NCBI GenBank assembly: GCA_029261855.1 | Contig: JAJDAN010000003.1 | Location: 1 to 64,000, forward strand | Direction: 5' to 3' | Origin: Deltaproteobacteria bacterium | Lineage (GTDB): Bacteria > Myxococcota_A > UBA9160 > UBA4427 | Length of the DNA stretch: 64,000 nt | Shown: one piece after another, positions 1 through 64,000 of the stretch | Layout of the letters: each line of letters starts with the position of its first letter | How positions within the stretch are numbered: the stretch's first letter is position 1 | Notes under the pieces: generated by a model | What the model saw: the letters and a program-made list of their open reading frames with translations, nothing else | Database searches by the model: none | Told to the model about the DNA's origin: nothing | Made by a program: the position numbers and the translations under genes

Positions 1-137
1 GCTGGCGCTGATAAGGTGTCGTCTTGGCGTTAGGATGCAGTGTCACCCGGGATCCCCCTCTGGGCTTTGGAGTTGCGTAGACAACAACCCCTGTAGCCTC
101 AGAGGGCCTGGGTGACCAATGTTCCTGGAAGTGACAG
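1..137. other. Non-coding left edge with inverted repeat
   Basis: I see no coding region here. An imperfect inverted repeat has its left arm at 42-62 (GTCACCC...CTCTG) and its right arm at 100-116 (CAGAGGG...GGGTGAC), around a loop of roughly 37 bases. It lies just past the stop of the minus-strand PEP-CTERM gene, so it could act as a 3' structure for that transcript, but no T-run follows it. Confidence 0.4.
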
Positions 138-794
138 CTAGACCCGCCTGAGCCCGAACAGGGCAACGAACGCGACCGCGGCACTCAACAGCACCGCGGT
201 CACGGGTTCCGGGATGCGCGTGATCGGCACGTCCGCCGGGTCGAGTTCCTGGAAGGGGATGCTGCCCTCCGATCCACCCACGAACACGCCGGTGCCTGCG
301 ACTCCCAGGGATACTTCAAAGCTGTCGGACCCGTAGACCGGTTGCGCCACGTGGAATACCAGTGACGCGATCCAGATGTCCTGCCCCGAAGCGGAGGCCG
401 CCAGACGCAAGCCTTCACTGCTCAGAAAACGAACGGTGAACTGTTCGCGACCGGGCGGCGGACTGGGCCACGCGCCCCACCTGAACGGAGCGAGATACGA
501 AGCCGCCGACATACCCGCGCCTGGATCGTAGAGGATGTAGGACGGAGCGGTCGTGAGCGCGGGATCGTACACGTACAGCCCCTCGTCCCAGAGCACCCCG
601 ACCTCGAAGCTGTTGAGCCCGGGCTCCGCGTCGAGATAGAGATCGACGGAGACGGTCTCACTCGTGAAGGCGAGATAATCTTCGTCGGGGTGCGGCACGT
701 TGACGCGGTACTGGAACGCATAGCCATACGCGGGCCCGCACACCCACAGAACCAACAACCCCACTAGCAGACTTCCGCACACTCTAGACAGCAC
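138..794 (-). CDS. PEP-CTERM sorting domain protein (copy 1)
   Basis: Predicted exported surface protein of 218 residues, starting at GTG. The N-terminus is a hydrophobic signal sequence ending around CGPAYG. The C-terminus has the full PEP-CTERM signature: RIPEPVT, a hydrophobic helix (AVLLSAAVAFVALFGL) and terminal RRV. In this family the tail is processed by an exosortase during export, usually with exopolysaccharide production; no exosortase is in the window. The body resembles no enzyme I know. It is the tandem paralogue of the gene at 825-1490, only 30 bases away in the same orientation, so the two are probably co-transcribed. The first ~60 residues and the tail are almost identical between copies, while the middle has diverged. 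Confidence 0.85.
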   Translation of the reverse strand: MLSRVCGSLLVGLLVLWVCGPAYGYAFQYRVNVPHPDEDYLAFTSETVSVDLYLDAEPGLNSFEVGVLWDEGLYVYDPALTTAPSYILYDPGAGMSAASYLAPFRWGAWPSPPPGREQFTVRFLSSEGLRLAASASGQDIWIASLVFHVAQPVYGSDSFEVSLGVAGTGVFVGGSEGSIPFQELDPADVPITRIPEPVTAVLLSAAVAFVALFGLRRV

Positions 795-824
795 TTCGCG
801 TCCTCCGGCGTCTCGCTCCGACCG

Positions 825-1490
825 CTAAACCCGCCTGAGCCCGAACAGGGCGACGCATGCGATCGCGGCACTCAACAGCACCGCGGTCACGGGTTCCGGG
901 ATGCGTGTGATCGGTACGTCCGTCGGGTCGAGGGTCTCGAGCTCGCTCAGAGTCCCGCCTACGAAGACTACGGTGCCTCCGACCTCGAGGGATACGTCGA
1001 AGCTGTCGAACTCGCGTACGGCCTCTGCGGCGTGAAAGACCAGGGTCGCGATCCAGATGTCCTGGCCCGAAGCAGACGCCGGCAAGCGAAGCCCTCCCGA
1101 ACTCAAGAAGACGATGTTCGTCTGGCCCCGGCCGGGGGGAGGGTTGGGCCACTCGGCGAAGGAAGACGGCGAGGCAAAGAGGTAGGCGGCGGCGGCCATG
1201 CCCGCTCCCGGATCGTAGAGGATGTAGGACGGACCGGTCGAGAGACCACGATCATACTCGTAGAGTGCGTCGTCCCAGAGAACGCCGACGGCGAACCTGT
1301 TGAGCCCGGGCTCTGCGTCGAGATAGAGATCGACGGAGACGGTCTCACTCGTGAAGGCGAGATAATCTTCGTCGGGGTGCGGCACGTTGACGCGGTACTG
1401 GAACGCATAGCCATACGCGGGCCCGCACACCCACAGAACCAACAACGCCACCAGCAGACTTCCCAGACTTCCACACGCCCGATACGGCAT
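825..1490 (-). CDS. PEP-CTERM sorting domain protein (copy 2)
   Basis: Paralogue of the neighbouring PEP-CTERM gene, 221 residues from the ATG at 1490. That start is preceded by GGAAG and avoids an implausible 11-residue extension. It has a signal sequence ending near CGPAYG, a shared mature N-terminus (YAFQYRVNVPHPDEDYLAF) and the C-terminal RIPEPVT plus helix plus RRV sorting signal. The substrate or ligand is unknown. The DNA for the first ~40 mature residues is nearly identical to copy 1 while the middle third differs, which suggests duplication followed by local gene conversion. Genes of this type are usually placed at the cell surface or in the extracellular matrix. Confidence 0.85.
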   Translation of the reverse strand: MPYRACGSLGSLLVALLVLWVCGPAYGYAFQYRVNVPHPDEDYLAFTSETVSVDLYLDAEPGLNRFAVGVLWDDALYEYDRGLSTGPSYILYDPGAGMAAAAYLFASPSSFAEWPNPPPGRGQTNIVFLSSGGLRLPASASGQDIWIATLVFHAAEAVREFDSFDVSLEVGGTVVFVGGTLSELETLDPTDVPITRIPEPVTAVLLSAAIACVALFGLRRV

Positions 1491-1541
1491 CCGGCTTCCT
1501 CCGATCACGCGCCAGCCTAACACGGGGCGACGGCGACACGG

Positions 1542-1576
1542 AAGCGCTTCCCCCGCCCCGGCGGGGGCGGGCGCTT
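1542..1576 (-). terminator. GC-rich hairpin after the DoxX gene
   Basis: Inverted repeat AAGCGC-tt-CCCCCGCC against GGCGGGGG-cg-GCGCTT. It sits between the end of the DoxX gene and the start of the PEP-CTERM pair on the same strand. There is no clear T-run, so it is terminator-like but may need another factor or may only protect a 3' end. Confidence 0.45.
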
Positions 1577-1589
1577 TCCGCAGGACCGC

Positions 1590-2030
1590 TCAGAAGACCA
1601 GGGCGTCCAGCGAGTAGCCGCCCGGTCCGAACAGGGCGATCACCGCGCACACCACGGCCAGGTTGATGGTGTACTCGGCGCCCGGCGGATCGTTGGTGAT
1701 GAGATAGCCGGCCCCGCGGTGACCGATCTTGCCCGCGACGATCATGGTGCCGACCAGCAGCAAGGCGGCGGGACGCGTCAGCAGTCCGGCGGTGAGCAGC
1801 ACGCCACCGACGAGCTCCGACGCCATGGCGATCCAGGCCTGCGCGGTGGCGAAGGGCACGCCCAGGTCCGCCAGCCAGCTCGCGAAGCCCTGCATGTTGC
1901 CCGTCCCGACGAGACCGAGCTTGCCGAGTGCGTGCACCACGAAGCACACCCCGATGAAGACGCGCAGCATCAGCAATCCCAGGTCGTAGAGGGCGGGGGA
2001 TGATTCGGTCAGCAGCGAGGCCAGGTCCAT
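1590..2030 (-). CDS. DoxX family membrane protein
   Basis: Small integral membrane protein of 146 residues. It has four hydrophobic segments and the DoxX-type first helix (MLRVFIGVCFVVHALGKLG). DoxX proteins are four-helix inner-membrane proteins of poorly defined role; some are linked to thiosulfate:quinone oxidoreductase or to redox homeostasis. I chose the ATG at 2030 because longer versions translate a run of 13-bp repeats into low-complexity sequence. The gene diverges from the CoA-transferase gene across that repeat tract. A GC-rich hairpin follows its stop. The family assignment is good; the physiological role cannot be inferred from the context. Confidence 0.8.
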   Translation of the reverse strand: MDLASLLTESSPALYDLGLLMLRVFIGVCFVVHALGKLGLVGTGNMQGFASWLADLGVPFATAQAWIAMASELVGGVLLTAGLLTRPAALLLVGTMIVAGKIGHRGAGYLITNDPPGAEYTINLAVVCAVIALFGPGGYSLDALVF

Positions 2031-2050
2031 GAACGCTCCGTGAGCTTCCG

Positions 2051-2102
2051 GGTGAATTGCAAGGGTGGATTGCAAAGGTGGATTGCAAGGGTGGATTGCG
2101 AG
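2051..2102. repeat. 13-bp tandem repeat, four copies
   Basis: Four adjacent units of the form GGTGGATTGCAAG start at 2051, 2064, 2077 and 2090, with one or two changes per unit. They lie in the gap between the divergent DoxX and CoA-transferase genes. Because 13 is not a multiple of three, a change in copy number would shift any reading frame through it. This argues that neither flanking protein really starts inside the tract. Confidence 0.85.
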
Positions 2103-3388
2103 GCGATCCGAAGAGGGCCATAGGTTTACCATCACGAGCTCCCGCGTGCCTGCGGGACTGGAGGCCCGTCCTGGACAAGTCGACCTTCTACCGCAACGCG
2201 CGCAGGGACCTCACGGGTCCGCTCGCCGGCGTGCGCGTCGTCGAGGCGACCACCACCTGGGCGGGCCCCATGTGCGGTTGCATCCTGGCGGACTTCGGTG
2301 CCGACGTGATCAAGATCGAAGCGCCGGAAGGAGAGATCTCCAGGCGCTCTCCCCCTACCCTCCCCGGCACCGAGCCCCCGCTGTCGTTCATGCACGCGAC
2401 GGTGAACCGCAACAAGCGCAGCCTCGCTCTCGACCTGCGCCGGGACGAAGCGCGCGACATCGCCCTCGACCTCGCCGAACGCAGCGACGTCTTCGTCGAG
2501 AACTTCCGTCCCGGCACCCTCGCAGGCTGGGGGCTCGGCTACGAAGCGCTGCGGGCCCGCAACCCCGGGATCGTCTACGTGTCGATCAGCGGCTACGGCC
2601 AGTTCGGCCCCGACGCGGACAAGGTCGGCTACGACCCTCTCGCCCAGGCGGCCGGTGGCTTCCTGTCCCTCAACGGCGACCCGGACGGCGAACCCGTGAA
2701 GGCGCCCACCTTCCTCGCAGACGACCTGGCCGGGCTGCATGCCGCCCTCGCCACCTTGGCGGCCCTGCGGCATCGCGACCAGACCGGCGAAGGACAGCAC
2801 GTCGACGTCGCGCTCCTCGATTCCATGCTCTTCCAGTCCACCGGTTACCTGACCCTCGGCGCAATGGGCGTCGATCTCCCGCGACTCGGGAACGAGTTTC
2901 GGATCGCGGCCCCTGCGAAGACCTATGCCTGTCGCGACGGACACGTGATGGCCGGCGTTCTACTCGACAGCCACTGGAAACGACTCGCCCACCGCATCGG
3001 ACGGCCCGAGCTTGCCGACGACCCCCGCTTCGCGACGGCAGGCGAGCGCATCGCACGTCGCGCAGAGGTCAACGGCCTGCTCGACGCCTGGGCGGCGGAC
3101 CGCAGCGTCGCGGCGTTCTGTGCCGCCTTCGCCGAGGACGGCATTCCCGCCGCGCCCGTTCGCAGCTACGCCGAGGCCGCGGCCGACCCACACGTCGCCG
3201 CTCGCGACATGCTGCAGCCCGTGCGCGGGGCCGAAGGGGAAGTCCCCATCGTGGGGCCCGCGGCAAAGCTCTCGCGGACCCCTACGCGCGTGCGGTCGCC
3301 TGCGCCCGCCCTGGGCGCTCACAACGCCGAGATCCTCGCAGAGCTGGGACGCTCGGCGCCGATGCCGGAACGACCCAACGAGGATTGA
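2057..3388 (+). CDS. CaiB/BaiF family CoA-transferase
   Basis: Family III CoA-transferase that moves CoA between acyl groups, activating a carboxylic acid. Homology begins at [11 protein letters not shown] and continues through [27 protein letters not shown] and VGYDPLAQA, where the family's catalytic Asp lies. The C-terminal lid domain is complete and the length (~400-443 residues) is normal. The true start is uncertain. ATG 2057 and GTG 2078 lie in the 13-bp repeat tract and give an unlikely leader. A CTG at 2171 follows a good GGAGG at 2160-2164 with six bases of spacing and precedes the conserved region by only about 17 codons. The substrate is unknown; acyl-CoA catabolic genes elsewhere in the window give a suitable setting. 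Confidence 0.88.
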
Positions 3389-3391
3389 AGT

Positions 3392-3416
3392 CCCGAACCC
3401 GGGTGCCGGGTTCGGG
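3392..3416 (+). terminator. Perfect 11-bp hairpin after CoA-transferase
   Basis: CCCGAACCCGG, loop GTG, then CCGGGTTCGGG, beginning four bases after the stop codon. The stem is perfect and GC-rich but no T-run follows. It is probably a 3'-end structure separating this gene from the rubrerythrin gene. Confidence 0.5.
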
Positions 3417-3479
3417 CCGAGCGAGCTACGATCCTGCCTCGCTCCGCACTTCATATTCGACGAGGGGAAGACAGGCACC

Positions 3480-3905
<426 letters not shown>

Positions 3906-3927
3906 AGCGCGAGTCTGCGATCGATTC

Positions 3928-3967
3928 GAGTGGGTGGTGGGCGACGCCCGCCACCCACTCCTTGTTT
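3928..3967 (+). terminator. Intrinsic terminator after rubrerythrin
   Basis: A 15-bp stem (GAGTGGGTGGTGGGC against GCCCGCCACCCACTC, one G-U pair) has a three-base loop and is followed by CTTGTTT. This is the best rho-independent terminator in the window. It would let rubrerythrin be expressed above, or separately from, the following Fe-S protein gene. Confidence 0.75.
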
Positions 3968-4015
3968 CAACTGCGGTGCTTCAAATGCGTCGTGTCAGGC
4001 GTCGTCGAGGAACTC

Positions 4016-5311
4016 ATGCACGTCAAGCCGCCCGAGAAGCCGAGCGCCGATTGGTCCTACGAAGACCCGGACTACTGGGACGCGACGAAGCTCGAGGTCG
4101 AGCTGCGTCGCGTGGGCGACATCTGCCACCAGTGTCGCCGCTGCCTGCCGCTCTGCCCGTCCTTCCCGAAGCTCTTCGAACTGGTGGACGCTACGGACGA
4201 CGAGATCGCAGGCGTCAGCATGCAGGGCTTCGACGAAGTCAATGAACTCTGCTTCCACTGCGTGGCCTGCTTCAACCACTGTCCCTACCACGCGCCCCAC
4301 GAATGGGACGTCGACTTCCCGAAGCTCATGCGACGTCAGCAGCTCGTGCGTTCGAAGCGCGACGGCGTCTCCCTGGCCCGCAAGCTCACCACCCGCACCG
4401 ACCTGCTCGGCAAACTGGGCCGCGCGGCACCGCCGCTGATGAACCTCGCCAACAAGAACCGGCTGTCCCGGGTCATGATGGAGAAGACCGTCGGCATCCA
4501 CCGGGACTGGCTGCAGCCGACCTACTTCGGCGAGACCGTCGAAGACTGGTGGAACAAGCGCGTGCCGTCTCCCCGGCCGGGAGCGGACGCCGCCGGACGC
4601 AAGGCCGTGCTCTTCCCCACTTGCAGCGTCAACTACAACGATCCGGCCACCGGCAAGGCGGCGATCCGCGTGCTCGAGCACAACGGCATCGAGGTCGCCT
4701 TCGCCTACGACCGTTGCTGCGGCATGCCCTTCACCGACACCGGCGATCTCGACGCCGCGCGGCGCAACGCCCAGCGCAACGTCGAAGCCTTCCTGCCCCA
4801 CGTCGACGCCGGCGCCGAAGTCGTCGTCCCCGGGCCCTCGTGTTCGCTGCTGATGAAGCATGAGTACCCGAAGCTGCTCGGGACCCCGGAGGCCCAGCGC
4901 GTCGCCGACGCGGTGCGGGATCTGATGGAATATCTCTATGCCATCGGCAAGGCGAAGCAGCTCGACCGGCACTTCCCGAAGCCGCTCGGCAAGGTGGCCT
5001 ATCACGCACCGTGCCACCTCCGGGCACAGAACGTCGGCTTCCCCACGCGGGCGCTGCTGACGCTCGCAGGCGCCGAGGTCGAGGTGATCGACGCCTGCTC
5101 GGGGGTCGACGGCACCTGGGGGATGCAGGCGCGCTTCTTCGAGGAATCGCAAAAGGTCGCCTCGAAGCTCATCACCCGGATCGAAGGCGCCGAGCCGGAC
5201 GAGATCGCGACAGACTGCCCCCTCGCCGCACTGCGGATCGAAGAGCGCATGGGTCGCAAGCCGCTCCATCCCATCAACCTGCTCGACCGCGCCTACGGTC
5301 TCTCGTCGTGA
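4016..5311 (+). CDS. GlpC/HdrD-like Fe-S oxidoreductase with CCG domain
   Basis: Soluble or membrane-associated electron carrier of 431 residues. The N-terminus has two [4Fe-4S] ferredoxin motifs, CHQCRRCLPLCP and CFHCVACFNHCP. The C-terminal part has a CCG-type cysteine-rich domain: a first copy with FPTCSV and DRCCGMPF, and a second with APCHLRAQ and DACSGVDG in which the double cysteine is lost. Such domains occur in heterodisulfide reductase subunits and in anaerobic glycerol-3-phosphate dehydrogenase subunit C. ATG 4016 is chosen because GAGGA precedes it. It overlaps the DUF3501 start by four bases, so those two are translationally coupled. The likely role is delivering electrons to the adjacent rubrerythrin. 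Confidence 0.85.
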   Translation: MHVKPPEKPSADWSYEDPDYWDATKLEVELRRVGDICHQCRRCLPLCPSFPKLFELVDATDDEIAGVSMQGFDEVNELCFHCVACFNHCPYHAPHEWDVDFPKLMRRQQLVRSKRDGVSLARKLTTRTDLLGKLGRAAPPLMNLANKNRLSRVMMEKTVGIHRDWLQPTYFGETVEDWWNKRVPSPRPGADAAGRKAVLFPTCSVNYNDPATGKAAIRVLEHNGIEVAFAYDRCCGMPFTDTGDLDAARRNAQRNVEAFLPHVDAGAEVVVPGPSCSLLMKHEYPKLLGTPEAQRVADAVRDLMEYLYAIGKAKQLDRHFPKPLGKVAYHAPCHLRAQNVGFPTRALLTLAGAEVEVIDACSGVDGTWGMQARFFEESQKVASKLITRIEGAEPDEIATDCPLAALRIEERMGRKPLHPINLLDRAYGLSS

Positions 5312-6231
5312 AGCGTCTCCGCGTCGACGACATTCTCGACATCGACAGCTACGAGCGGGTCCGTGGCGACTACCGCGCGCGGGTGCTCGCGCACAAGAAG
5401 GACCGTCGGGTGTCGGTCGGGCCCCAGGTGACCCTGGTCTTCGAGGACCGGGAAACCCTCCGCTATCAGATCCAGGAGATGGCCCGGGTCGAACGCACCA
5501 CCCGTCCGGACAAGATCCAGATCGAGGTCGACGTCTACAACGAGCTGGTGCCGGGACCCAACGAGCTGTCCGCCACCTTGTTCATCGAGATCCCGGACCT
5601 GAAGGAGATCCGTCCGGCGCTCGACCGGTTGATCGGCATCGACGAGCACGTCGCGATTCTCGTGGGTTCGAGCCAGGGCGAGGAGAGCGGCGAAAAGAGC
5701 GGCGAGCAGCGCGTCCCCGCCCTCTTCGACGATCGGCAGATGGAAGAAGACCGGATCTCCGCGGTCCACTACCTGCGCTTCACCCTCACCCCCGACCAGG
5801 CCAGCGCGTTCCGCGAAGGCCCGGCTCCGCGCCTGTGCATCGACCATTCGAGCTACTCCCACGAGGTCGAGCTGTCGGACGCCACGCGCAAGAGCCTCGC
5901 CGCGGACCTCGCTGGACACACGCCGGTCCTGCTCGACCCGGAAAGCCTGCGACAGAGCCGCACCGGGACATGGGACGTCCTGCTCGAAACGGCGACGGTG
6001 CGGGCGCTCCGGCTCTCGCCTGCGGGTGCCAGGGCGCACATCGTCGTCGAGCCCGTGGATGCGGGCCTCTCCCTCGAGAAGGCGGACCCGGCCCTGCTCG
6101 CAGAGCTCTTCGCCGTCGCACAGCAGATCGCCCGGGACGTCGGCGGCCGCGCAGGCGGGGCACGAGTCCGGCTCGACCTGTCCGCCCAGGAGACAGGGGT
6201 GCTGCGTTTCGAGATCACGGCGGCGGGCTAG
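5308..6231 (+). CDS. DUF3501 family protein
   Basis: Uncharacterised protein of 307 residues starting at a GTG within the GTGA overlap with the Fe-S protein stop. The N-terminal third (VDDILDIDSYERVRGDYR, then FEDRETLRYQIQEMARVER) is typical of DUF3501. The rest is less conserved and has an acidic-basic linker near residues 125-140 (GEESGEKSGEQ). The family habitually accompanies rubrerythrin and Fe-S oxidoreductases, so a role in assembling or regulating that electron chain is plausible but unproven. I see no membrane segment, signal peptide or cysteine motif. The assignment to the family is firm; function is unknown. Confidence 0.8.
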   Translation: MKRLRVDDILDIDSYERVRGDYRARVLAHKKDRRVSVGPQVTLVFEDRETLRYQIQEMARVERTTRPDKIQIEVDVYNELVPGPNELSATLFIEIPDLKEIRPALDRLIGIDEHVAILVGSSQGEESGEKSGEQRVPALFDDRQMEEDRISAVHYLRFTLTPDQASAFREGPAPRLCIDHSSYSHEVELSDATRKSLAADLAGHTPVLLDPESLRQSRTGTWDVLLETATVRALRLSPAGARAHIVVEPVDAGLSLEKADPALLAELFAVAQQIARDVGGRAGGARVRLDLSAQETGVLRFEITAAG

Positions 6232-6238
6232 CGGACGC

Positions 6239-6868
6239 ATGCCCGATGCGACCGCAGATGCGGACCGGCTCCCGCTCGTGCTGGCCAGTGGGTCACCGCG
6301 ACGCAGCGAGCTGCTGGCCCAGGCGGGTGTGGCCTTCGAGGTGATGCCGGCCGACATCGACGAGACAGTCCAGCCGGGCGAGTCTCCCGTGGAGATGACC
6401 TTGCGACTGGCACGCGAGAAGGCCCGCGCCGTCGCCGGTCGCATCGGTTCTTCCGCGGGGCGCCACGTGCTCGGCGCCGACACCACCGTCGTCCTGGGCG
6501 AAGACATCATCGGCAAGCCCGACGACCCGGAGGACGCCGTACGACTGCTGATGCGCCTCGCGGGTCGCACCCACCGCGTCGTGACCGCCGTGGCCATCGT
6601 CGATGCCGACACGGGAGTCGTCGTCGACTGTGCGGTCGAGAGCCGAGTCACCATGCACAGTGCCAGCGAGGACGCGCTTCGCGACTACGTCGCCACGGGC
6701 GAGCCTCTCGACAAGGCCGGCGCCTACGCGATCCAGGGCCAGGGGGCGTGGCTGGTGTCGGACTTCGACGGCAGCCGCACCAACATCATCGGGCTACCGG
6801 TCGAAGAGACACTGCTGCTGCTCGAGAAGGCGGGGTACCGGGTCGGCCAGCCCGGAAGCGTGCGATGA
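6239..6868 (+). CDS. maf: Maf-like nucleoside triphosphate pyrophosphatase
   Basis: Cytoplasmic house-cleaning enzyme of 209 residues that hydrolyses non-canonical or excess nucleoside triphosphates to monophosphates and pyrophosphate. Signatures are LASGSPRRSELL at the N-terminus, GADTTVVL, IIGKPDDPEDA and the C-terminal GAYAIQGQGAWLV plus DGSRTNIIGLP. Length and order are normal for Maf. It starts eight bases after the DUF3501 stop. Its own stop overlaps the next start (ATGA), so it is coupled to the YggS-like gene. A maf-yggS-proC-divIVA order makes sense as a housekeeping cluster. Whether it favours dTTP/UTP or 7-methyl-GTP is not decided here. Confidence 0.93.
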   Translation: MPDATADADRLPLVLASGSPRRSELLAQAGVAFEVMPADIDETVQPGESPVEMTLRLAREKARAVAGRIGSSAGRHVLGADTTVVLGEDIIGKPDDPEDAVRLLMRLAGRTHRVVTAVAIVDADTGVVVDCAVESRVTMHSASEDALRDYVATGEPLDKAGAYAIQGQGAWLVSDFDGSRTNIIGLPVEETLLLLEKAGYRVGQPGSVR

Positions 6869-7572
6869 CCGCAGAGCGACTGGCCGCGGTCCGCGAGCGC
6901 ATCGCGCGCGCCTGCGAGGCGGCCGGGCGCTCGCCCGCCGAGCTGACGCTCGTCGCGGTCTCGAAGCGGCAACCCATCGACCGCATCGTCGAGGCCGTCG
7001 CCGCCGGCGTCACCCATCTCGGCGAGAACTACGTGCAGGAGCTGCGAGAGAAGCGACCAGCAGTGGAAGCCCGGCTCTCTGCCGAACAGGTTGCCGGCCT
7101 CCATTGGCACATGATCGGGGCGCTCCAGCGGAACAAGGTCAAGACGGCGCTGCCCCTGGTCGAGACCGTCGAATCCGTCGATCGCGAAAGTCTCGCCGCC
7201 GAACTCGACCGGCGAGCCGGGGCCGCCGACCGCGTCCTCCCGGTGTGCATCCAGGTGAACATCGACCGCGAGCCCCAGAAGAGCGGTGTGGACCCGGCCG
7301 AGGTCGCGCCACTCCTGGCAGCGTGTGCGTGCCTCGCCCACCTGCGCGTCGAGGGCCTGATGGCGGTGCCCGCCGCAAGCTCCGACCCGGAGCCCACGCG
7401 AAGCGCGTTCGCGCGGCTGCGCGCCCTGCGCGATACGCTCCGGGAAGCACCGGGCGGTGCCCAGCTGCGCGAGCTGTCGATGGGGATGTCCGGAGACTTC
7501 GAGCTGGCCATCGCGGAGGGCGCCACCCGGATTCGCGTTGGAACCGCACTGTTCGGGCCCCGCGACGGATGA
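6865..7572 (+). CDS. YggS/PROSC family PLP homeostasis protein
   Basis: Single-domain PLP-binding protein of 235 residues that buffers pyridoxal phosphate and affects amino and keto acid balance. The PLP lysine is in LVAVSKRQP, about residue 34. Other family motifs are LGENYVQEL, HWHMIGALQRNK, QVNIDREPQKSG and SMGMSGDFELAI with the final IRVGTALFG. It overlaps maf by four bases. It is followed closely by proC, a very common gene pair across bacteria. The length is normal and no catalytic domain beyond the TIM barrel is present. Confidence 0.93.
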   Translation: MTAERLAAVRERIARACEAAGRSPAELTLVAVSKRQPIDRIVEAVAAGVTHLGENYVQELREKRPAVEARLSAEQVAGLHWHMIGALQRNKVKTALPLVETVESVDRESLAAELDRRAGAADRVLPVCIQVNIDREPQKSGVDPAEVAPLLAACACLAHLRVEGLMAVPAASSDPEPTRSAFARLRALRDTLREAPGGAQLRELSMGMSGDFELAIAEGATRIRVGTALFGPRDG

Positions 7573-7604
7573 GTGAGCGAGACACATACTGGACAGGGCC
7601 TCGA

Positions 7605-7634
7605 ACACGACAGCCCGGGACACGACGGCCCGGG
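7605..7634. repeat. 15-bp direct duplication before proC
   Basis: ACACGACAGCCCGGG at 7605-7619 is repeated as ACACGACGGCCCGGG at 7620-7634, in the gap between the yggS-like stop and the chosen proC start. It is one of several short tandem duplications at gene borders in this window. Reading it as coding would give proC a low-complexity leader, so I prefer the later start. Confidence 0.75.
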
Positions 7635-7650
7635 ACGACATGGAGACCGC

Positions 7651-8478
7651 ATGAGCAGCGCACTGGACGCACTTCGGATCGGCTTCATCGGCGCCGGCGC
7701 CATGGCGCGCGCCCTCGCCGGTGGCCTCGCCAAGGCGGGGGTGCCCGTCGGCCAGATCCGCGCAGCCGACCCGGCGGACGAGCAACGCGGGCTCTTCGAG
7801 CAGGAAGTCGGCGGGCAGGTCACCGACGACAACTCCACGGTCGTCTCCGAGAGCGATGTCGTCGTGCTGTCGGTCAAGCCCGGCATCGTGGGGACCGTCC
7901 TCGATGGGCTGTCCGGCAGTGGCAGTCTCGATCGCCCGCTGTGGATCTCGATCGCGGCGGGCGTGACCCTCGAGGCCATCGGGGAGCGGCTGCCCGGCGG
8001 GTCCCGGATCGTTCGCGCCATGCCGAACACGCCGGCGCTCGTGGCCGCCGGTGCCACCGCGTACTGCCCGAACGCCGCGTCCACGGACGCCGACCGCGCC
8101 ATCGCCCATGCGCTCTTCGAGTCCGTGGGCATCGCGTGGCACGCCCCCGCAGAATCCATGCTGGACGCCGTGACTGGATTGTCCGGCAGCGGACCGGCCT
8201 ACGTCTTCCTGCTGCTCGAGGCACTCGGCGACGCTGGGGTCCGCGTGGGTCTGCCGCGGGAAGCCGCCCACCAGTTCGCCTGCCAGACCGTCTACGGCGC
8301 CACGCGCCTGGCGATGGAGACCGGGAGACACCCGGCGGCTCTCAAGGACCAGGTGACGTCCCCCGGCGGGACAACGATCGCAGGGCTCGAGCAGCTGGAA
8401 GCCGGCGGCGTCCGGTCGGCGATCTACAAGGCCGTCGCCGCCGCCACGGCGCGCTCTCGAGAGCTCAGCCGGTCCTGA
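7651..8478 (+). CDS. proC: Pyrroline-5-carboxylate reductase
   Basis: Last enzyme of proline synthesis: reduces 1-pyrroline-5-carboxylate to proline with NAD(P)H in the cytoplasm. It has the N-terminal Rossmann motif IGFIGAGAMARALAGGL, then VVLSVKPG, IVRAMPNTPALV and the C-terminal signature SGSGPAYVFLLLEAL with PGGTTIAGL. It has 275 residues from ATG 7651, which has GGAG upstream. A GTG at 7573 in the same frame would add 26 residues encoded partly by a 15-bp duplication and is less likely. It follows yggS and precedes a DivIVA-like gene, a conserved arrangement. Confidence 0.94.
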   Translation: MSSALDALRIGFIGAGAMARALAGGLAKAGVPVGQIRAADPADEQRGLFEQEVGGQVTDDNSTVVSESDVVVLSVKPGIVGTVLDGLSGSGSLDRPLWISIAAGVTLEAIGERLPGGSRIVRAMPNTPALVAAGATAYCPNAASTDADRAIAHALFESVGIAWHAPAESMLDAVTGLSGSGPAYVFLLLEALGDAGVRVGLPREAAHQFACQTVYGATRLAMETGRHPAALKDQVTSPGGTTIAGLEQLEAGGVRSAIYKAVAAATARSRELSRS

Positions 8479-8622
8479 AGGACGTCTCGGGGCCGCTCAC
8501 GGCGTCCCTGTACAGAGTTCCTTCAAGAATTCGGCTGCACTTGCCGATGGGTTGCGCACGAGTGTCCACCCGTCACACGCCGCGGCACGGCGTCTGCCGA
8601 CAGGTGGTTCAGGAGAGCCCTC

Positions 8623-9186
8623 ATGCGCATCACGCCCCTCGACATCCGCAACCACACCTTCTCCCGGCGCTGGGGAGGCGGTCTCGACGCCGCAGAGGTC
8701 GAGTCCTTCCTGCATCTCGTGTCCGAGGACTACGAGTCGCTGGTTCGCGCGACCGACAGTCAGGCCGAGCGGATTCGGCAGCTCGAGCAGCGCGTCGAGC
8801 AGCTGGTGCACGACGAGCGGCTCCTGAAGGAGACCCTGCTCTCGGCCCAGGCGATGACGTCGGACCTGCGCGCGGCCGCGGTCAAGGAATCCGAGGTCCT
8901 CGTGGGAGAAGCCGAGGTCAAGGCCGAGAAGATCCTCGACGCCGCCCATCGCCGCGCCGCCAAGATCGGCGACGAGATCCGCGAGATGCGCGGCATGCGG
9001 ACTCGGCTCGGCCAGGCGCTCCGGACCACCCTCGAGACCCATCTCTCCCTCGTCGACACCCTCGAAGACGCCAACCACGAGAGCGACGAGGCCAAGGTCA
9101 CCTATCTCGCGCGCACCCCCGCCGCGCGGGACGCGGCGCGCGATTCGATCGACGACGACGATGCGACGGGCCGCACCACGGGCTGA
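8623..9186 (+). CDS. DivIVA domain coiled-coil protein
   Basis: Cytoplasmic coiled-coil protein of 187 residues. The N-terminus has the DivIVA lipid-binding signature (ITPLDIRNHTFSRRWGGG, then EVESFLHLVSEDYESL). It is followed by a long heptad-rich region to about residue 150 and an acidic tail. DivIVA proteins bind curved membrane at poles or septa and recruit partners in division or growth; in deltaproteobacteria the role is less defined. ATG 8623 has AGGAGAG upstream. The 144-base gap after proC contains a small hairpin near 8577-8592 but no good terminator. The position after yggS and proC is the classical one for divIVA. Confidence 0.85.
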   Translation: MRITPLDIRNHTFSRRWGGGLDAAEVESFLHLVSEDYESLVRATDSQAERIRQLEQRVEQLVHDERLLKETLLSAQAMTSDLRAAAVKESEVLVGEAEVKAEKILDAAHRRAAKIGDEIREMRGMRTRLGQALRTTLETHLSLVDTLEDANHESDEAKVTYLARTPAARDAARDSIDDDDATGRTTG

Positions 9187-9291
9187 AGGCGTTCTGTCCC
9201 TCCTTCGTTGGCGACCCGCGGCCGGTTGAGATAAAAACTGCCCTGCCCTGCCGGACCCGGTCGAGGCGTCTCCCCCCGGACGGAGCCCGCC

Positions 9292-9684
9292 ATGCCCATC
9301 TACGAGTACCTCTGCGAGAAATGCGAGCACGAGTTCGAGCGCGAGCAGCGCATCACGGACCCGCCCGTCAAGACCTGCCCGAAGTGCCGTTCGCGGAAGG
9401 TCACCAAGCTCATCTCGCGAACGTCGTTCGTCCTGAAGGGCGGCGGTTGGTACAACGACCTGTATTCCAGCGCGAAGAAGGACGCGAAGGGCGGAACGGA
9501 TTCCTCGGGCGGCGCTGATTCCTCGACCAGCACGTCGGATTCCAAGAGCGACAGCACCCCGAAGTCGGCCGACGCCAAGACGGACAGCTCCAGCAAGAGC
9601 GAAAAGTCCGAATCCAAGGGGAAGACCCCTGACAAGGCCCCTGACAAGGCCAAGGGCAAGCCGAAGGGCAAGAGCGCCGCCTGA
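9292..9684 (+). CDS. FmdB-family zinc ribbon protein
   Basis: Small protein of 130 residues. The first ~40 form an FmdB/CxxC zinc ribbon: [16 protein letters not shown] with the second pair [11 protein letters not shown]. The remainder is a Ser/Asp/Lys-rich, low-complexity tail with repeated KSE and DKAP units and no aromatic residues. The family is often called a putative regulatory protein, after FmdB of methylotrophs, but no molecular function is established. The tail is probably disordered. A gap of about 100 bases with a TATACT element separates it from folD. Confidence 0.85.
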
Positions 9685-9713
9685 AGCGCGCAGTTCTCCA
9701 CCCTGGCTCCGGC

Positions 9714-9719
9714 TATACT
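9714..9719 (+). promoter_or_regulatory. Possible -10 element upstream of folD
   Basis: TATACT lies 72 bases before the folD start, in the 106-base gap after the zinc-ribbon gene. The -35 region (around CAGTTC) is weak. The gap also holds repeated TGACG(C/T)CC words. A folD-gcvT-gcvH promoter here is plausible, not shown. Confidence 0.3.
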
Positions 9720-9790
9720 GACGCCCTTCACTGACGTCCTTCTAGCGCCTGTCCTGACGCCCCGCCCAGCCCTCGGAGACCGCATCCCCC

Positions 9791-10657
9791 ATGCCGGAGC
9801 CCGTCCAGACCCAGGTGTTCGACGGCATGGCGCTCGCAAACGAGCTTCGCCGTCAGCTCGCCGAGGAGATCGAAGACCTGACCAAGGCCGGCAAGCGCCC
9901 GCCGTGCCTGGCCGTGGTCCTGGTCGGGGACGATCCCGCGAGCCGCTCGTACATCAAGGGCAAGCAGCGCGCCTGCTCCCGCATCGGCATGGACGCCGTC
10001 GAGCACATGCTTCCGGCGTCGACGAGCCAGGACGAGCTACTCGCACTGCTCGCGGACATGAACGCCGACGACGCGATCGACGGCATCCTCGTCCAGCTTC
10101 CGTTGCCGGACGCCATCGACCCGACGGTGATCGCTGAGGCCATCGATCCTGCGAAGGACGCGGACGCGCTGCACCCGATGACCGCCGGTCGCCTCGTGTC
10201 TGGCAAGTACGATATCGCCTCATGTACGCCGCTCGGCGTGCTCGCGTGCCTCGACCATCACCGCATCCCGCTGGAAGGCGCGAACGCGGTGGTCGTCGGA
10301 CGCAGTCAGATCGTGGGAAAGCCCGTTTCGCTTCTGCTGCAGCTTCGCAACGCCACTGTCACCATGTGTCACTCCCGCACGCGCGATCTCGAGACGATCT
10401 GTCGCAGCGCGGACGTACTGGTCGTCGCCGCCGGTCGCCCCCGGATGGTGGGGGCGGACTGGGTCAAGCCCGGCGCTGCGGTCATTGATGTCGGCGTGAC
10501 CGAGGTGGACGGCAAGCTCGTGGGCGATGTGGACTTCGACGCCGTGCAGGGCGTCGCGGGGTTGATCACACCCTCGCGACGGGGCATCGGACCGATGACG
10601 ATCACGATGCTGCTGCGCAACACGCTTCACGCCTACCGAACCCGCAAGGGTCTCTGA
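9791..10657 (+). CDS. folD: Bifunctional methylene-THF dehydrogenase/cyclohydrolase
   Basis: Converts 5,10-methylene-THF to methenyl-THF (NADP-linked) and then to 10-formyl-THF, feeding purine and formyl-Met synthesis. It has 288 residues, normal for FolD. The motif SYIKGKQRACSRIG holds the catalytic Lys. Others are ILVQLPLPDAID, CTPLGVLACL, GRSQIVGKPVSLLL and the C-terminal GIGPMTITMLLRNT. The usual PGGVGPMT is RRGIGPMT here. It lies 34 bases before gcvT, so folate one-carbon handling and glycine cleavage are probably co-expressed. Confidence 0.95.
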   Translation: MPEPVQTQVFDGMALANELRRQLAEEIEDLTKAGKRPPCLAVVLVGDDPASRSYIKGKQRACSRIGMDAVEHMLPASTSQDELLALLADMNADDAIDGILVQLPLPDAIDPTVIAEAIDPAKDADALHPMTAGRLVSGKYDIASCTPLGVLACLDHHRIPLEGANAVVVGRSQIVGKPVSLLLQLRNATVTMCHSRTRDLETICRSADVLVVAAGRPRMVGADWVKPGAAVIDVGVTEVDGKLVGDVDFDAVQGVAGLITPSRRGIGPMTITMLLRNTLHAYRTRKGL

Positions 10658-10691
10658 CGAACCCTGCAGCCGGGTCTGGAGCCAGCAAGGG

Positions 10692-11801
10692 ATGGCGAGG
10701 CAAACGGCCAAGCGAACGCCGGTCTACGACGTCCACGTCAAGCTGGGCGGACGTCTCGTCGAGTTCGCCGGCTTCGACATGCCGGTCCAGTACAGCTCGA
10801 TCCTCGAGGAGCACGCGGCGGTACGGGAACGCGCGGGCCTCTTCGACGTGTCCCACATGGGGCAGATCCACATCTCGGGTCCCGGAGCACTAGCCGCCTG
10901 CGAGCAGCTGCTCAGCTGTCCGGTCGCCAGCCTGCGCCCAGGGCGCATTCGCTATGGCCTGCTCTGCAACGAAGCCGGGGGCGTCGTCGACGACGTGACC
11001 GTCTACCGGATCGCGGACGACGAGCTGATGTTGTGTGTGAACGCCGCCAACATCGCCAAGGACGCCGACTGGATCCGTGCACACGTCAGGGACACCGCCG
11101 CGGGCCCTGGGCGAGGCGCGACCGTCGACGACCGCAGCGAACAGACGGGCATGCTGGCGCTCCAGGGCCCCGCCGCACCGGAGCTGCTGACGCGGCTCTC
11201 GGGCCCCGAGCTGGCTTCGATCCGGCGCTTCCGATTCGCGGTCATCACGGTGGCGGGAGTCGAGGCCCTGGTCTCGAATACCGGCTATACGGGCGCGCCG
11301 GGCTTCGAGCTCTACGTGCCGGCGGAGGCCGTCAGCGGGCTCTTCGAGACCCTGCTCGAGGCAGGTAGCGCCGCCGGCGTGATACCCGCCGGCCTGGGCG
11401 CGCGCGACACGCTGCGGCTGGAGGCGGCCCTGCCCCTTTACGGCCACGAACTCGATGCCGAGACCTCGCCCCTGGCCGCCGGTCTCGAGCGGTTCGTGAA
11501 GCGCGACGCCGGGGGCTTCATCGGGGCCGAGGCCATCGAGAAGCGCGCGGCGGCCGGCCACCCCGAGGTGCTGGTGGGCTTCGAGGTCGAGGGGCGTGGG
11601 ATCGCCCGGGCGGGCTATCCCGTCGTGCGCGATGGCCAGCCCATTGGACGCGTCACCTCGGGTGCGCCCTCCCCGACCCTGGGCCGATCGATCGGGCTGG
11701 CGTACGTTCGTCCGGACGCTTCGCCCGAAGGTTCCGTTCTCGGGGTCGAAGTCCGGAATCGGGAGTTGCCGGTGCGGGTCGTCCCGACGCCGTTCGTATG
11801 A
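10692..11801 (+). CDS. gcvT: Glycine cleavage system T protein (aminomethyltransferase)
   Basis: Transfers the methylene group from lipoyl-bound aminomethyl on GcvH to THF, releasing ammonia. It has 369 residues, normal for GcvT. Recognisable segments are YDVHVKLGGRLVEFAGFDMP, VRERAGLFDVSHMGQI, GMLALQGPAAPELL, SNTGYTGAPGFELY and LGARDTLRLEAALPLYGHEL, followed by the C-terminal barrel domain. It is downstream of folD and upstream of gcvH, separated from gcvH by a 21-bp repeat array. No gcvP follows, so the decarboxylase must be encoded elsewhere. Confidence 0.95.
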   Translation: MARQTAKRTPVYDVHVKLGGRLVEFAGFDMPVQYSSILEEHAAVRERAGLFDVSHMGQIHISGPGALAACEQLLSCPVASLRPGRIRYGLLCNEAGGVVDDVTVYRIADDELMLCVNAANIAKDADWIRAHVRDTAAGPGRGATVDDRSEQTGMLALQGPAAPELLTRLSGPELASIRRFRFAVITVAGVEALVSNTGYTGAPGFELYVPAEAVSGLFETLLEAGSAAGVIPAGLGARDTLRLEAALPLYGHELDAETSPLAAGLERFVKRDAGGFIGAEAIEKRAAAGHPEVLVGFEVEGRGIARAGYPVVRDGQPIGRVTSGAPSPTLGRSIGLAYVRPDASPEGSVLGVEVRNRELPVRVVPTPFV

Positions 11802-11802
11802 G

Positions 11803-11906
11803 CCGTCTCTTTCCTCTCTCCAACCGTCTCTTTCCTCTCTCCAACCGTCTCTTCCCTCTCTCCAACCGTCTCTTCCCTCTCTCCAACCGTCTCTTTCCTC
11901 TCTCCA
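11803..11906. repeat. 21-bp tandem repeat array between gcvT and gcvH
   Basis: Five consecutive units (CCGTCTCTTTCCTCTCTCCAA; the last one 20 bp) start at 11803, 11824, 11845, 11866 and 11887. They begin one base after the gcvT stop and end at the gcvH ribosome-binding region. The transcript strand is pyrimidine-only apart from the G of each CCG and the AA at each junction. There are no spacers, so it is not CRISPR. It adds an unstructured CU-rich linker between two co-transcribed genes. Confidence 0.95.
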
Positions 11907-11920
11907 CGGAGTCGTGACCC

Positions 11921-12322
11921 TTGGCGCAGTACAACTTTCCGACCGACTGCTTCTACACGAAAGAAGACGAGTGGGTCCGGGTCGACGATGACCGGACCTC
12001 CCTCGGGATCACCGACTACGCGCAGCAACAGCTCGGCGACATCGTCTTCATCGAGCTGCCTGCGGCGGGCGAAGAGGTCAAGCAGGGCGAGCCTTTCGGT
12101 GTGATCGAATCCGTCAAGGCCGTGTCGGACCTCTACGCACCGGTGACCGGCCGCGTGGTCGAAAGGAACGCCGCGCTGGACGAGAGCCCCGAGCTGGCGA
12201 ACGAGAGCTGCTATGAGGACGGCTGGCTGCTCGTCATCGAGCCGACGGACGAAGCCGAGTTCGAAGACCTCATGAACGCCAAGGAGTACGCGGACTACGT
12301 GGCCGAGCGCGACGAAGACTGA
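11921..12322 (+). CDS. gcvH: Glycine cleavage system H protein
   Basis: Lipoyl carrier protein of 133 residues that shuttles the aminomethyl group between GcvP and GcvT. The lipoylation site is Lys about 66 in GVIESVKAVSDLYAPV, the family hallmark. The N-terminus (FYTKEDEWVRV) and the DIVFIELPAAG strand are also typical. The start is TTG at 11921 with CGGAG nine bases upstream; a nearby GTG at 11914 is out of frame. This rare start, together with the pyrimidine-rich repeat just upstream, may keep translation modest relative to gcvT. The lipoyl domain is complete. Confidence 0.95.
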   Translation: MAQYNFPTDCFYTKEDEWVRVDDDRTSLGITDYAQQQLGDIVFIELPAAGEEVKQGEPFGVIESVKAVSDLYAPVTGRVVERNAALDESPELANESCYEDGWLLVIEPTDEAEFEDLMNAKEYADYVAERDED

Positions 12323-12344
12323 CTCTCTTCGCCCGGCCTCCCCG

Positions 12345-12382
12345 CTCAGCCCAGCCGCCGGCGCTCAGCCCAGCCGCCGGCG
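12345..12382. repeat. 19-bp direct duplication
   Basis: CTCAGCCCAGCCGCCGGCG occurs twice head to tail at 12345-12363 and 12364-12382, between the convergent ends of gcvH and the MerR-TPR gene. The second copy runs into the stop codon of the minus-strand gene. Confidence 0.85.
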
Positions 12383-12383
12383 C

Positions 12384-13283
12384 TCAGTCCGCGCGGCGCT
12401 CCAGGCGCAGGCGGGCGACCTCGGACCAGGATCCTTCGGGTTCGAGCTGCAGGTAGCGCTTCCAGTGCTCTCCGGCGCTCGGCAGCAGCTCCATCTTCTC
12501 GTAGAGCAACGCGAGATTGATGTGAAGGTCCGGGTAGAACGGGTCGGCGGCAAGGCCCGCGCGATAGTGATGCAGGGCCATCTCGTTGCAGCCCTCCTCC
12601 TCGAGCAGGTTCGCGAGATTGAAGTGGGCCTCGACGTGCCCCGGGTCGAGTCGCAGGCAGCGTTCGAAGTGGCGACGAGCGTCGTCGCGTTCCCCCCGGT
12701 TGTAGAAGACCGCGCCCAGGTTGCAGTGGGCATCTGCGAATTCCGGGTCGGCCTCGAGGGCGGCCTCGTACGCCTCGACGGCCTGAGCGTAGGTGGCCGG
12801 ATCCGCGTCGAGTCGGCAACCCCGTTCGAAGTGATCTCCGGCCGAAGGAGGGGCTTCCTCTGCGGCGACTGCCGCGGCGTCGATGGACGCGACGCCGGAG
12901 CGCACGGCATCGGCTGCCGTCGCGGCGTCGAAGCCCAGCAAGATCTGGCCATCGGGCTCGGTCCAACGCCCGTCGCGCTCCACCACCATCCGCGCCGAGC
13001 CCTCTCCCCACAAGCGCAGCGCGACCAGAGGATCCTCGATCTCGGGCGCTCGCTCGCGCAGCACCTCGACGGCGCCTCGGATGCGACGCAGGGAGATTCC
13101 CTGCTCGAGCAGAGACAGCACGGCCCGCAGACCCACCAGATCGCGGAACTCGTAGTCCGCGGCACGCGCTTCGGTCTCGAGCGACGCCCGCGGAACGGCG
13201 AGCCGTGTCCGCTTCCAGTAGCGAAGGCGCGACGGCGCGACCTTCAGAATGCGCGCCGCGTTCTGGAGGCTGTAGGTGGACAC
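12384..13283 (-). CDS. MerR-type HTH protein fused to TPR repeats
   Basis: Predicted regulator of 299 residues with an unusual fusion. Residues ~1-70 form a MerR-like winged helix (SLQNAARILKVAPSRLRYWKR, then the helix with LVGLRAVLSLLEQGISLRRI). Residues ~75-110 make a small linker domain. Residues ~150-285 contain tetratricopeptide units, for example FADAHCNLGAVFYNRGERDD and VEAHFNLANLLEEEGCNE. MerR domains usually bind spacer-lengthened promoters. The TPR part probably senses or holds a protein partner instead of a small ligand. It is divergent from the tRNA-Sec gene, whose promoter would overlap its start codon. Targets are unknown. Confidence 0.8.
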   Translation of the reverse strand: MSTYSLQNAARILKVAPSRLRYWKRTRLAVPRASLETEARAADYEFRDLVGLRAVLSLLEQGISLRRIRGAVEVLRERAPEIEDPLVALRLWGEGSARMVVERDGRWTEPDGQILLGFDAATAADAVRSGVASIDAAAVAAEEAPPSAGDHFERGCRLDADPATYAQAVEAYEAALEADPEFADAHCNLGAVFYNRGERDDARRHFERCLRLDPGHVEAHFNLANLLEEEGCNEMALHHYRAGLAADPFYPDLHINLALLYEKMELLPSAGEHWKRYLQLEPEGSWSEVARLRLERRAD

Positions 13284-13306
13284 CCGGCGAATTCTACAAC
13301 GATGCT
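13277..13306 (+). promoter_or_regulatory. Possible sigma-70 promoter of tRNA-Sec
   Basis: TGGACA at 13277-13282 and GATGCT at 13301-13306 are separated by 18 bases, with the tRNA beginning 16 bases later. The -35 overlaps the start codon of the divergent MerR-TPR gene. The match is moderate. Confidence 0.4.
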
Positions 13307-13322
13307 AGCCTGCCGCATCTGT

Positions 13323-13421
13323 GGCGGGGTTTCCGCGGCTGGTGCCCGGCCTCGACTTCAAATCGAGTGGGGAGCGTGTCGCCACGCTCTCGGCGGGTTC
13401 GATTCCCGTCCCTCGCCGCCA
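13323..13421 (+). tRNA. selC: tRNA-Sec (anticodon TCA)
   Basis: Selenocysteine tRNA of 99 bases including encoded CCA. The anticodon stem-loop is CTCGA-CTTCAAA-TCGAG with TCA at 13358-13360. The surrounding ACTTCAAATC is the hallmark also seen in E. coli selC. The long variable arm has a perfect 7-bp stem (GAGCGTG/CACGCTC). The T arm is GCGGG-TTCGATT-CCCGT. The acceptor is the elongated type, GGCGGGGT against CCCTCGCC, with one G-U and a mismatch at the eighth pair, followed by G73 and CCA. It decodes UGA at SECIS-directed positions, so the genome should encode SelA, SelB, SelD and selenoproteins; none is in this window. Confidence 0.93.
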
Positions 13422-13531
13422 CGCCGGCCCGTCAGGTCGCGACGCCCCATTCAATGTCCCATTCGTTCCCTTTCGCTCGTCGCGGCGTCGTCTAATCTGA
13501 CCTTAGACGTCAACCGACGGAAGGAGCCTGC

Positions 13532-13876
13532 ATGACGCGCGATGCGACGGTGATCGTTCACTTCAAGGACCTGAAGCACAACGACGAGCTCAACGAAGCC
13601 ATCGAGACGCGTTGCCAGCGCCTGGCCGATGAGTTCAGCGAAACCACGCGCTTCGAGGTCAGCCTCGCAGTGGATCACAACGAGATCACGGCGCACACCC
13701 GGGCATCGGGAAAGAACACGGACGTCGCCGCGCACGCGTCGGCGCCCGAAGGCCGACAGGCCGCCGACGCGGCCCTCGATCGACTGGAACGCGAGCTTCG
13801 CAGCCGTCACGACAAGCGCATCTTCGCGCCTCGCCGTGAAGCGAAACGCGCCAAGGAGTCCAAGAAGGCGGTCTGA
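13532..13876 (+). CDS. HPF/RaiA-like ribosome hibernation factor
   Basis: Small cytoplasmic protein of 114 residues related to the short HPF/YfiA family, which binds the 30S A/P-site region and inactivates ribosomes during stress or stationary phase. The fold signature is an N-terminal strand (VIVHFKDLKHNDELNEAIETRC), a helix, then EVSLAVDHNEITAHTRASGKN, an ADAALDRLERELRSRHDKR helix and a basic tail (KRAKESKKAV). It lacks the long-form C-terminal dimerisation domain. GGAGCC precedes the ATG. It lies about 110 bases downstream of tRNA-Sec in the same orientation. Sequence similarity is moderate. Confidence 0.7.
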   Translation: MTRDATVIVHFKDLKHNDELNEAIETRCQRLADEFSETTRFEVSLAVDHNEITAHTRASGKNTDVAAHASAPEGRQAADAALDRLERELRSRHDKRIFAPRREAKRAKESKKAV

Positions 13877-13902
13877 GGGGCAAGACGAGGGGAAGACGGA
13901 AG

Positions 13903-14265
13903 TCAGCCCAGGATCAGGTGCAGCTTCAGCCCGAGCAGGAAGCTCCCGTGGAAGCGGAGCCGTCGCTTCAGCAGCGCCTCCGGCGCCGAGATGCGGCCGG
14001 CGTTCAGATCCCGCCACGTCTGTACGTCCAGCTCGACGAGCAGGTCCGGGTCCTCGATGCGCCCCTCGCGACCCCGCACCATCCCCTCGGCGATCTCCAC
14101 GGTAAACTCTCCGCCGCCCTCCCCCGCCAGGCTGAAGACGACCGTCGCCTCGGTGTCGCCGAGCCTGCGACGCCGGTCTTCGTCGGCGGCGACGGCTTCG
14201 GGCACCCAGCACTCGAAGAAGTAGGCCGGGAGGATGTCCTGGGGCGGCCGTGCGCGGTGCTCCAC
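13903..14265 (-). CDS. SCP2 sterol-binding domain protein
   Basis: Single-domain protein of 120 residues resembling sterol carrier protein 2. It has an acidic beta-sheet core (ATVVFSLAGEGGGEFTVEIAEG) followed by EDPDLLVELDVQTWRDLNAGRISAPEALL and the RLRFHGSFLLGLKLHLIL tail, which fits the SCP2 tunnel-forming strands and helices. Such proteins bind lipids or acyl-CoAs non-enzymatically. It ends 27 bases from the hibernation-factor gene on the other strand and lies downstream of an EAL-domain gene on its own strand. The physiological ligand is unknown; the acyl-CoA catabolism genes nearby make a lipid role reasonable. Confidence 0.75.
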   Translation of the reverse strand: MEHRARPPQDILPAYFFECWVPEAVAADEDRRRRLGDTEATVVFSLAGEGGGEFTVEIAEGMVRGREGRIEDPDLLVELDVQTWRDLNAGRISAPEALLKRRLRFHGSFLLGLKLHLILG

Positions 14266-14309
14266 GGCGCGAGTCTACCCTACGCCCGGCATCCGGTCGG
14301 ACGCGCCGG

Positions 14310-15620
14310 TCAGACGCTTCGACGCAGGGGCGCGGCCCGACCGAACAGGTATCCCTGTCCGTAGGGGATACCGAGGGTCTGGATCGTGGCGAGCTCTTCA
14401 CTCGTCTCGATCCCCTCGGCGATGATCTCGGCCTTGAGCTTGCCGGCCACGGAATTCAGGGCGCGCAGCAGCTCTTGCCGCGGCGGGTCCGTGTCGATGC
14501 CGCGAACCAGCGACTGATCGACCTTGATGAAGTCCGGCGAGAGCTCCATCACCGCTTCGAGACTGCCATAGGCGACACCCGTGTCGTCGAGGGCGATCTT
14601 GAAGCCGAGCTCCGCGTAGTAGTCCCGCGCCTCGCGAAAGATGTCGAAGTTGTGGATCGACTCGCGCTCGGAGATCTCGAAGACGACATCGCTCGGCCGC
14701 AGTCGCAGGTCTTCGAGGGTGCGGCGAAGCGTGTCGCCGCGGAAGCCCGGGTCGTGGATCGCAGTCGGCAGACAGTTCAGGAACAACAGCTTTCCGGGCT
14801 GCAGCCCCCGAGCCCCGCGCAGTGCCAGTCGGCGGCACAGACAGTCGAGCTCGAACAACAGCCCGGTCTGCTCCGCCATCTCGAACAGCGCACCCGGCGA
14901 GTGAAGCTCGGTATCCCAGGGCCCACGCGCCAGCCCCTCGTACCCCCGGATCTCCCGGGTCGTCAGGTTCATGATCGGCTCGTACAGGATCGTGACGTCT
15001 TCGGACAGCAGTAGATCCGTGAAGCGCCGCGACCGCGCCCGAGCGTCGACGCGCGCGTTCAGGTCCGCGTCCCGGCGCGCGCGATCGATGGCCTCCCGAA
15101 CCTGACGCACCTCCCGCAGGCCCGGGTTGAACAGGCCGAACGCCTGGCCGACCGGGAGCCTCGGGGTTTCGCGAAGGTACGGGTATACGCAACGGCTACC
15201 GTGCTCGGCGAGCCGAGCCGCCACGGTTTCCGCCAGGCGGGGAAGCTCGTCGCGATAGAAGTCAGTCCCCTGCCAGGGCCGAAAGAGCAGCACCACGACC
15301 TCGTCGCCAGAACCCTCCCCGCTGCAGGTCGCGACGCGATCGCGGTCCGAAAGGTGCTCGCTGCAGGCTTCTGCGATCAGCTGGCAAAGCCGCTGGCGGG
15401 CACTGCGATAGGCCTGGACGCCGTAGCGTCGCTCGAGTCCGTCCAGCGACGACGCATCCACGAGGATCACCCCGACGGCTCCGTCCTCGCGCAGCGCCGC
15501 GGACACCCACTCGGTCTCTTCGGCCCAGGCCCGAACGGTCGTGCCAGGGGCGTCCGGGGCGTCGCGACCTCCGTCGCTCCCGGGCTGGAACAGAGGCTGG
15601 GGCTCGTGCGTCCGCTTCAT
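14310..15620 (-). CDS. EAL-domain c-di-GMP phosphodiesterase
   Basis: Cytoplasmic signalling protein of 436 residues from ATG 15620. The N-terminal ~170 residues look like a degenerate GGDEF-type domain without a GGDEF active-site loop. Residues ~200-430 form an EAL domain. Catalytic signatures are retained: YEGLARG (EGL variant of EAL), FLNCLP, FEISERES, IALDDTGVAYGSL, DFIKVDQSL, AEGIET and QGYLFGRA. It should therefore hydrolyse c-di-GMP to pGpG. No transmembrane or PAS domain is visible, so the input is unclear. The PEP-CTERM and structured-leader genes nearby are surface functions that c-di-GMP often controls, but no direct link is seen. Confidence 0.88.
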   Translation of the reverse strand: MKRTHEPQPLFQPGSDGGRDAPDAPGTTVRAWAEETEWVSAALREDGAVGVILVDASSLDGLERRYGVQAYRSARQRLCQLIAEACSEHLSDRDRVATCSGEGSGDEVVVLLFRPWQGTDFYRDELPRLAETVAARLAEHGSRCVYPYLRETPRLPVGQAFGLFNPGLREVRQVREAIDRARRDADLNARVDARARSRRFTDLLLSEDVTILYEPIMNLTTREIRGYEGLARGPWDTELHSPGALFEMAEQTGLLFELDCLCRRLALRGARGLQPGKLLFLNCLPTAIHDPGFRGDTLRRTLEDLRLRPSDVVFEISERESIHNFDIFREARDYYAELGFKIALDDTGVAYGSLEAVMELSPDFIKVDQSLVRGIDTDPPRQELLRALNSVAGKLKAEIIAEGIETSEELATIQTLGIPYGQGYLFGRAAPLRRSV

Positions 15621-15710
15621 CACGGATTCGTTATCGGCTGGTCCGAGGTCCCGGTTGAGATGTGCAACCTAACACCCATGCCCCCGGGCCCGAAGCCCCC
15701 AGAGCCGTCC

Positions 15711-18632
15711 CTACCCCCCCGATACGGGGGGTGTATCCGAGAGCCCGTCGGGGGGTGTCGAGGCCTGCAGGGCGGCCAGCGCCCGGCCCGTGGCGGATTC
15801 CGGGACACGGGCTACCTCCGCCGGGGTCCCGGAGGCGACCAGCCGCCCGCCGCCGGGACCGCCCTCGGGGCCCAGGTCCAGCACGAAGTCTGCCCGACGC
15901 ACGACGTCCAGATTGTGCTCGACGACCAGCACCGAATCGCCCTCTTCGATGAGCTCGTCGAGACACGCGAGCAACACCTCGACGTCGGCCGGATGCAGAC
16001 CGGTCGTGGGTTCATCAAGCACGATGAGCCGTGTCCCCAGGGAAGCGCTGCGACGCCTCGCCCCTCGCGACAGTGCCTGCGCGAGTCGGACCCGCTGGTG
16101 CTCGCCACCGGAGAGGGTCGTGAGCGGCTGTCCGAGCTGCAGGTAGCCCAGCCCCACCCGGACGAACGGCTCGAGGCGCGACACGATGGGTCGATCGCCT
16201 GCGAACACCGCCAGGGCCTCCTCGAGAGTCAGCGCCAGCACGTCGGTGATCGTGCGTCCCTCGAGTCGCACCTGCTGGACCTCCCGCCTGTAGCGGGTAC
16301 CCGCGCAGACCTCGCAGGGGACACGTACATCGTCGAGAAACTGCATGTCGATGACGACCTCGCCCGCGCCCTCGCACTTCTCGCAGCGGCCCCCGTCCAC
16401 GTTGAAGGAGAACCAGCCCGGACCGGCCCCCAACGCCTTCGCCTCACGCGTCGCGGCGAAGCGGGCGCGGATGCCGTCGAATGCCTTCGACACGGTTGCC
16501 GGGTTCGAGCGCGGGCTACGAGAAGAAGGGCTCTGGTCGACGACCAGGACCGCATCGATGGCGCCGGCACCCTCGATCCGATCGCAGTCCCCGGGCTCGC
16601 CCCGCTGCCCCGCCTCGGCCTCGTCTCGCAGGGCGAGCAGGTTGCCCACGAGAACGCGCTCGACCAGCGTGGACTTGCCCGCGCCGGAAACCCCGGTCAC
16701 CGCGACGAGCTGGCCGAGCGGGATCTCGACGTCGAGATTCCCGAGGTTGTGTTCGCGGGCACCGACGATCTTCAGGCTTCCGTGGTGCGTGCGCGGCTTG
16801 CGCGGCGCCCGCCTGGCCCGCTCGCCGCGAAGTGCGCGGCCCGTCGCCGACGTCGGGTGCGCCTTCACGTCTTCGACGCTTCCCTCGACGACGAGCTCAC
16901 CACCATTGCGACCCGCCGCGGGACCGAGATCGATCAGATGATCCGCCTGCGCGACAATCTCCGGCGCATGCTCCACGACCACGAGGGTGTTCCCGTGGTC
17001 ACGCACGTGCCGAAGCACCGCGACGAGGCGATCGACGTCTCGGGGATGCAGGCCGATCGACGGCTCGTCGAGCACGTACAGCGAGCTCGTGAGGCGCCCG
17101 CCCAGCGCCGTCGCCAGCTGGATGCGCTGCGCCTCGCCCCCGGACAGGGTTCGCGTCTGGCGGTCGAGGCCGATGTAGCCCAGGCCGACGGTGCACACCG
17201 TCTCCACCCGGCTCCGCAGCGTCTCGAGCAGGCGACCCACCCGCGCTTGCTCGCCTGCGTCGAGCGCGAGTGCGCCCAGCCAGTCCCGCAAGCCGTCGAG
17301 GGTGAGCGCCGCGACGTCCGCGAAGCTGCGGCCGTGGACATGCACGCGCAGGGCATCCGGCTTCAGGCGCGTGCCCGCGCAGAGATCACAGGTGTCGAAG
17401 CGGCGGTAGCGCGCGATCAAGGTCCGCGCCTGCACCTTGTAGCGCCGCCCGTCCAGCCAGTCGAAGAAGCCACGAACGCCGTACCAGTCGCCGCCCGCCA
17501 CGTCGTCGCCTTCGAAGACGAAGCGACGCTCGTCGGGTCCGAGATCCGCGAATGGGACCTCGGTGGGGACCGCACGCGCGCGGCAGGCAGCCAGCAGATC
17601 GCGCTTCAGGTGGCGACCCATGCGGGTCGCGAACGGCGCGATGGCGTCGTCGACGAGACTCTTCGACGCGTCCGGCACCACGCGATTCCAGTCGATCGCC
17701 GCAACGCGCCCGAACCCCTGACAGTCGCCGCAGGCGCCCAGGGGCGAGTTGAACGAGAACAGCGCAGGGACGGGCTCTGGAAAGGCCGTGCCACAGCCGT
17801 CACAGCGGAAGCCCTCACGGACGAAGATTCGCTCACCAGGCCCCTCCGGGCGCGACACGACGACGACCGCCTCGCCCACGCCCCGGGCGAACGCCTCGGC
17901 GATGGCCTCCGCGAGGCGCGTCCGTCCCTTCCCGGCTTCTGTTTCGTCTGCGTCGAGACGGGGCAAGGACATCCGGTCGACGAGCAGCAGGGCCGACCCG
18001 GCGACCGCGTCCAGCTCGCCAGGCCCGAGCTCGTCGACGGGCACGACGCGGTCCCCGGCGTCCAGGAGCCGCCCGTAACCCTCCCGCAAGAGGCGCTCGC
18101 CCAAGGACTGCTCGCTCTCGCCAGGGGCGCGCAATAGCGGCGCGGCGAGCGAGACGCGATCGCCCGCGAAATCGGCGAGGAGCCGCACTGCGACGCTGCT
18201 GGCGTCGGAACGCAGGACCGGACGCCGGCAGTCCGGACAGCGCGTCTCTCCGACTTTGGCGAACAACAGTCGCAGGTAGTCGAGGATCTCGGTGGCCGTG
18301 CCCACGGTCGAGCGCGCGTTCGTGACGGTGTTGCGCTGCTCGATGGCGATGGCCGGCGGCAGATTCGAGATGGAATCGACATCGGGCCGCGCGAGCCGCT
18401 CGAGAAACTGGCGCGCGTAGGTCGAGAGCGAGCTCACGTACCGGCGCTGACCCTCGGCATACAAGGTGTCGAACGCGAGCGTCGACTTGCCGGATCCGGA
18501 CACCCCCGTCACCACGGTGAGCCGGCGCAGGGGGATCGTGCAGCTGACCCCCTTGAGATTGTGGGACCTGGCGTTCTCGATCCGGATCTCGGCCTGGGCG
18601 TGCTCGAACCTTCGCGGCCGGGTCACGGTCAC
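15711..18632 (-). CDS. uvrA: UvrA-type excinuclease ATPase
   Basis: DNA damage recognition ATPase of nucleotide excision repair, 973 residues, starting at GTG 18632. It has two ABC modules. Walker A motifs are GVSGSGKST (~residue 44) and GVSGAGKST (~residue 647); signatures are LSGGEAQRIQLA and LSGGEHQRVRLA, with LDEPSIGLHP and LDEPTTGLHP. Zinc-finger cysteines are visible in CPDC, CDGCGTAFPEP...CGDCQG and CEKCEGAGE...CEVCAGT. The length and all modules are complete. It may be the main UvrA or a second (class II) paralogue; uvrB and uvrC are not in the window. It sits between an EAL gene and a small unknown gene on the same strand. Confidence 0.9.
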   Translation of the reverse strand: MTVTRPRRFEHAQAEIRIENARSHNLKGVSCTIPLRRLTVVTGVSGSGKSTLAFDTLYAEGQRRYVSSLSTYARQFLERLARPDVDSISNLPPAIAIEQRNTVTNARSTVGTATEILDYLRLLFAKVGETRCPDCRRPVLRSDASSVAVRLLADFAGDRVSLAAPLLRAPGESEQSLGERLLREGYGRLLDAGDRVVPVDELGPGELDAVAGSALLLVDRMSLPRLDADETEAGKGRTRLAEAIAEAFARGVGEAVVVVSRPEGPGERIFVREGFRCDGCGTAFPEPVPALFSFNSPLGACGDCQGFGRVAAIDWNRVVPDASKSLVDDAIAPFATRMGRHLKRDLLAACRARAVPTEVPFADLGPDERRFVFEGDDVAGGDWYGVRGFFDWLDGRRYKVQARTLIARYRRFDTCDLCAGTRLKPDALRVHVHGRSFADVAALTLDGLRDWLGALALDAGEQARVGRLLETLRSRVETVCTVGLGYIGLDRQTRTLSGGEAQRIQLATALGGRLTSSLYVLDEPSIGLHPRDVDRLVAVLRHVRDHGNTLVVVEHAPEIVAQADHLIDLGPAAGRNGGELVVEGSVEDVKAHPTSATGRALRGERARRAPRKPRTHHGSLKIVGAREHNLGNLDVEIPLGQLVAVTGVSGAGKSTLVERVLVGNLLALRDEAEAGQRGEPGDCDRIEGAGAIDAVLVVDQSPSSRSPRSNPATVSKAFDGIRARFAATREAKALGAGPGWFSFNVDGGRCEKCEGAGEVVIDMQFLDDVRVPCEVCAGTRYRREVQQVRLEGRTITDVLALTLEEALAVFAGDRPIVSRLEPFVRVGLGYLQLGQPLTTLSGGEHQRVRLAQALSRGARRRSASLGTRLIVLDEPTTGLHPADVEVLLACLDELIEEGDSVLVVEHNLDVVRRADFVLDLGPEGGPGGGRLVASGTPAEVARVPESATGRALAALQASTPPDGLSDTPPVSGG

Positions 18633-18665
18633 GGTCTCACGACCGGGCGGGCGGCTGCGACGAAA

Positions 18666-19010
18666 TCAGGCGTCGCCGCGATTCGCCTGGCGGCTGGCGG
18701 ATTCCGCGTAGCGAAGCTTGCCGAGACGCCGTGCGGATGCCTCGAGCCGCGCCCACACGTCGGAGTCCGGCTCGTGCCCCTGCGCCCGGGACACCTCCCC
18801 CAGCAGAAACCCGTCTCCGTTCTCGACGGCCTGGTCTGCCAGGGCTCGCAGCTGGTCGTCCGCACCCGCCTTGCCGAGGAACACGACCGCCTCGGCGCGG
18901 CGATCGTCTTCGAGATACGCCATCGCGATGGCGAGGGCCTGATCGGCCGACAGCTCCTTCTCGATGAGATGCCGTCGTTCCAGGGGGTTCGGGATGTTGC
19001 TCTTCGCCAT
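18666..19010 (-). CDS. Hypothetical protein, helical
   Basis: I do not recognise this 114-residue protein. It begins MAKSNIPNPLERRHLIEKEL and is predicted almost wholly helical. The central part (AYLEDDRRAEAVVFLGKAG, LRALADQAVENGDGFLLGEV) looks like two helical hairpins reminiscent of TPR or HEAT units. There is no signal peptide, cysteine motif or membrane segment. It lies 20 bases downstream of the MoeB-rhodanese gene, so it is probably co-transcribed with it and may be an accessory helical adaptor. The start is well supported because a GAGGAAACG stretch precedes it on the minus strand. Confidence 0.7.
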   Translation of the reverse strand: MAKSNIPNPLERRHLIEKELSADQALAIAMAYLEDDRRAEAVVFLGKAGADDQLRALADQAVENGDGFLLGEVSRAQGHEPDSDVWARLEASARRLGKLRYAESASRQANRGDA

Positions 19011-19030
19011 CGTTTCCTCGTTCGACTGCG

Positions 19031-20197
19031 CTAGTAGCGCGGGACTTCCGGGTCGACGGTAACCGACCACGCCTCGATCCCGCCGGTCAGCTCTTCCACT
19101 CGCTCGAAACCGTTCGCGAGCAGCAGCTTCGCAGCACGCCGACTGCGCGGTCCGTGATGACAGTGAACGACCACCGGACGACCGCGGAAGCCCGCGATCT
19201 CGTCCAGCCGACCTTCCAGTACATCTACTGGGATCAGGGTCGAGCCCTCGATGTGCGCCTTCTGGTACTCGTCGGGCCCGCGAACGTCGAGCAGCAGGAA
19301 GTCGTCTCCGCGCGCACGGCGGCGCTGCACCTCGAAGGCAGACACCGGCGGCGCCTCGATCTCCTCCCCCTCTCGAGCCGGCAGGCCACAGAAGCCCTCG
19401 TAGTCGATCAGCTCGGTCACGCTCGGCTCTTCGCCACAGACCGGACACTTGGGGTCCTTACGCAGGCTGAACTCGGAGAACTCCATGTGCAGCGCGTCGT
19501 AGAGCAGAAGCCGACCCACCAGGGGCGTGCCGATGCCCGTGAGCAGCTTCAGCGTCTCTGTCGCCTGCAGCATCGCGATGATGCCCGGGAGCACACCGAG
19601 CACGCCCCCTTCCTCGCACGACGGCGCGGCGCCCGGCGGAGGCGGCGACGGGTACAGACAGCGGTAGCAGGGGCCGTGACGCGCATCGAAGACCGAGGCC
19701 TGACCCTCGAAGCGGAAGATCGAACCGTAGACGTTCGGCTTGCCGAGCAGGACGCAGGCGTCGTTCGACAGGTAGCGCGTCGGAAAGTTGTCCGTCCCGT
19801 CGACGATGACGTCGTAGGACGAGAAGACCTCGAGGGCATTGCTGGCATCGAGACGAAGCCCATGCACTTCGACCTCGACGTCTGGATTCAGCGCCCGGAC
19901 TCGTTCGCTCGCCACCTCGGTCTTCGGACGACCGACGTCTGCGGTCGTGTAGAGCACCTGCCGCTGCAGGTTCGACGCGTCGATGACGTCATCGTCGACC
20001 AGACCCAGGCGCCCCACGCCCGCGGCTGCGAGATAGAGCGCCGACGGGCAACCGAGCCCGCCCGCGCCGATCAACAGCACGCTGGCATCCAGCAGCTTGC
20101 GCTGCCCTTCGAGACCGAACTCGGGAAGGCTCAGATGGCGCCGATAGCGATCGAACTGATCGGGCCGAAGCGGCGGACTACTCTTCGTCGTCCTCAT
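19031..20197 (-). CDS. moeB: MoeB/ThiF-like adenylyltransferase with rhodanese domain
   Basis: E1-like enzyme of 388 residues. The N-terminal ~270 residues adenylate the C-terminal Gly-Gly of a sulfur-carrier protein such as MoaD or ThiS: YRRHLSLPEFG, LLIGAGGLGCPSALYLAAAG, DVIDASNLQRQVLY, DGTDNFPTRYL. Zinc cysteines occur as CYRCLY and CPVC. The C-terminal ~110 residues are a rhodanese domain with active-site Cys in VHCHHGPRSRR, which would carry persulfide sulfur. The arrangement fits molybdopterin or thiamine sulfur transfer; no moaD or thiS is adjacent. I prefer the ATG at 20197 over a start six codons upstream. It overlaps the upstream small exported gene by 20 bases. Confidence 0.88.
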   Translation of the reverse strand: MRTTKSSPPLRPDQFDRYRRHLSLPEFGLEGQRKLLDASVLLIGAGGLGCPSALYLAAAGVGRLGLVDDDVIDASNLQRQVLYTTADVGRPKTEVASERVRALNPDVEVEVHGLRLDASNALEVFSSYDVIVDGTDNFPTRYLSNDACVLLGKPNVYGSIFRFEGQASVFDARHGPCYRCLYPSPPPPGAAPSCEEGGVLGVLPGIIAMLQATETLKLLTGIGTPLVGRLLLYDALHMEFSEFSLRKDPKCPVCGEEPSVTELIDYEGFCGLPAREGEEIEAPPVSAFEVQRRRARGDDFLLLDVRGPDEYQKAHIEGSTLIPVDVLEGRLDEIAGFRGRPVVVHCHHGPRSRRAAKLLLANGFERVEELTGGIEAWSVTVDPEVPRY

Positions 20198-20513
20198 CCT
20201 TCTTCTCGAACACAACCACCTTGTAGGCCTTGCGGGGCTTGTCGGTGAACTTCCAGGACACCGTCACCCAGTCCTTCATCTTCAGCTTCTTCCATTCGGA
20301 CTTGGTGCCCTCGACGACGGTCTCCTTCCCGGCGTAGACGAACTTCACTTTGTCGCCCATGCGGTTGTCGACGATCATCTGCTTCTTGTTGACCTTGTCG
20401 ATCCGGCCAGTGAACTCGCGCATCTGCGCGGATGCGACGGACGGCAGCAAGACACTGGCCGCCAGGATGACGGCGGCCAGAATGAGTCCGGTGCGGAAGG
20501 ACGAGTGGCGCAT
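20178..20513 (-). CDS. Small exported protein
   Basis: Protein of 111 residues with a clear signal peptide (FRTGLILAAVILAASVLLPS, cleavage after ASA-Q). The mature part of ~80 residues is lysine-rich and beta-strand-like (FTGRIDKVNKKQMIVDNRMG, then KVKFVYAGKETVVEG) with an acidic-basic tail ending KKDEDDEE. It resembles small periplasmic OB/SH3-like proteins, but I cannot name a family. It precedes moeB on the same strand with a 20-base overlap, while tRNA-Leu lies about 150 bases upstream on the same strand. Function unknown. Confidence 0.72.
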   Translation of the reverse strand: MRHSSFRTGLILAAVILAASVLLPSVASAQMREFTGRIDKVNKKQMIVDNRMGDKVKFVYAGKETVVEGTKSEWKKLKMKDWVTVSWKFTDKPRKAYKVVVFEKKDEDDEE

Positions 20514-20659
20514 CGTAGGAGTCTCCTTGCGGTACTGAAGCAACGGCTTCGGACTGGTTCCCTCATGCAATCCCAGCTTCTGGAAGGCACCTCGGGATGG
20601 ATGATGATTGTGAGCCAGGGGTTCCCTTGCCCCAGTGCTCCCCTGCGGGCGATCAACGT

Positions 20660-20746
20660 TGGTGCCGGAGGCGGGATTCGAACCCGCACGGCCGTGAGAC
20701 CGGGGGATTTTGAATCCCCTGCGTATACCAGTTCCGCCACTCCGGC
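20660..20746 (-). tRNA. tRNA-Leu (anticodon CAA)
   Basis: 87-base class II tRNA with encoded CCA. The acceptor stem is GCCGGAG/CTCCGGC. The anticodon arm is GGGGA-TTCAAAA-TCCCC with CAA. The variable arm is long and the T arm GCGGG-TTCGAAT-CCCGC is perfect. On its strand TATGAT (forward 20758-20763) lies 11 bases upstream as a likely -10 element. It is divergent from tRNA-Ala. Confidence 0.96.
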
Positions 20747-20813
20747 GCGCGGCGCGGATCATAACAGACACCCGCGGGAAGAATCTGGTGGCTTGCGCTC
20801 CATCAGATGCGCT

Positions 20814-20841
20814 TTGACACGCTGTCCGCACAGGGTTAGGT
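20814..20841 (+). promoter_or_regulatory. Sigma-70 type promoter of tRNA-Ala
   Basis: TTGACA at 20814-20819, a 16-base spacer, then TTAGGT at 20836-20841. The tRNA starts 13 bases after the -10. The perfect -35 and the position support a promoter. Confidence 0.6.
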
Positions 20842-20854
20842 TCCGCGACCGCGT

Positions 20855-20930
20855 GGGGCTGTAGCTCAGTTGGGAGAGTGCCTGAATGGCATTCAGGAGG
20901 TCGCGGGTTCGATTCCCGCCAGCTCCACCA
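20855..20930 (+). tRNA. tRNA-Ala (anticodon GGC)
   Basis: 76-base tRNA with encoded CCA. The acceptor is GGGGCTG/CAGCTCC with one G-U pair. The anticodon arm is CCTGA-ATGGCAT-TCAGG giving GGC. The T arm is GCGGG-TTCGATT-CCCGC. It is followed at once by three 53-bp palindromic repeats. Confidence 0.97.
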
Positions 20931-20935
20931 CTCTC

Positions 20936-21096
20936 CGCAAGTCGGGGCCGCGACGCGGCCCAACTTGCTGCACCGCAGGCGCTTTTATCGCAAGTCGAGG
21001 CCGCGATGCGCCCCAACTTGCTGAGCCGCAGGCGCTTTTGTCGCAAGTCGGGGCGGCCCTGCCGCACGACTTGCTGCACCGCAGGCGCGCTTTTCC
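20936..21096. repeat. Three tandem 53-bp palindromic repeats after tRNA-Ala
   Basis: Units start at 20936, 20989 and 21042 (CGCAAGTCGGGG...CAACTTGCTG...GCAGGCGCTTTT). Each contains an inverted repeat, GCAAGTcgggGCCGCG against the CGCGGCcca-ACTTGC side, so each transcript would fold into a hairpin followed by a short T-run. The third unit carries a 2-bp insertion near its end. There are no unique spacers. They may serve as serial terminators for the tRNA transcript or be a REP-like element. Confidence 0.85.
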
Positions 21097-21122
21097 GTTG
21101 GCGCTGGTGATTGTCAGGCGAG

Positions 21123-21136
21123 TAGAACGTGTTCTA
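21123..21136. promoter_or_regulatory. KstR-like operator upstream of DUF35/thiolase operon
   Basis: TAGAACGTGTTCTA fits TnnAACnnGTTnnA exactly and is a perfect inverted repeat (extendable by G/C on each side). It lies 86 bases before the first DUF35 gene. The same pattern occurs at 30191, 35406 and 35428, always before acyl-CoA or TetR genes. The consensus is that described for mycobacterial KstR; use by the local TetR protein is inference. Confidence 0.7.
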
Positions 21137-21222
21137 CGTTCGGGCGCCCGTGACACACGCCCGTCGGCTCGATGCGAATGCGCCGGATGGATCGTGGGTC
21201 GCTTGTTGGAGGCCCGCACGTC

Positions 21223-21672
21223 ATGGCAGATGAGCTGCTCTCTGCACCGCATGTTCTCGAGTACGACTACCGCCGGTCCCTCGGCGAGGTCCTGAGCCGT
21301 TTCTTCACCGGTCTGCGCGACCGCAAGATCCTCGGCGTCAAGACGAACGCCGGACGCGTGCTCGTGCCGCCGTCGGAATACGACCCCGAAAGTGGCGATG
21401 CCACTTCGGACGACTGGGTCGAGGTCGGCCCGGGTGGCGTGGTGAAGAGCTGGGCTTGGGTCAACGAGCCCCTCGGTCGGCACTTGCTCGATCACCCGTT
21501 CGCGTTCGCGCTGATCCAGCTCGACGGTGCGGACACGGCGCTGACCCACGCGGTCGACGCCGGTAGCGAGGCGAGCATGCGGACGGGGATGCGCGTCACC
21601 GCCCGCTTCGCGGACGACACCATCGGCGCCATCGGAGACATCGTTGCGTTCGTCCCCGAGGAGGGATCATGA
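21223..21672 (+). CDS. DUF35 OB-fold protein lacking zinc cysteines
   Basis: Protein of 149 residues related to DUF35/OB-fold partners of thiolase-like enzymes. The N-terminal helix (YDYRRSLGEVLSRFFTGLRD) and the OB strands (VVKSWAWVNEPL, PFAFALIQLDGADTAL, TGMRVTARFAD) are typical. The zinc-ribbon segment has no cysteine at all (GVKTNAGRVLVPPSEYDP), whereas the next gene keeps all four. ATG 21223 has GGAGG upstream; an ATG further upstream would add a basic leader across that Shine-Dalgarno. It overlaps the second DUF35 gene by four bases. These two plus two thiolase-like genes form one operon, so a hetero-complex with one thiolase-like partner is likely. Confidence 0.78.
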   Translation: MADELLSAPHVLEYDYRRSLGEVLSRFFTGLRDRKILGVKTNAGRVLVPPSEYDPESGDATSDDWVEVGPGGVVKSWAWVNEPLGRHLLDHPFAFALIQLDGADTALTHAVDAGSEASMRTGMRVTARFADDTIGAIGDIVAFVPEEGS

Positions 21673-22163
21673 GCGACAAGGAACCGGTCAAGAGCATCAT
21701 CACGCCCACGCGCACGGAGTACACGTACACGCCGGGGCCGTCCGCCCAGCGATCGCTGCGCGCCCTGGCCCGGGGAAAGCTCGTCGGCGAGATCTGCCCG
21801 AGCTGCAACCAGGTCTACTACCCCCCCAGCGGCGCCTGCGCGCGTTGTGGTGTCGCGACCCGCGACGAAGTCGAGGTTGCCGACAAGGGCACTGTCACCA
21901 CGTACGCGATCGTGCGAGTGCCGTCCGAGAACATCGACCTCGAGCTTCCCTACTGCACCGCGCACATCCTGCTCGACGGCGCAGACATCCCCTTCTTCGG
22001 TCTCATCCAGGAATGCGAATGGGACGCGGTCCGGATCGGGATGCGGGTCGAGGCCGTCTGGAAGCCCGAGTCCGAATGGGGCCTGAACGCCGAGAACATC
22101 CGCTACTTCCGTCCGACCGGCGAGCCTGACGTCCCGTTCGAGCAATTCAAGGAGCATCTGTGA
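21669..22163 (+). CDS. DUF35 zinc-ribbon/OB-fold protein
   Basis: Protein of 164 residues with an N-terminal helix, a rubredoxin-like zinc ribbon (CPSCNQVYYPPSGACARCG, near residues 43-61) and a C-terminal OB fold (TVTTYAIVRVP, PYCTAHILLDGADIPFFGL). DUF35 proteins bind SCP-x/thiolase-like enzymes, and in steroid side-chain degradation a DUF35 domain is essential for the Ltp2 retro-aldolase. It overlaps the preceding gene by four bases (ATGA) and the following thiolase-like gene by one (TGATG). That tight coupling suggests fixed stoichiometry within a complex. Confidence 0.85.
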   Translation: MSDKEPVKSIITPTRTEYTYTPGPSAQRSLRALARGKLVGEICPSCNQVYYPPSGACARCGVATRDEVEVADKGTVTTYAIVRVPSENIDLELPYCTAHILLDGADIPFFGLIQECEWDAVRIGMRVEAVWKPESEWGLNAENIRYFRPTGEPDVPFEQFKEHL

Positions 22164-23218
22164 TGCGTGATGTCGCCATCGCGTCCTTCGCCCAGACGAA
22201 GTACGTGCGCAACCAGGTCGAGCTGACCGAAGTCGACATGATCATCCCGGTGATCGGCGACGCGATCTCGCGATCGGGGATCCCGAAGTCGGAGATCGGC
22301 TTCTACTGCCACGGCAGCTCGGACTACATGGCCGGGCAATCCTTCGCGTTCGTCGGCGCCGTCGACGCGCTTGGCGCCTTCCCCCCCATCGCCGAGAGCC
22401 ACGTGGAGATGGACGGGGCCTGGGCGCTCTACGAGGCGTGGGTGAAGATCCAGTGCGGCGAGGTGGATTCCGCGCTGGTGTTCGGCTTCGGGCGAGCATC
22501 CATGGGGAAGCTGCGCGAGACGATGAATCTCCAGCTCGACCCCTACACGCTCGGTCCCCTGGGCATCGACTCCATCAGCCTCGCCGCCCTGCAGGCGCGG
22601 GCCCTGATCGATGCCGGCAAGACCAGCGAACGGCAGATGGCGGAGATCGCCATCCGCAACCGTCGCGTTGCCAAGGACAATCCCAACGCGCAGGTCACGG
22701 GAGACTTCGAGGTCGAGAAGCTGCTGGCCGAGCCGACGATCGTGTCTCCCCTGCGCAAGCACGACTGCCCCCCGATCTCCGACGGCATCAGCGCGGTGGT
22801 GCTGGCTGCGGGCAACCACATCGGTCGGGGCGAGAGCAAGCCGGTCTTCATCCGCGGCATCGACCACCGACTCGACTCGCACCAGCTCGGCGGCCGCGAC
22901 CTGACGCGCTCACCCTCGACGAAGCTGGCCGGCGAGCGGGCGGGAGTTCACGACGGACCGGTTGAATTCGCCGAGCTGCACGCTCCCTTCAGCCACCAGG
23001 AAGTGATCCTGCGCGAGGCACTGGGCCTGGGGGACGAAGTGGTGATCAACCCGTCGGGCGGCGCCCTCGCCGCCAATCCAATGATGACCGCGGGCTTGAC
23101 CCGGATTGGCGAGGCCGCCACACACATTGCGGCAGGCAAGGCCGGACGGGGCGTCGCGCACGCGACTTCCGGCCCGTGCCTGCAGCAGAACCTGATCTGC
23201 GTCCTGGAGGGTGAGTGA
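22163..23218 (+). CDS. SCP-x thiolase-like protein without nucleophilic Cys (1)
   Basis: Thiolase-fold protein of 351 residues, starting at ATG 22163 (a GTG three bases earlier is possible). The fold is evident from the N-terminus (VAIASFAQTKY) to the C-terminal VVINPSGGALAANPMMTAGL and HATSGPCLQQN. Where thiolases carry the nucleophilic Cys it reads ESHVEMDGAWALYEA, so normal thiolysis is unlikely. This matches retro-aldolases of the Ltp2 kind or other non-thiolytic family members. The gene is the third in a four-gene operon with two DUF35 proteins and a second Cys-less thiolase-like protein. The substrate may be a beta-hydroxyacyl-CoA with a tertiary carbon, which is inference. Confidence 0.82.
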   Translation: MRDVAIASFAQTKYVRNQVELTEVDMIIPVIGDAISRSGIPKSEIGFYCHGSSDYMAGQSFAFVGAVDALGAFPPIAESHVEMDGAWALYEAWVKIQCGEVDSALVFGFGRASMGKLRETMNLQLDPYTLGPLGIDSISLAALQARALIDAGKTSERQMAEIAIRNRRVAKDNPNAQVTGDFEVEKLLAEPTIVSPLRKHDCPPISDGISAVVLAAGNHIGRGESKPVFIRGIDHRLDSHQLGGRDLTRSPSTKLAGERAGVHDGPVEFAELHAPFSHQEVILREALGLGDEVVINPSGGALAANPMMTAGLTRIGEAATHIAAGKAGRGVAHATSGPCLQQNLICVLEGE

Positions 23219-24375
23219 TGCCCGAACGCTGCGCCGTCATCGGAGTCGGACAGACCCATCACACCGCCAAGCGGATCGACGTATCCCAGGCGGGCCTGCT
23301 GCGGGAGGCCGCCCTGCGGGCTCTCGAGGACGCGGGCTGCCAGTGGAGCGACATCGACGCCGTCGTCATCGGCAAGGCCCCTGACATGTTCGAGGGCGTG
23401 ATGATGCCCGAGCTGTTCCTCGCCGAGGCCCTCGGCTGCGTGGGCAAGCCCATGTTCCGCGTTCACACTGCGGGTAGCGTCGGCGGCACGACCGCCATCG
23501 TTGCCTCGCAGCTGGTCAAGAGCGGAGTGCACGGCCGCGTCCTGACGGTCGCGTACGAGAAGCAGTCCGAGTCGAACGCGATGTGGGCGCTGTCGATCAA
23601 GATCCCGTTTCGCCAGGCCATCGTCGCGGGCGCGGGCGGCTATTTCGCACCGCTCATCCGCGGGTACATGCAGCGCTCGAAGGCACCGGAGGACGTGGGC
23701 ATCCGGGTCGCCCTCAAGGACCGACAGAACGCGCTCAAGAACCCCTACGCGCACCTGAAGTTTCCCGACATCGACTTCGATCAGGTCGCCAATTCACCGA
23801 TGCTGTGGGATCCGATCCGCTACCTCGAGACCTGCCCGTCTTCGGACGGGGCGTGCGCGCTCGTCATCGCAGACGAGAAGCACGCCGCCAAGGCCCCGAA
23901 GCAGCCGGCCTGGATCCAGGCGACCGCCATGCGGTCGGAGCCCACCCAGTTCGCCGGCCGCGATACGGTCAACCCTCAGGCCAGCCGTGACGCCGCCGAC
24001 GAGCTCTGGAAGAAGGCCGAGATCACGAACCCGCGCGAGGAGATCGACTGCTGCGAGATCTACGTCCCCTTCAGCTGGTTCGAGCCCATGTGGATGGAGA
24101 GCCTGCGCTTTGCGGAAGAGGGAAGCGGCTGGAAGATGACCTACGAAGGCGCGACGGCACTCGACGGCGATCTCCCGGTCAACATGTCGGGTGGTGTGCT
24201 GTCGTCGAATCCGATCGGGGCATCCGGCATGCTGCGCTTTGCCGAGGCCGCCAATCAGGTTCGCGGAGAGGCCGGTGAGCATCAGGTCCCGGGCGCGAAG
24301 CGCGCTCTGGGACACGCGTACGGGGGTGGATCCCAGTTCTTCTCGATGTGGGTCGTCGCGCAGGACCCGCTCTAG
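23218..24375 (+). CDS. SCP-x thiolase-like protein without nucleophilic Cys (2)
   Basis: Thiolase-fold protein of 385 residues, last gene of the operon, overlapping the previous stop by one base. It begins CAVIGVGQTHHTAKR and ends with the family segment MSGGVLSSNPIGASG and LGHAYGGGSQFFSMWV. At the position of the thiolase nucleophile it reads RVHTAGSVGGTTA with no cysteine. It is closest in feel to the Ltp2/Ltp-type proteins of sterol side-chain catabolism. With its Cys-less sister it may form a heteromer, or each may pair with one DUF35 protein. Its stop overlaps the stop of the convergent TetR gene by three bases. Confidence 0.82.
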   Translation: MPERCAVIGVGQTHHTAKRIDVSQAGLLREAALRALEDAGCQWSDIDAVVIGKAPDMFEGVMMPELFLAEALGCVGKPMFRVHTAGSVGGTTAIVASQLVKSGVHGRVLTVAYEKQSESNAMWALSIKIPFRQAIVAGAGGYFAPLIRGYMQRSKAPEDVGIRVALKDRQNALKNPYAHLKFPDIDFDQVANSPMLWDPIRYLETCPSSDGACALVIADEKHAAKAPKQPAWIQATAMRSEPTQFAGRDTVNPQASRDAADELWKKAEITNPREEIDCCEIYVPFSWFEPMWMESLRFAEEGSGWKMTYEGATALDGDLPVNMSGGVLSSNPIGASGMLRFAEAANQVRGEAGEHQVPGAKRALGHAYGGGSQFFSMWVVAQDPL

Positions 24376-25007
24376 CCCCGATCCGTACCGGGCGGGCGCA
24401 GGCCGGGGAGAAGCAACGCGAGCTGCTGTGACGAGCTCGCGTGGCGGTCGTCCCCGGGCGAGGCGCCGCGCGCGATGGCCATGCCAAAGACGCTGGTGAG
24501 CACGAGCGTCACGACGCGTTCGACGGGGATGTCGCTGCGGATCTCGCCGCGCGCGACCAGCTCTTCGAACAGCGAGAGCAACGCCTCGAACACGACGTGG
24601 CCCTGGGGCCTCTCGTGCGGGTCGAGCGGCGTGCGGAGCTGCATGGCGACGGTCTCGCGAACCAGCTCCGGTGAACCTTCGTCCTCCGGCTCCATCGCCT
24701 CGAGCAGACCGCCCAGGATCGACTCGAGGGACGCGCCCTGCCCCCGCAGCGCCACCAGCCCGCTCGCCAGCTCGGCCTCCCGTCGGGACACCAACTCGAG
24801 CAGGACGTCTTCCTTGCTCGGGAAGTGGAAGTAGAAGGTGCCCCGCACGACCCCGGCGGCCTCGGCGATGGCCGGGATCTGGGCCTCCCCGAAGCCCACG
24901 CGCCGGAACTCGGCGAGCGCGGCCTGGAACAGGCGCTCGCGCGTCTCGACGCGCTGACGCTCGCGTTGGCTGGTAGGGGCGCTCTCTTCGAGGCTGCTTG
25001 CAGGCAT
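24372..25007 (-). CDS. TetR family repressor of the RND operon
   Basis: Regulator of 211 residues. Residues ~20-70 carry a TetR HTH (ETRERLFQAALAEFRRVGFG, AIAEAAGVVRGTFYFHFPSK). The C-terminal ligand domain is variable. ATG 25007 is preferred over a start nine codons upstream because the longer version would run into the operator region. It is divergent from an adaptor-pump operon of RND type, with overlapping palindromes in the gap, which is the usual layout for a pump repressor released by its substrate. It is distinct from the TetR at 34754-35350, and its operator differs. Confidence 0.88.
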   Translation of the reverse strand: MPASSLEESAPTSQRERQRVETRERLFQAALAEFRRVGFGEAQIPAIAEAAGVVRGTFYFHFPSKEDVLLELVSRREAELASGLVALRGQGASLESILGGLLEAMEPEDEGSPELVRETVAMQLRTPLDPHERPQGHVVFEALLSLFEELVARGEIRSDIPVERVVTLVLTSVFGMAIARGASPGDDRHASSSQQLALLLPGLRPPGTDRG

Positions 25008-25027
25008 GACAGAGAAGTCATTTACAG

Positions 25028-25047
25028 AAGTCATTGACTTATGTCAA
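25028..25047. promoter_or_regulatory. Overlapping palindromes, likely TetR operator
   Basis: AAGTCA-T-TGACTT (25028-25040) overlaps TTGAC-TTAT-GTCAA (25034-25047), and another AAGTCAT lies at 25016. They sit 21 bases upstream of the TetR start and 110 bases before the adaptor start. TTGACT can also serve as a -35 for the pump operon. An operator for the divergent TetR protein is the simplest reading. Confidence 0.65.
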
Positions 25048-25156
25048 CGAAAGTCTACCCTCCGGAACGTCGATCTATCCTTGGGTCGGCAACCGCGCCC
25101 ATTGCCAGCAGGACGAGCTGTCGGATCGCTTCGGCATCCGCACCCGAGGACTTCCC

Positions 25157-26449
25157 GTGAGACGCCGCTTCCAACCGAGCGCCAAGGCACTTGCGCCCAT
25201 CTGCGTCTTCCTGGTCTCGGCCGCCGTGTTCGGCGTCATGGTCGTCACGCGCCCCTCCGCTGAATCCACCCGACCCGGGCCCGTCGCTCCCGTCGTCAGC
25301 GTGGTGCGCGTCCAGCCCGAACGGGTGCGGCTGCCGATCGCCGCCCAGGGCACCGTCGAGCCGCGAACCGAGAGCGACCTGGTGACGGAAGTCGCCGGGC
25401 GCGTCGTATGGGCGTCGCGACAGCTGGCGGCCGGCGGCTTCTTCGAGGCCGACGAGGTGCTGCTGCGCATCGACCCTCGGGACTATGAGGTGGCGCTCGA
25501 GGGTGCACGCGCCTCACTCGCCCGCGCCGAGAGCGACCTCGCGCATGCTGAGGCCGATCTCGCGCGCGAGCATTCCATGCGAAAGAGCGGCGCCTCCAGC
25601 CGTGCCCGACTCGAAGACGCCGAACGCGACTTCGCACGCGCCAAGGCGGGACTTCGGGAGTCCAGAGTGCAGGTCCGCCGAGGTGAGCTCGATCTCGAAC
25701 GCTGCCAGATCCGCGCTCCCTTCGCGGGGCGCGTTCGCGACAAGCATGTCGATCTCGGTCAGTACGTCACGCCCGGAGCGCCGGTGGCGCGACTCTTCTC
25801 CGTCGACTACGCGGAGATCCGCCTCCCCATTTCCGACGCGGACCTCGCCTTCCTGGATCTGCCGCTGACGGCGAAGCTCGAGACCGCGAGCGGAGTGGGC
25901 GACGCCGTCGCCGACTCCGGGCCGCTGGTGACCCTTTCCGCCGACTTCGCGGGCGAGCGGCGCGCGTGGGCCGGTCGTGTCGTTCGCACCGAAGGCGCGC
26001 TCGATCGGCAGACCCGCATGGTGAACGTCGTCGCGCGGGTCGACGACCCCTACGGCCTGGTCGACGCGCACTCGGACTCTGCCCCGCTGCGCTCGGACTC
26101 TGCCCCGCTGCGCTCGGACTCCTCTCCACTGCCCATCGGGCTCTTTGTCGAAGCGTCCATCGAAGGGCGCCCCTTCGACGGAATCTTCGAGCTGCCGCGG
26201 TCCGCGCTCCGGCGTCGGAACACTGTCTGGGTGGTGGACGACGACGGCCGCCTGGAGCACCGAGCCGTCCAGGTCCTGCGATCCGTCGGTGACCGCACCT
26301 TCATCCGGTCCGGACTCCAGCCCGGCGAACGTGTGATCACCTCCGCCCTCGATGCGGCACTCGATGGCATGCAGGTCCAGAGCATCGAGATTCCGGGCTC
26401 CCGCGCCTTGCCGGCGGTACCTGCCGCCACCGCCGACACGACGTCATGA
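25157..26449 (+). CDS. RND efflux periplasmic adaptor
   Basis: Membrane-fusion protein of 430 residues, GTG start 25157 with GAGGA seven bases upstream. An N-terminal membrane anchor (LAPICVFLVSAAVFGVMVV) is followed by a lipoyl half (VEPRTESDLVTEVAGRVV), a coiled-coil hairpin (~residues 100-175), the second lipoyl half (CQIRAPFAGRVRDKHVDLG) and beta-barrel domains. It would link the inner-membrane pump to an outer-membrane channel. No outer-membrane channel gene is present. A 21-bp repeat (26071-26133) adds a Ser/Asp/Pro linker (SDSAPLR repeated) in the beta-barrel domain. It overlaps the pump gene by four bases. Confidence 0.92.
   Translation: MRRRFQPSAKALAPICVFLVSAAVFGVMVVTRPSAESTRPGPVAPVVSVVRVQPERVRLPIAAQGTVEPRTESDLVTEVAGRVVWASRQLAAGGFFEADEVLLRIDPRDYEVALEGARASLARAESDLAHAEADLAREHSMRKSGASSRARLEDAERDFARAKAGLRESRVQVRRGELDLERCQIRAPFAGRVRDKHVDLGQYVTPGAPVARLFSVDYAEIRLPISDADLAFLDLPLTAKLETASGVGDAVADSGPLVTLSADFAGERRAWAGRVVRTEGALDRQTRMVNVVARVDDPYGLVDAHSDSAPLRSDSAPLRSDSSPLPIGLFVEASIEGRPFDGIFELPRSALRRRNTVWVVDDDGRLEHRAVQVLRSVGDRTFIRSGLQPGERVITSALDAALDGMQVQSIEIPGSRALPAVPAATADTTS
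26071..26133 (+). repeat. 21-bp in-frame repeat inside the adaptor gene
   Basis: CTCGGACTCTGCCCCGCTGCG at 26071-26091 and 26092-26112, with a degenerate third copy to 26133. It encodes SDSAPLR-SDSAPLR-SDSSPLP, an insertion between beta strands of the adaptor. It is a multiple of three, so the frame is kept. Confidence 0.9.
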
Positions 26450-29400
26450 ACGGCGCAATCGCCTGGTTCGCACGCAACTCCGTTGCTGCGAACCTGATGA
26501 TGATGGTGATCGTCCTGAGCGGTCTCGCGACCATGCCCCGCATCGTCCAGGAGTTGGTCCCCGAGATCGAGCTCGACTACGTGACGGTGACGACCGCCTA
26601 CCCGGGCGCATCTCCGTCCGAGGTCGAGGCGTCCATCACGAACCGCGTCGAAGAGCAGCTCGACGGACTCGCGGGCATCAAGCGTGTGACCTCCACTTCC
26701 GCCGAGGGCATGAGTGCGGTGTCGGTCCAGCTTCAGTCCGGAGAGGACGTACGCCGCCGGGTCGAGGACATCCGATCTGCCGTCGACGCCATCGACACCT
26801 TTCCGGAGGAATCCGAAGAAACCGTCATCAAGCAGGTGGAGATCGACAGCCAGGTCTTGCTGGTCGCCGTGTCCGGGGCGGCCGACGAGTTCGCCCTCAA
26901 GCGCATCGGCCAGCGCGTCCGCGACGAGCTCGTCGACCTGCCCGGGATCAGCGAGGCAGAGCTCACCCTGGCGCGGGACTACGAGCTCACCGTCGAGGTG
27001 TCCGAGTACAACCTTCGCCGCTTCGGAATCACCTTCGACGACGTCGTGACCGCGGTCCGGCGTTCGTCTCTGGACCTGCCGGGCGGCTCGGTCAAGACGA
27101 GCGGCGGCGAGATCATGCTGCGGGCCAAGGGGCAGGCTTACGCGGGCTCCGAGTTCGAACAGATCGCCCTGGTGAACCGACGGGACGGGACACGTCTCAC
27201 CCTGGGCGACGTTGCCACGATCGTCGACGGGTTTGCGGAGAGCGACCGGAAAGCGCGCTTCGACGGCGAGCCGGCCGTGATGATCCGCGTCAACCGGTCT
27301 GGAGACCAGAAGGCGCTCGCGATATCCGACGAGATCCGCGCGTACATCGAGCGGTCGAAAGCGGTCCTGCCGGACGGAATCTCGCTCACCGTCTGGAACG
27401 ACAAGTCGACCGTACTCGGCGACCGCCTCGAGACCCTGCTGCGCAATGCCCGCGGCGGCTTCCTGCTCGTCGTCTTGATCCTCGCGCTGTTCCTGCGGCT
27501 ACGACTAGCCTTCTGGGTGAGCCTGGGCGTGCCGATCTCGTTCCTCGGCGCGGTCGCGGTGATGCCGCATCTCGACATGACCATCAACTTCATCTCGTTG
27601 ATGGCCTTCATCGTCGTACTCGGCATCGTGGTGGACGACGCCATCGTCGTCGGAGAGAACACCCACACCGAACAGGAGCGCAGCGGCGAGAAGCTGCGCG
27701 GCGCGATTCGGGGTGCCCAGCAGATCGTCGTCCCGGTCACCTTCGGCGTACTCACGACGATCGCGGCCTTCGCCCCGCTGCTCTTCATCCCCGGACCCAT
27801 GGGTCGCATGACGCGTGTCGTCCCCGTCATCGTCATCAGCTGTCTGATCTTCTCGCTGATCGAGTCGATGTTCATCCTGCCGGCCCACCTGGGCCACGGG
27901 AAGAAGCCCCTGGCCGATGGGCCGACCACCCGGGTCTCGAAGGCCTGGAAGCGCTTCCAGGACGGCATCGCCCGCGGGCTCTCCCGCTTCATCGACAACG
28001 GCTACGGCCCGGTGCTGCAGAAGGCGATGCGCTGGCGCTACCTGACCGTCAGCATCGCCGTGTCCCTCCTTCTCATCACGAGCGGACTCACGCTGGGCGG
28101 ACACCTGAAGTTCGTCTTCATCGAAGAGGTCGAGGCCGACATCATCATCGCCAGCCTGACCATGAACCCGGGAACTCCCGCGACGGTAACCGCCGCCACC
28201 CTCGAACGGATGGAGAGCGCACTCGAAGCGCTGCGCGACGAAGTCGACGCCGCGAACCCCGACGGCCCCACCGTGTTCCCACACGTGATGACCTCCGTCG
28301 CAGCCCAGCCCATGCGGGGCTCGCAGTCGCCGATCGGGGGCGGGGGAGCCAGCGCGAGCAACCTGGGCCAGATGCAGGTCGAGGTCGTCGGCTTCCACGA
28401 TCGCGACGTCGCCGTTCCCGAGCTCGCGAGACGCTGGCGCGAGAAGCTCGGGCCGGTCCCGGGCGTGGACGAGCTGAAGTTCGAGTCTTCGCTGTTCAGT
28501 GCCGGCTCTCCCCTGGAGATCCGTCTCGTCGGCTCCGATCTCGACGCCCTACGCGCAGCCGCGAAGCAGGTCAAACAACAGCTTTCGGCCTACGCGGGCG
28601 TTTACGAAGTGAACGATTCGTTTCGCGGAGGCAAGCAGGAGCTCGCGTATCAGATCCGACCGTCGGCCGAGGCGCTCGGGATCACCCTGCACGACCTCGC
28701 CCAACAGCTGCGCCAGGCGTTCTACGGCGCAGAGGCCCAGAGCGTCCAGCGCGGACGCGACGAAGTGAAGGTCATGGTGCGCTACCCCGAGGCGGAACGT
28801 CGCTCGTTGACGGACGTCGAGCAGATGCGGATCCGGCGCCCCGACGGTACGGAAGTCCCATTCCACAGGGTGGCCGAGTCCGATCTCACGACGGGCTTCT
28901 CGACCATCGGGCACGTGGATCGGAAACGCGTGGTCACGGTGACCGCAAATGTGGACGCCGCCGTCGCCAACACCAACGAGATCGTGCGCGACCTCCAGGG
29001 CGGATCCCTCAGCGAGACCTTGTCCGCCTTCCCGGGGATCCAGTTCAGCTTCGAGGGAGAGCAGTCGGAGCAGCGCGACTTCACCCGGGCGATGAGCATC
29101 GGGCTGCTGTCCGCTCTCTTCGTGATTTACGTCCTGCTCGCGATTCCGCTGGGCTCCTACGTGCAACCCTTCATCATCATGTCCGCGATCCCCTTCGGCT
29201 TCGTGGGCGCGGCGTGGGGTCACCTCGTGCTCGGCCACAACCTGACGATGTACTCGGTGATCGGCCTGGTCGCGCTGTCCGGCGTGGTGGTCAACGCGAG
29301 CCTCGTGCTCGTCGACTACGTGAACGGGCTGGTGAAAGACGGGCTGCCCATCCCCGAAGCGGTCGCCCAGGCGGGGCGCGCCCGCTTCCGCGCGATCCTG

Positions 29401-29664
29401 CTCACCTCGCTCACGACCTTCGCAGGACTGACGCCGATGATGCTCGAGACCAGCATCCAGGCGCAGTTCATGATCCCCATGGCGATCTCCATCGCCTTCG
29501 GCGTGCTCTTCGCCAGCTTGATCACGCTGTTCCTCGTGCCGGCAGTCTACCTGGTCCTCGAAGACGTGCGGACGGCGATCGAGCGCGTCCGCAGCGGGAG
29601 AGCCGGGCGAACCGCCGCGCCCGCTCAGCCGGGCTCGGCCTCGTCGCCCACGCTTTCGACATAG
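26446..29664 (+). CDS. RND efflux transporter (HAE1-like)
   Basis: Proton-driven inner-membrane pump of 1072 residues with the duplicated RND architecture: 12 predicted TM helices and two large periplasmic loops. TM1 is in NSVAANLMMMVIVLSGLAT. TM4 contains the proton-relay pair in LGIVVDDAIVVGEN (~residue 398). The second half repeats with SALFVIYVLLAIPLGSY and VIGLVALSGVVVNASLVL. It overlaps the adaptor by four bases and so is co-translated. Control is probably by the divergent TetR. The substrate could be hydrophobic compounds, possibly lipids related to the neighbouring catabolic genes. Confidence 0.94.
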   Translation: MNGAIAWFARNSVAANLMMMVIVLSGLATMPRIVQELVPEIELDYVTVTTAYPGASPSEVEASITNRVEEQLDGLAGIKRVTSTSAEGMSAVSVQLQSGEDVRRRVEDIRSAVDAIDTFPEESEETVIKQVEIDSQVLLVAVSGAADEFALKRIGQRVRDELVDLPGISEAELTLARDYELTVEVSEYNLRRFGITFDDVVTAVRRSSLDLPGGSVKTSGGEIMLRAKGQAYAGSEFEQIALVNRRDGTRLTLGDVATIVDGFAESDRKARFDGEPAVMIRVNRSGDQKALAISDEIRAYIERSKAVLPDGISLTVWNDKSTVLGDRLETLLRNARGGFLLVVLILALFLRLRLAFWVSLGVPISFLGAVAVMPHLDMTINFISLMAFIVVLGIVVDDAIVVGENTHTEQERSGEKLRGAIRGAQQIVVPVTFGVLTTIAAFAPLLFIPGPMGRMTRVVPVIVISCLIFSLIESMFILPAHLGHGKKPLADGPTTRVSKAWKRFQDGIARGLSRFIDNGYGPVLQKAMRWRYLTVSIAVSLLLITSGLTLGGHLKFVFIEEVEADIIIASLTMNPGTPATVTAATLERMESALEALRDEVDAANPDGPTVFPHVMTSVAAQPMRGSQSPIGGGGASASNLGQMQVEVVGFHDRDVAVPELARRWREKLGPVPGVDELKFESSLFSAGSPLEIRLVGSDLDALRAAAKQVKQQLSAYAGVYEVNDSFRGGKQELAYQIRPSAEALGITLHDLAQQLRQAFYGAEAQSVQRGRDEVKVMVRYPEAERRSLTDVEQMRIRRPDGTEVPFHRVAESDLTTGFSTIGHVDRKRVVTVTANVDAAVANTNEIVRDLQGGSLSETLSAFPGIQFSFEGEQSEQRDFTRAMSIGLLSALFVIYVLLAIPLGSYVQPFIIMSAIPFGFVGAAWGHLVLGHNLTMYSVIGLVALSGVVVNASLVLVDYVNGLVKDGLPIPEAVAQAGRARFRAILLTSLTTFAGLTPMMLETSIQAQFMIPMAISIAFGVLFASLITLFLVPAVYLVLEDVRTAIERVRSGRAGRTAAPAQPGSASSPTLST

Positions 29665-29832
29665 CGAAGGGCGCGGCGCCAGCGGCGTTCGGCCTGCACG
29701 CGACTCCGGAAGCGATCGATCCCCCGGCAGCGCGTCGGGCTGCGCGCGGCCTTCACCCGACCGAGAACCCCGCGGCCGTGCAGAAAGTGCCGCACGCGCT
29801 CAGTGAGCCGGACACCCAGCGGGTCGGTCCAA
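29665..29832. other. Gap after the RND gene with a possible short minus-strand ORF
   Basis: This stretch holds no recognised gene. On the minus strand an open frame runs from a GTG at 29795 to a stop at 29625, overlapping the pump's last 40 bases. It would encode 56 residues, very Arg-rich (FLHGRGVLGRVKAARSPTRC...), with high-GC codon use. I cannot tell a small gene from chance in this GC-rich DNA. Confidence 0.25.
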
Positions 29833-30021
29833 CTACTGGATCGTGATCGCCTGCCGCGGGCACAGCCGCGCGGCCTCTTCGACCTTTGCGCGGAGCTCGT
29901 CGCCGGGCTCCTCCATCAGCACCGTCAGGGTGTCGTCTTCTTCGACACGGAAGACCTCGGGCGCGGCCTCCATACACAGAGCGTTGGCCTCACACAGGTC
30001 GTAGTCGACGACGATCTTCAT
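29833..30021 (-). CDS. [3Fe-4S]-type ferredoxin
   Basis: Small electron carrier of 62 residues. Cluster cysteines are Cys10 and Cys16 (DYDLCEANALCMEAAPEVF) and Cys54 in RLCPRQAI. The C-x5-C...C-P pattern with Ala in place of the second usual Cys indicates a [3Fe-4S] cluster. Such ferredoxins typically feed cytochrome P450s or similar oxygenases in actinobacteria and some proteobacteria. It is divergent from two acyl-CoA dehydrogenase genes across a 213-base gap that carries a KstR-like site. No P450 gene is in the window. Confidence 0.88.
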   Translation of the reverse strand: MKIVVDYDLCEANALCMEAAPEVFRVEEDDTLTVLMEEPGDELRAKVEEAARLCPRQAITIQ

Positions 30022-30190
30022 CGAGTTTCCCCATTCCTCGGCAGGTTCGCAGCGGGTTCGAGTGCTGTCGGCCGATCAGCCGGCGGCGTCGACGGTAACT
30101 CATCCGCCCGGGTGCTGCCCCGCGCCGACCCTCGTTGTTGAACGGGATTCGGTGGACAACGCGGAGCCGGACGGGCAGAATCCGACGAAC

Positions 30191-30204
30191 TAGAACACGT
30201 TTCA
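30191..30204. promoter_or_regulatory. KstR-like operator upstream of acyl-CoA dehydrogenases
   Basis: TAGAACACGTTTCA fits TnnAACnnGTTnnA. It ends 30 bases before the start of the first acyl-CoA dehydrogenase and lies 170 bases from the divergent ferredoxin start. A repressor bound here would block the dehydrogenase promoter. Confidence 0.65.
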
Positions 30205-30234
30205 ACCGGCGGCATTCGTCCTCGGGAGCCCCTC

Positions 30235-31413
30235 ATGCAGATCGACTTCACCCGCGAGCAGAAGAAGTTCCAGGGCGAGATTCGCGCCTACTTCGAAGCC
30301 ATGATGACCGAAGCGCTCGCCACCGAACTCCAGAGCGGGGGCGAGGGCGGTGGCCCCGAATACCGGAGAGCGCTCGAAAAGATGGGCGCGGACGGCCTGC
30401 TGGGCGTCGGCTGGCCGGTCGAGTACGGCGGTCAGGGGCGCTCGCTGATCGAACAGTACATCTTCGCCGACGAAGTCCAGCGCGCAGGCTTCCCCCTCCC
30501 CTTCCTCACCCTCGGCACCGTCGGACCGACCATCCAGCGCTTCGGCACCGAAGAGCAGAAGCAATTCTTCCTGCCGAAGATCCTCGCCGGCAAGCTCCAC
30601 TTCGCGATCGGCTACTCCGAGCCCGGGGCCGGCACCGATCTCGCGAGTCTCACCACCAGCGCGGTCCGCGTCGGCGATGAATGGGTCATCAACGGACAGA
30701 AGATGTGGACGAGCCTCGCGGACTACGCGGACTACGTCTGGCTCGCCGCCCGCACCGACCCGAATACGAAGAAGCACAAGGGCATCTCGATGTTCCTGGT
30801 CCCCGTGACGGCCGAGGGCTTCAAGATCACTCCCATCCAGACCGTCGGCGGCGTCCGGACGAATGCGACCTTCTACGACGACGTTCGCGTCCCCCTGGAG
30901 GCCTTGATCGGCGGAGAGAACAACGGCTGGTCGCTGATCACCGGCCAGCTCAACCACGAACGCGTCTCGTTGATGAACGTCGGGCCGATGCACCGGTTGC
31001 TCAACGACGTGACCGGCTGGGCGCGCGAGACCGCGCACGGAGGAGGCCGGGTCATCGACCAGCCCTGGGTGCAGGCCAACCTCGCGAAGGTCTACGCCAA
31101 GCTCGCGGTGCTGCGGCTGATGAACTGGAAGCAGGCCTGGGCATCGACCCAGGGCAGTCTGCACCCCGCCGACTCGTCCTGCATCAAGGTCTTCGGCAGC
31201 GAGTTCTACATCGAGGGCTACCGGATGCTGCTCGAGGTGCTCGGCGCGCGCGCCAACCTGCTCGACGACTCGCCGGGCGCGGTGCTCAAGGGCCGCGTCG
31301 ACCGCTCGTACCGGAACGCACTGATCCTGACCTTCGGCGGAGGGACCAACGAGGTCCAGCGGGACATCATCGCCATGGCCGGTCTGGGCATGCCTCACTA
31401 CAAGGTGGGTTGA
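30235..31413 (+). CDS. Acyl-CoA dehydrogenase, subunit 1 of a likely heteromer
   Basis: Flavoenzyme of 392 residues that introduces an alpha-beta double bond in an acyl-CoA. It retains the FAD/substrate segment GYSEPGAGTDLASL and KMWTSLADYADYVWLAART, with C-terminal LTFGGGTNEVQRDIIAMAGLG. The next gene, four bases downstream, is a second dehydrogenase that lacks the SEPGAG motif. This pairing resembles the alpha2-beta2 enzymes of steroid side-chain catabolism (ChsE/FadE pairs), in which the active site is shared. A KstR-like site lies just upstream. The substrate is unknown, but the pairing argues against simple fatty acids. Confidence 0.88.
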   Translation: MQIDFTREQKKFQGEIRAYFEAMMTEALATELQSGGEGGGPEYRRALEKMGADGLLGVGWPVEYGGQGRSLIEQYIFADEVQRAGFPLPFLTLGTVGPTIQRFGTEEQKQFFLPKILAGKLHFAIGYSEPGAGTDLASLTTSAVRVGDEWVINGQKMWTSLADYADYVWLAARTDPNTKKHKGISMFLVPVTAEGFKITPIQTVGGVRTNATFYDDVRVPLEALIGGENNGWSLITGQLNHERVSLMNVGPMHRLLNDVTGWARETAHGGGRVIDQPWVQANLAKVYAKLAVLRLMNWKQAWASTQGSLHPADSSCIKVFGSEFYIEGYRMLLEVLGARANLLDDSPGAVLKGRVDRSYRNALILTFGGGTNEVQRDIIAMAGLGMPHYKVG

Positions 31414-31417
31414 TCCG

Positions 31418-32560
31418 ATGGACTTCTCCTTCAGCGATGAGCAGCAGGAGCTCCGAGAGCTCGCTCGCAAGATCCTGGGCGACCTCGTGACGAACGAGCG
31501 CCTGAAGGAAATCGAGACCGCGACGCCGGTCTTCGACCCGCAGCTGTGGCGCGAGCTGGGACGTGCGAATCTCCTCGGTCTCGCCATCCCCGAAGAGCAC
31601 GGCGGACTCGGCTTCGGGGTCTTCGAGCTGTACATGCTCTTGCAGGAGATCGGACGCGCCGTCGCCCCGGTCCCCGTGTATGCAACGGCGCTGCTTGGCG
31701 GCCTGCCTCTGGAGCGTTTCGGCAGCGACGCGCAGAAGGCAACCTGGCTCCCCCGAGTGGCCAGCGGTGAGGCGATCCTGACGGCGGCGCTCGTCGAGCT
31801 CGATGCCGCGAGTGTCACCGACGTCTCGACCACGGCTCGCATCGAGGGGGACGGGGCGGTGCTCAACGGCGAGAAGAGCCTGGTCCCTGCGGCCCAGCTT
31901 GCGGACCGCATCATCGTCCCGGCGCGCGATGGGGACGACGTGGGCCTGTACCTCGTGGATCCGAAGTCCGACGGCGTTCGTCTCCAGGTGCAGACGACGA
32001 CCGACCGACAGCCCTACGCGCACCTCGTACTCGAGGACGTCACCGCGGAACCCCTGCCCGGGACGGGCCCGGGCCGCAGCGCGCTCGAGTGGCTCGTCGA
32101 CCGAGCAACGGTGGGCTTGTGCGCGATCCAGCTCGGCGTGGGCGAACGGGCCCTGGAGATGACCGCGGACTACTCCCGGGAGCGGGTGCAGTTCGACCGC
32201 CCCATCGGCAGCTTCCAGGCGGTCCACCAGCGGGCGGGCGACGCGTTCATCCAGATGGAAGCGGCGCGCCTCAGCTTCCTCGAAGCGGCCATGCAGCTCG
32301 CGAGCGGAGCGGGACAGCGCGCGAGGGAAGCCACCGCCGATGCCGTCGCCGTTGCCAAGTACTGGGCTTCAGAGGGCGGTCAGTTCACCGCCTACGCGTG
32401 CCAGCATCTACACGGCGGCATCGGCATCGACGTGGACTACCCGCTGCACCGCTACTTCATCTGGTCGATGCAGCTCGAGCACGGCCTCGGTTGTGCGAGC
32501 GAGCAGCTCCAGCAACTGGGAGCTCGAATCGCAGAGCGCGGGATCCCTCGACCGTCCTGA
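31418..32560 (+). CDS. Acyl-CoA dehydrogenase, subunit 2 with degenerate N-terminal motif
   Basis: Acyl-CoA dehydrogenase-fold protein of 380 residues. The N-terminal and middle domains are conserved (FSFSDEQQELRELARKIL, LLGLAIPEEHGGLG), but where active enzymes have a SEPGAGSD stretch it reads ALVELDAASVTDVS. The C-terminal domain is intact (SRERVQFDRPIGSFQAVHQR, CQHLHGGIGIDVDYPLHRYF). It therefore probably works with the preceding dehydrogenase as a heteromer. It ends 28 bases from the convergent SDR gene, with no clear bidirectional terminator between them. Confidence 0.86.
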   Translation: MDFSFSDEQQELRELARKILGDLVTNERLKEIETATPVFDPQLWRELGRANLLGLAIPEEHGGLGFGVFELYMLLQEIGRAVAPVPVYATALLGGLPLERFGSDAQKATWLPRVASGEAILTAALVELDAASVTDVSTTARIEGDGAVLNGEKSLVPAAQLADRIIVPARDGDDVGLYLVDPKSDGVRLQVQTTTDRQPYAHLVLEDVTAEPLPGTGPGRSALEWLVDRATVGLCAIQLGVGERALEMTADYSRERVQFDRPIGSFQAVHQRAGDAFIQMEAARLSFLEAAMQLASGAGQRAREATADAVAVAKYWASEGGQFTAYACQHLHGGIGIDVDYPLHRYFIWSMQLEHGLGCASEQLQQLGARIAERGIPRPS

Positions 32561-32588
32561 ACGCTGCGGCGGACTTCCTCGACCCCCA

Positions 32589-33503
32589 TCAGGGCTTGTT
32601 GAAGAAGCTCTCTTCCAGTGGGGCCTTGCCGGCGAAGTGCTTCCCGAGCACATCCGCCACGCTCGCGTGGTCCCAGCCGGCTTCGGTCTGATAGGCGACG
32701 TCCACGGGCGGCGGCTGCACGACGGTCACCGACTTCCCCCAGATGACGAACAGATTGCCCGAAACGTTCGCCGAGCCCGGCGACGCCAGGTAGCCCACGA
32801 GCGGCGTCACGTTGTCGGGCGAGAAGACGTCGAAGCCCTCTTCCGGCTTGGCGAACACGGCCTCGAGATCTCCGACGGCGACCATCCGCGTTCGGGCTCG
32901 GGGCATGATCGTATTGGCGGTCACCCCGTAGCGAACGCAGGCCTGGGCTGCCGAGTTGGTGAGCGCGACGATCCCCGCCTTGGCGGCTGCGTAGTTCGGC
33001 TGGCCGATGGGGGCGAACAACGCCGCCTCCGAGGCGGTGCTGATGATGCGGCCGTAGACCGGCCCACCCTTGGCCTTGGACGCGTTGCGCCAGTACTCGG
33101 TTGCGTGGCGGATTCCGCAGAAGTGACCCTTCAGGTGCACCCGGATCACAGCGTCCCAGTTCTCTTCGGTCATGCCGAACACCGTCTTGTCCCGCAGGAA
33201 GCCGGCATTGTTCACGAGGATGTGGAGGTCCCCGAAGCTGTCGAGAGCCGTCTGGATCATCGCCTTCGAGTCGTTCCAGTCCGCGACATCGCCACAATGG
33301 GCGACGGCTTCGCCGCCCGCAGCCTGGATCTCGTCGACCACCTCCTGCGCGGCGTCTGCCGTGCGGCCTTCTCCGTCGCGATTCGCGCCGATGTCGCTGA
33401 CGACGACCCGCGCTCCCTGGCTCGCCAGGTAGACGGCTTCCGCACGACCGAGTCCGTTGGCCGCGCCCGTGACGATGGCGACCTTTCCTTCGAGTACCGA
33501 CAT
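32589..33503 (-). CDS. SDR family dehydrogenase, 17beta-HSD4-like
   Basis: NAD(P)-dependent short-chain dehydrogenase of 304 residues. It has TGAANGLGRAEA at the N-terminus, HILVNNAGFLRDKTVFGMTE, the catalytic STASEAALFAPIGQPNYAAAK (Ser, Tyr and Lys) and a C-terminal extension of ~60 residues. This long subtype acts on beta-hydroxyacyl-CoA, as in peroxisomal multifunctional enzyme 2. It is the last gene of a TetR-thiolase-SDR operon on the minus strand, 49 bases after the thiolase, so dehydrogenation and thiolysis of the same substrate are likely. Confidence 0.9.
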   Translation of the reverse strand: MSVLEGKVAIVTGAANGLGRAEAVYLASQGARVVVSDIGANRDGEGRTADAAQEVVDEIQAAGGEAVAHCGDVADWNDSKAMIQTALDSFGDLHILVNNAGFLRDKTVFGMTEENWDAVIRVHLKGHFCGIRHATEYWRNASKAKGGPVYGRIISTASEAALFAPIGQPNYAAAKAGIVALTNSAAQACVRYGVTANTIMPRARTRMVAVGDLEAVFAKPEEGFDVFSPDNVTPLVGYLASPGSANVSGNLFVIWGKSVTVVQPPPVDVAYQTEAGWDHASVADVLGKHFAGKAPLEESFFNKP

Positions 33504-33552
33504 GGCTCTGCTCTTCCTCTTTCCTGATCTGGTGTTGGTGAGTGAGGGACGC

Positions 33553-35350
<1,798 letters not shown>

Positions 35351-35405
35351 GGGTTCTGGGGATTCCGGGGCCGGGTCCGGAGACCCGAAGTTTCGGGCCC
35401 GGTAT

Positions 35406-35441
35406 TGAAACACGTTTCACTTCGGAATGAAACACGTTCCA
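35406..35441. promoter_or_regulatory. Two KstR-like operators upstream of the TetR operon
   Basis: TGAAACACGTTTCA (35406-35419, perfect inverted repeat) and TGAAACACGTTCCA (35428-35441) both fit TnnAACnnGTTnnA. Their centres are 22 bp apart, about two helical turns, so two dimers could bind on one face. They lie 56-91 bases upstream of the TetR start codon and just past the MarR stop. Confidence 0.8.
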
Positions 35442-35457
35442 GTTCGGGGCCGGAGGC

Positions 35458-35919
35458 TCAGCTCAGGGGATCTTCGGCTGCAGCCGCGTACGCCTCGAGT
35501 CGGTCGGCCAGCTCCCCACCGAAGGCGGCAAAGCGCTGCAGCTCGTCGGCCCCGAAATCCCGCCAGACCGCGTCCAGGGCCTCTTCGCGTGCTTCTCGCA
35601 GGGCTTCGAGAGTGCGCGTGCCCGCCGCGGTGAGGTCGTATCGTCGCCTCCTGGCGTCTTGGGTTCCGATCGAGACGACGATCAGCTCCCGTTCGAGGAG
35701 CTGCCGCAGGACGCGCGAGACCGCGGCCGGACTGCACTCCTGGGCTCTGGCGAACAGAGACGGCATGAAGTCCTCACGCGCGACCTCCTCGAGAAGTCGC
35801 CACTGCTGGGGCGTGAGGCCGACGGACCGAGCCAGCTGTTGCCGACGGCGGTCCATCAGCTCTGTGAGACGGCCCAGCTCGGAGATCGCGGCCCAAAGAG
35901 ACTCGCGGCTCGCCTTCAT
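35458..35919 (-). CDS. MarR family regulator
   Basis: Winged-helix regulator of 153 residues. The family signature runs from LTPQQWRLLEEVAR through CSPAAVSRVLRQLLERELIV and the wing TQDARRRRYDLTAAGTRTL, with dimerisation helices at both ends. It is divergent from a methyltransferase gene across an 87-base gap that holds a 30-bp perfect palindrome, a typical MarR operator arrangement. A ligand binding the dimer would release the divergent genes. The run methyltransferase, DUF455, ATP-grasp on the other strand is the likely regulon. Confidence 0.87.
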   Translation of the reverse strand: MKASRESLWAAISELGRLTELMDRRRQQLARSVGLTPQQWRLLEEVAREDFMPSLFARAQECSPAAVSRVLRQLLERELIVVSIGTQDARRRRYDLTAAGTRTLEALREAREEALDAVWRDFGADELQRFAAFGGELADRLEAYAAAAEDPLS

Positions 35920-35934
35920 GAGTTATCCCCTTGA

Positions 35935-35964
35935 CGATATTATTAACTATAGTTAATAATATCG
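35935..35964. promoter_or_regulatory. 30-bp perfect AT-rich palindrome (MarR operator)
   Basis: Arms CGATATTATTAAC and GTTAATAATATCG flank TATA, so the whole 30 bp is self-complementary. It is strikingly AT-rich for this genome. TTGACG at 35931-35936 with TTAATA 16 bases later gives a plausible promoter for the methyltransferase inside the palindrome. A bound MarR dimer would block both directions. Confidence 0.85.
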
Positions 35965-36006
35965 CTTCTGATAAAGTTGCCTCTTGATAGCAGACCGGAG
36001 CCTCCC

Positions 36007-36789
36007 ATGAGCGTCAAAGAAGCCGTCCGCGACCAGTTTGGCCGAGCCGCCCCCGGCTACACGACGAGCGCCGTCCATCGCGGCGGCCCGGACCTGGATG
36101 CCATGGTGACGGCGTCGGGTCTCACCACGGGCGTTCACCCCGGCCGCCTGCTCGACGTGGGCACCGGCGCCGGGCACACCGCCTTTGCCTTCGCTCCCCG
36201 GATCCGCGCCGTCGAAGCCCTCGATCTGACCCAGCAGATGCTGGATGAAGTCGATCGCAACGCCGGTGAACGGGGGCACGACAACATCCACTGCCGGCTC
36301 GGCGACGCCGAGGCCCTGCCCTACGAAGACGCTTCGTTCGACTTCGTGACCTCCCGCCTGTGCGCGCACCACTTCGAAGACGTGCCCGCGTTCGCCCGGG
36401 AAGCCGCACGGGTCCTGAAGCCCGGCGGATGCTTCCTGCTGGTCGACTCCCTGGCGTCCGAGGACGCGTCGTCCGACACCTTCTTCAACACCTTCGAGCT
36501 GCTGCGTGACCCGTCCCACGTGCGTAACTACTCGCGCTCGAACTGGGCGCAGATGCTGGACGCGGCTGGCTTTCGATCCGAGACACTCGGCGAGACGTTC
36601 ATGCTGCACCAGGACTTCGAGGCCTGGGTGGAAAGGATCGGCACGCCGCCGACGGCGATCGCGCACCTGCGCTTCCTGTTCGAGACGGCGGGCGAGTCGC
36701 GCCAGCGGGAATTCGACATCGTGCTCGAAGCCGGGAAGGTCGTGGCCCTGAGCGTGCCCTGCGGGCTCATTCGGGCGGCCCTGCGTTGA
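36007..36789 (+). CDS. SAM-dependent methyltransferase (UbiE-like)
   Basis: Class I methyltransferase of 260 residues from ATG 36007, with GGAG before it. Motif I is LLDVGTGAGHTAFAFAPRI, motif II reads EDASFDFVTSRLCAHHFED and motif III is VLKPGGCFLLVDSL. The N-terminus (VREQFGRAAPGYTTSAVH type) resembles UbiE/MenG and small-molecule methyltransferases. No substrate can be assigned. It is divergent from MarR and the first gene of a plus-strand run with DUF455 and ATP-grasp genes; gaps are short (30 bases) or overlapping, so co-transcription is likely. Confidence 0.85.
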   Translation: MSVKEAVRDQFGRAAPGYTTSAVHRGGPDLDAMVTASGLTTGVHPGRLLDVGTGAGHTAFAFAPRIRAVEALDLTQQMLDEVDRNAGERGHDNIHCRLGDAEALPYEDASFDFVTSRLCAHHFEDVPAFAREAARVLKPGGCFLLVDSLASEDASSDTFFNTFELLRDPSHVRNYSRSNWAQMLDAAGFRSETLGETFMLHQDFEAWVERIGTPPTAIAHLRFLFETAGESRQREFDIVLEAGKVVALSVPCGLIRAALR

Positions 36790-36819
36790 AATCCGGCGGC
36801 GATCGCCCATGCTGTCGCC

Positions 36820-37674
36820 ATGTTCGCGTTCTGTAGCCGAATCCTCGAAGCGGGCGATCTCGCCACCAAGCTCGCGCCGCCCACCGCCGAGGACTTCGAA
36901 GAGACCGACCCGCCGCCGGACGCACCGCCGCTGCGGCCGGCGCGGGATCCGGACATCGCCATGCGCGGCGGCGTGGAAGCGCTACCGAAGCCCGGCGCGC
37001 TCAACGATCCGTCGGCGCGGGCTCTGTGCCTGGCCCGCTTCGCCCATCACGAACTGATGGCCGTCGAGATGTTCGCCTGGGCGATCCTTCGCTGGCCGGA
37101 TCTGCCCATCGAGATCCGGCGGGGGTTCCTCGGCACCCTGCGAGACGAGCAGAAGCACTGCCGCCTCTATCTCGATCGCCTCGCCGCACACGGCGAGTCC
37201 CTCACGGACCACGTCCTGTCGGACTACTTCTGGAAGCACGCGTCCGCAATGTCCGAATCGCCAGCGGGCGCCGCGTCGTTTCTCGCTTCCATGGGTCTCA
37301 CCTTCGAGCAGGGCAACCTCGATTTCTCGCCAGTCTACCGGGACGCCTTCCGCGCGTCCGGCGACGAAGCGAGTGCCCGCGCCTGTGAACAGGTGCACCG
37401 GGAAGAGATCGAACACGTCCGATTCGCGGCGATCGCGCTGCGCACGCTGGGCGAACTCGATGGACTCGGCGGGCTCGACGACGTCGCCCTCTACGAACGG
37501 TCCATTCCCTTCCCGCTGTCCGCCGCACGCGCGAAGGGACGACGCTTCGACGCGCGCGCCCGCGAGCAAGCGGGCCTCTCACCCGTCTTCATCGAATACG
37601 TGCGAAGCGCGCGCTCGCCCCAGGAGCTGCGTGCCCATCCGGATGCGGGGCCGAGGAGCGAGGACCGTTCTTGA
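36820..37674 (+). CDS. DUF455 ferritin-like protein
   Basis: Protein of 284 residues assigned to DUF455, a ferritin-like family with a possible di-metal site. Helix motifs with Glu and His are FAHHELMAVEMFAWAIL, RDEQKHCRLYLDRL, TFEQGNLD and REEIEHVRFAAIAL, consistent with a carboxylate-bridged metal centre. There is no signal peptide. The function of the family is unknown. It overlaps the following ATP-grasp gene by four bases (TTGA) and follows the methyltransferase by 30 bases. A di-iron oxidase plus ATP-grasp ligase plus methyltransferase could form a small biosynthetic pathway, which is inference. Confidence 0.78.
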   Translation: MFAFCSRILEAGDLATKLAPPTAEDFEETDPPPDAPPLRPARDPDIAMRGGVEALPKPGALNDPSARALCLARFAHHELMAVEMFAWAILRWPDLPIEIRRGFLGTLRDEQKHCRLYLDRLAAHGESLTDHVLSDYFWKHASAMSESPAGAASFLASMGLTFEQGNLDFSPVYRDAFRASGDEASARACEQVHREEIEHVRFAAIALRTLGELDGLGGLDDVALYERSIPFPLSAARAKGRRFDARAREQAGLSPVFIEYVRSARSPQELRAHPDAGPRSEDRS

Positions 37675-38942
37675 GCACCGGCCTGCGCCTGCTTCCGAAC
37701 CTCGGCGGCGAGGAGACGGGAGATTGGCGGCGGGTGCTGAAGCGGGCACCCATCGCGAGCGCAGCCCGACTCTGGCGAATGCTGTTCGACGAGCGCGCCG
37801 TCCTCCTGGACGGCGGCGAGATTCCAGGCGAAGGCGACGGACCGCTCTTTCCAGATGCGTTCGCCGACGGCCGCGGGGACGCCGCGTTCACCTGGCTCGC
37901 CGAGGGCAAGGACTGTGCGGCCTGGTTGGCGAATCGGGCCGCGCACGGGGACGCCCGCAGCGCTGGCTGCGACCTCGCCGGTCCACCCGGAGAGGTCGTG
38001 GAAGCCGTCCACGACAAGGCGTTCGGAGTGCGAGCAGCGGAAGAGCTGGGACTCGTCCCTCGCGTCCTGCGCGCCACCAGCCACCCGATCGAACCCGACA
38101 CCCTGCGGGACCCCGACGCGTTCCGTCGCGCGCTCCATACGTGCCGCGCCGGCTGGCCCGATTGGGCGCGAGACGGGGCCATCCTGAAACCGCGGATGGG
38201 CACCAGCGGACGCGGTTGGGTCGACGTCTCGCGCCTCGACGAACCACTCCGGGCGAAGCCGGCAGCAACCCACCCTGGGTTCGAACGCCTCGCGTCCGCC
38301 GGCGGTGCGATCCTCGAGCCGCGGCTCGACCGCAGCGCCGACCTGTCGACCCAGCTGCACGTCGACCCGCACGGTGGCGTGACCGTCCTCGGCACTCTCG
38401 AGCTTCTCGTAAACGCCGCGGGACGCTGGGTCGGCCACCGCGGCGAGGTCGACTCACGCGGGCGGGTGTTCTCCGGTCACGCCCGGGAGGAGGAGCTGCG
38501 CGAGGCGGGAGCGGCGATGGGGGCGGCAGCGGCGAGCGCCGGCTACTTCGGACCGGCGGGAGTCGACGCCCTGACTTTTCGGGTGCCGGGTCGAGACGAA
38601 GCGCAGGAAATGCTGCGGCCGGTGGTCGAGCTGAACGCGCGCTTCACGATGGGAACGGTCACGATCGGCCTGATCCGCCGCTGCCTGCCGGCGCTTCATC
38701 GGCTGGGGCTCGCCCCGGGCGAGCGCCTCGCCTTCGCGTTAGCGGCAGCTGCCCCGCCCCAGGGCTGGGCCCGGGCACGGGACGAGATGGGCCCGGACGC
38801 GCTGCTCGTCCCCCTTGGACGGCCGACGGACTCGATTCAGCCCGCGCTCGCGTTCGCGGAACGAAGCGCGACCTTGGATCCAGCTCTCCCCTCGCGCCCT
38901 TCGCGCCCCGAGCGGTCGGGGCCTACTTCGTTCGAACCGTGA
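37671..38942 (+). CDS. ATP-grasp domain protein
   Basis: Protein of 423 residues with a TTG start inside the overlap with DUF455. ATP-grasp features are visible in the middle and end: GAILKPRMGTSGRGWVDVSR (nucleotide-binding strand and loop) and RPVVELNARFTMGTVTIGL (metal-binding Glu and Asn). ATP-grasp enzymes ligate a carboxylate to an amine or thiol through an acyl phosphate. The N-terminal ~120 residues are family-specific. The C-terminus is Pro/Ser/Arg-rich and overlaps by 20 bases the end of the convergent gene at 38923-40500. Substrates are unknown. Confidence 0.75.
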   Translation: MSTGLRLLPNLGGEETGDWRRVLKRAPIASAARLWRMLFDERAVLLDGGEIPGEGDGPLFPDAFADGRGDAAFTWLAEGKDCAAWLANRAAHGDARSAGCDLAGPPGEVVEAVHDKAFGVRAAEELGLVPRVLRATSHPIEPDTLRDPDAFRRALHTCRAGWPDWARDGAILKPRMGTSGRGWVDVSRLDEPLRAKPAATHPGFERLASAGGAILEPRLDRSADLSTQLHVDPHGGVTVLGTLELLVNAAGRWVGHRGEVDSRGRVFSGHAREEELREAGAAMGAAAASAGYFGPAGVDALTFRVPGRDEAQEMLRPVVELNARFTMGTVTIGLIRRCLPALHRLGLAPGERLAFALAAAAPPQGWARARDEMGPDALLVPLGRPTDSIQPALAFAERSATLDPALPSRPSRPERSGPTSFEP

Positions 38943-40500
38943 CCGTGAAGGCGAGCGCACGGGAGAGCGGCGGAGAGCCGTCGTCGACGACGAGGGCGAT
39001 CAGCAGGTAGCTCCCCACGTCGGTGGCTCTCGGCGCCAGGAAGAACTCGGCGGTCCCGTTGCCGTAGTCGACCAGGGTCACGAAGTCGGGGAGTGTCGAC
39101 GAGATGATCGCGAGCCGATCCCCGAGGTTCGGATCGAATGCGCTCACCAGGACGGAGGTCGTCTGACCGGCGACCACGGTTCGATCGGCGATCGGCGCGA
39201 GGACCGGAGCCTGGTTCACCTGGCTCGACTCGCTGACGACGATGGTCAGCTGCCGGGTCGTGAACGCCTCGGGTATCGCGTCGTCCACCGCGTGGATCGC
39301 TGCAGTCCAGGTGCCGGCGTCGCCGGGTCCGGGTGTCAGCGTCAGCAGACCGTTGCCTCCGCCCTGCTCTTGGAAGGAGGCCCAGGCCGGAAGACCCGTG
39401 ATGGCGAGGGTCACGTTGTCGCCGTCCGGGTCGCTGCCGAGCTGCGGCACCACGACCGTCTGTCCTTCCGCGACACTCACCATCAAGCTCGACTCGATGA
39501 CCGGCGGACGGTTCTCCGGGGCCACTTCGAGACGCACGACGATATCCAGCGAGTCCCCGATCTCGAACTCCTGACCGGCGGGCGGATCGTAGTAGCTGTA
39601 GATCGGGATCACCGCCTGGTGAGTGCCGGGGCTCAGATTGGCGAACTGCACCGTGACCTCGACCGTCACCGCATCGTCTTCGATCGACCCGGCGATCGGA
39701 TCGACACGAAGCCACGGAGCCCCGGGCCAAGCCTGATAGGCCAGCTCCCAGTCCCCGGCGTTCGTCAGCTCGAAGGACTGGCTCGCCGTCGTCTCGCCGT
39801 ATGCGGGTTCGAACACCAGCTCGGTCTGCGAAGCGACGAGGGTCGGATAGACCGCACCGCGTGTGGCTGTGGCCTGCGCGCTGAAGGCGCTGATCTGGAT
39901 CCCGGCGACCGCGGACACCGAGTAGTAATAGTGGGTCGCGAGTTCGGCCGTCGCGTCTTCGAGGAAGGGCTCCTCACTGCGGTCGACGTACTCGCCGTCC
40001 GTCCCCGCGTCCGTCGATCGGAAGACGACGTAGAAGTCGGCGTGCTCCACCGCGTCCCAGCTGAGCACGATCGGGTCATGTGCGGATCCGTCTACCGCGA
40101 CGAGGCCCAGTGGCGTCGGGACGTCCCCGCAGAAGATGACGTCCGAGACTTCCGATGGCGGCCCCTCGCTCCCATCGGCGGCGCGGGCAACGACCTCGAA
40201 GCGCAGGGCGTCGCCGACATCGAACTGCGCTCCGGCAACGAGGATCTCGGTTCCTTCCACCGACTGCGCGTACAGCTGGAGTCCGCCGTCGTCGATCTCG
40301 ACGTAGACGTCGTAGCTGGCGACCGGTCCGGCGGCGGCATCCCAACGAATGGAGCCGCACTCCACCTGCTGCGCGAACGCAACCGGCGCGAACACAAAGA
40401 GGAGGAAACATGCGCTGAGTGCGGCCGCGGTTCGCGTCGTGCGCGCCCCGTGGATCGCAGCCTGCACCCCTCCGGCGCGGCGATCCTTGCTTGTACCCAT
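38923..40500 (-). CDS. Exported multidomain Ig/fibronectin-like protein
   Basis: Secreted or surface protein of 525 residues with a signal sequence (RTAAALSACFLLFVFAPVAFAQ). Domains in order are two fibronectin type III-like units (SYDVYVEIDDGGLQLYA; DFYVVFRSTDAGTDGEYVD), an Ig-like unit (QSFELTNAGDWELAYQAWPG) and two cadherin-like putative Ig modules, each opening with a proline-rich strand (NRPPVIESSL; NQAPVLAPIADRTVVAG). Asp-rich DPDGDN and FDPNLGD loops may bind calcium. There is no PEP-CTERM or other anchor. It probably acts outside the cell, in adhesion or matrix. A structured leader lies 24 bases upstream of the ATG. Confidence 0.85.
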   Translation of the reverse strand: MGTSKDRRAGGVQAAIHGARTTRTAAALSACFLLFVFAPVAFAQQVECGSIRWDAAAGPVASYDVYVEIDDGGLQLYAQSVEGTEILVAGAQFDVGDALRFEVVARAADGSEGPPSEVSDVIFCGDVPTPLGLVAVDGSAHDPIVLSWDAVEHADFYVVFRSTDAGTDGEYVDRSEEPFLEDATAELATHYYYSVSAVAGIQISAFSAQATATRGAVYPTLVASQTELVFEPAYGETTASQSFELTNAGDWELAYQAWPGAPWLRVDPIAGSIEDDAVTVEVTVQFANLSPGTHQAVIPIYSYYDPPAGQEFEIGDSLDIVVRLEVAPENRPPVIESSLMVSVAEGQTVVVPQLGSDPDGDNVTLAITGLPAWASFQEQGGGNGLLTLTPGPGDAGTWTAAIHAVDDAIPEAFTTRQLTIVVSESSQVNQAPVLAPIADRTVVAGQTTSVLVSAFDPNLGDRLAIISSTLPDFVTLVDYGNGTAEFFLAPRATDVGSYLLIALVVDDGSPPLSRALAFTVTVRTK

Positions 40501-40523
40501 CCCCTCCCCCGAGCCAGACCTTA

Positions 40524-40613
40524 CCAGTCGCGCGGCCGAAGTGAATGGCTTTTGCGCCGCAGCGAATCGTTTCGCCCCTGACAGGGCGCTGCGAGGCGGG
40601 TCGTCGGGACTGG
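40524..40613 (-). promoter_or_regulatory. Structured 5' leader, three-way junction candidate
   Basis: On the minus strand a closing stem CCAGTC/GACTGG (40608-40613 with 40524-40529) encloses two hairpins: CGCCC/GGGCG (40584-40588 with 40573-40577) and GCGGC/GCCGC (40556-40560 with 40532-40536). The second loop holds GCAAAAGCC. The 5' arm can alternatively pair with CTGGC just downstream, near the GGGGGAGGGG ribosome-binding site, so a switch is possible. It does not match a riboswitch class I can name with confidence. Confidence 0.4.
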
Positions 40614-40626
40614 CCGGACAGGGTTG

Positions 40627-41355
40627 CTAGGTCAGCCGCGCGATCGCGTACGGGACCGCCGCCTCGACTCGCAAGACGCGTGAACCGAGGTTGACAGGTT
40701 GGACTCCCACTTCGGTCAGCCGTTCGATCTCGAACGGGATGAACCCACCCTCGGGGCCGATCACGACTGTCAACGGTCCGGCGGTGTCGCGGGGACACTC
40801 GACGGTGGCATCGGGATGGGGCACGAAGCCCTGAGCATCCATCAGAAATGCTCCCAGCTCGTCTTCAACGAAGGGACGGAAGCGCCGGTGCTGGGTCACT
40901 CGCGGTAAAACCGTGTCTCCCCCTTGCTCCAGTCCCAGCAACAGCTGCGCCATCAGGGTTTTCTCCGATAGGGCTTCACTCTGCCAATAGCTCTTCTCGA
41001 CCCGTCGCGAGTGGATCAGCGCGATCCGCTTGAGGCCAAGGCTGGTGGCATGAATCAGCACCCGCTTCAGCACCGGCGGCCGCGGCAGAGCCAGGACCAG
41101 GCGAACCGGCAGCGCTTCCGGCGGCTCCCGGTCCAGCCGGACGGCTAGCTCGACATGGCCGGGCGTCAGCGCCAGGACCCGCCCCACGCCGAGACGGCCG
41201 CCCAGCACACCGACCCGCAGGTCGTCCCCGAGCTCGGCACGGTGGATCCCACCGACGTGCTCCGCGCGCCGCCCGCGCACCGAAGCCCGCGCCTCTTCGG
41301 ATCCGGAAGGAGGACCTCCTTCGAAATCGTCGGCGTGCAACAGCAGCAGGTTCAC
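40627..41355 (-). CDS. rsmE: 16S rRNA m3U1498 methyltransferase
   Basis: SPOUT-class methyltransferase of 242 residues (GTG start) that methylates N3 of U1498 in 16S rRNA. It has an N-terminal PUA-like domain and the C-terminal knot with VVIGPEGGFIPFEIERL and LGSRVLRVEAAVPYAIA, the RsmE hallmarks. The VLKRVLIHATSLGLKRIALIHS and SEKTLMAQLLLGLEQ stretches also fit. The length is normal. It is followed by the leader of the exported Ig-like protein on the same strand and preceded, 54 bases upstream, by the enoyl-CoA hydratase gene. Confidence 0.92.
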   Translation of the reverse strand: MNLLLLHADDFEGGPPSGSEEARASVRGRRAEHVGGIHRAELGDDLRVGVLGGRLGVGRVLALTPGHVELAVRLDREPPEALPVRLVLALPRPPVLKRVLIHATSLGLKRIALIHSRRVEKSYWQSEALSEKTLMAQLLLGLEQGGDTVLPRVTQHRRFRPFVEDELGAFLMDAQGFVPHPDATVECPRDTAGPLTVVIGPEGGFIPFEIERLTEVGVQPVNLGSRVLRVEAAVPYAIARLT

Positions 41356-41409
41356 GGACGCCCCGTGCGCGCCGCCCCTTGCGAGGCGAAGGAGGTGATC
41401 AGGAAGGGA

Positions 41410-42240
41410 TCAGACGCGCTGGAAACGCGGAGGACGCTTCTCGAGGAAGGACTGGACACCCTCCTTGAAGTCGGGCCGCCCGAAGCTGTCCAGCATCAGC
41501 TGGACCGCGTCCGCATGAGCGTCACCGAGCGACTCCGTGAGATGCTGGTAGACCTCGCGCTTCATGATCGCCATCGATGCTGGCGAGCAGTTCTCTGCGA
41601 TGTCTCGCGCGTACGCCTGCACGAAGGGGATCAACTCGTCGTGAGGCAGCACGCGATTCACCATCCCGAGCCGCTCGGCTTCCGCGGCGTCGAACTTCCG
41701 TGCGGACAGCAGCAGGTCCATGGCGTGAGCGGGACCAACCAGACGCGGGAGAATCCAGCTGACCCCCCACTCCGCGATCAGGCCCCGGCGCGAGAAGGCG
41801 GTCGTGAACGTGGCTCGGTCCGAAGCGAAGCGCATGTCGCAGAAGAGCGAGATCGGAATCGCCATCCCGGCGCACGGCCCGTTGATGGCCGCGATGATCG
41901 GCTTCCGGATGGAGAGCAGGTAGGTGTAGGTCCCCCGGTACGACTCGCCCATGGACGGATCACCCGGGTCGGCGTCGAGCTCGGCCGGCACACCGGCGTC
42001 TCGCTGCCCGTCCGAGATCGCCTGCAGGTTCTTCAGGTCCGCTCCCGCGCAGAAGCCCCGACCCGAACCCGTGATCACGATGGCGACGACCGCCGGATCG
42101 GCTTCGGCTCGGCCGAGCGCGTGCTTGACCTCGGCGCCCATGCGATTCGTCCATGCGTTCAGGAACTTCGGACGATCGAGGGTGATCGTCGCAACCGGGT
42201 CCTCGACCTTGTACTGGATCTCTTCGTACGCGGCTTCCAT
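41410..42240 (-). CDS. Enoyl-CoA hydratase/isomerase family protein
   Basis: Crotonase-fold enzyme of 276 residues. The family signature IVITGSGRGFCAGADLKNL forms part of the oxyanion hole, and KPIIAAINGPCAGMAIPISLFCDM carries the second part with the conserved Gly-Pro. In hydratases two Glu residues catalyse water addition; here only one candidate (in GLIAEWGVSWILPRLVG) is evident, so an isomerase or other crotonase activity is possible. There is a typical C-terminal helix. No KstR-like site is upstream of it. Confidence 0.88.
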   Translation of the reverse strand: MEAAYEEIQYKVEDPVATITLDRPKFLNAWTNRMGAEVKHALGRAEADPAVVAIVITGSGRGFCAGADLKNLQAISDGQRDAGVPAELDADPGDPSMGESYRGTYTYLLSIRKPIIAAINGPCAGMAIPISLFCDMRFASDRATFTTAFSRRGLIAEWGVSWILPRLVGPAHAMDLLLSARKFDAAEAERLGMVNRVLPHDELIPFVQAYARDIAENCSPASMAIMKREVYQHLTESLGDAHADAVQLMLDSFGRPDFKEGVQSFLEKRPPRFQRV

Positions 42241-42338
42241 GGAACTCTCCTCGGGCTCGATGTTCTCGGGTCAGGGCGGCGCGCTTGGGTGGAAGGCCAC
42301 CGAGTGTAACCCGCAGCTGTGGTAGCGTCCCGCGTCCG

Positions 42339-43538
42339 ATGCGCCTACGCGTGGTCTCCCTGAACGTCTGGGCCCTGCCCGCGCCCATCGGTCGCTTCGT
42401 GGAAGAGCGCGTGGATCTCATCCTACGCGAGCTCCCGGGGATGAACTGCGACGTCGCGTTGTTCCAGGAAGTCTGGCGCGACGAGGTTCGCGAGCAGATG
42501 CGCGAAGGTGGGCGCCGAGCCGGTTTCGACTACCACTGGTGGCGCCCGGGGCCCGCGAGCGGAGGGAGCGGCCTGCTCGCTTTGTCGCGCTTGCCCATCG
42601 ACAACCCCCGGTTCCGACCCTTCACCCTGTGCGGGCTGCCCCAGCGATTCACGCAGATGGACTACTACTCCGGAAAAGGAGTCGCGCTCTTCACCGTGCG
42701 ACCCGGCGGCCAGCCGGTCGTCTTGTGCAATACCCACTTGCACGCGCGTTATGCGGGCCTCGATGTGGAAGACGACTACATCGGCCACCGCAGCGCCGAG
42801 GTCATCGAGATTGCCGACGAGCTTCGCACCGTCCGCGACCCGATCATCGCCGCCGGCGATTTCAACATGCGAGACGTGGCTCCCGAGTACGAACTGCTGG
42901 GAGGAATGACCGGCTTGACGGACGTGGCGGCGGCGCTCGACGCGCGGCGCCCGACTTCCATGGGCGACAACCCCTGGCGGAGGGACCGCGGCTCCATCAG
43001 CGAGTCCCGCATCGACTATGTCTTCGATCGCGACGGCACCCAGGCCGGAATCGTGCCCCTCGCCGTCGAGCGCGTCTTCGATGAGCCGGTCCCGGTCTCG
43101 GGCCGCGCCGGCGCCTACTCGGACCACGCGGGCGTCCTCGCCGAGTTCGAGATCGGCGGGCCGGGCTCTCCGGCACATCGGATCCCCGCGCGAAGCTTCG
43201 CCCTGGCGCGCGACCTGCTCGACAACGGACGTCGCCGGGCCGAGCGCCGACGAACCGAAGAACGCGTGACCGCCGGTGCGAGCACCGTCGCGGCGATGCT
43301 CGCGGTGGCAGCGACCCGGCGCCCCGGACTCAGCCGACGGCGATTCCTCCGCGCGGCGTTGCTGACGACGGCAGGAGCCGCGCTCTCGACTGCGACGGGG
43401 CTCACCGTCCTGTCGGAACACTACGTCCCCAGGGAGCTGTCGGACTTCGACGCAATCGGGTCGCTGCTGGCGCAGATCGAGACGCGAAACGGCCAGCGGC
43501 CGAGCGAATCTCCTCTGCCCACGGTTTCGCTACGTTGA
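42339..43538 (+). CDS. Endonuclease/exonuclease/phosphatase-family protein with internal Tat-like segment
   Basis: EEP-fold protein of 399 residues from ATG 42339. Residues ~1-270 hold the catalytic fold: SLNVWALPAP, FQEVWRDEVR, CNTHLHARY, AAGDFNMRD, SRIDYVFD and SDHAGVLAEF. Sphingomyelinase-like or other phosphodiesterase activity is possible. Residues ~331-355 read LSRRRFLRAALLTTAGAAL, a twin-arginine-like signal pattern placed near the C-terminus, followed by ~44 residues. There is no N-terminal signal peptide. It may be a C-terminal membrane anchor instead of an export signal. The HAD gene starts five bases downstream. Confidence 0.82.
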   Translation: MRLRVVSLNVWALPAPIGRFVEERVDLILRELPGMNCDVALFQEVWRDEVREQMREGGRRAGFDYHWWRPGPASGGSGLLALSRLPIDNPRFRPFTLCGLPQRFTQMDYYSGKGVALFTVRPGGQPVVLCNTHLHARYAGLDVEDDYIGHRSAEVIEIADELRTVRDPIIAAGDFNMRDVAPEYELLGGMTGLTDVAAALDARRPTSMGDNPWRRDRGSISESRIDYVFDRDGTQAGIVPLAVERVFDEPVPVSGRAGAYSDHAGVLAEFEIGGPGSPAHRIPARSFALARDLLDNGRRRAERRRTEERVTAGASTVAAMLAVAATRRPGLSRRRFLRAALLTTAGAALSTATGLTVLSEHYVPRELSDFDAIGSLLAQIETRNGQRPSESPLPTVSLR

Positions 43539-43542
43539 CCCC

Positions 43543-44217
43543 ATGAGTTACCGGGCGGTCGTCTTCGACCTGGGCGGAGTGGTACTCGGATCCCCCTTGC
43601 ATGCGATCCGTCGCTACGAGGAGCAGCTCGGGCTCGCGCGGGACGCGATCAATCGCGTGGCGGCAGAGACCGCACCCCGCGGCGCGTGGTCGAGACTCGA
43701 ACGCGGCGAGCTTTCGATGGAGGCGTTCTACCCGGCGTTCGAAGCCGACTGCCGGGAGGCGGGACACACCATCGATGCGCGCACCATGTTCGAGTGGATG
43801 GGGGCGGAATCTCAGCCGCGACCGGCAATGCTGGCGGCCATCCGAGCGATCCGGGACCAGGGCCTCCGGGTCGCGGCGCTGACGAACAACTGGGCGAGCG
43901 CCGAAGACGCGGGGAACGACGCAGCACCCGACGACGGCACACGCGCCCTGCGGGAGCACTTCGATGTCTTCATCGAATCCTGCGTCGAGGGCATGCGCAA
44001 GCCCGACCCCCGCATCTATCAGCTGGCGTGCTCTCGGCTCGAAGTCGATCCCACCCAGGCGGTCTTCCTCGACGACATCGGCGCCAACCTCAAGCCGGCG
44101 CGGGCGCTCGGGCTGCGGACCATCAAGGTCGACGAGCCCGGTGCGGCGCTCGCCGAGCTGTCGGAAGCGCTCGGCTTCGCCCTGGAATCCCGCCCGTCCA
44201 GCCTGGCCAGCCGGTGA
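43543..44217 (+). CDS. HAD-superfamily hydrolase
   Basis: Phosphatase-like protein of 224 residues. Motif I is VVFDLGGVVLG with the nucleophile Asp, motif II LTNNW, motif III MRKPDPRIYQLAC and motif IV AVFLDDIGANLKPARALG. The FDxGGV form of motif I is found in HAD proteins related to epoxide hydrolase N-domains and ACAD10. The cap domain is helical. It lies between the EEP-fold gene (five-base gap) and the M48 peptidase gene (GTGA overlap), so three unrelated products share a transcript. The substrate is unknown. Confidence 0.88.
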   Translation: MSYRAVVFDLGGVVLGSPLHAIRRYEEQLGLARDAINRVAAETAPRGAWSRLERGELSMEAFYPAFEADCREAGHTIDARTMFEWMGAESQPRPAMLAAIRAIRDQGLRVAALTNNWASAEDAGNDAAPDDGTRALREHFDVFIESCVEGMRKPDPRIYQLACSRLEVDPTQAVFLDDIGANLKPARALGLRTIKVDEPGAALAELSEALGFALESRPSSLASR

Positions 44218-45941
44218 GCGGCTCTCTGCGCCCGGCGCTGCGTCCCCGGTTTCCGGTCGTTGCCATGGCTGCACTCGTCGCCCTGGTGCTGGCCCCGGGC
44301 TGCACTGCTGGCGGCGGGACGCCGGGTCCGGGCAAGAAGCGCACGATCCTGCTGTCGACGGAGTACGACGACCTGGCGGTGGGCGAAGAGGCGGCCCGGG
44401 AGATCGAAGCCGAGATGGGCATCTACACCGCCCCTGGCCTGACGGAGTATGTCTCGGAAGTCGGGCGGCGACTGGTCGCCTACGCACCTCTCCGCCCCTT
44501 CCAGTACGAGTTCAAGATCGTCGACCAGATGGCGCCGAACGCTTTCGCGCTGCCGGGCGGTCACATCTATGTCTCGCGGGGCCTCCTGGCGCTGGCAAAC
44601 ACCGAAGCCGAGCTCGCGGGCGTGCTCGGTCACGAGATCATCCACGCCGCGGAAAGGCACGCTTCCGCCCAGCAGGAGCTGACGCGGCGGACGAGCCCCC
44701 TGCTCATGCCCTACATCCGGATGGCGCGTCTTGCCGGTTACAGCCGCGACCACGAGCGCGCCGCGGACAAGGGCGGACAGGTGATCGCCGCGCGGGCGGG
44801 CTACGACCCGAGCGGCCTGACCGACTTCCTCAAGCGGCTGGGGGACTCCGAACGATTGATCGTCGGGTACTCGCGCCTGCCGTCCTACTTCGACACGCAC
44901 CCGGGAACGACCGAACGCGTCGCCTCGACCGCCTCGCGCGCCATGACCCTCGACTGGACACCCGACCCCACGCGCCCGAGCGATCCGGGCAGCTACCTGA
45001 CCCACGTCGAAGGTGTGGTGCTCGACGTCGACCCCGCCGAAGGAATCTTCGAGGAGACGGAGTTCATCCACCCGGATCTCGATTTCCGCCTGCTCTTTCC
45101 GCGCGGCTGGAATCTCGTGAACACCCACCAGGCGGTCGGCGCCATCAGCCCGGACGGCAACGCGCGAATCTTCCTCACCCTCGAGCCCCCGCTCAAGAAG
45201 GGAGACCGCGAGGGAAGCGAGCGTGAAGGAGACGGCGACGGCGACGGAGACAGAAGAGGCGAGACGCAGAGCGCCTCCGCATCCGAAGACGCCGAGGAGG
45301 ACGAGCCGGTCACCCCGACCGCACGCGAGGCCGCGGACCGCTTCATGGAAAATCGCGGCGATGAGTTCAACGTGCACATCGAACGGGCGAGCATGGTCCA
45401 GATCGGCGACATCGAGGCCCCGCGGCTCGATTTCCGCGGCAGCATGGGAACGGCGTCCGTCGGTGGCCAGGTGACCTTCATTCCCCACGCGGACTTCGTC
45501 TTCCGGCTGATGAGCGTGGCGACCGCATCGACGTGGAACGACTACGTCGGTCGCGCGCACACCACCGCCCGCACCTTTCGACCGCTGACCGAAGAAGAGC
45601 GACGCTCCGTCCAGGTGTTGCATCTGCGACTGGTCCGCGCAGGGGCACTCGAGGACATCGCCAGCCTGAGCCAACGGACCGGCAACGCCTGGGGGCCCAG
45701 CCGCACGGCGGTCCTCAACGGGGTCTTCGTCGACGCCCGCTTCGCCGAGAACCAGCTCGTCAAGATCGCCCGCGCGGTGCCCTACGTCCCGCGCAGCGGC
45801 GCCGAGCGGACCACGCTCCAGCCGGCCGACGGCGAGACTCCCGACGCCGACACCGATCGGGGCCCCGATACCAATCGGGGCCCCGATACCAATCGCGGCC
45901 CCGATACCAATCGCGGCCCCGCACCCGCTCCCCCGCGGTAG
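44214..45941 (+). CDS. M48-family metallopeptidase lipoprotein
   Basis: Periplasmic lipoprotein of 575 residues from GTG 44214. The signal ends in a lipobox (VLAPGC). The zinc site HEIIH is in GVLGHEIIHAAERHAS (~residue 140), with the downstream Glu in DHERAADKGGQ. The first ~260 residues match M48/BepA-type proteases that act on misassembled envelope proteins. The rest is an extension with an acidic low-complexity stretch (EREGDGDGDGDRRGE), a beta-rich domain and a C-terminal DTNRGP repeat from four 18-bp units. It lacks obvious TPRs. It overlaps the HAD gene by four bases. Confidence 0.88.
   Translation: MSGSLRPALRPRFPVVAMAALVALVLAPGCTAGGGTPGPGKKRTILLSTEYDDLAVGEEAAREIEAEMGIYTAPGLTEYVSEVGRRLVAYAPLRPFQYEFKIVDQMAPNAFALPGGHIYVSRGLLALANTEAELAGVLGHEIIHAAERHASAQQELTRRTSPLLMPYIRMARLAGYSRDHERAADKGGQVIAARAGYDPSGLTDFLKRLGDSERLIVGYSRLPSYFDTHPGTTERVASTASRAMTLDWTPDPTRPSDPGSYLTHVEGVVLDVDPAEGIFEETEFIHPDLDFRLLFPRGWNLVNTHQAVGAISPDGNARIFLTLEPPLKKGDREGSEREGDGDGDGDRRGETQSASASEDAEEDEPVTPTAREAADRFMENRGDEFNVHIERASMVQIGDIEAPRLDFRGSMGTASVGGQVTFIPHADFVFRLMSVATASTWNDYVGRAHTTARTFRPLTEEERRSVQVLHLRLVRAGALEDIASLSQRTGNAWGPSRTAVLNGVFVDARFAENQLVKIARAVPYVPRSGAERTTLQPADGETPDADTDRGPDTNRGPDTNRGPDTNRGPAPAPPR
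45849..45920 (+). repeat. 18-bp in-frame repeat at the peptidase C-terminus
   Basis: Four 18-bp units (GATACCAATCGGGGCCCC type) at 45849, 45867, 45885 and 45903 encode DTDRGP-DTNRGP-DTNRGP-DTNRGP. The last two units share a G-to-C change, which shows a stepwise duplication order. Confidence 0.92.
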
Positions 45942-45958
45942 CGGGCCGAACGGCCGGG

Positions 45959-47011
45959 TCAGTCCGGGTACTCGACCTTGGTTGCCGTCTTGGGAACGCC
46001 CTGGCAGGTCAGCACCCATCCCTGGTCGATCTGTCCCTGGTCGATACCGCCGTCGTTCATCGTCATCTCGACCTCGCCTTCCTTCACCTGTGCCATGCAG
46101 CAGCCGCAATAGGCTTCTTCACAGGCGAAGGGCGGTTCGAGGCCAGCGCGACGAGCCGCCTGCAGGATCGACTCGCCGGGCCCGCAGATGATCTCGGTCG
46201 ACTTGCCGTCGAGTACCACGGTGACGGGAATCCCGCCTTCGGCGTCGGCCGGGGTCGCCTCTCCCAGGGGCAGGTCGTCCGGGGATTCGAAGCGCTCGAT
46301 GAAGATCTGTTGCGCGGGCGCCCCGAGCTCCGCGAGCGCGGCTTCGGCGACGTCCATGAACGGCCCCGGTCCGCAGATGTAGAAGTCCGCGTCGGTCGTC
46401 GCCCCCACGAAGCGCTTTGCGCGCGCGATGTCCACGAAGCCGTCCCGGTCGTCGAGACTGTGCTCGACCTGCAAGCGATCGGGATGGGCGGCGACGAGCG
46501 CATCGAGCTCTGCGCGGAAGATGATCGACCCGCTATCGCGGTTCGCGTACAGCAGCCGCAGAGGCCGCTGCGTCGTCGCGAGGGCGGTCTTGATGATCGA
46601 GATGACCGGGGTGATACCGCTCCCGCCGCTGAAGAGCACGACCGGCGTCTCGGCGGCGGGCCCCTGCAAGCAGAAGACGCCTGCGGGCTTCATCACGTCG
46701 AGAACCGTTCCGACCTCGACCGCATCGTTGACCTGATTCGAGACGCGACCCTCGTCGACGCGCTTGACGGTCACCTTGTGGACGGATTCGGTGACGGGCG
46801 AACTCGCCAGGGAGTAGCAGCGCACCAGCCGCTTGCCGGCGACCGACATCCGGAAGGTCAGGAACTGCCCCGCCTCGTATCGGAAGGTCGACTTCAGCTC
46901 GTCGGGTACGTCGAGGATCAGCGAGCACGCGTCTGCGGTCTCGCGAATCACGTCCGCCACTCGAAGGGAGTAGTAGGGTCCCTCGCTGGGAATGCTCTGA
47001 TCCACGGTCAC
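45959..47011 (-). CDS. KshB-like ferredoxin reductase with C-terminal [2Fe-2S]
   Basis: Three-domain flavin reductase of 350 residues from GTG 47011. It has an FAD domain (VRCYSLASSPV), an NAD(P)-binding domain (FSGGSGITPVISII, ~residue 125, and YICGPGPFMDVAE) and a C-terminal plant-type [2Fe-2S] ferredoxin (CEEAYCGCCMAQVKEGEVE plus a distal LTCQG). This order is shared by KshB (3-ketosteroid 9alpha-hydroxylase reductase), HmpB-like and PaaE reductases. It would pass NADH electrons to an oxygenase. No oxygenase gene is adjacent, but the steroid-type genes in the window make KshB an attractive reading. There is no KstR-like site upstream. Confidence 0.85.
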   Translation of the reverse strand: MTVDQSIPSEGPYYSLRVADVIRETADACSLILDVPDELKSTFRYEAGQFLTFRMSVAGKRLVRCYSLASSPVTESVHKVTVKRVDEGRVSNQVNDAVEVGTVLDVMKPAGVFCLQGPAAETPVVLFSGGSGITPVISIIKTALATTQRPLRLLYANRDSGSIIFRAELDALVAAHPDRLQVEHSLDDRDGFVDIARAKRFVGATTDADFYICGPGPFMDVAEAALAELGAPAQQIFIERFESPDDLPLGEATPADAEGGIPVTVVLDGKSTEIICGPGESILQAARRAGLEPPFACEEAYCGCCMAQVKEGEVEMTMNDGGIDQGQIDQGWVLTCQGVPKTATKVEYPD

Positions 47012-47064
47012 GCGATTGGCTCCGCCCGGATTCACACCTGGAATCGACGCTGACGTCGAAGTTT

Positions 47065-47079
47065 CCCCGAAAAACGGGG
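47065..47079 (-). terminator. Weak hairpin after hemF
   Basis: On the minus strand CCCCG-TTTTT-CGGGG lies 12 bases past the hemF stop. The 5-bp stem is GC-only, but no T-run follows. It may end the hemF transcript or only separate it from the reductase promoter. Confidence 0.35.
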
Positions 47080-47090
47080 GCCGGAGCGTA

Positions 47091-48053
47091 TCACTCGTCC
47101 TCCGACTCGGCGAGCCAGTCACGCGGGCGCAAGAAGTCGGTATAGAGCCGCGCCTCGGGCGTTCCGGGGTCGGGCGTCCAGTCGTAGCGCCAGTGGACCA
47201 CGGGAGGCAGCGAAGCGAGAATCGACTCCGCCCGGCCCGCGACCTGGAGACCGAAGCGCGTGCCGCGATCGTAGACGAGGTTGTATTCGACGTAGCGCCC
47301 GCGGCGGTAGAGCTGGAAGTCTCGCTCCCGCTCACCCCAGGGCTCGTCCTTTCGCCGCCGCAGGATCGGCATATAGGCGTCGAGGAACGCGCCCGAAACG
47401 CTGCGCATGAAGGCGAAGCAGGTCTCGAAGGACGCATCGCCCTGCCCGTCCGAGCCGGGCACCTCGCTCAGGTCATCGAAGAACAAACCCCCGACTCCGC
47501 GCGGCTCGTCCCGATGGGGCAGGTAGAAGTACTCGTCGCATGCCTGCTTCATCTGCGGGTACAGCGCTTCACCGAACGGGAGACACGCGTCTCGGGCGAC
47601 GCGGTGCCAATGGACCACGTCTTCCTCGAAGCCGTAGTAGGGCGTGAGATCGAAGCCGCCGCCAAACCACCAGACGGGGTCGCCGCCAGCTTCGGGGACG
47701 GCGAAGAAGAGCCGCCAGTTCGCGTGACAGGTAGGCGCATACGGGTTGCAGGGATGAACGATCAGGGAGACCGAGACCGCCTGGTACGACCCGCCGGTCA
47801 GCTCCGGGCGGCGCTCCGTGGCCGCGGGCGGCAGCTGCTTGCCGAGGGTATGCGAGAACTGCACGGCGGCCCGTTCGATCACCGCACCGTCCGACAGCAC
47901 CCGCGGTCGCGATCGTCCGCCGCCGGCGCGCGGGATGTCCCGGCGATCGAAGCGCGCGGCGCCATCCTCGGCCTCGAGGGCATCACAGATCGAATCCTGC
48001 AGCTGCTCGAGGTAGCTCCGGACCGCCTCGAGCTGCGGAATGGAATCACTCAC
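47091..48053 (-). CDS. hemF: Oxygen-dependent coproporphyrinogen III oxidase
   Basis: Converts coproporphyrinogen III to protoporphyrinogen IX using O2, in haem synthesis. It has 320 residues. Signatures are [58 protein letters not shown] and [17 protein letters not shown] near the C-terminus. All are strong HemF motifs. Its presence shows that the organism uses oxygen for at least some metabolism. It is nine bases from the stop of the upstream channel gene on the same strand, a likely operon. Confidence 0.96.
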
Positions 48054-48061
48054 ACTTCGTC

Positions 48062-48754
48062 CTATTCCTCGCCCTCGCCGTCAGCGAGGCGCCGGCCGCC
48101 GGCGAGATTCAGTGCGACGAGACGGGCGACCAGCACCGTCATGTAGATCTGACCGACCACGGCCTCGCCTGCGGCGAGCATGTCCGCGCGGGCGTTCCCG
48201 GGCACCACGTTGCCGTAGCCCAGGGTCGTCAGGGTCACGAAGCTGTATCCGAGGTACTCCGCGTAGTCACCCGCTGTCTCGTGCCCGGCGCGCAGGCCCA
48301 CGACCGACCCGGGCACCAGCTGCTCGAGCAACGCATAGGCGAACGCCCACCAGATCCCCAGGAAGAGGTAGACGGCGAGTGCGCCACAGATGGTGTCGAC
48401 CGAGACGCTGCGCGCGCGGAAGACGTCCCCCAGCACCAGAAAGCCCACATACGCGAAGAACACGAGCCCGAGGACCGAATAGAGGGCCGAGACCGCCGTG
48501 ACCTCGGAGAGCTCGCGGTACAAGGACGTCCCCTGGAGTAGCGCGGTCAGCACGAGCCCGACCACGAGCTGACTGCGGCGCGCCGAGCAGGCGACCACCG
48601 CCGAGATCAGGGTGACGAGCAGCAGCACGTTGAGCGCCAGGGACGCCAGCTCGCCACTCACCACGAACGGACGAAGGAAGAGCAGCATCCCCAGGGCCAC
48701 GAGCAGCTGGGCGTGCCGAACCCGCGCAAAGAGCCCTCGCTTCAAGCTCGGCAT
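48062..48754 (-). CDS. Potassium channel-type membrane protein
   Basis: Membrane protein of 230 residues from ATG 48754. It has about four N-terminal TM helices, then the ion-channel pore: a TM helix ([20 protein letters not shown]), a pore loop with selectivity filter [12 protein letters not shown] and a final TM helix ([20 protein letters not shown]). TLGYG replaces the usual TVGYG. No RCK, cyclic-nucleotide or voltage-sensor domain is visible. It begins five bases after the RND pump stop and is followed by hemF. Likely K+ conduction; gating is unknown. Confidence 0.85.
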
Positions 48755-48758
48755 CCGC

Positions 48759-51700
48759 TCAGGGCCCCGTCGTAGGAATCGTCGGCGCGGTCGCCGCGCC
48801 ATCGCGTCGGTAGAGCACCCAGAAGAGCACCGGCACGATCACCATCGTCAGCATCGTGGCGAAGAGCAGCCCGGCGATGATCGTCACCGCCATCGACTTG
48901 AAGAAGTCGTCCATCAGCAGCGGGACCATGCCCAGGGCAGTCGTCGCGGCCGCCATGGCGACGGGCCGAAGGCGACTGGCACCCGAGGCCTTGATGGCCG
49001 CTTCGAGGGGGAGCCCCTCGGACAGCTGCAGATTGATCTCGTCGATCAGCACGATGGCGTTCTTGATGAGCATCCCCGACAGGCTCAAGAAGCCGAGGAG
49101 CGCCATGAAGCCAAAGGGTTGCCCAGTCGCCAGCAGCCCCGCTGAAACCCCGATCAACGCCATCGGAACGCAGAACCAGATGATCGCGGGCTGCCGTAGC
49201 GAATTGAAGAGCCCGACGGTCACGAGAAACATGAGCATGACGAAAAGCGGGATGCTCGCCAGAAGCGGCCCGCGCGCATTCGCCGAGTCCTCGTATTCCC
49301 CACCCCACTCGAGGCGATAGCCCGGAGGGAACTCCAGCGCTTCCACCTGTGGCCGGATCCGCTCGAACAGCACGCTCGCCGGGCCTTGGCGCGGGTCGGC
49401 GAACACCGTGATGGCGCGCATGCGATCCCGGCGGATGATGACCTGGTCCTCGAAGGCCGTTTCGAAGCGCGCGACGACCTGACGCAAGGGGATCATCGCC
49501 TCGGCGGCGGGGCTCCAGATCTGCACGTTGCCGATGGCATCCACGCTCTCCCGGTCCCCGGCAGCAGCCTGCAGGATGATCGGGAGCAGGAGATCGCCTT
49601 CGCGGAAGACGCCGACCGTCTGACCCTCGAAGGCCTGGCGCAGGCTCTCCGCCACGTCGCCGCGGCGAATGCCGTTGCGATTGGCGGCCTGCTCCTCGAT
49701 CACCGGCCGCAGGACCATCACCCGGTTCATCCAGTCCGTGCGGATGGCCTTGGCGTTGGAATCGGACGCCAGGATCGCCTCGGTCTGCGACGCGAGCCCG
49801 CGCAGCACGTCCGCATCGGGCCCCATCAGCCGCGCACGAATCTTGCCGTTGGCGCCGGGACCGAGTTCGAAGGGGTACGCGTAGCTGATCGCCTGGGAGA
49901 AGTCGGAAGCGAGATGCGCTTCGATCTCCTGGCGTAGCGGTCCCATCCGGGTCGGATCTGAGACATCGACGAGGAACTGGACGTAGCCGCTGTTCTGCTT
50001 CTCCGGCGTGTAGGTGAGCAGGAAGCGCAGCCCCCCCTTCCCGACCAGGGAGGTCACGTGCGTGACGCCCTCCAGGCCACTCAGATACGCCTCCACCTCC
50101 TCCGCCTGTCGCGTCGTCTCGTTGATGTCGGTGCCCTGGGGCAACCAGTAGTCGACCATGAATTGCGGGCGCGTCGACGGCGGGAAGAAGCTCTGGTCGA
50201 TGAAGCCAAAGCCATAGACCGCGAGCGCGAAGGCCCCGACCACCACCCCGATCGAGATCGGGCTGAAGCGCATGCAGAGGCCGAGGAAACCCTGGTAGCG
50301 GGCGTAGAAGCCCCCCGCGTAGGGGTCGTCGTCCGCGCTGCCAGACGGCGCCTTCAAGAACATCACGCCCAGCACGGGCGTCACCGTCACCGCAGTCAGC
50401 CAGCTGAAGAGCAGCGACACGAGCACCACCTGGAACAGGGATCGGCAGAACTCTCCGGTGCTGTCGTCCGATGTCCCGATGGCGGCGAAGGCCAGGATCG
50501 CGACGACCGTCGCGCCCAGCAGCGGGAGTGAGGACTGCGCGACCACGTCGATGGCCGCCTGGCGGGCGTTCTGTCCCTTTTGGAGGCGCACGAGGATTCC
50601 GTCGACCACAACGATCGCGTTGTCGACGAGCATGCCGAGGGCGATGATCAGCGCCCCCAGCGAAATGCGCTCGAGAGCCACTCCCCACGGTCTGAGGAAG
50701 ACGAAGCTGCCGACGATCGTGATCAGCAGGATGAAGCCGATCAACAGTCCGCTGCGCAGGCCCATGAAGAAGAGCAGCACGACGACGACGATCGCCACGG
50801 CTTGCAGCAGACTGACGAGGAAGCCGTCGATCGCCTTGACCACCGCGGTGGACTGCAACGAAACGATCCCGAACTCGATTCCGAGCGGGATCTGCCCCTG
50901 CAGCTCCTGCATGCGCTTCGAGAGCAGCTCGCCCATCGCGACGACGTTGCCGCCCGAAGCGGTGGAGATCCCGAGCCCGATGGCGGTGCTGCCGTCGTAC
51001 CGGATGAGCGAGCCGGGTGGCTCGACGTAGCCGCGCCGGATCGTGGCCACATCCCGCAGGCGCACCTCCTTGCCCAGCCCCCGGCTGATGAGAATCTCCT
51101 CGAAGTCCTGCAGGGTCCGCGTCGTGCCCGTCGGCTCGATGGTGATGAGATCGGGGCCGACTTCGACCCGACCGGCATCGGTCACCAGGTTGTACTCGCG
51201 CACCTCCGCAACGATCGAGGCCTCGGAGATGCCGAGGGACGCCATGCGATCGCGGCTCAGCTCGATGAAGATCGCCTCGGTCCGCTCGCCGAAGGTCTCG
51301 ATCTTCGCGACGCCGTCCACGAGCACCAGCTCCCGCCGGAGGAAGTCCACGACCTTCTTGAGCTCGGCGTAGTCGTACTCTGCACCGTAGATGGCGACGA
51401 AGAGCCCGTACACGTCCCCGTAGTCGTCGACGACGATGGACGGCCCGGCGCCCGGCGGCAGGGAACCCTGGGCGTCGCCGACCTTTCGGCGCAGCTCGTC
51501 CCATACCTGCGGAAGCGTGCTCTTGTCGTACTGGTTCCGGATCGACACCGTCAGCGTCGACATTCCCCGGTCGGACTTGGACTCGATCTCGTCGAGCTGA
51601 CCGAGCTGCTGGACGGCCCGCTCGAGCTCGTCCGTGACCTCTTCCTCCACCTCCGCGGCTGAGGCCCCCGGGTAGGGGGTGATGACCAGGGCGTCCTTGA

Positions 51701-51824
51701 TGGTGAATTCCGGGTCCTCGAGACGGCTCATGTTCTCGTAGGCGATCACGCCGCCGCCGAGGGCGACGACCATCAAGGTCAGGACGAAGGTGCGGTTGTC
51801 GAGAGAGAACGCTGCGAGATTCAT
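48759..51824 (-). CDS. RND efflux transporter (second system)
   Basis: Inner-membrane RND pump of 1021 residues with two 6-TM halves and large periplasmic loops. The TM4 relay reads LGMLVDNAIVVVDG (~residue 402): Asp-Asn in place of the Asp-Asp of AcrB, as in many HAE-like subgroups. The N-terminus is FSLDNRTFVLTLMVVALGGG and the C-terminal half includes MALLGFLSLSGMLIKNAIVL. The gene lies ten bases after the adaptor gene. No outer-membrane channel or adjacent regulator was found. Substrates cannot be told. Confidence 0.93.
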   Translation of the reverse strand: MNLAAFSLDNRTFVLTLMVVALGGGVIAYENMSRLEDPEFTIKDALVITPYPGASAAEVEEEVTDELERAVQQLGQLDEIESKSDRGMSTLTVSIRNQYDKSTLPQVWDELRRKVGDAQGSLPPGAGPSIVVDDYGDVYGLFVAIYGAEYDYAELKKVVDFLRRELVLVDGVAKIETFGERTEAIFIELSRDRMASLGISEASIVAEVREYNLVTDAGRVEVGPDLITIEPTGTTRTLQDFEEILISRGLGKEVRLRDVATIRRGYVEPPGSLIRYDGSTAIGLGISTASGGNVVAMGELLSKRMQELQGQIPLGIEFGIVSLQSTAVVKAIDGFLVSLLQAVAIVVVVLLFFMGLRSGLLIGFILLITIVGSFVFLRPWGVALERISLGALIIALGMLVDNAIVVVDGILVRLQKGQNARQAAIDVVAQSSLPLLGATVVAILAFAAIGTSDDSTGEFCRSLFQVVLVSLLFSWLTAVTVTPVLGVMFLKAPSGSADDDPYAGGFYARYQGFLGLCMRFSPISIGVVVGAFALAVYGFGFIDQSFFPPSTRPQFMVDYWLPQGTDINETTRQAEEVEAYLSGLEGVTHVTSLVGKGGLRFLLTYTPEKQNSGYVQFLVDVSDPTRMGPLRQEIEAHLASDFSQAISYAYPFELGPGANGKIRARLMGPDADVLRGLASQTEAILASDSNAKAIRTDWMNRVMVLRPVIEEQAANRNGIRRGDVAESLRQAFEGQTVGVFREGDLLLPIILQAAAGDRESVDAIGNVQIWSPAAEAMIPLRQVVARFETAFEDQVIIRRDRMRAITVFADPRQGPASVLFERIRPQVEALEFPPGYRLEWGGEYEDSANARGPLLASIPLFVMLMFLVTVGLFNSLRQPAIIWFCVPMALIGVSAGLLATGQPFGFMALLGFLSLSGMLIKNAIVLIDEINLQLSEGLPLEAAIKASGASRLRPVAMAAATTALGMVPLLMDDFFKSMAVTIIAGLLFATMLTMVIVPVLFWVLYRRDGAATAPTIPTTGP

Positions 51825-51833
51825 CGTGCAGGC

Positions 51834-52919
51834 TCAGTTCCCGAGCCGGCGGACTTCCATGCCCTCGCGGAGCTGATGGACGCCGGATGTCACGACCCAA
51901 TCTCCCCCAGAGAGCCCGGAGCTCACCTGAACCGACGATCCCGTCAGCGCACCGAGGGTCACGAAGACCTTTCGAACCTCCATGCTGGACGGATCGACCA
52001 CCCAGACGTAGGGCTTCGATCCCTCGTCCTCGGCCACGGCCTGCACGGGCACGAGCGTGGTGCCCGCGCCCCCGCCTGCGGGACCGATCCCTCGAACCTT
52101 GGCGGTCATGCCCGGCATCACGTTGACGTCGTCGGGCGTGGTGAACGAGAACGTGGCGGCGAAGGTTCGCGTGACTGGGTCCGCCGTCGTCGCGAATTCC
52201 TTCAGCGTCGCGGGGAAAGCCCGATTCGGCAGCGCCGAAACGATGACCGACGCCTCGATCCGCTGATTGATGTCGGCCACCGTCGAGCCGGGCCGGATGT
52301 TCGCGTAGTCCTGCTCCGGGATGTTGACGACGACTTCCAGGTCGGCACCCGTCTGCAGCGTCACCACGGCCTGCTTCGCGTCGACGTTGGCGAAGTCATC
52401 GACGAGTTTCCGCGCGACCACCCCGTCGTAGGGCGCCCGTAGGATCGTGTCCTCGAGTGCCTTCTGGGCGGTCGCCTCGCGGGCAACGAAGACCTCGTAG
52501 TTGCGCTCGGCCTTCTCGAGCTGCTGCTTCGAGGCCACGCTCTCCTTGAACAGCGCCTGGTAGCGCTCGGCATCTGCCTTCGCCGCTCGAGTGGAGGCCG
52601 CTGCCGCGTTCGCGGCAGCACGGAAATCGCGGTCATCGAGCTTCGCGAGCATATCCCCTCGACTCACGCGCTGGCTCTCGAGAACCGGGAACTCGATGAT
52701 CTTGCCAGCGACCTCGAACGCGATGTCCGTGTTCTGGGACGCCTTGATCTCGCCCGGGAACTCGCGAAGCAACGATCCGCCACCCGCCGACATCTCCAGG
52801 ATCTTCACGGGCCGCGCGGTCAGCGCCTCGGGAGCGGGCGGATCGCCGCACGCGAACACCGAGACGACGCTGACGAGTACCGCCGCAGGTAGCCGGATGG
52901 AAGTCCCAGTCGAGTGCAC
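51834..52919 (-). CDS. RND efflux adaptor lipoprotein (second system)
   Basis: Membrane-fusion protein of 361 residues with a lipoprotein signal (VLVSVVSVFACGD; Cys at the lipobox). Core segments are DIAFEVAGKIIEFPVLESQRV (first lipoyl half), a coiled-coil hairpin with KADAERYQALFKESVASKQ, LRAPYDGVVARKLVDDFANV and the beta-barrel with NVMPGMTAKVRG. It is lipid-anchored, unlike the adaptor at 25157-26449. It is the first gene of the adaptor-pump-channel-hemF run on the minus strand. Confidence 0.92.
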   Translation of the reverse strand: MHSTGTSIRLPAAVLVSVVSVFACGDPPAPEALTARPVKILEMSAGGGSLLREFPGEIKASQNTDIAFEVAGKIIEFPVLESQRVSRGDMLAKLDDRDFRAAANAAAASTRAAKADAERYQALFKESVASKQQLEKAERNYEVFVAREATAQKALEDTILRAPYDGVVARKLVDDFANVDAKQAVVTLQTGADLEVVVNIPEQDYANIRPGSTVADINQRIEASVIVSALPNRAFPATLKEFATTADPVTRTFAATFSFTTPDDVNVMPGMTAKVRGIGPAGGGAGTTLVPVQAVAEDEGSKPYVWVVDPSSMEVRKVFVTLGALTGSSVQVSSGLSGGDWVVTSGVHQLREGMEVRRLGN

Positions 52920-53210
52920 AGCCCCCCCCCTTTCGATCGAGAGCGCAGTCTAACAGGCGAGGGACGACGACCACACACCGGGCGCTCGGATTCGCGGGGA
53001 AGATCACTCACCCGAACCGGGCACCTGCGTGGAATTGACTTCACGAGACCGCGACCAGCAGGTTATGCTGCGAACGGGTGATTCTCGCTTGCGGCCCTTT
53101 CTGCCCCGTCGACTCTCGACGTTCTACGTCCAGCTCTCGACCCTCTATCTTCAACGCTCGACCCCTCTCCCTTCGACTCTCGACCTTCGACTCCACGAGG
53201 AGATCCGACC
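52920..53210. other. Divergent intergenic region, 291 bases
   Basis: The gap between the adaptor start and the exported protein gene contains no ORF of note. The right half (about 53105-53200) is pyrimidine-rich with loosely repeated CGACTCTCGAC words on the plus strand. TTGACT at 53035 and TATGCT at 53064 are seen, but the spacing (24 bases) is too long for a normal promoter. Confidence 0.5.
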
Positions 53211-53681
53211 ATGTCGCTTCCGACGCTCCGTCACCTCATCGCGCTCTCCGCTGTTGCACTCCTGGTCGCCGTCTCGGCGCATGCCGACCAGCACGGCACC
53301 GCACCGGAATGGGACCAGAAGAAGGTCGCCGCGCTCGCGCAGCAGCTCGCCGACGCCGCCCAGGAGCTGAACCAGGAATTGAACCGACAACGCGGTCAGC
53401 TGCAGGTGGGCTCGGGTCAATCCCGGGCGATGCTCCAGTTCCGCGACAACATCCGCGTCGCCCGCAACGAATCCCGACGTCTGGCGAAGGTGCTCGGCGA
53501 GGGCCAGGACCGGGAGGAGACGACTCCCGCCTATCGGCGTCTGATGAGCCTGGTACGGGACGCGCGGGAGACCGGACGGAAGCTCTTGCTGAAGGCGCCC
53601 GCACCGGAATACATCGCCAAGGCGAACGCGGCGCTCGACGGCCTCGCCCCGTACTACCCGGACGTCAAGCCCAGCGCCTAG
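53211..53681 (+). CDS. Exported helical protein, unknown
   Basis: Protein of 156 residues with a signal peptide (LIALSAVALLVAVSAHADQ). The mature part is rich in Ala, Gln, Glu and Arg, with likely long helices: VAALAQQLADAAQELNQELN, FRDNIRVARNESRRLAKVLG and MSLVRDARETGRKLL. There is no Cys, so it is soluble in the periplasm or forms a coiled coil. A CACGAGGAGATCCGACC stretch precedes the ATG and holds a good GAGG. I know no family. It is convergent with the lipoprotein hydrolase gene, 31 bases away. Confidence 0.72.
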   Translation: MSLPTLRHLIALSAVALLVAVSAHADQHGTAPEWDQKKVAALAQQLADAAQELNQELNRQRGQLQVGSGQSRAMLQFRDNIRVARNESRRLAKVLGEGQDREETTPAYRRLMSLVRDARETGRKLLLKAPAPEYIAKANAALDGLAPYYPDVKPSA

Positions 53682-53712
53682 CGCGAGCCCGGCGCCTGGC
53701 TCGACCCCGGCG

Positions 53713-55638
53713 CTAGAACGTCGATCGCGGGCTGTCGAGCAGGTTCATCAGCAGGATCCGTCGAACTTCCCCGGCGACAGAGGGCTGGTCCAGGCACGAG
53801 TGTCCGGACTGCACGACGACTTCGGACTCGACCTCGTCGAGATGAGCACTGTCGTAGCGGACGACACCATCCGTCCCCTCGTCCTTCGCGACGAGCTTCT
53901 TCATGGCAATGATGGAATGTGCGCGCACCGGCGCTTCGACGGGCATCTCGAGCAGCAGCCCGAGGAACGGGCTCGACGGGTCCATCTGACCGAGTGCCCC
54001 TTCGACATCGTCGATGCGGCGAACGGCGGCAGACTCGGGGTTCTGGGTGACGAGGTCGGACGTCGCCTTGACGACACTCGAAGGCGCACGGACCAGGCTG
54101 CGGAGCAGGTTGGTCACGCCATAGCTGAGGAGATAGCTGCCGCGGTGTGGTGTCGCGATGAAGACGACCCGCGCGACATAGGGTGACGGCTCGACGAAGA
54201 CCGCGGAGCCGACGAGCTCGCGGGTCTCCGGCTTCATCTCGAGGTCGTCGAACGGGGTCTCGCTGATGCGTTCCCAGAACGCGTCGCCCGATTGCACGGC
54301 CATCAGCTTGGTGAGCAACCCACCCTGGCTGTGGCCGATGACGACCGCCCGGCGCAGGGCCGCGTCCTCGCCGCCCGGGTCGAGGCGCGTGACGGTCTGG
54401 TCGATCGCCTTGCGCAACAACGAGGCCGAGTACAGCACCGGCGCCCCCGTGTTGTACGTGAAGAGCCAGAATTCGTAGCGGCCGCGCAGCTCCGGGTCGG
54501 CCTCGAGGTCGTTGACGAGATTGGCCCAGGTCGCGGTACTCGAGGCCGTGCCATGCACCAGGATGACGGGGATCCGCCCGCGGCGGTGCGGGGACAGGAA
54601 CGCGAGTCCGTCGCGTTCGCGACGGGCGTCTCCACTGAAGAACGCCCCGATCTCGCCTTGCCAGGGTCGAACCTCGTCCAGCGTCAACGCCAGCGCCGCG
54701 CTCGGCTCGAGTTCGACGGGATGGAGCTTTCCCGCGATCTCGATCGTCGGCTCTTCGGAGAACGGAACGATACGGACGTGGCTCTCCAGCCGCCCGACCC
54801 GCAACCCGGCCATGACATCGTCGATCACGAGGACCAGGGAAACGGGAATCCGCACACGGTCGCGACGCGTCTCCGTCTCGGCCCCGTCCTCCGCCGAGCC
54901 GTCCTCCGACGAGCCGCCCTCCTCCGAGCCGTCCTCGTCCCGCCGCGTCGTCGCAGCGAGCGGCGCACCGATACCGGCTTCGCGGTAGCGGTTGCGCAAG
55001 CCGCGGATCTCGAGATCGGCGACCGGGGTAAAGCGGGTGAAGCGCCGGTCGCCCCAGCGCAGCTCTTCCGGGTCGAGGGAGACGTCGAGCACGGTTCCGA
55101 AGGGAAGCTCGTAGGTCGTGGCACGCGGCTCGATCCCTTCGCCACTGCCCTCGGCGAACAGGGTCAGCGTCAGGCCGCGGTTGTAGAGGTTCGCCGCGAG
55201 GCGCACCTGCGGATCGAGGGGGTCCAGTGGCTTCGGATTGGCGAAGAGGAACGCCCAGGCGTAGACCGCCGACTGCATGAAGTAGCGGCGGTCGCCGGAC
55301 TTCAGCGCGTGCAGGAAGCAGGCCTCGGAAAGAGCGACCAGGCTCGCCATCGTCGCGTTCGTGAGGCGGGCGCGCTGGACCTGGACGAGCCACTCATGAG
55401 CGGTCTCCAGGGCAGCCTCCGGGTCCCGCTCGTAGGCCTCGAGCAGCCCACCGCGCTGCAGCAGGTTTCGGGACGTCTCGCTGAGCCGACCCGTCGACAG
55501 CACCGAAGCAGTCAGCTGCCGCTGTACGTCTTCGGCCGAGCCCCGCTTCACGCCGATGGGTCCCGAGCAACCCGGCAGCAGGACCACGGCGACGAGCACG
55601 GGAACGAGCGACGATGCCAGGCGTCGACGACGGGACAT
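53713..55638 (-). CDS. Alpha/beta hydrolase lipoprotein
   Basis: Lipoprotein of 641 residues from ATG 55638, with the lipobox LLPGC. The N-terminal ~370 residues are unassigned and include an acidic low-complexity insert (DEDGSEEGGSSEDGSAED) at about residue 240. The C-terminal ~270 residues are an alpha/beta hydrolase: oxyanion region RIPVILVHGTASSTATWAN, nucleophile elbow VVIGHSQGGLLTKL (Ser) and a late His in VVVQSGHSCLDQP. Lipase or esterase activity on envelope or extracellular lipids is likely. It is divergent from the DJ-1 gene by 58 bases. Confidence 0.87.
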   Translation of the reverse strand: MSRRRRLASSLVPVLVAVVLLPGCSGPIGVKRGSAEDVQRQLTASVLSTGRLSETSRNLLQRGGLLEAYERDPEAALETAHEWLVQVQRARLTNATMASLVALSEACFLHALKSGDRRYFMQSAVYAWAFLFANPKPLDPLDPQVRLAANLYNRGLTLTLFAEGSGEGIEPRATTYELPFGTVLDVSLDPEELRWGDRRFTRFTPVADLEIRGLRNRYREAGIGAPLAATTRRDEDGSEEGGSSEDGSAEDGAETETRRDRVRIPVSLVLVIDDVMAGLRVGRLESHVRIVPFSEEPTIEIAGKLHPVELEPSAALALTLDEVRPWQGEIGAFFSGDARRERDGLAFLSPHRRGRIPVILVHGTASSTATWANLVNDLEADPELRGRYEFWLFTYNTGAPVLYSASLLRKAIDQTVTRLDPGGEDAALRRAVVIGHSQGGLLTKLMAVQSGDAFWERISETPFDDLEMKPETRELVGSAVFVEPSPYVARVVFIATPHRGSYLLSYGVTNLLRSLVRAPSSVVKATSDLVTQNPESAAVRRIDDVEGALGQMDPSSPFLGLLLEMPVEAPVRAHSIIAMKKLVAKDEGTDGVVRYDSAHLDEVESEVVVQSGHSCLDQPSVAGEVRRILLMNLLDSPRSTF

Positions 55639-55696
55639 GGTCGCCAAGCTTAACGGCCCGAAGCGGTGATACCCTACGGCCGAGGAGGATTCGATC

Positions 55697-56353
55697 ATGG
55701 CGACATCTGATCCGAGGTCCAGCCCGCTCACCCTGGGCGCGGTCTTCTACCCGGATTTCGAGCTGCTCGACATCTACGGCCCCCTGGAGATGTTCGGCAA
55801 TGTGGGAGACGAGCTCCAGATCGTCACCGTGGCGGAACGCGCCGGGCCGGTCTCCTCGGCCCAGGGTCCGAAGGCCCTGGCCGACTACGGCTTCGCCGAC
55901 TGCCCTCCCCTCGACCTCGTGCTGCTACCCGGCGGGGTGGGCACGCTCGCCCAGCTCGAGAACGAGGCACTCCTCGGGTTCCTGCGCCAGCAGGCCGCCG
56001 CCGCGCGCACCACGATGTCTGTCTGCTCGGGCTCGGCGATCCTCGCAAAGGCCGGGCTGCTCGACGGCCACCGGGCGACCAGCAACAAGCAGTACTTCTC
56101 GCTGGCCACGATGCAGAGCAAGAACGTCGACTGGGTGAAGGCCGCGCGCTGGGTCGACGACGGTGCGCTCGTGACCTCCTCCGGGGTCTCCGCCGGAATG
56201 GACATGGCCCTCGCCGTCATCGAGAGGCTCTTTGACAGCGAACGCGCGGAGTCCATCGCCCGCCTGACCGAGTACGAGTGGCATCGGGACTCGAGTTGGG
56301 ACCCCTTCGTCGCGTATCTCGACGATGCGTCGAAGGAACTCGGACTGGTCTAG
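55697..56353 (+). CDS. DJ-1/PfpI family protein
   Basis: Class I glutamine-amidotransferase-like protein of 218 residues. The nucleophile Cys is in TTMSVCSGSAILAKAGLL and the conserved Glu near the start is in IYGPLEMFGNVGDE. The family includes isonitrile hydratases and cyclohexyl-isocyanide hydratases as well as chaperone-like and stress proteins. The C-terminal DGALVTSSGVSAGMDMALAVIERL is of the isonitrile hydratase-like subgroup without the AraC domain. No substrate is clear. It is convergent with a PEGA lipoprotein gene, 12 bases away. Confidence 0.88.
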   Translation: MATSDPRSSPLTLGAVFYPDFELLDIYGPLEMFGNVGDELQIVTVAERAGPVSSAQGPKALADYGFADCPPLDLVLLPGGVGTLAQLENEALLGFLRQQAAAARTTMSVCSGSAILAKAGLLDGHRATSNKQYFSLATMQSKNVDWVKAARWVDDGALVTSSGVSAGMDMALAVIERLFDSERAESIARLTEYEWHRDSSWDPFVAYLDDASKELGLV

Positions 56354-56365
56354 TCCAGCCCTCGT

Positions 56366-56731
56366 TCAGTCTTCACCCTCGATCCGGAAGCCACTCTCCT
56401 TCGGGACGAGGGGCTCGAGCCGGACGCGGATCTCCGCCGGTGCGAGACGGGGTCGTCCGTCGACGCTGCGCGTCTCGAGCACCGTCTGCGCCGGGCGATA
56501 TCCGTCACGCTTGCTGAGCACCACGTGCGGACGGTCGCTGCGGAGCTCCACCCAGGCCGTCCCGGCCGCCAGCGGCGCGCCGTCCACGAACACCTGGGCA
56601 TCCGCGGGCTCGACGTGCAGCCGCACGCGCTGAACGGGCGGCGTGTGGCAGGCGAACGCCGCGACGACCAGCGCGAACGCGGCGCACACGCCCACCCACT
56701 TCCTCGAATCCACCCCGTCGAGCCGTTCCAT
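56366..56731 (-). CDS. PEGA-domain lipoprotein
   Basis: Small protein of 121 residues, ATG 56731, with a lipoprotein signal ([13 protein letters not shown], Cys at the lipobox). It is followed by one PEGA-like beta domain ([21 protein letters not shown], then [13 protein letters not shown]). PEGA domains are surface or periplasmic beta modules, often in regulators or cell-wall associated proteins. The C-terminal 40 residues are basic and unassigned. The start is chosen because the longer frame is Arg-rich and overlaps the SerC gene region. Confidence 0.75.
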
Positions 56732-56834
56732 GGCCACCCCCGGCCGGCGAGAGTACCCCCCCTCACTTGCCCGGGCACGGTCGGTCCACGCTAGACTCGC
56801 CCGCCTTCGCCTACCAGGGAGCTGCCGAAGCACC

Positions 56835-57989
56835 ATGCCCGACAAGCCGACTCGCCGTCCCGATCGCCCGCACTTTTCTTCCGGTCCCTGCGCCAAGCGT
56901 CCGGGCTGGTCGACCAAGGTGCTCGAGGACGCCATGGTGGGTCGCTCCCACCGGGCCAAACCCGCGGTGGCTCGCATCCAGGACGTGAGCGATCGCTCGC
57001 GACGAATCCTCGGTATCCCGGACGACTACCGCCTCGGCCTCGTGCCCGGGTCCGATACGGGCGCCGTCGAGATGGCCCTCTGGTCACTGCTCGGGGCGCG
57101 CGGCGTACAGCTGCTCGCGTGGGAGAGCTTCGGACAAGGCTGGGTGACGGATGTCGTCAAGCAGCTGCGCCTGGACGAAATATCGAAGCTCGAGGCGGAC
57201 TACGGTGCCTTGCCCGATCTGTCGCAAGTCGACTTCGACCGCGACGTCGTCTTCACCTGGAACGGCACCACATCCGGCGTATGCGTGCCGGGCGGCGATT
57301 GGATCCCCGACGACCGCGCCGGACTCACGATCTGCGACGCGACCTCGGCGGTCTTCGCCATGGAGCTCCCGTTCGAGAAGCTCGACGTCGTCACCTGGTC
57401 GTGGCAGAAGGTCGCGGGTGGCGAGGCCGCACACGGCATGATCGCGTTGTCTCCCCGGGCGGTCGAAAGGCTCGAGAGCTACGTGCCGCCGTGGCCGATG
57501 CCGAAGCTGTTCCGACTGACGAAGGCCGGGAAGCTGAACGAGAGCATCTTCCAGGGCTCGACGATCAACACGCCGTCGATGCTGTGCGTCGAGGACGCCC
57601 TCGACAGCCTGCGATGGATCGAGGAACTCGGCGGCCGCGCCGCCGTCCAGGAGCGATCCCAGAACAACCTGGCCGCCATCACCCGTTGGGTCGAGAAGAG
57701 CGACTGGGTGGACTTCCTGTCTCGCGACGTGAAGACGCGGTCGTGCACCTCGATCTGCCTGATCCTCACAGACCCCTGGTTCCAGGAGCAGACGCCCGAA
57801 AAGCAGACGTCGCTGGCCAAGGAGATCGGCAGCCGCCTCGACGCCGAGGGCATCGCCCACGACATCGGCTCGTACCGCGACGCGCCTCCCGGTCTGCGAA
57901 TCTGGGGCGGCGCCACCGTCGAGACCGCGGACATCGAGGCGCTGCTGCCCTGGCTCGACTGGGCCTGGGCCTGCGTCCGAGAGCGCTAG
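56835..57989 (+). CDS. serC: Phosphoserine aminotransferase
   Basis: PLP enzyme of 384 residues converting 3-phosphohydroxypyruvate to phosphoserine in serine synthesis, and possibly the related step in pyridoxine synthesis. It begins near [14 protein letters not shown], the signature of the alphaproteobacterial/archaeal SerC subtype. The PLP Lys is in [17 protein letters not shown], with [20 protein letters not shown] and [20 protein letters not shown] 56835 is chosen because the sequence upstream has no conserved residues. The next 236 bases hold no recognised gene. Confidence 0.93.
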
Positions 57990-58225
57990 CCCCAATGCGT
58001 CATTGGCTTGGCTTCGAGCGCGCGGAGTTCCCGGTAGAACCCTTCGGAACAGGCTTCGCGAGTGGATGCAGCTGGAACGGGAGAACCTCACTGGTGTGAG
58101 ATCCTGTCGGCAGTCTCCGGATGCCGCGCGGGCCGCCCTGTCATGCGCTCCCGGCCGCGCATTGGAGTCGCGCCCAGATCCGCATGACGGATCAGGGCTA
58201 GGCGCGGACCCGGGCTGCCCGAGCT
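57990..58225. other. Gap after serC with a small hairpin
   Basis: No gene is visible. CCAATG-CGT-CATTGG (57992-58006) forms a 6-bp stem just after the serC stop without a T-run. The rest is unremarkable GC-rich sequence between the convergent serC and coiled-coil genes. Confidence 0.5.
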
Positions 58226-58975
58226 CTACGGGTCGTCGACCAGCACGCCGCCGCCGGCCAGGCTGACCTTCGTCGCGCGGAGCCGTTCGAGTTCTTCGCG
58301 CTGTTGTCGGATCAGGTCCTTCTTGACGGCGAGCTCGCCGCGGATCGATGTGTACAGCGTGTCCTGGGTCTCGAGTCGCGCCTTCAGCTTGTCGCGCTCG
58401 CGGGTCGCCGCCGAGAGCGCGGCCTCGTGTTCCCGGCAGCGCGCCTCCGCGGTCTGTAGGGCGGCAGTCGCCTCTGCAAGCGCCACCGGGTCGGCAACGG
58501 GGGCCGCCGCCGCTTCGGCTTCCATACGCTGCAGTGTCTCCGCCTGGGCCTGGGCCCGGGCTTCCGCCTTCGCAACGTGTTCGGTCGCGGCGGCGAGCTC
58601 GAGCCGAGCGCCCGCCAGCTGTCGACCCCGCTCTTCGGCGTCACGGAGCGCCGTGCTCAGCCCGGCCTCGAGTTCACGGATGCGGTCCTCGAGCCCCCGT
58701 CGTTCTTCCCGGGCAGCATCCTTCAGCTGAGCCCCTCGTCGCTCCGCCTGCTCGAGCTTGCGGGCCGCCTTCTCCGCCTTCGACGCGGCGTCGCGAAGCG
58801 CCTTGTCGCGCTTGTCCTCGACTTTGCGTCGACCGCGGCCTTCCTTGCGGAGCTCGTCCAGCTCGGACCGCAGGGCGGCGCGGCGACGTCCCTCGGTCGC
58901 CACGCGCAGGAGCAGGGCCGCGGCAACCAGGGTCGCCGTCGCTGCGGCCACCGTCGCGAGATCCAGGTCTGCCAT
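58226..58975 (-). CDS. Membrane-anchored coiled-coil protein
   Basis: Protein of 249 residues. An N-terminal hydrophobic segment (LATVAAATATLVAAALLLRV) would anchor it in the inner membrane. Residues ~30-230 are a nearly continuous coiled coil rich in Ala, Glu, Arg and Lys (SELDELRKEGRGRRKVEDKR, REERRGLEDRIRELEAG). There is no enzymatic motif. It may be an envelope scaffold or a DivIVA/RmuC-like partner, but no family is certain. Its ATG overlaps the stop codon of the upstream amidohydrolase-like gene by one base, so the two are translationally coupled. Confidence 0.78.
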   Translation of the reverse strand: MADLDLATVAAATATLVAAALLLRVATEGRRRAALRSELDELRKEGRGRRKVEDKRDKALRDAASKAEKAARKLEQAERRGAQLKDAAREERRGLEDRIRELEAGLSTALRDAEERGRQLAGARLELAAATEHVAKAEARAQAQAETLQRMEAEAAAAPVADPVALAEATAALQTAEARCREHEAALSAATRERDKLKARLETQDTLYTSIRGELAVKKDLIRQQREELERLRATKVSLAGGGVLVDDP

Positions 58976-59808
58976 CACGCGTCCCCGTTCGGGCTGCGCG
59001 ACGCAAAGAAGAACTGCTCTGCGTTCTGATACAGGAACTTGTCGAGCACGCCTTCTCTCAGGTCCAGCTTCTGGGCTTCGCCGATGCAACGTTCCATCGA
59101 GAGCACGGGATGGTCGGATGCGTAGAGGATCTTGTCCTGGCCTCGGGTGTTCATGAAATGCACGAGCTCCGGCGGGAAGTACCGCGGCAGGTAGGCAGAC
59201 GTCATCAGACGGAGATTGGCGTACTTGATCATCAGGCGGATCGCCTCGGCCCACCAGGGGTCGGCGCCGTGGGCCATGCAGACCCGCAGCTCGGGCAGCT
59301 CGTAGCAGACCCGGTCGAGATGCATCGGGTGCTGACACTCCCCCGGACGAGGTGGACCGGGGAGTCCGGTGTTGACGGAGATGGGCAGGTCGAGGTCGAT
59401 GCAGCGCGTGTACAAGGGGTAGTAGCTGCGATGGTTCGGCGGCAGGTCCCACAAGAAGGGAACGACCCGCGCCATCACGACGGGCTGGCTTCTCGCCAGC
59501 GACTCGAGTCCGCGAACCGACTTCATGTGGCGGGTCGGGTTCACGTTCGCGGCCAGGAAGAAGCGGTCCGGGGCCGCCTCGCAGAATCGCAGTACCGACT
59601 CGGCGGGGCGTTCCGCGTCGACCTGCAGCACCGCCTTCTCGACGCCGACCGCAACCATCTGTGCGGTCAGCTCGGCGACCGAGAGCTCCTTCAGGAAGTC
59701 GTCCCCGGCCTTGAAGTAGTCGTCCTTGACGTCGAGCAGCCACTTCGGCGGCGGTCCGCCACCCATCATGTTGGTATTGACCCAGGGGTCGATGGCGCGC
59801 ATCGGCAT
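58975..59808 (-). CDS. Amidohydrolase-2-like protein with altered metal motif
   Basis: TIM-barrel protein of 277 residues from ATG 59808. The fold resembles the amidohydrolase 2 family (ELRVCMAHGADPWWAEAIRLM, ILYASDHPVLSMERC). The N-terminal metal motif, usually HxH, reads AIDPWVNTN, so one metal ligand set is missing. It may therefore be inactive or use an altered site, or have a role as a lyase- or decarboxylase-like protein. The barrel is otherwise complete. A 44-base gap separates it from the divergent glycosylase gene. Confidence 0.8.
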   Translation of the reverse strand: MPMRAIDPWVNTNMMGGGPPPKWLLDVKDDYFKAGDDFLKELSVAELTAQMVAVGVEKAVLQVDAERPAESVLRFCEAAPDRFFLAANVNPTRHMKSVRGLESLARSQPVVMARVVPFLWDLPPNHRSYYPLYTRCIDLDLPISVNTGLPGPPRPGECQHPMHLDRVCYELPELRVCMAHGADPWWAEAIRLMIKYANLRLMTSAYLPRYFPPELVHFMNTRGQDKILYASDHPVLSMERCIGEAQKLDLREGVLDKFLYQNAEQFFFASRSPNGDA

Positions 59809-59852
59809 CTCCAGCACTCGCAACCCGGCGAAGGAGGCGGAATCATAGCCCG

Positions 59853-60620
59853 ATGCCGCGCCCCGCTTCCTCGAAGGCCTCTCCCGAAGCCTCCCGTCGT
59901 GTCCGCCGCCTGGTGCTCGCGACCACGCGCCTTCGCGAGCAGGTGCAGGGGATGCGCTTCTCGGCGCCCGTGACCCACGTCTACAACCCACTCGACTACG
60001 CGAGGGCGCGGCACGTGGCCTACCTCAAGCGCTTCGGGACGACCCGCAAGCGCGTGATCTTCCTCGGCATGAACCCGGGGCCCTTCGGTATGTCACAGAC
60101 GGGGATTCCGTTCGGAGAGGTGGCCGCCGTGCGCGACTGGCTCGAGCTGGCGGGCCCCGTCGGTCGCCCCCACGGCGAGCACCCCAAACGCCGCATCCTC
60201 GGCTTCGACTGCGAGCGCAGCGAAGTCAGCGGCCGGCGACTGTGGGGCGCGATCCAGGACCACTTCGGCACACCAGAAAGGTTCTTCGCCCGGCATTTCA
60301 TCGCCAACTACTGCCCGCTCGTGTTCATGGAGGAGAGCGGCCGCAACCGCACGCCCGACAAGCTGCCCCCGGGCGAGCGCGACCCGCTGTTCGGGGTTTG
60401 CGACGAGAGCCTCCGGCGCCTGGTCGACATTCTCGAACCCGAGTGGATCGTCGGAATCGGTGCCTTCGCCGAGCGTCGCGCCCGCGAAGCGCTCGCGGGG
60501 AGCGACCTCCAGATCGCGTCGGTGCTTCACCCCAGCCCGGCGAACCCGCGTGCGAACCGGGGCTGGGACCGCGAAGTCCGGCGCCAGCTGACCGACCTCG
60601 GGCTCTGCAACGGCCGCTGA
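59853..60620 (+). CDS. SMUG1-type uracil-DNA glycosylase
   Basis: Single-domain base-excision enzyme of 255 residues. The SMUG1 motifs are clear: IFLGMNPGPFGMSQTGIPFG (first catalytic loop, the Asn in NPGP) and SVLHPSPANPRANRGW (second loop with His and the intercalation motif). It removes uracil and oxidised pyrimidines from DNA. SMUG1-type enzymes are common in animals and patchy in bacteria, so this is an unusual repair gene here. It is followed by the cyclophilin lipoprotein gene. Confidence 0.9.
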   Translation: MPRPASSKASPEASRRVRRLVLATTRLREQVQGMRFSAPVTHVYNPLDYARARHVAYLKRFGTTRKRVIFLGMNPGPFGMSQTGIPFGEVAAVRDWLELAGPVGRPHGEHPKRRILGFDCERSEVSGRRLWGAIQDHFGTPERFFARHFIANYCPLVFMEESGRNRTPDKLPPGERDPLFGVCDESLRRLVDILEPEWIVGIGAFAERRAREALAGSDLQIASVLHPSPANPRANRGWDREVRRQLTDLGLCNGR

Positions 60621-60685
60621 GGGGCTGCTACCGTCGCGCCGTCCGACGGACTTCCGAGACCCCAGCCAGGAGCCGACCCCACGCC

Positions 60686-61471
60686 ATGCGACGCAGACAA
60701 TCGATCCCCCTCCCCTTCGACCTCTTCGACCGCAGCCTCATCAACCGCGCCTTGGCGCTCGGCGCGTGCGCCGCGTTCATCGCGTTGACCGGAGCGTGTT
60801 CCGAGGGAAGCGCCCCGACCGCCGATTCGCCGACCGGTCAGGCCGCGTCGGAGAAGGCGATGCCGACCGACGAGAACGCCGGCGCCGGTGGCGGCGACCC
60901 GGTCGAGGCGATCGAAGACTTCATCGCCGGCCAGACCATCGACAAGACCGACCCCCGCTGGAAGACCCGGCTCCCCAAGCCGCCGATGGTCGCCTTCGAC
61001 GATCGCAGCTACTTCTGGGACCTCGATACCACCGTTGGGAAGATCAGCATTCGTCTGATGCCCGACGTCGCGCCGATGCACGTCGGAAGCACCATCTATC
61101 TCACGCAGCTCGGCTTCTACGACGGAACGGTCTTCCATCGCGTGATCCCGAATTTCATGGCCCAGGGTGGTGACCCCCTCGGCAACGGCCGGGGCAGCCC
61201 CGGCTTCCGCTACGACGGCGAGTTCGACCCCAAGGTGCGCCACGACCGCCCGGGGCTGCTCAGCATGGCGAACGCCGGCCCGGGAACCGACGGCAGCCAG
61301 TTCTTCATCACCTTCGTCCCGACGCCGCACCTCGACGACCGCCACACCATCTTCGGAGAGGTCGTCGAGGGCATGGACGCCGTGAAGCAGCTGGAAGCCT
61401 GGCGCCGCCGGGGGTCCGAGCACGTCAATGATCCGCTCGTGATCGAGAAGGCCGAGATCCGCGTCGAGTAG
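60686..61471 (+). CDS. Cyclophilin-type peptidyl-prolyl isomerase lipoprotein
   Basis: Prolyl isomerase of 261 residues. A lipoprotein signal ends at LTGAC; a linker of ~70 residues precedes the cyclophilin domain. Catalytic features are FHRVIPNFMAQGGDPLGNGR, GPGTDGSQFFITFVPTPHLD and HTIFGEVVEGMDAV. It would assist protein folding in the periplasm or at the outer membrane. ATG 60686 is chosen because it opens the lipoprotein signal. It ends 14 bases before the tandem repeat at 61485. Confidence 0.93.
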   Translation: MRRRQSIPLPFDLFDRSLINRALALGACAAFIALTGACSEGSAPTADSPTGQAASEKAMPTDENAGAGGGDPVEAIEDFIAGQTIDKTDPRWKTRLPKPPMVAFDDRSYFWDLDTTVGKISIRLMPDVAPMHVGSTIYLTQLGFYDGTVFHRVIPNFMAQGGDPLGNGRGSPGFRYDGEFDPKVRHDRPGLLSMANAGPGTDGSQFFITFVPTPHLDDRHTIFGEVVEGMDAVKQLEAWRRRGSEHVNDPLVIEKAEIRVE

Positions 61472-61484
61472 GTCCCGTCGAGTC

Positions 61485-61526
61485 GCGCGAGCCGAGACGC
61501 GAGAGCCGAGATGCGAGAGCCGAGAT
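61485..61526. repeat. 14-bp tandem repeat, three copies
   Basis: GCGAGAGCCGAGAT-like units at 61485-61498, 61499-61512 and 61513-61526 lie between the convergent cyclophilin and thiolase genes, three bases from the thiolase stop. The unit length is not a multiple of three. Confidence 0.88.
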
Positions 61527-61529
61527 GCG

Positions 61530-62720
61530 TCAGTCGAGCCGCTCGATGATCGTCCCGGTACCGAGCCCACCACCGCAGCACATCGAGATCAGCGCGTAGC
61601 GCTGCTTCGTGCGCTCGAGTTCGTGCAGGGCCGTCGTGAGTAGCCGGTCCCCGGTGGCACCGGTCGGATGGCCCAGCGCAATGGCGCCGCCGTTCGGGTT
61701 CACGCGTGCGGCGTCGGCGCCCACGGCCTTCTGCCACGCCAGCACGACGCTCGCGAAGGCCTCATTCACCTCGAAGACCGACATGTCGTCGATGCCGAGC
61801 CCCGTCCGTGCGAGCAGCTTCTCCGTCGCCGGGATCGGCCCCTTGAGCATGGTCACCGGATCGACCCCGACGATCGTCGTGTACACGATGCGCGCCCGCG
61901 GCTTCAGCCCCAGACGCTCGACGCCCGCCGCGTTCGCCACCAGCACCGCGGAAGCGCCGTCGGTGATCTGCGACGAGGTACCGGCGGTGTGGACGCCGCC
62001 TTCCATGACGGCCTTCAGGGTCGCGAGCTTCTCGAGACTGGTCTCGCGCAGGCCCTCGTCACGAGAGATGGTGACGCTTTCCTCGGTGGGCTTGCCATCG
62101 TCGTCCAGGACCGGCGCCGCGACGGGCACCACCTCGCGATCGAAGCGACCTTCTGCCCAGGCCTTCCCGGCCAGCTCCTGACTCCGCAACCCGAAGCCGT
62201 CCGTGTCGTCGCGCGTGATGCCGAATTCTTCCGCGATCATCTCCGCACCCTGGAACTGGCTCTTGAAGGCGTACTGCTGGAAGTAGCTCTTGGCGATCGG
62301 GCGGCCGTGGTGCTCGAAGTTCGCCCCCAACGGGATGCGGCTCATCATCTCGATCCCGCAGCTGAGGGCCACGTCTTCGAGGCCCGACCCGACGAGCCCG
62401 GCGGCCAGGGTGTTGGCCTGCTGACTCGAGCCGCACTGGCTGTCGACGGTGGTCGACGGAACCTCCAAGGGAAGTCCCGCAGCGAGCCAGGCGTTGCGCG
62501 TGACGTTGAAGGACTGCTCTCCCACCTGGGACACACAGCCGCCGATCACCTGATCGATGGCCAGGGGATCGATCCCGGAACGCTCGACGACCGCCTTCTG
62601 TACCGCGCCGAGGAGATCCGTGGGATGCAGGCTCGAAAGCCCTCCTCCCCGGCGACCCAACGGGCTACGCACCGCCTCGATGATGAAGACTTCCTTGCTG
62701 GCAGCGGACGGTCCGGACAT
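61530..62720 (-). CDS. Acetyl-CoA acyltransferase (thiolase)
   Basis: Thiolase of 396 residues. The nucleophilic Cys is in STTVDSQCGSSQQANTL. The C-terminal [19 protein letters not shown] (His) and [17 protein letters not shown] (second Cys) are complete. It is close in sequence to the thiolase at 33553-34728, suggesting paralogues with overlapping substrate ranges. There is no KstR-like site upstream. It would release acetyl-CoA or propionyl-CoA in beta-oxidation. The gene for an unknown protein follows on the same strand upstream. Confidence 0.93.
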   Translation of the reverse strand: MSGPSAASKEVFIIEAVRSPLGRRGGGLSSLHPTDLLGAVQKAVVERSGIDPLAIDQVIGGCVSQVGEQSFNVTRNAWLAAGLPLEVPSTTVDSQCGSSQQANTLAAGLVGSGLEDVALSCGIEMMSRIPLGANFEHHGRPIAKSYFQQYAFKSQFQGAEMIAEEFGITRDDTDGFGLRSQELAGKAWAEGRFDREVVPVAAPVLDDDGKPTEESVTISRDEGLRETSLEKLATLKAVMEGGVHTAGTSSQITDGASAVLVANAAGVERLGLKPRARIVYTTIVGVDPVTMLKGPIPATEKLLARTGLGIDDMSVFEVNEAFASVVLAWQKAVGADAARVNPNGGAIALGHPTGATGDRLLTTALHELERTKQRYALISMCCGGGLGTGTIIERLD

Positions 62721-62801
62721 GACGGGCTCCTGAATACGGGGAGGGAGAAGGGTCCACCGGGTGGACGGAGCATGGACCTTAGCCGCACCCCGCGCGGGCT
62801 G

Positions 62802-63596
62802 TCAGCCCGCCTCGCGCGCCACCAACAGCCCGTGCCGCTCGAGCTTGAAGCGGTCCGCGGCATCCTCGCCGGACGCCCGCGTGGGTCCATAGAGGACGCG
62901 CTTGAGCAGGACGCGAATGACCTCGGGATCCGTTTCCGGAACGGCGCAGACACGCACGCGCAGCGCGGGATGGAAGTCCGCGCCCCCCGGAAGCCCCGCT
63001 TCCGCTGGGGACAGCGAGAGCGTGCACGGGGGGTAGCGGGTCGCCAGCGCGGCTTCGACTCCCCGCGCCTTCGCGAGGGAGGCCTCGCTCGCTTCGTCGA
63101 CGACGGTCACGAAGAGCAGGCGGGCCGCAGCCTCAGCGACCGCTTCGTCGCTCAGCGCCGCCCACACCGCCGGCAGACTGGCCTCGAGCTGCTTCTGCAG
63201 CTCACGCGAACCGGTCGGCAGCGGGGGGCCTTCATCCGCCCCGGGCTCGACGTCCACGAGCCCCTCGCGCTCGCCGCGCCAGAGGCAGGTAAAGAGTCGC
63301 CCCTGGGTGCAGCGCACCACCTTGGACGAGTCGCGGTCGGGAAGACCGAGCGCGAGGGTGACCGGAGAAGCCCAGTTGGCCGCGAACCGGTTCCCCTCGG
63401 CGTCTGCCGGCGCGGTGCGTGCGGTGCGCGGCGGATCGAGCACCTGCACCCACGATGCGGGAACGCGCGCCGAATCCCAGGCGTCGTATGCGACTTCGCG
63501 GTCGTACAGGAGGTCTCCCTGCTCGAAGCGCCCGGCCGCGACGGCCGACGCAAAGGCGCGGGGGACGGGCCAGGCGAAACCGGGTAGGAAGTCCAC
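62802..63596 (-). CDS. Hypothetical protein
   Basis: I do not recognise this 264-residue protein. From GTG 63596 it begins DFLPGFAWPVPRAFASAVAA. The middle has a Trp/Asp-rich part (AYDAWDSARVPASWVQVLDP) and a beta-rich stretch (RLFTCLWRGEREGLVDVEPG). No membrane segment, signal or metal motif is evident. The start is uncertain: the longer reading would overlap the divergent SDR start at 63693, and GTG 63596 lacks a strong ribosome-binding site. Function unknown. Confidence 0.6.
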   Translation of the reverse strand: MDFLPGFAWPVPRAFASAVAAGRFEQGDLLYDREVAYDAWDSARVPASWVQVLDPPRTARTAPADAEGNRFAANWASPVTLALGLPDRDSSKVVRCTQGRLFTCLWRGEREGLVDVEPGADEGPPLPTGSRELQKQLEASLPAVWAALSDEAVAEAAARLLFVTVVDEASEASLAKARGVEAALATRYPPCTLSLSPAEAGLPGGADFHPALRVRVCAVPETDPEVIRVLLKRVLYGPTRASGEDAADRFKLERHGLLVAREAG

Positions 63597-63692
63597 AGCC
63601 GCCCACGGTAACCGGCCCGCCGCCCCGAGGCGACTGCGGTACGGTCCATCTCCTTCGCGGAGCGAAACGCGAAGAACTGCGAAGGAGACCGC

Positions 63693-64000
63693 ATGCGCCA
63701 AGCCGTCACTGCCGTCGTCGGAGTCGGGCCGGGAAACGGAGCGGCCATCGCCAGACGTTTTGCGCGCGACGGACACCGCGTCGCCCTGTGCGCGCGCAGC
63801 CTGGACTATCTCGAGACCCTCGCCGCAGAGCTGCCCGGATCCAAGGCCTATGCGTACGATGCCGCGGCGCCCGACTCGCCCGAGGCCGTGTTCGCACAGG
63901 TCCGGGAAGACCTGGGACCCATCGCGAACCTCGTCTACAACGCGGGCTCGGCGGTCTTCGGGGACATCGACGCCCTGGATTTCGCATCCTTCCAGAACGC
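63693..64000 (+). CDS. SDR family oxidoreductase (partial, runs off window)
   Basis: The first 102 codons of a short-chain dehydrogenase. The nucleotide-binding motif reads VVGVGPGNGAAIARRFARDG and the NNAG equivalent is LVYNAGSAVF. GGAG lies 6 bases before the ATG. The SDR glycine motif here is GxGxGNG instead of TGxxxGxG, as in some classical SDR-like proteins lacking the Thr. The catalytic Ser-Tyr-Lys region is beyond the window end. The substrate is unknown. Confidence 0.85.
   Translation, partial: MRQAVTAVVGVGPGNGAAIARRFARDGHRVALCARSLDYLETLAAELPGSKAYAYDAAAPDSPEAVFAQVREDLGPIANLVYNAGSAVFGDIDALDFASFQN

Follow-up and report, generated by a model that had tools for sequence, protein, structure and literature searches.

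A myxobacterial copy of the Ltp4/Ltp3 gene cassette and its probable product, a hetero-oligomeric sterol side-chain aldolase

Known steroid aldolases of the thiolase fold include Ltp2, paired with the DUF35 protein ChsH2 (Thermomonospora curvata, 6OK1), and Sal, paired with the DUF35 protein Shy (Comamonas testosteroni, 9MYR). Ltp2 lacks the nucleophilic cysteine of thiolases, and the published text on the C. testosteroni enzyme (CtSal) places a glycine at that position; where thiolases have the HDCF motif the two proteins read YDHF and YDCY, beginning with the catalytic tyrosine. PMC12329534 names Tyr344 as the general acid of Ltp2 and Cys304, which is essential, as that of Sal, and describes DUF35 proteins as scaffolds between thiolase-fold enzymes.

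A second system, Ltp3-Ltp4, is described from actinobacteria (Rv3523 and Rv3522; Rhodococcus rhodochrous DSM 43269). The adjacent Rv3521 is listed as a conserved hypothetical protein, which we take to be a fusion of the two DUF35-type proteins called D1 and D2 below. According to papers that cite Wilbrink 2012, ltp3 and ltp4 are reportedly both needed for degradation of C24-branched sterols. For these sterols a 2019 review gives a 'heteromeric aldol-lyase (Ltp3-Ltp4)' (PMC6678751). Two further papers place ltp4, ltp3 and echA19 in a single cluster in Mycobacterium (PMC6593523) and Saccharopolyspora (PMC8708139), with fadD19 likewise in the table of the former, which also reports induction of ltp3/ltp4 by phytosterol of ~97-fold. 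Our literature search for an Ltp3/Ltp4 structure or DUF35 partnership found no structural or biochemical Ltp3-Ltp4 paper, and no solved Ltp3 or Ltp4 was found among the solved thiolases searched with the two proteins studied here. The relevance of such enzymes extends to steroid drug precursors, which are made from phytosterols.

Here we analysed a window, the whole stretch of 64,000 nucleotides, from a myxobacterium-type genome. Four of its genes form the following cassette:

21223..21672, + strand: D1, DUF35-type protein of 149 aa, limited to the OB fold, its zinc ribbon degenerate (KTNAGRVLVPPSEYDPESG); OB_ChsH2_C 40.3 bits, no zf-ChsH2
21669..22163, + strand: D2, DUF35 protein of 164 aa, zinc ribbon (CPSC-x10-CARC) plus OB fold; OB_ChsH2_C 45.4 bits, zf-ChsH2 35.9 bits
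22163..23218, + strand: T1, Ltp4-type thiolase-fold protein; NCBIfam PRK07937, 519.5 bits, cut-off 419
23218..24375, + strand: T2, Ltp3-type thiolase-fold protein, proposed catalytic subunit; NCBIfam PRK08313, 681 bits, cut-off 514

The genes follow the order D1-D2-T1-T2, with D1 and D2 immediately 5′ of T1 and overlaps of 1–4 bases at every junction (ATGA between D1 and D2). T1 starts at ATG 22163 or, alternatively, at GTG 22160, and T2 at ATG 23218 or GTG 23215; residues of both proteins are numbered with GTG as 1. The coupling to two DUF35 genes claimed in the initial annotation is borne out by this adjacency and overlap, with the correction that the first of the two, D1, has only the OB fold and no zinc ribbon.

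T1 and T2 exceed the curated cut-offs of their families over their full length. In Saccharomonospora (L087) the cassette comes after genes for a FadD19-like ligase and for an EchA19 equivalog that scores over its own cut-off. Because this synteny matches the published ltp4/ltp3 clusters, PRK07937 would correspond to Ltp4 and PRK08313 to Ltp3, an indirect identification by synteny. The locus resembles its actinobacterial counterpart in these families, in the order ltp4 then ltp3 and in having sterol gene neighbours, and the Ltp3-Ltp4 homologues aligned here are Cys-less in both proteins, as are T1 and T2. Further features of the window are:

30235..32560, + strand: two adjacent acyl-CoA dehydrogenases (context)
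33553..34728, − strand: FadA5-type steroid 3-ketoacyl-CoA thiolase; PRK07850, 606.8 bits, cut-off 515
34754..35413, − strand: TetR regulator nearest KstR, below the curated cut-off (109.7 bits, cut-off 280)

The FadA5-type gene lies ~10 kb from the cassette, and in 10 of 54 T1 places the same contig carries a FadA5-type thiolase at most 16 kb from T1. Across 60 genomes, with the cassette scored present in 51 and fragments counted, co-occurrence of cassette and FadA5 was significant (48/3/4/5; Fisher p 0.001), and that of cassette and KshA_C was not (p 0.09). The target is probably the side chain of branched plant or algal sterols.

To locate the nucleophile position, the Cys of SCP2-thiolase (VNNNCSTG) was used as the reference in HMMER alignments to solved thiolases, which gave the following active-site residues (for T2 283–286, the alignment was with Ltp2 YDHF and Sal YDCY):

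22406..22408, + strand: T1 Glu83 (SHVEMDGAW) on the nucleophile position
22979..22990, + strand: T1 HAPF (274–277) replacing HDCF
23075..23077, + strand: T1 Asn306 replacing the GHP His
23473..23475, + strand: T2 Gly87 (RVHTAGSVGG) on the nucleophile position
24061..24072, + strand: T2 YVPF (283–286) at the HDCF site
24208..24210, + strand: T2 Asn332 replacing the GHP His

The two open reading frames are thus adjacent thiolase-fold proteins without the nucleophilic cysteine, as originally proposed. Among 124 paired homologues the T1 position is Glu in 123 and Asp in one and the T2 position is Gly in all, so the loss is not a matter of chance or sequencing error. The second catalytic Cys is replaced by Pro in T1 and in T2, where Pro285 and Tyr283 are each found in 124/124. 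The GHP His is absent from both proteins by HMMER and by MAFFT, the latter shifting a one-residue gap; Asn332 is conserved in 124/124, and the Asn306 column contains Asn in 114 and Arg in 2 of 124. A His was present at the GHP site in the remaining 8/124 T1 homologues. Every canonical or SCP2-type thiolase residue considered (nucleophile Cys, second catalytic Cys and GHP His) is therefore replaced in both. A check for another Cys filling the active site found none in the alignments of T1 or T2 to solved thiolases, nor any Cys in the T2 motifs.

A missing cysteine is not by itself striking in this genome. Nineteen stretches were collected, and two (L141, L142) were left out for matching the T2 profile with <50 bits or not at all; among the 17 PF22691-type paralogues compared, the nucleophile Cys is lost in 11, kept in 5 and Ser in 1. 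A tree of the genome's paralogues grouped T1 with T2 (support 95/92) and placed both outside the 11 YD-type proteins, themselves a group at 100/99; this tree has long branches, was built without the Ltp2 and Sal of known structure and excludes one protein truncated at a contig end (L126), which was included in the motif table. Approximately unbiased (AU) tests did not firmly reject other groupings (p 0.227 for T1+T2+YD, 0.163 for T2+YD, 0.099 for T1+YD), and the Cys may have been lost once or separately. The likeness to Ltp2 drawn in the initial annotation is accordingly a loose one: it holds for the fold, the DUF35 neighbour and the T2 tyrosine, but T1 and T2 fall outside the YD-motif (Ltp2/Sal-like) clade, a placement that the AU tests leave less than firm.

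The conspicuous feature is the constant pairing of T1 and T2, not the absence of Cys. In all 80 loci, from several phyla, T2 comes after T1 in the same orientation; D2 is present in 80/80 and D1 in 77/80, the other three being truncated by contig ends. Among 60 relatives the T1-T2 pair occurs in 52 of 54 T1 places, and the other two are at contig ends; D1-D2-T1-T2 is an obligate four-gene cassette. D1 and D2 are one open reading frame in 28/77 loci, many of them actinobacterial; unlike these, D1 and D2 are separate here. The strand before the Cys site has a net charge of −2 to −4 in T1 (81/81) and of +2 in T2 (81/81).

The two halves of the cassette are asymmetric. The combination of Gly and Tyr that marks known steroid aldolases is present only in T2 (Gly87, 124/124; Tyr283, 124/124), Tyr283 being aligned on the catalytic Tyr of Ltp2 and Sal. 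T1 generally lacks both hallmarks among the 124 homologues, with Glu for Gly and mostly His for Tyr, His274 being kept in just 94/124. Since many residues of T1 are nonetheless invariant, including E79, H81, D85, H334 and Q342, this protein may have its own part in catalysis. Positions conserved at ≥97% number 132/386 in T2 versus 73/352 in T1. The zinc motif is found in 0/78 D1 homologues and is complete in just 27/81 D2 homologues.

Predicted structures place both proteins in the thiolase fold (AF2 models; T1, pLDDT 90.7, 6et9 Z 44.6; T2, pLDDT 88.8, 6esq Z 53.5, Ltp2 6ok1 Z 46.4, Sal 9myr Z 45.9). T2 shares with Ltp2 the absent Cys and the Tyr that opens the HDCF motif, and with Sal the Gly and the catalytic-type Tyr, but it lacks the D and the H/C of YDHF/YDCY. 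The general acids of both enzymes are also absent, T2 having Asn332 in place of Tyr344 and Pro285 in place of Cys304, and neither the YDHF/YDCY motifs nor these acids were found in T1 (HAPF, Asn306). Moreover, Ltp2-ChsH2 does not comprise two dissimilar thiolase-fold and two DUF35 proteins, and in comparison with Sal the cassette has no MaoC fusion and T1 has no counterpart. BbsAB, the PhlABC acyltransferase and the archaeal thiolase/HMG-CoA synthase likewise combine thiolase fold and DUF35 (T2 Z ~49 to 54), and the BbsAB benzoylsuccinyl-CoA thiolase cut-offs were missed by D2 (19.9 of 250 bits), T1 (64.4 of 750) and T2 (112.2 of 750). While the Ltp3-Ltp4 kind is already known and the cassette here is a myxobacterial copy, its obligate nature, the T1/T2 asymmetry, the loss of the D1 zinc ribbon and the absence of the Ltp2/Sal general acids are new.

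We consider it likely that the four genes are an Ltp4/Ltp3 cassette encoding one hetero-oligomeric sterol side-chain aldolase with T2 catalytic, conserved as a four-protein set over several phyla. According to this model, T1 and T2 would form a central thiolase-fold dimer flanked by the DUF35 proteins, an architecture that resembles the alpha-beta-beta-alpha core seen in Sal and Ltp2, except that its two halves differ. The substrate would be a beta-hydroxyacyl-CoA whose hydroxyl is tertiary owing to the C24 branch. Gly87, at the former Cys site, would leave space for this hydroxyl and bind it, and Tyr283 would take its proton; retro-aldol cleavage of the C–C bond would release a sterol ketone and an acyl-CoA enolate, which on reprotonation would become a short acyl-CoA. 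T1, as a conserved, non-equivalent partner, would shape the site and may complete it.

Of the two possibilities raised in the initial annotation, a heteromeric aldolase best fits the data: the pair is never apart away from contig ends, D1 and D2 are fused in many genomes and the hallmarks are found only in T2. The idea is not new, because the review cited above already has a heteromeric Ltp3-Ltp4 (PMC6678751). The other possibility, two successive cleavages, taken here as retro-aldol steps of T1 and T2 homodimers each with its own DUF35 protein as in Ltp2, could appeal to the two thiolase-fold and two DUF35 genes per cassette and to the many invariant residues around the T1 motifs. It is nevertheless disfavoured, and we judge it improbable, because T1 lacks both hallmarks and D1 the zinc ligands (absent in 78/78 homologues), so that the pairs are not equivalent; in addition, the fusion joins D1 to D2 and not D1 to a thiolase-fold protein, and an invariable T1-T2 order with no loner is a better fit to one enzyme. 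A different arrangement assigns the aldolase to T2 homodimers and makes the T1 homodimers either a second enzyme of non-aldolase type or a unit that binds CoA, with DUF35 proteins bridging the two in the manner of PhlABC or the archaeal thiolase/HMG-CoA synthase; it draws on the scaffolding role of DUF35 (PMC12329534) and on the predicted folds, which match 6esq/6et9 (Z 44 to 54) and 5m3k (Z 40 to 49). Such bridged homodimers would, by analogy, equally yield obligate pairing and D1-D2 fusion; however, the opposite charges of the T1 and T2 strands suit a mixed dimer if the strand is on the dyad, and the joining of T1 with T2 in the tree is as expected of a duplicated dimer, an argument weakened by the long branches. 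On balance this arrangement seems unlikely.

The enzyme type could also be unchanged and the substrate, though a branched beta-hydroxyacyl-CoA, derive from a source other than sterols, such as the side chain of an isoprenoid or hopanoid. The cassette was found in Streptomyces, Acidimicrobiia and Chloroflexi, which to our knowledge are not all known sterol degraders, and the KshA_C association was not significant; against this, the FadA5-type thiolase 10 kb away, the KstR-nearest regulator, the FadA5 co-occurrence and the phytosterol induction in Mycobacterium (PMC6593523) leave such a substrate little chance. That T1 or T2 is still a thiolase with a Cys supplied from elsewhere would agree with the fold and the family names only, and with Cys340 in the last loop of T1. 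This residue was rejected as a substitute nucleophile, being Cys in only 95/124 homologues, and with all three thiolase residues replaced in both proteins we regard a thiolase as scarcely conceivable.

A speculative and rather unlikely extension of the hetero-oligomeric aldolase is that Ltp3-Ltp4 evolved separately from Ltp2/Sal, through duplication to a mixed dimer. A single composite site would then consist of Gly87 and Tyr283 of T2 and a general acid reaching over the dimer from the invariant acidic stretch of T1 (Glu79, His81, Glu83, Asp85), with the zinc-less DUF35 protein serving the inactive half.

Covariation between T1 and T2 (124 pairs; 98 without near-copies, effective number about 59) was weak, and pairs of equivalent positions were not enriched among the 98 (p 0.07 to 0.45). 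A block of T1 50–130 by T2 54–145 held 7 of the top 25 pairs where 0.9 were expected; it was set aside as evidence because it was picked after inspection of the table. In a plasmid collection, only six close relatives of T1 were present.

The genes for two DUF35 proteins (D1 and D2) and two thiolase-fold proteins (T1 and T2) form a cassette on one strand of the window, each overlapping the next. They lie among the following features:

20660-20746, minus strand: tRNA-Leu (caa), upstream of the cassette
20855-20930, plus strand: tRNA-Ala (ggc), upstream of the cassette
21223-21672, plus strand: D1, ChsH2/DUF35 family, OB fold only
21669-22163, plus strand: D2, ChsH2/DUF35 family, zinc ribbon and OB fold
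22163-23218, plus strand: T1, full-length member of NCBIfam PRK07937, over the curated cut-off
23218-24375, plus strand: T2, full-length member of NCBIfam PRK08313, over the curated cut-off
24372-25034, opposite strand to the cassette: TetR gene, touching the end of T2
33553-34728: FadA5-type thiolase, downstream of the cassette

Directly 3′ of T2 (24372-29664), the TetR regulator is followed by a membrane-fusion-protein-like protein and an RND-type efflux pump, the latter two named from their translations with no family search; the set may export sterol intermediates or be unrelated.

The four genes travel together. With each species represented by a single genome, a scan gave at least 594 pattern matches, at least 581 of them T1 relatives, and the best 80 of these span Myxococcota/Deltaproteobacteria, Actinomycetota, Chloroflexi and Proteobacteria, among others. 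In every one of these 80 best loci T2 comes after T1 in the same orientation and D2 is present; D1 is found in 77, the remaining three being cut by a contig end, and is fused with D2 into a single ORF in 28 of the 77. The sole T1–T2 gap of ~1.6 kb among them is that of Saccharopolyspora endophytica (L061). The 60 related genomes, the window's own among them, have 54 T1 places above the cut-off, spread over 48 genomes, with T2 lying 2-17 bases downstream (profile ends) in 52 and the other two at contig ends. Six leftover T2 places are at contig ends, are fragments or adjoin a partial T1. Some relatives carry a more diverged second T1 (about 450-474 bits; G012:C70, G028:C158, G029:C8, G035:C342 and C216) with its own adjoining T2 wherever the contig allows, which suggests that there are two cassette types.

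HMMER alignments with solved SCP2-type thiolases placed T1 Glu83 and T2 Gly87 (numbered from the alternative GTG starts) at the nucleophilic cysteine, confirming the initial annotation that both proteins lack this residue. In both, the second catalytic cysteine is replaced by proline and the GHP histidine by asparagine; with these replacements, T1 and T2 cannot be thiolases of the known type. Across 124 paired homologues T2 Gly87, Tyr283, Pro285 and Asn332 do not vary, T1 Glu83 is kept in 123 and replaced by Asp in one, T1 Asn306 is Asn in 114 and T1 His274 is His in just 94.

Excerpts of PMC12329534 describe how the Comamonas testosteroni aldolase Sal holds the substrate hydroxyl through the backbone of a glycine at the cysteine position, with Tyr302 as base and Cys304 as acid, and give Tyr294 and Tyr344 as base and acid of the steroid aldolase Ltp2. 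T2 resembles Sal in Gly87, and its Tyr283 corresponds to the base of both enzymes, making T2 the likely catalytic half. T2 lacks both known acids, having Pro285 and Asn332 instead; the match of Asn332 to Ltp2 Tyr344 comes from residue spacing and the GHP alignment, with no direct alignment to Ltp2. Candidate proton donors are the invariant or near-invariant T2 His84 and Tyr369 or, should they reach across to T2, acidic residues of T1. T1 lacks both aldolase hallmarks, the glycine and the tyrosine. The invariant E79, S80, H81, D85 and H334/Q342 nevertheless argue that T1 is not a decaying gene, and it may complete or regulate the active site.

AlphaFold2 models built from alignments A2 and A3 (mean pLDDT 90.7 for T1, 88.8 for T2) both have the thiolase fold. 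Nearest to both is the archaeal thiolase of a thiolase/HMG-CoA synthase/DUF35 complex (T1 to 6et9, Z 44.6, rmsd 2.2, 346 aligned; T2 to 6esq, Z 53.5, rmsd 2.2, 374 aligned), whereas Z to T1 and T2 is 36.5 and 46.4 for Ltp2 (6ok1) and 37.4 and 45.9 for Sal (9myr).

The halves of each pair are unequal. At least 97% conservation is seen at 132 of 386 positions in T2 versus 73 of 352 in T1, and the CxxC...CxxC zinc motif occurs in 27 of 81 D2 and 0 of 78 D1 proteins, many D2 retaining three cysteines with the fourth residue often Asp. In thiolases, strand 3 pairs across the dimer axis. Net charge just before the cysteine site is −2 to −4 in T1 and +2 in T2 (81/81 each), and −2 to +2 in 17 paralogues. 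With the sheet order 1,5,4,2,3 given in excerpts of PMC12329534, strand 3, immediately before the cysteine helix, is an edge strand. If it pairs across that axis here, the opposite charges would favour a mixed T1–T2 dimer.

In Saccharomonospora (L087) the cassette comes after an EchA19 equivalog that scores above its cut-off and a ligase resembling FadD19. Since ltp4, ltp3 and echA19 are clustered in published loci (excerpts of PMC6593523 and PMC8708139), with fadD19 also listed in the Mycobacterium table of the former, T1 is Ltp4-type and T2 Ltp3-type. A 2019 review, seen in excerpt (PMC6678751), has a 'heteromeric aldol-lyase (Ltp3-Ltp4)' act on beta-sitosterol and campesterol, cleaving their C24 branch, and credits Wilbrink 2012. 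Of the two initial proposals, a heteromeric aldolase or two successive cleavages, the former fits best and was already in print; new here are the obligate four-protein set, the asymmetry within the thiolase-fold and DUF35 pairs, and the absence of a known proton donor.

At 6 to 12 kb downstream of the cassette the window has the FadA5-type thiolase, a regulator nearest KstR and a pair of acyl-CoA dehydrogenases, and in Saccharopolyspora (L057) a FadA5-type thiolase is near the cassette. Among the 60 genomes 48 have both cassette and FadA5, three the cassette only, four FadA5 only and five neither (Fisher p 0.001), and association with KshA_C was not significant (p 0.09), both values being optimistic because the genomes are related. 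FadA5 lies within 16 kb of T1 on the same contig at 10 of 54 T1 places. The window holds a second FadA5-type steroid 3-ketoacyl-CoA thiolase (61536-62690, minus strand; 555.6 bits, over the cut-off), and contig C11 a third.

Loss of the cysteine is not rare in the window's genome: 11 of 17 compared paralogues lack it and have a YD or YE motif like Ltp2 and Sal, five keep it and one has Ser. This YD/YE set is probably a large group of Ltp2/Sal-like aldolases. In the tree T1 and T2 are sisters (95/92) outside the 11 cysteine-less YD-type paralogues (100/99), and hhalign links their profiles directly (probability 99.9). AU tests found a single cysteine loss compatible with the data; a separate origin of the T1/T2 aldolase is possible. 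On the genome's contigs (L124-L140), at least 11 YD/YE-motif cysteine-less thiolase-fold proteins besides T1 and T2 were seen, most adjoining a DUF35 gene.
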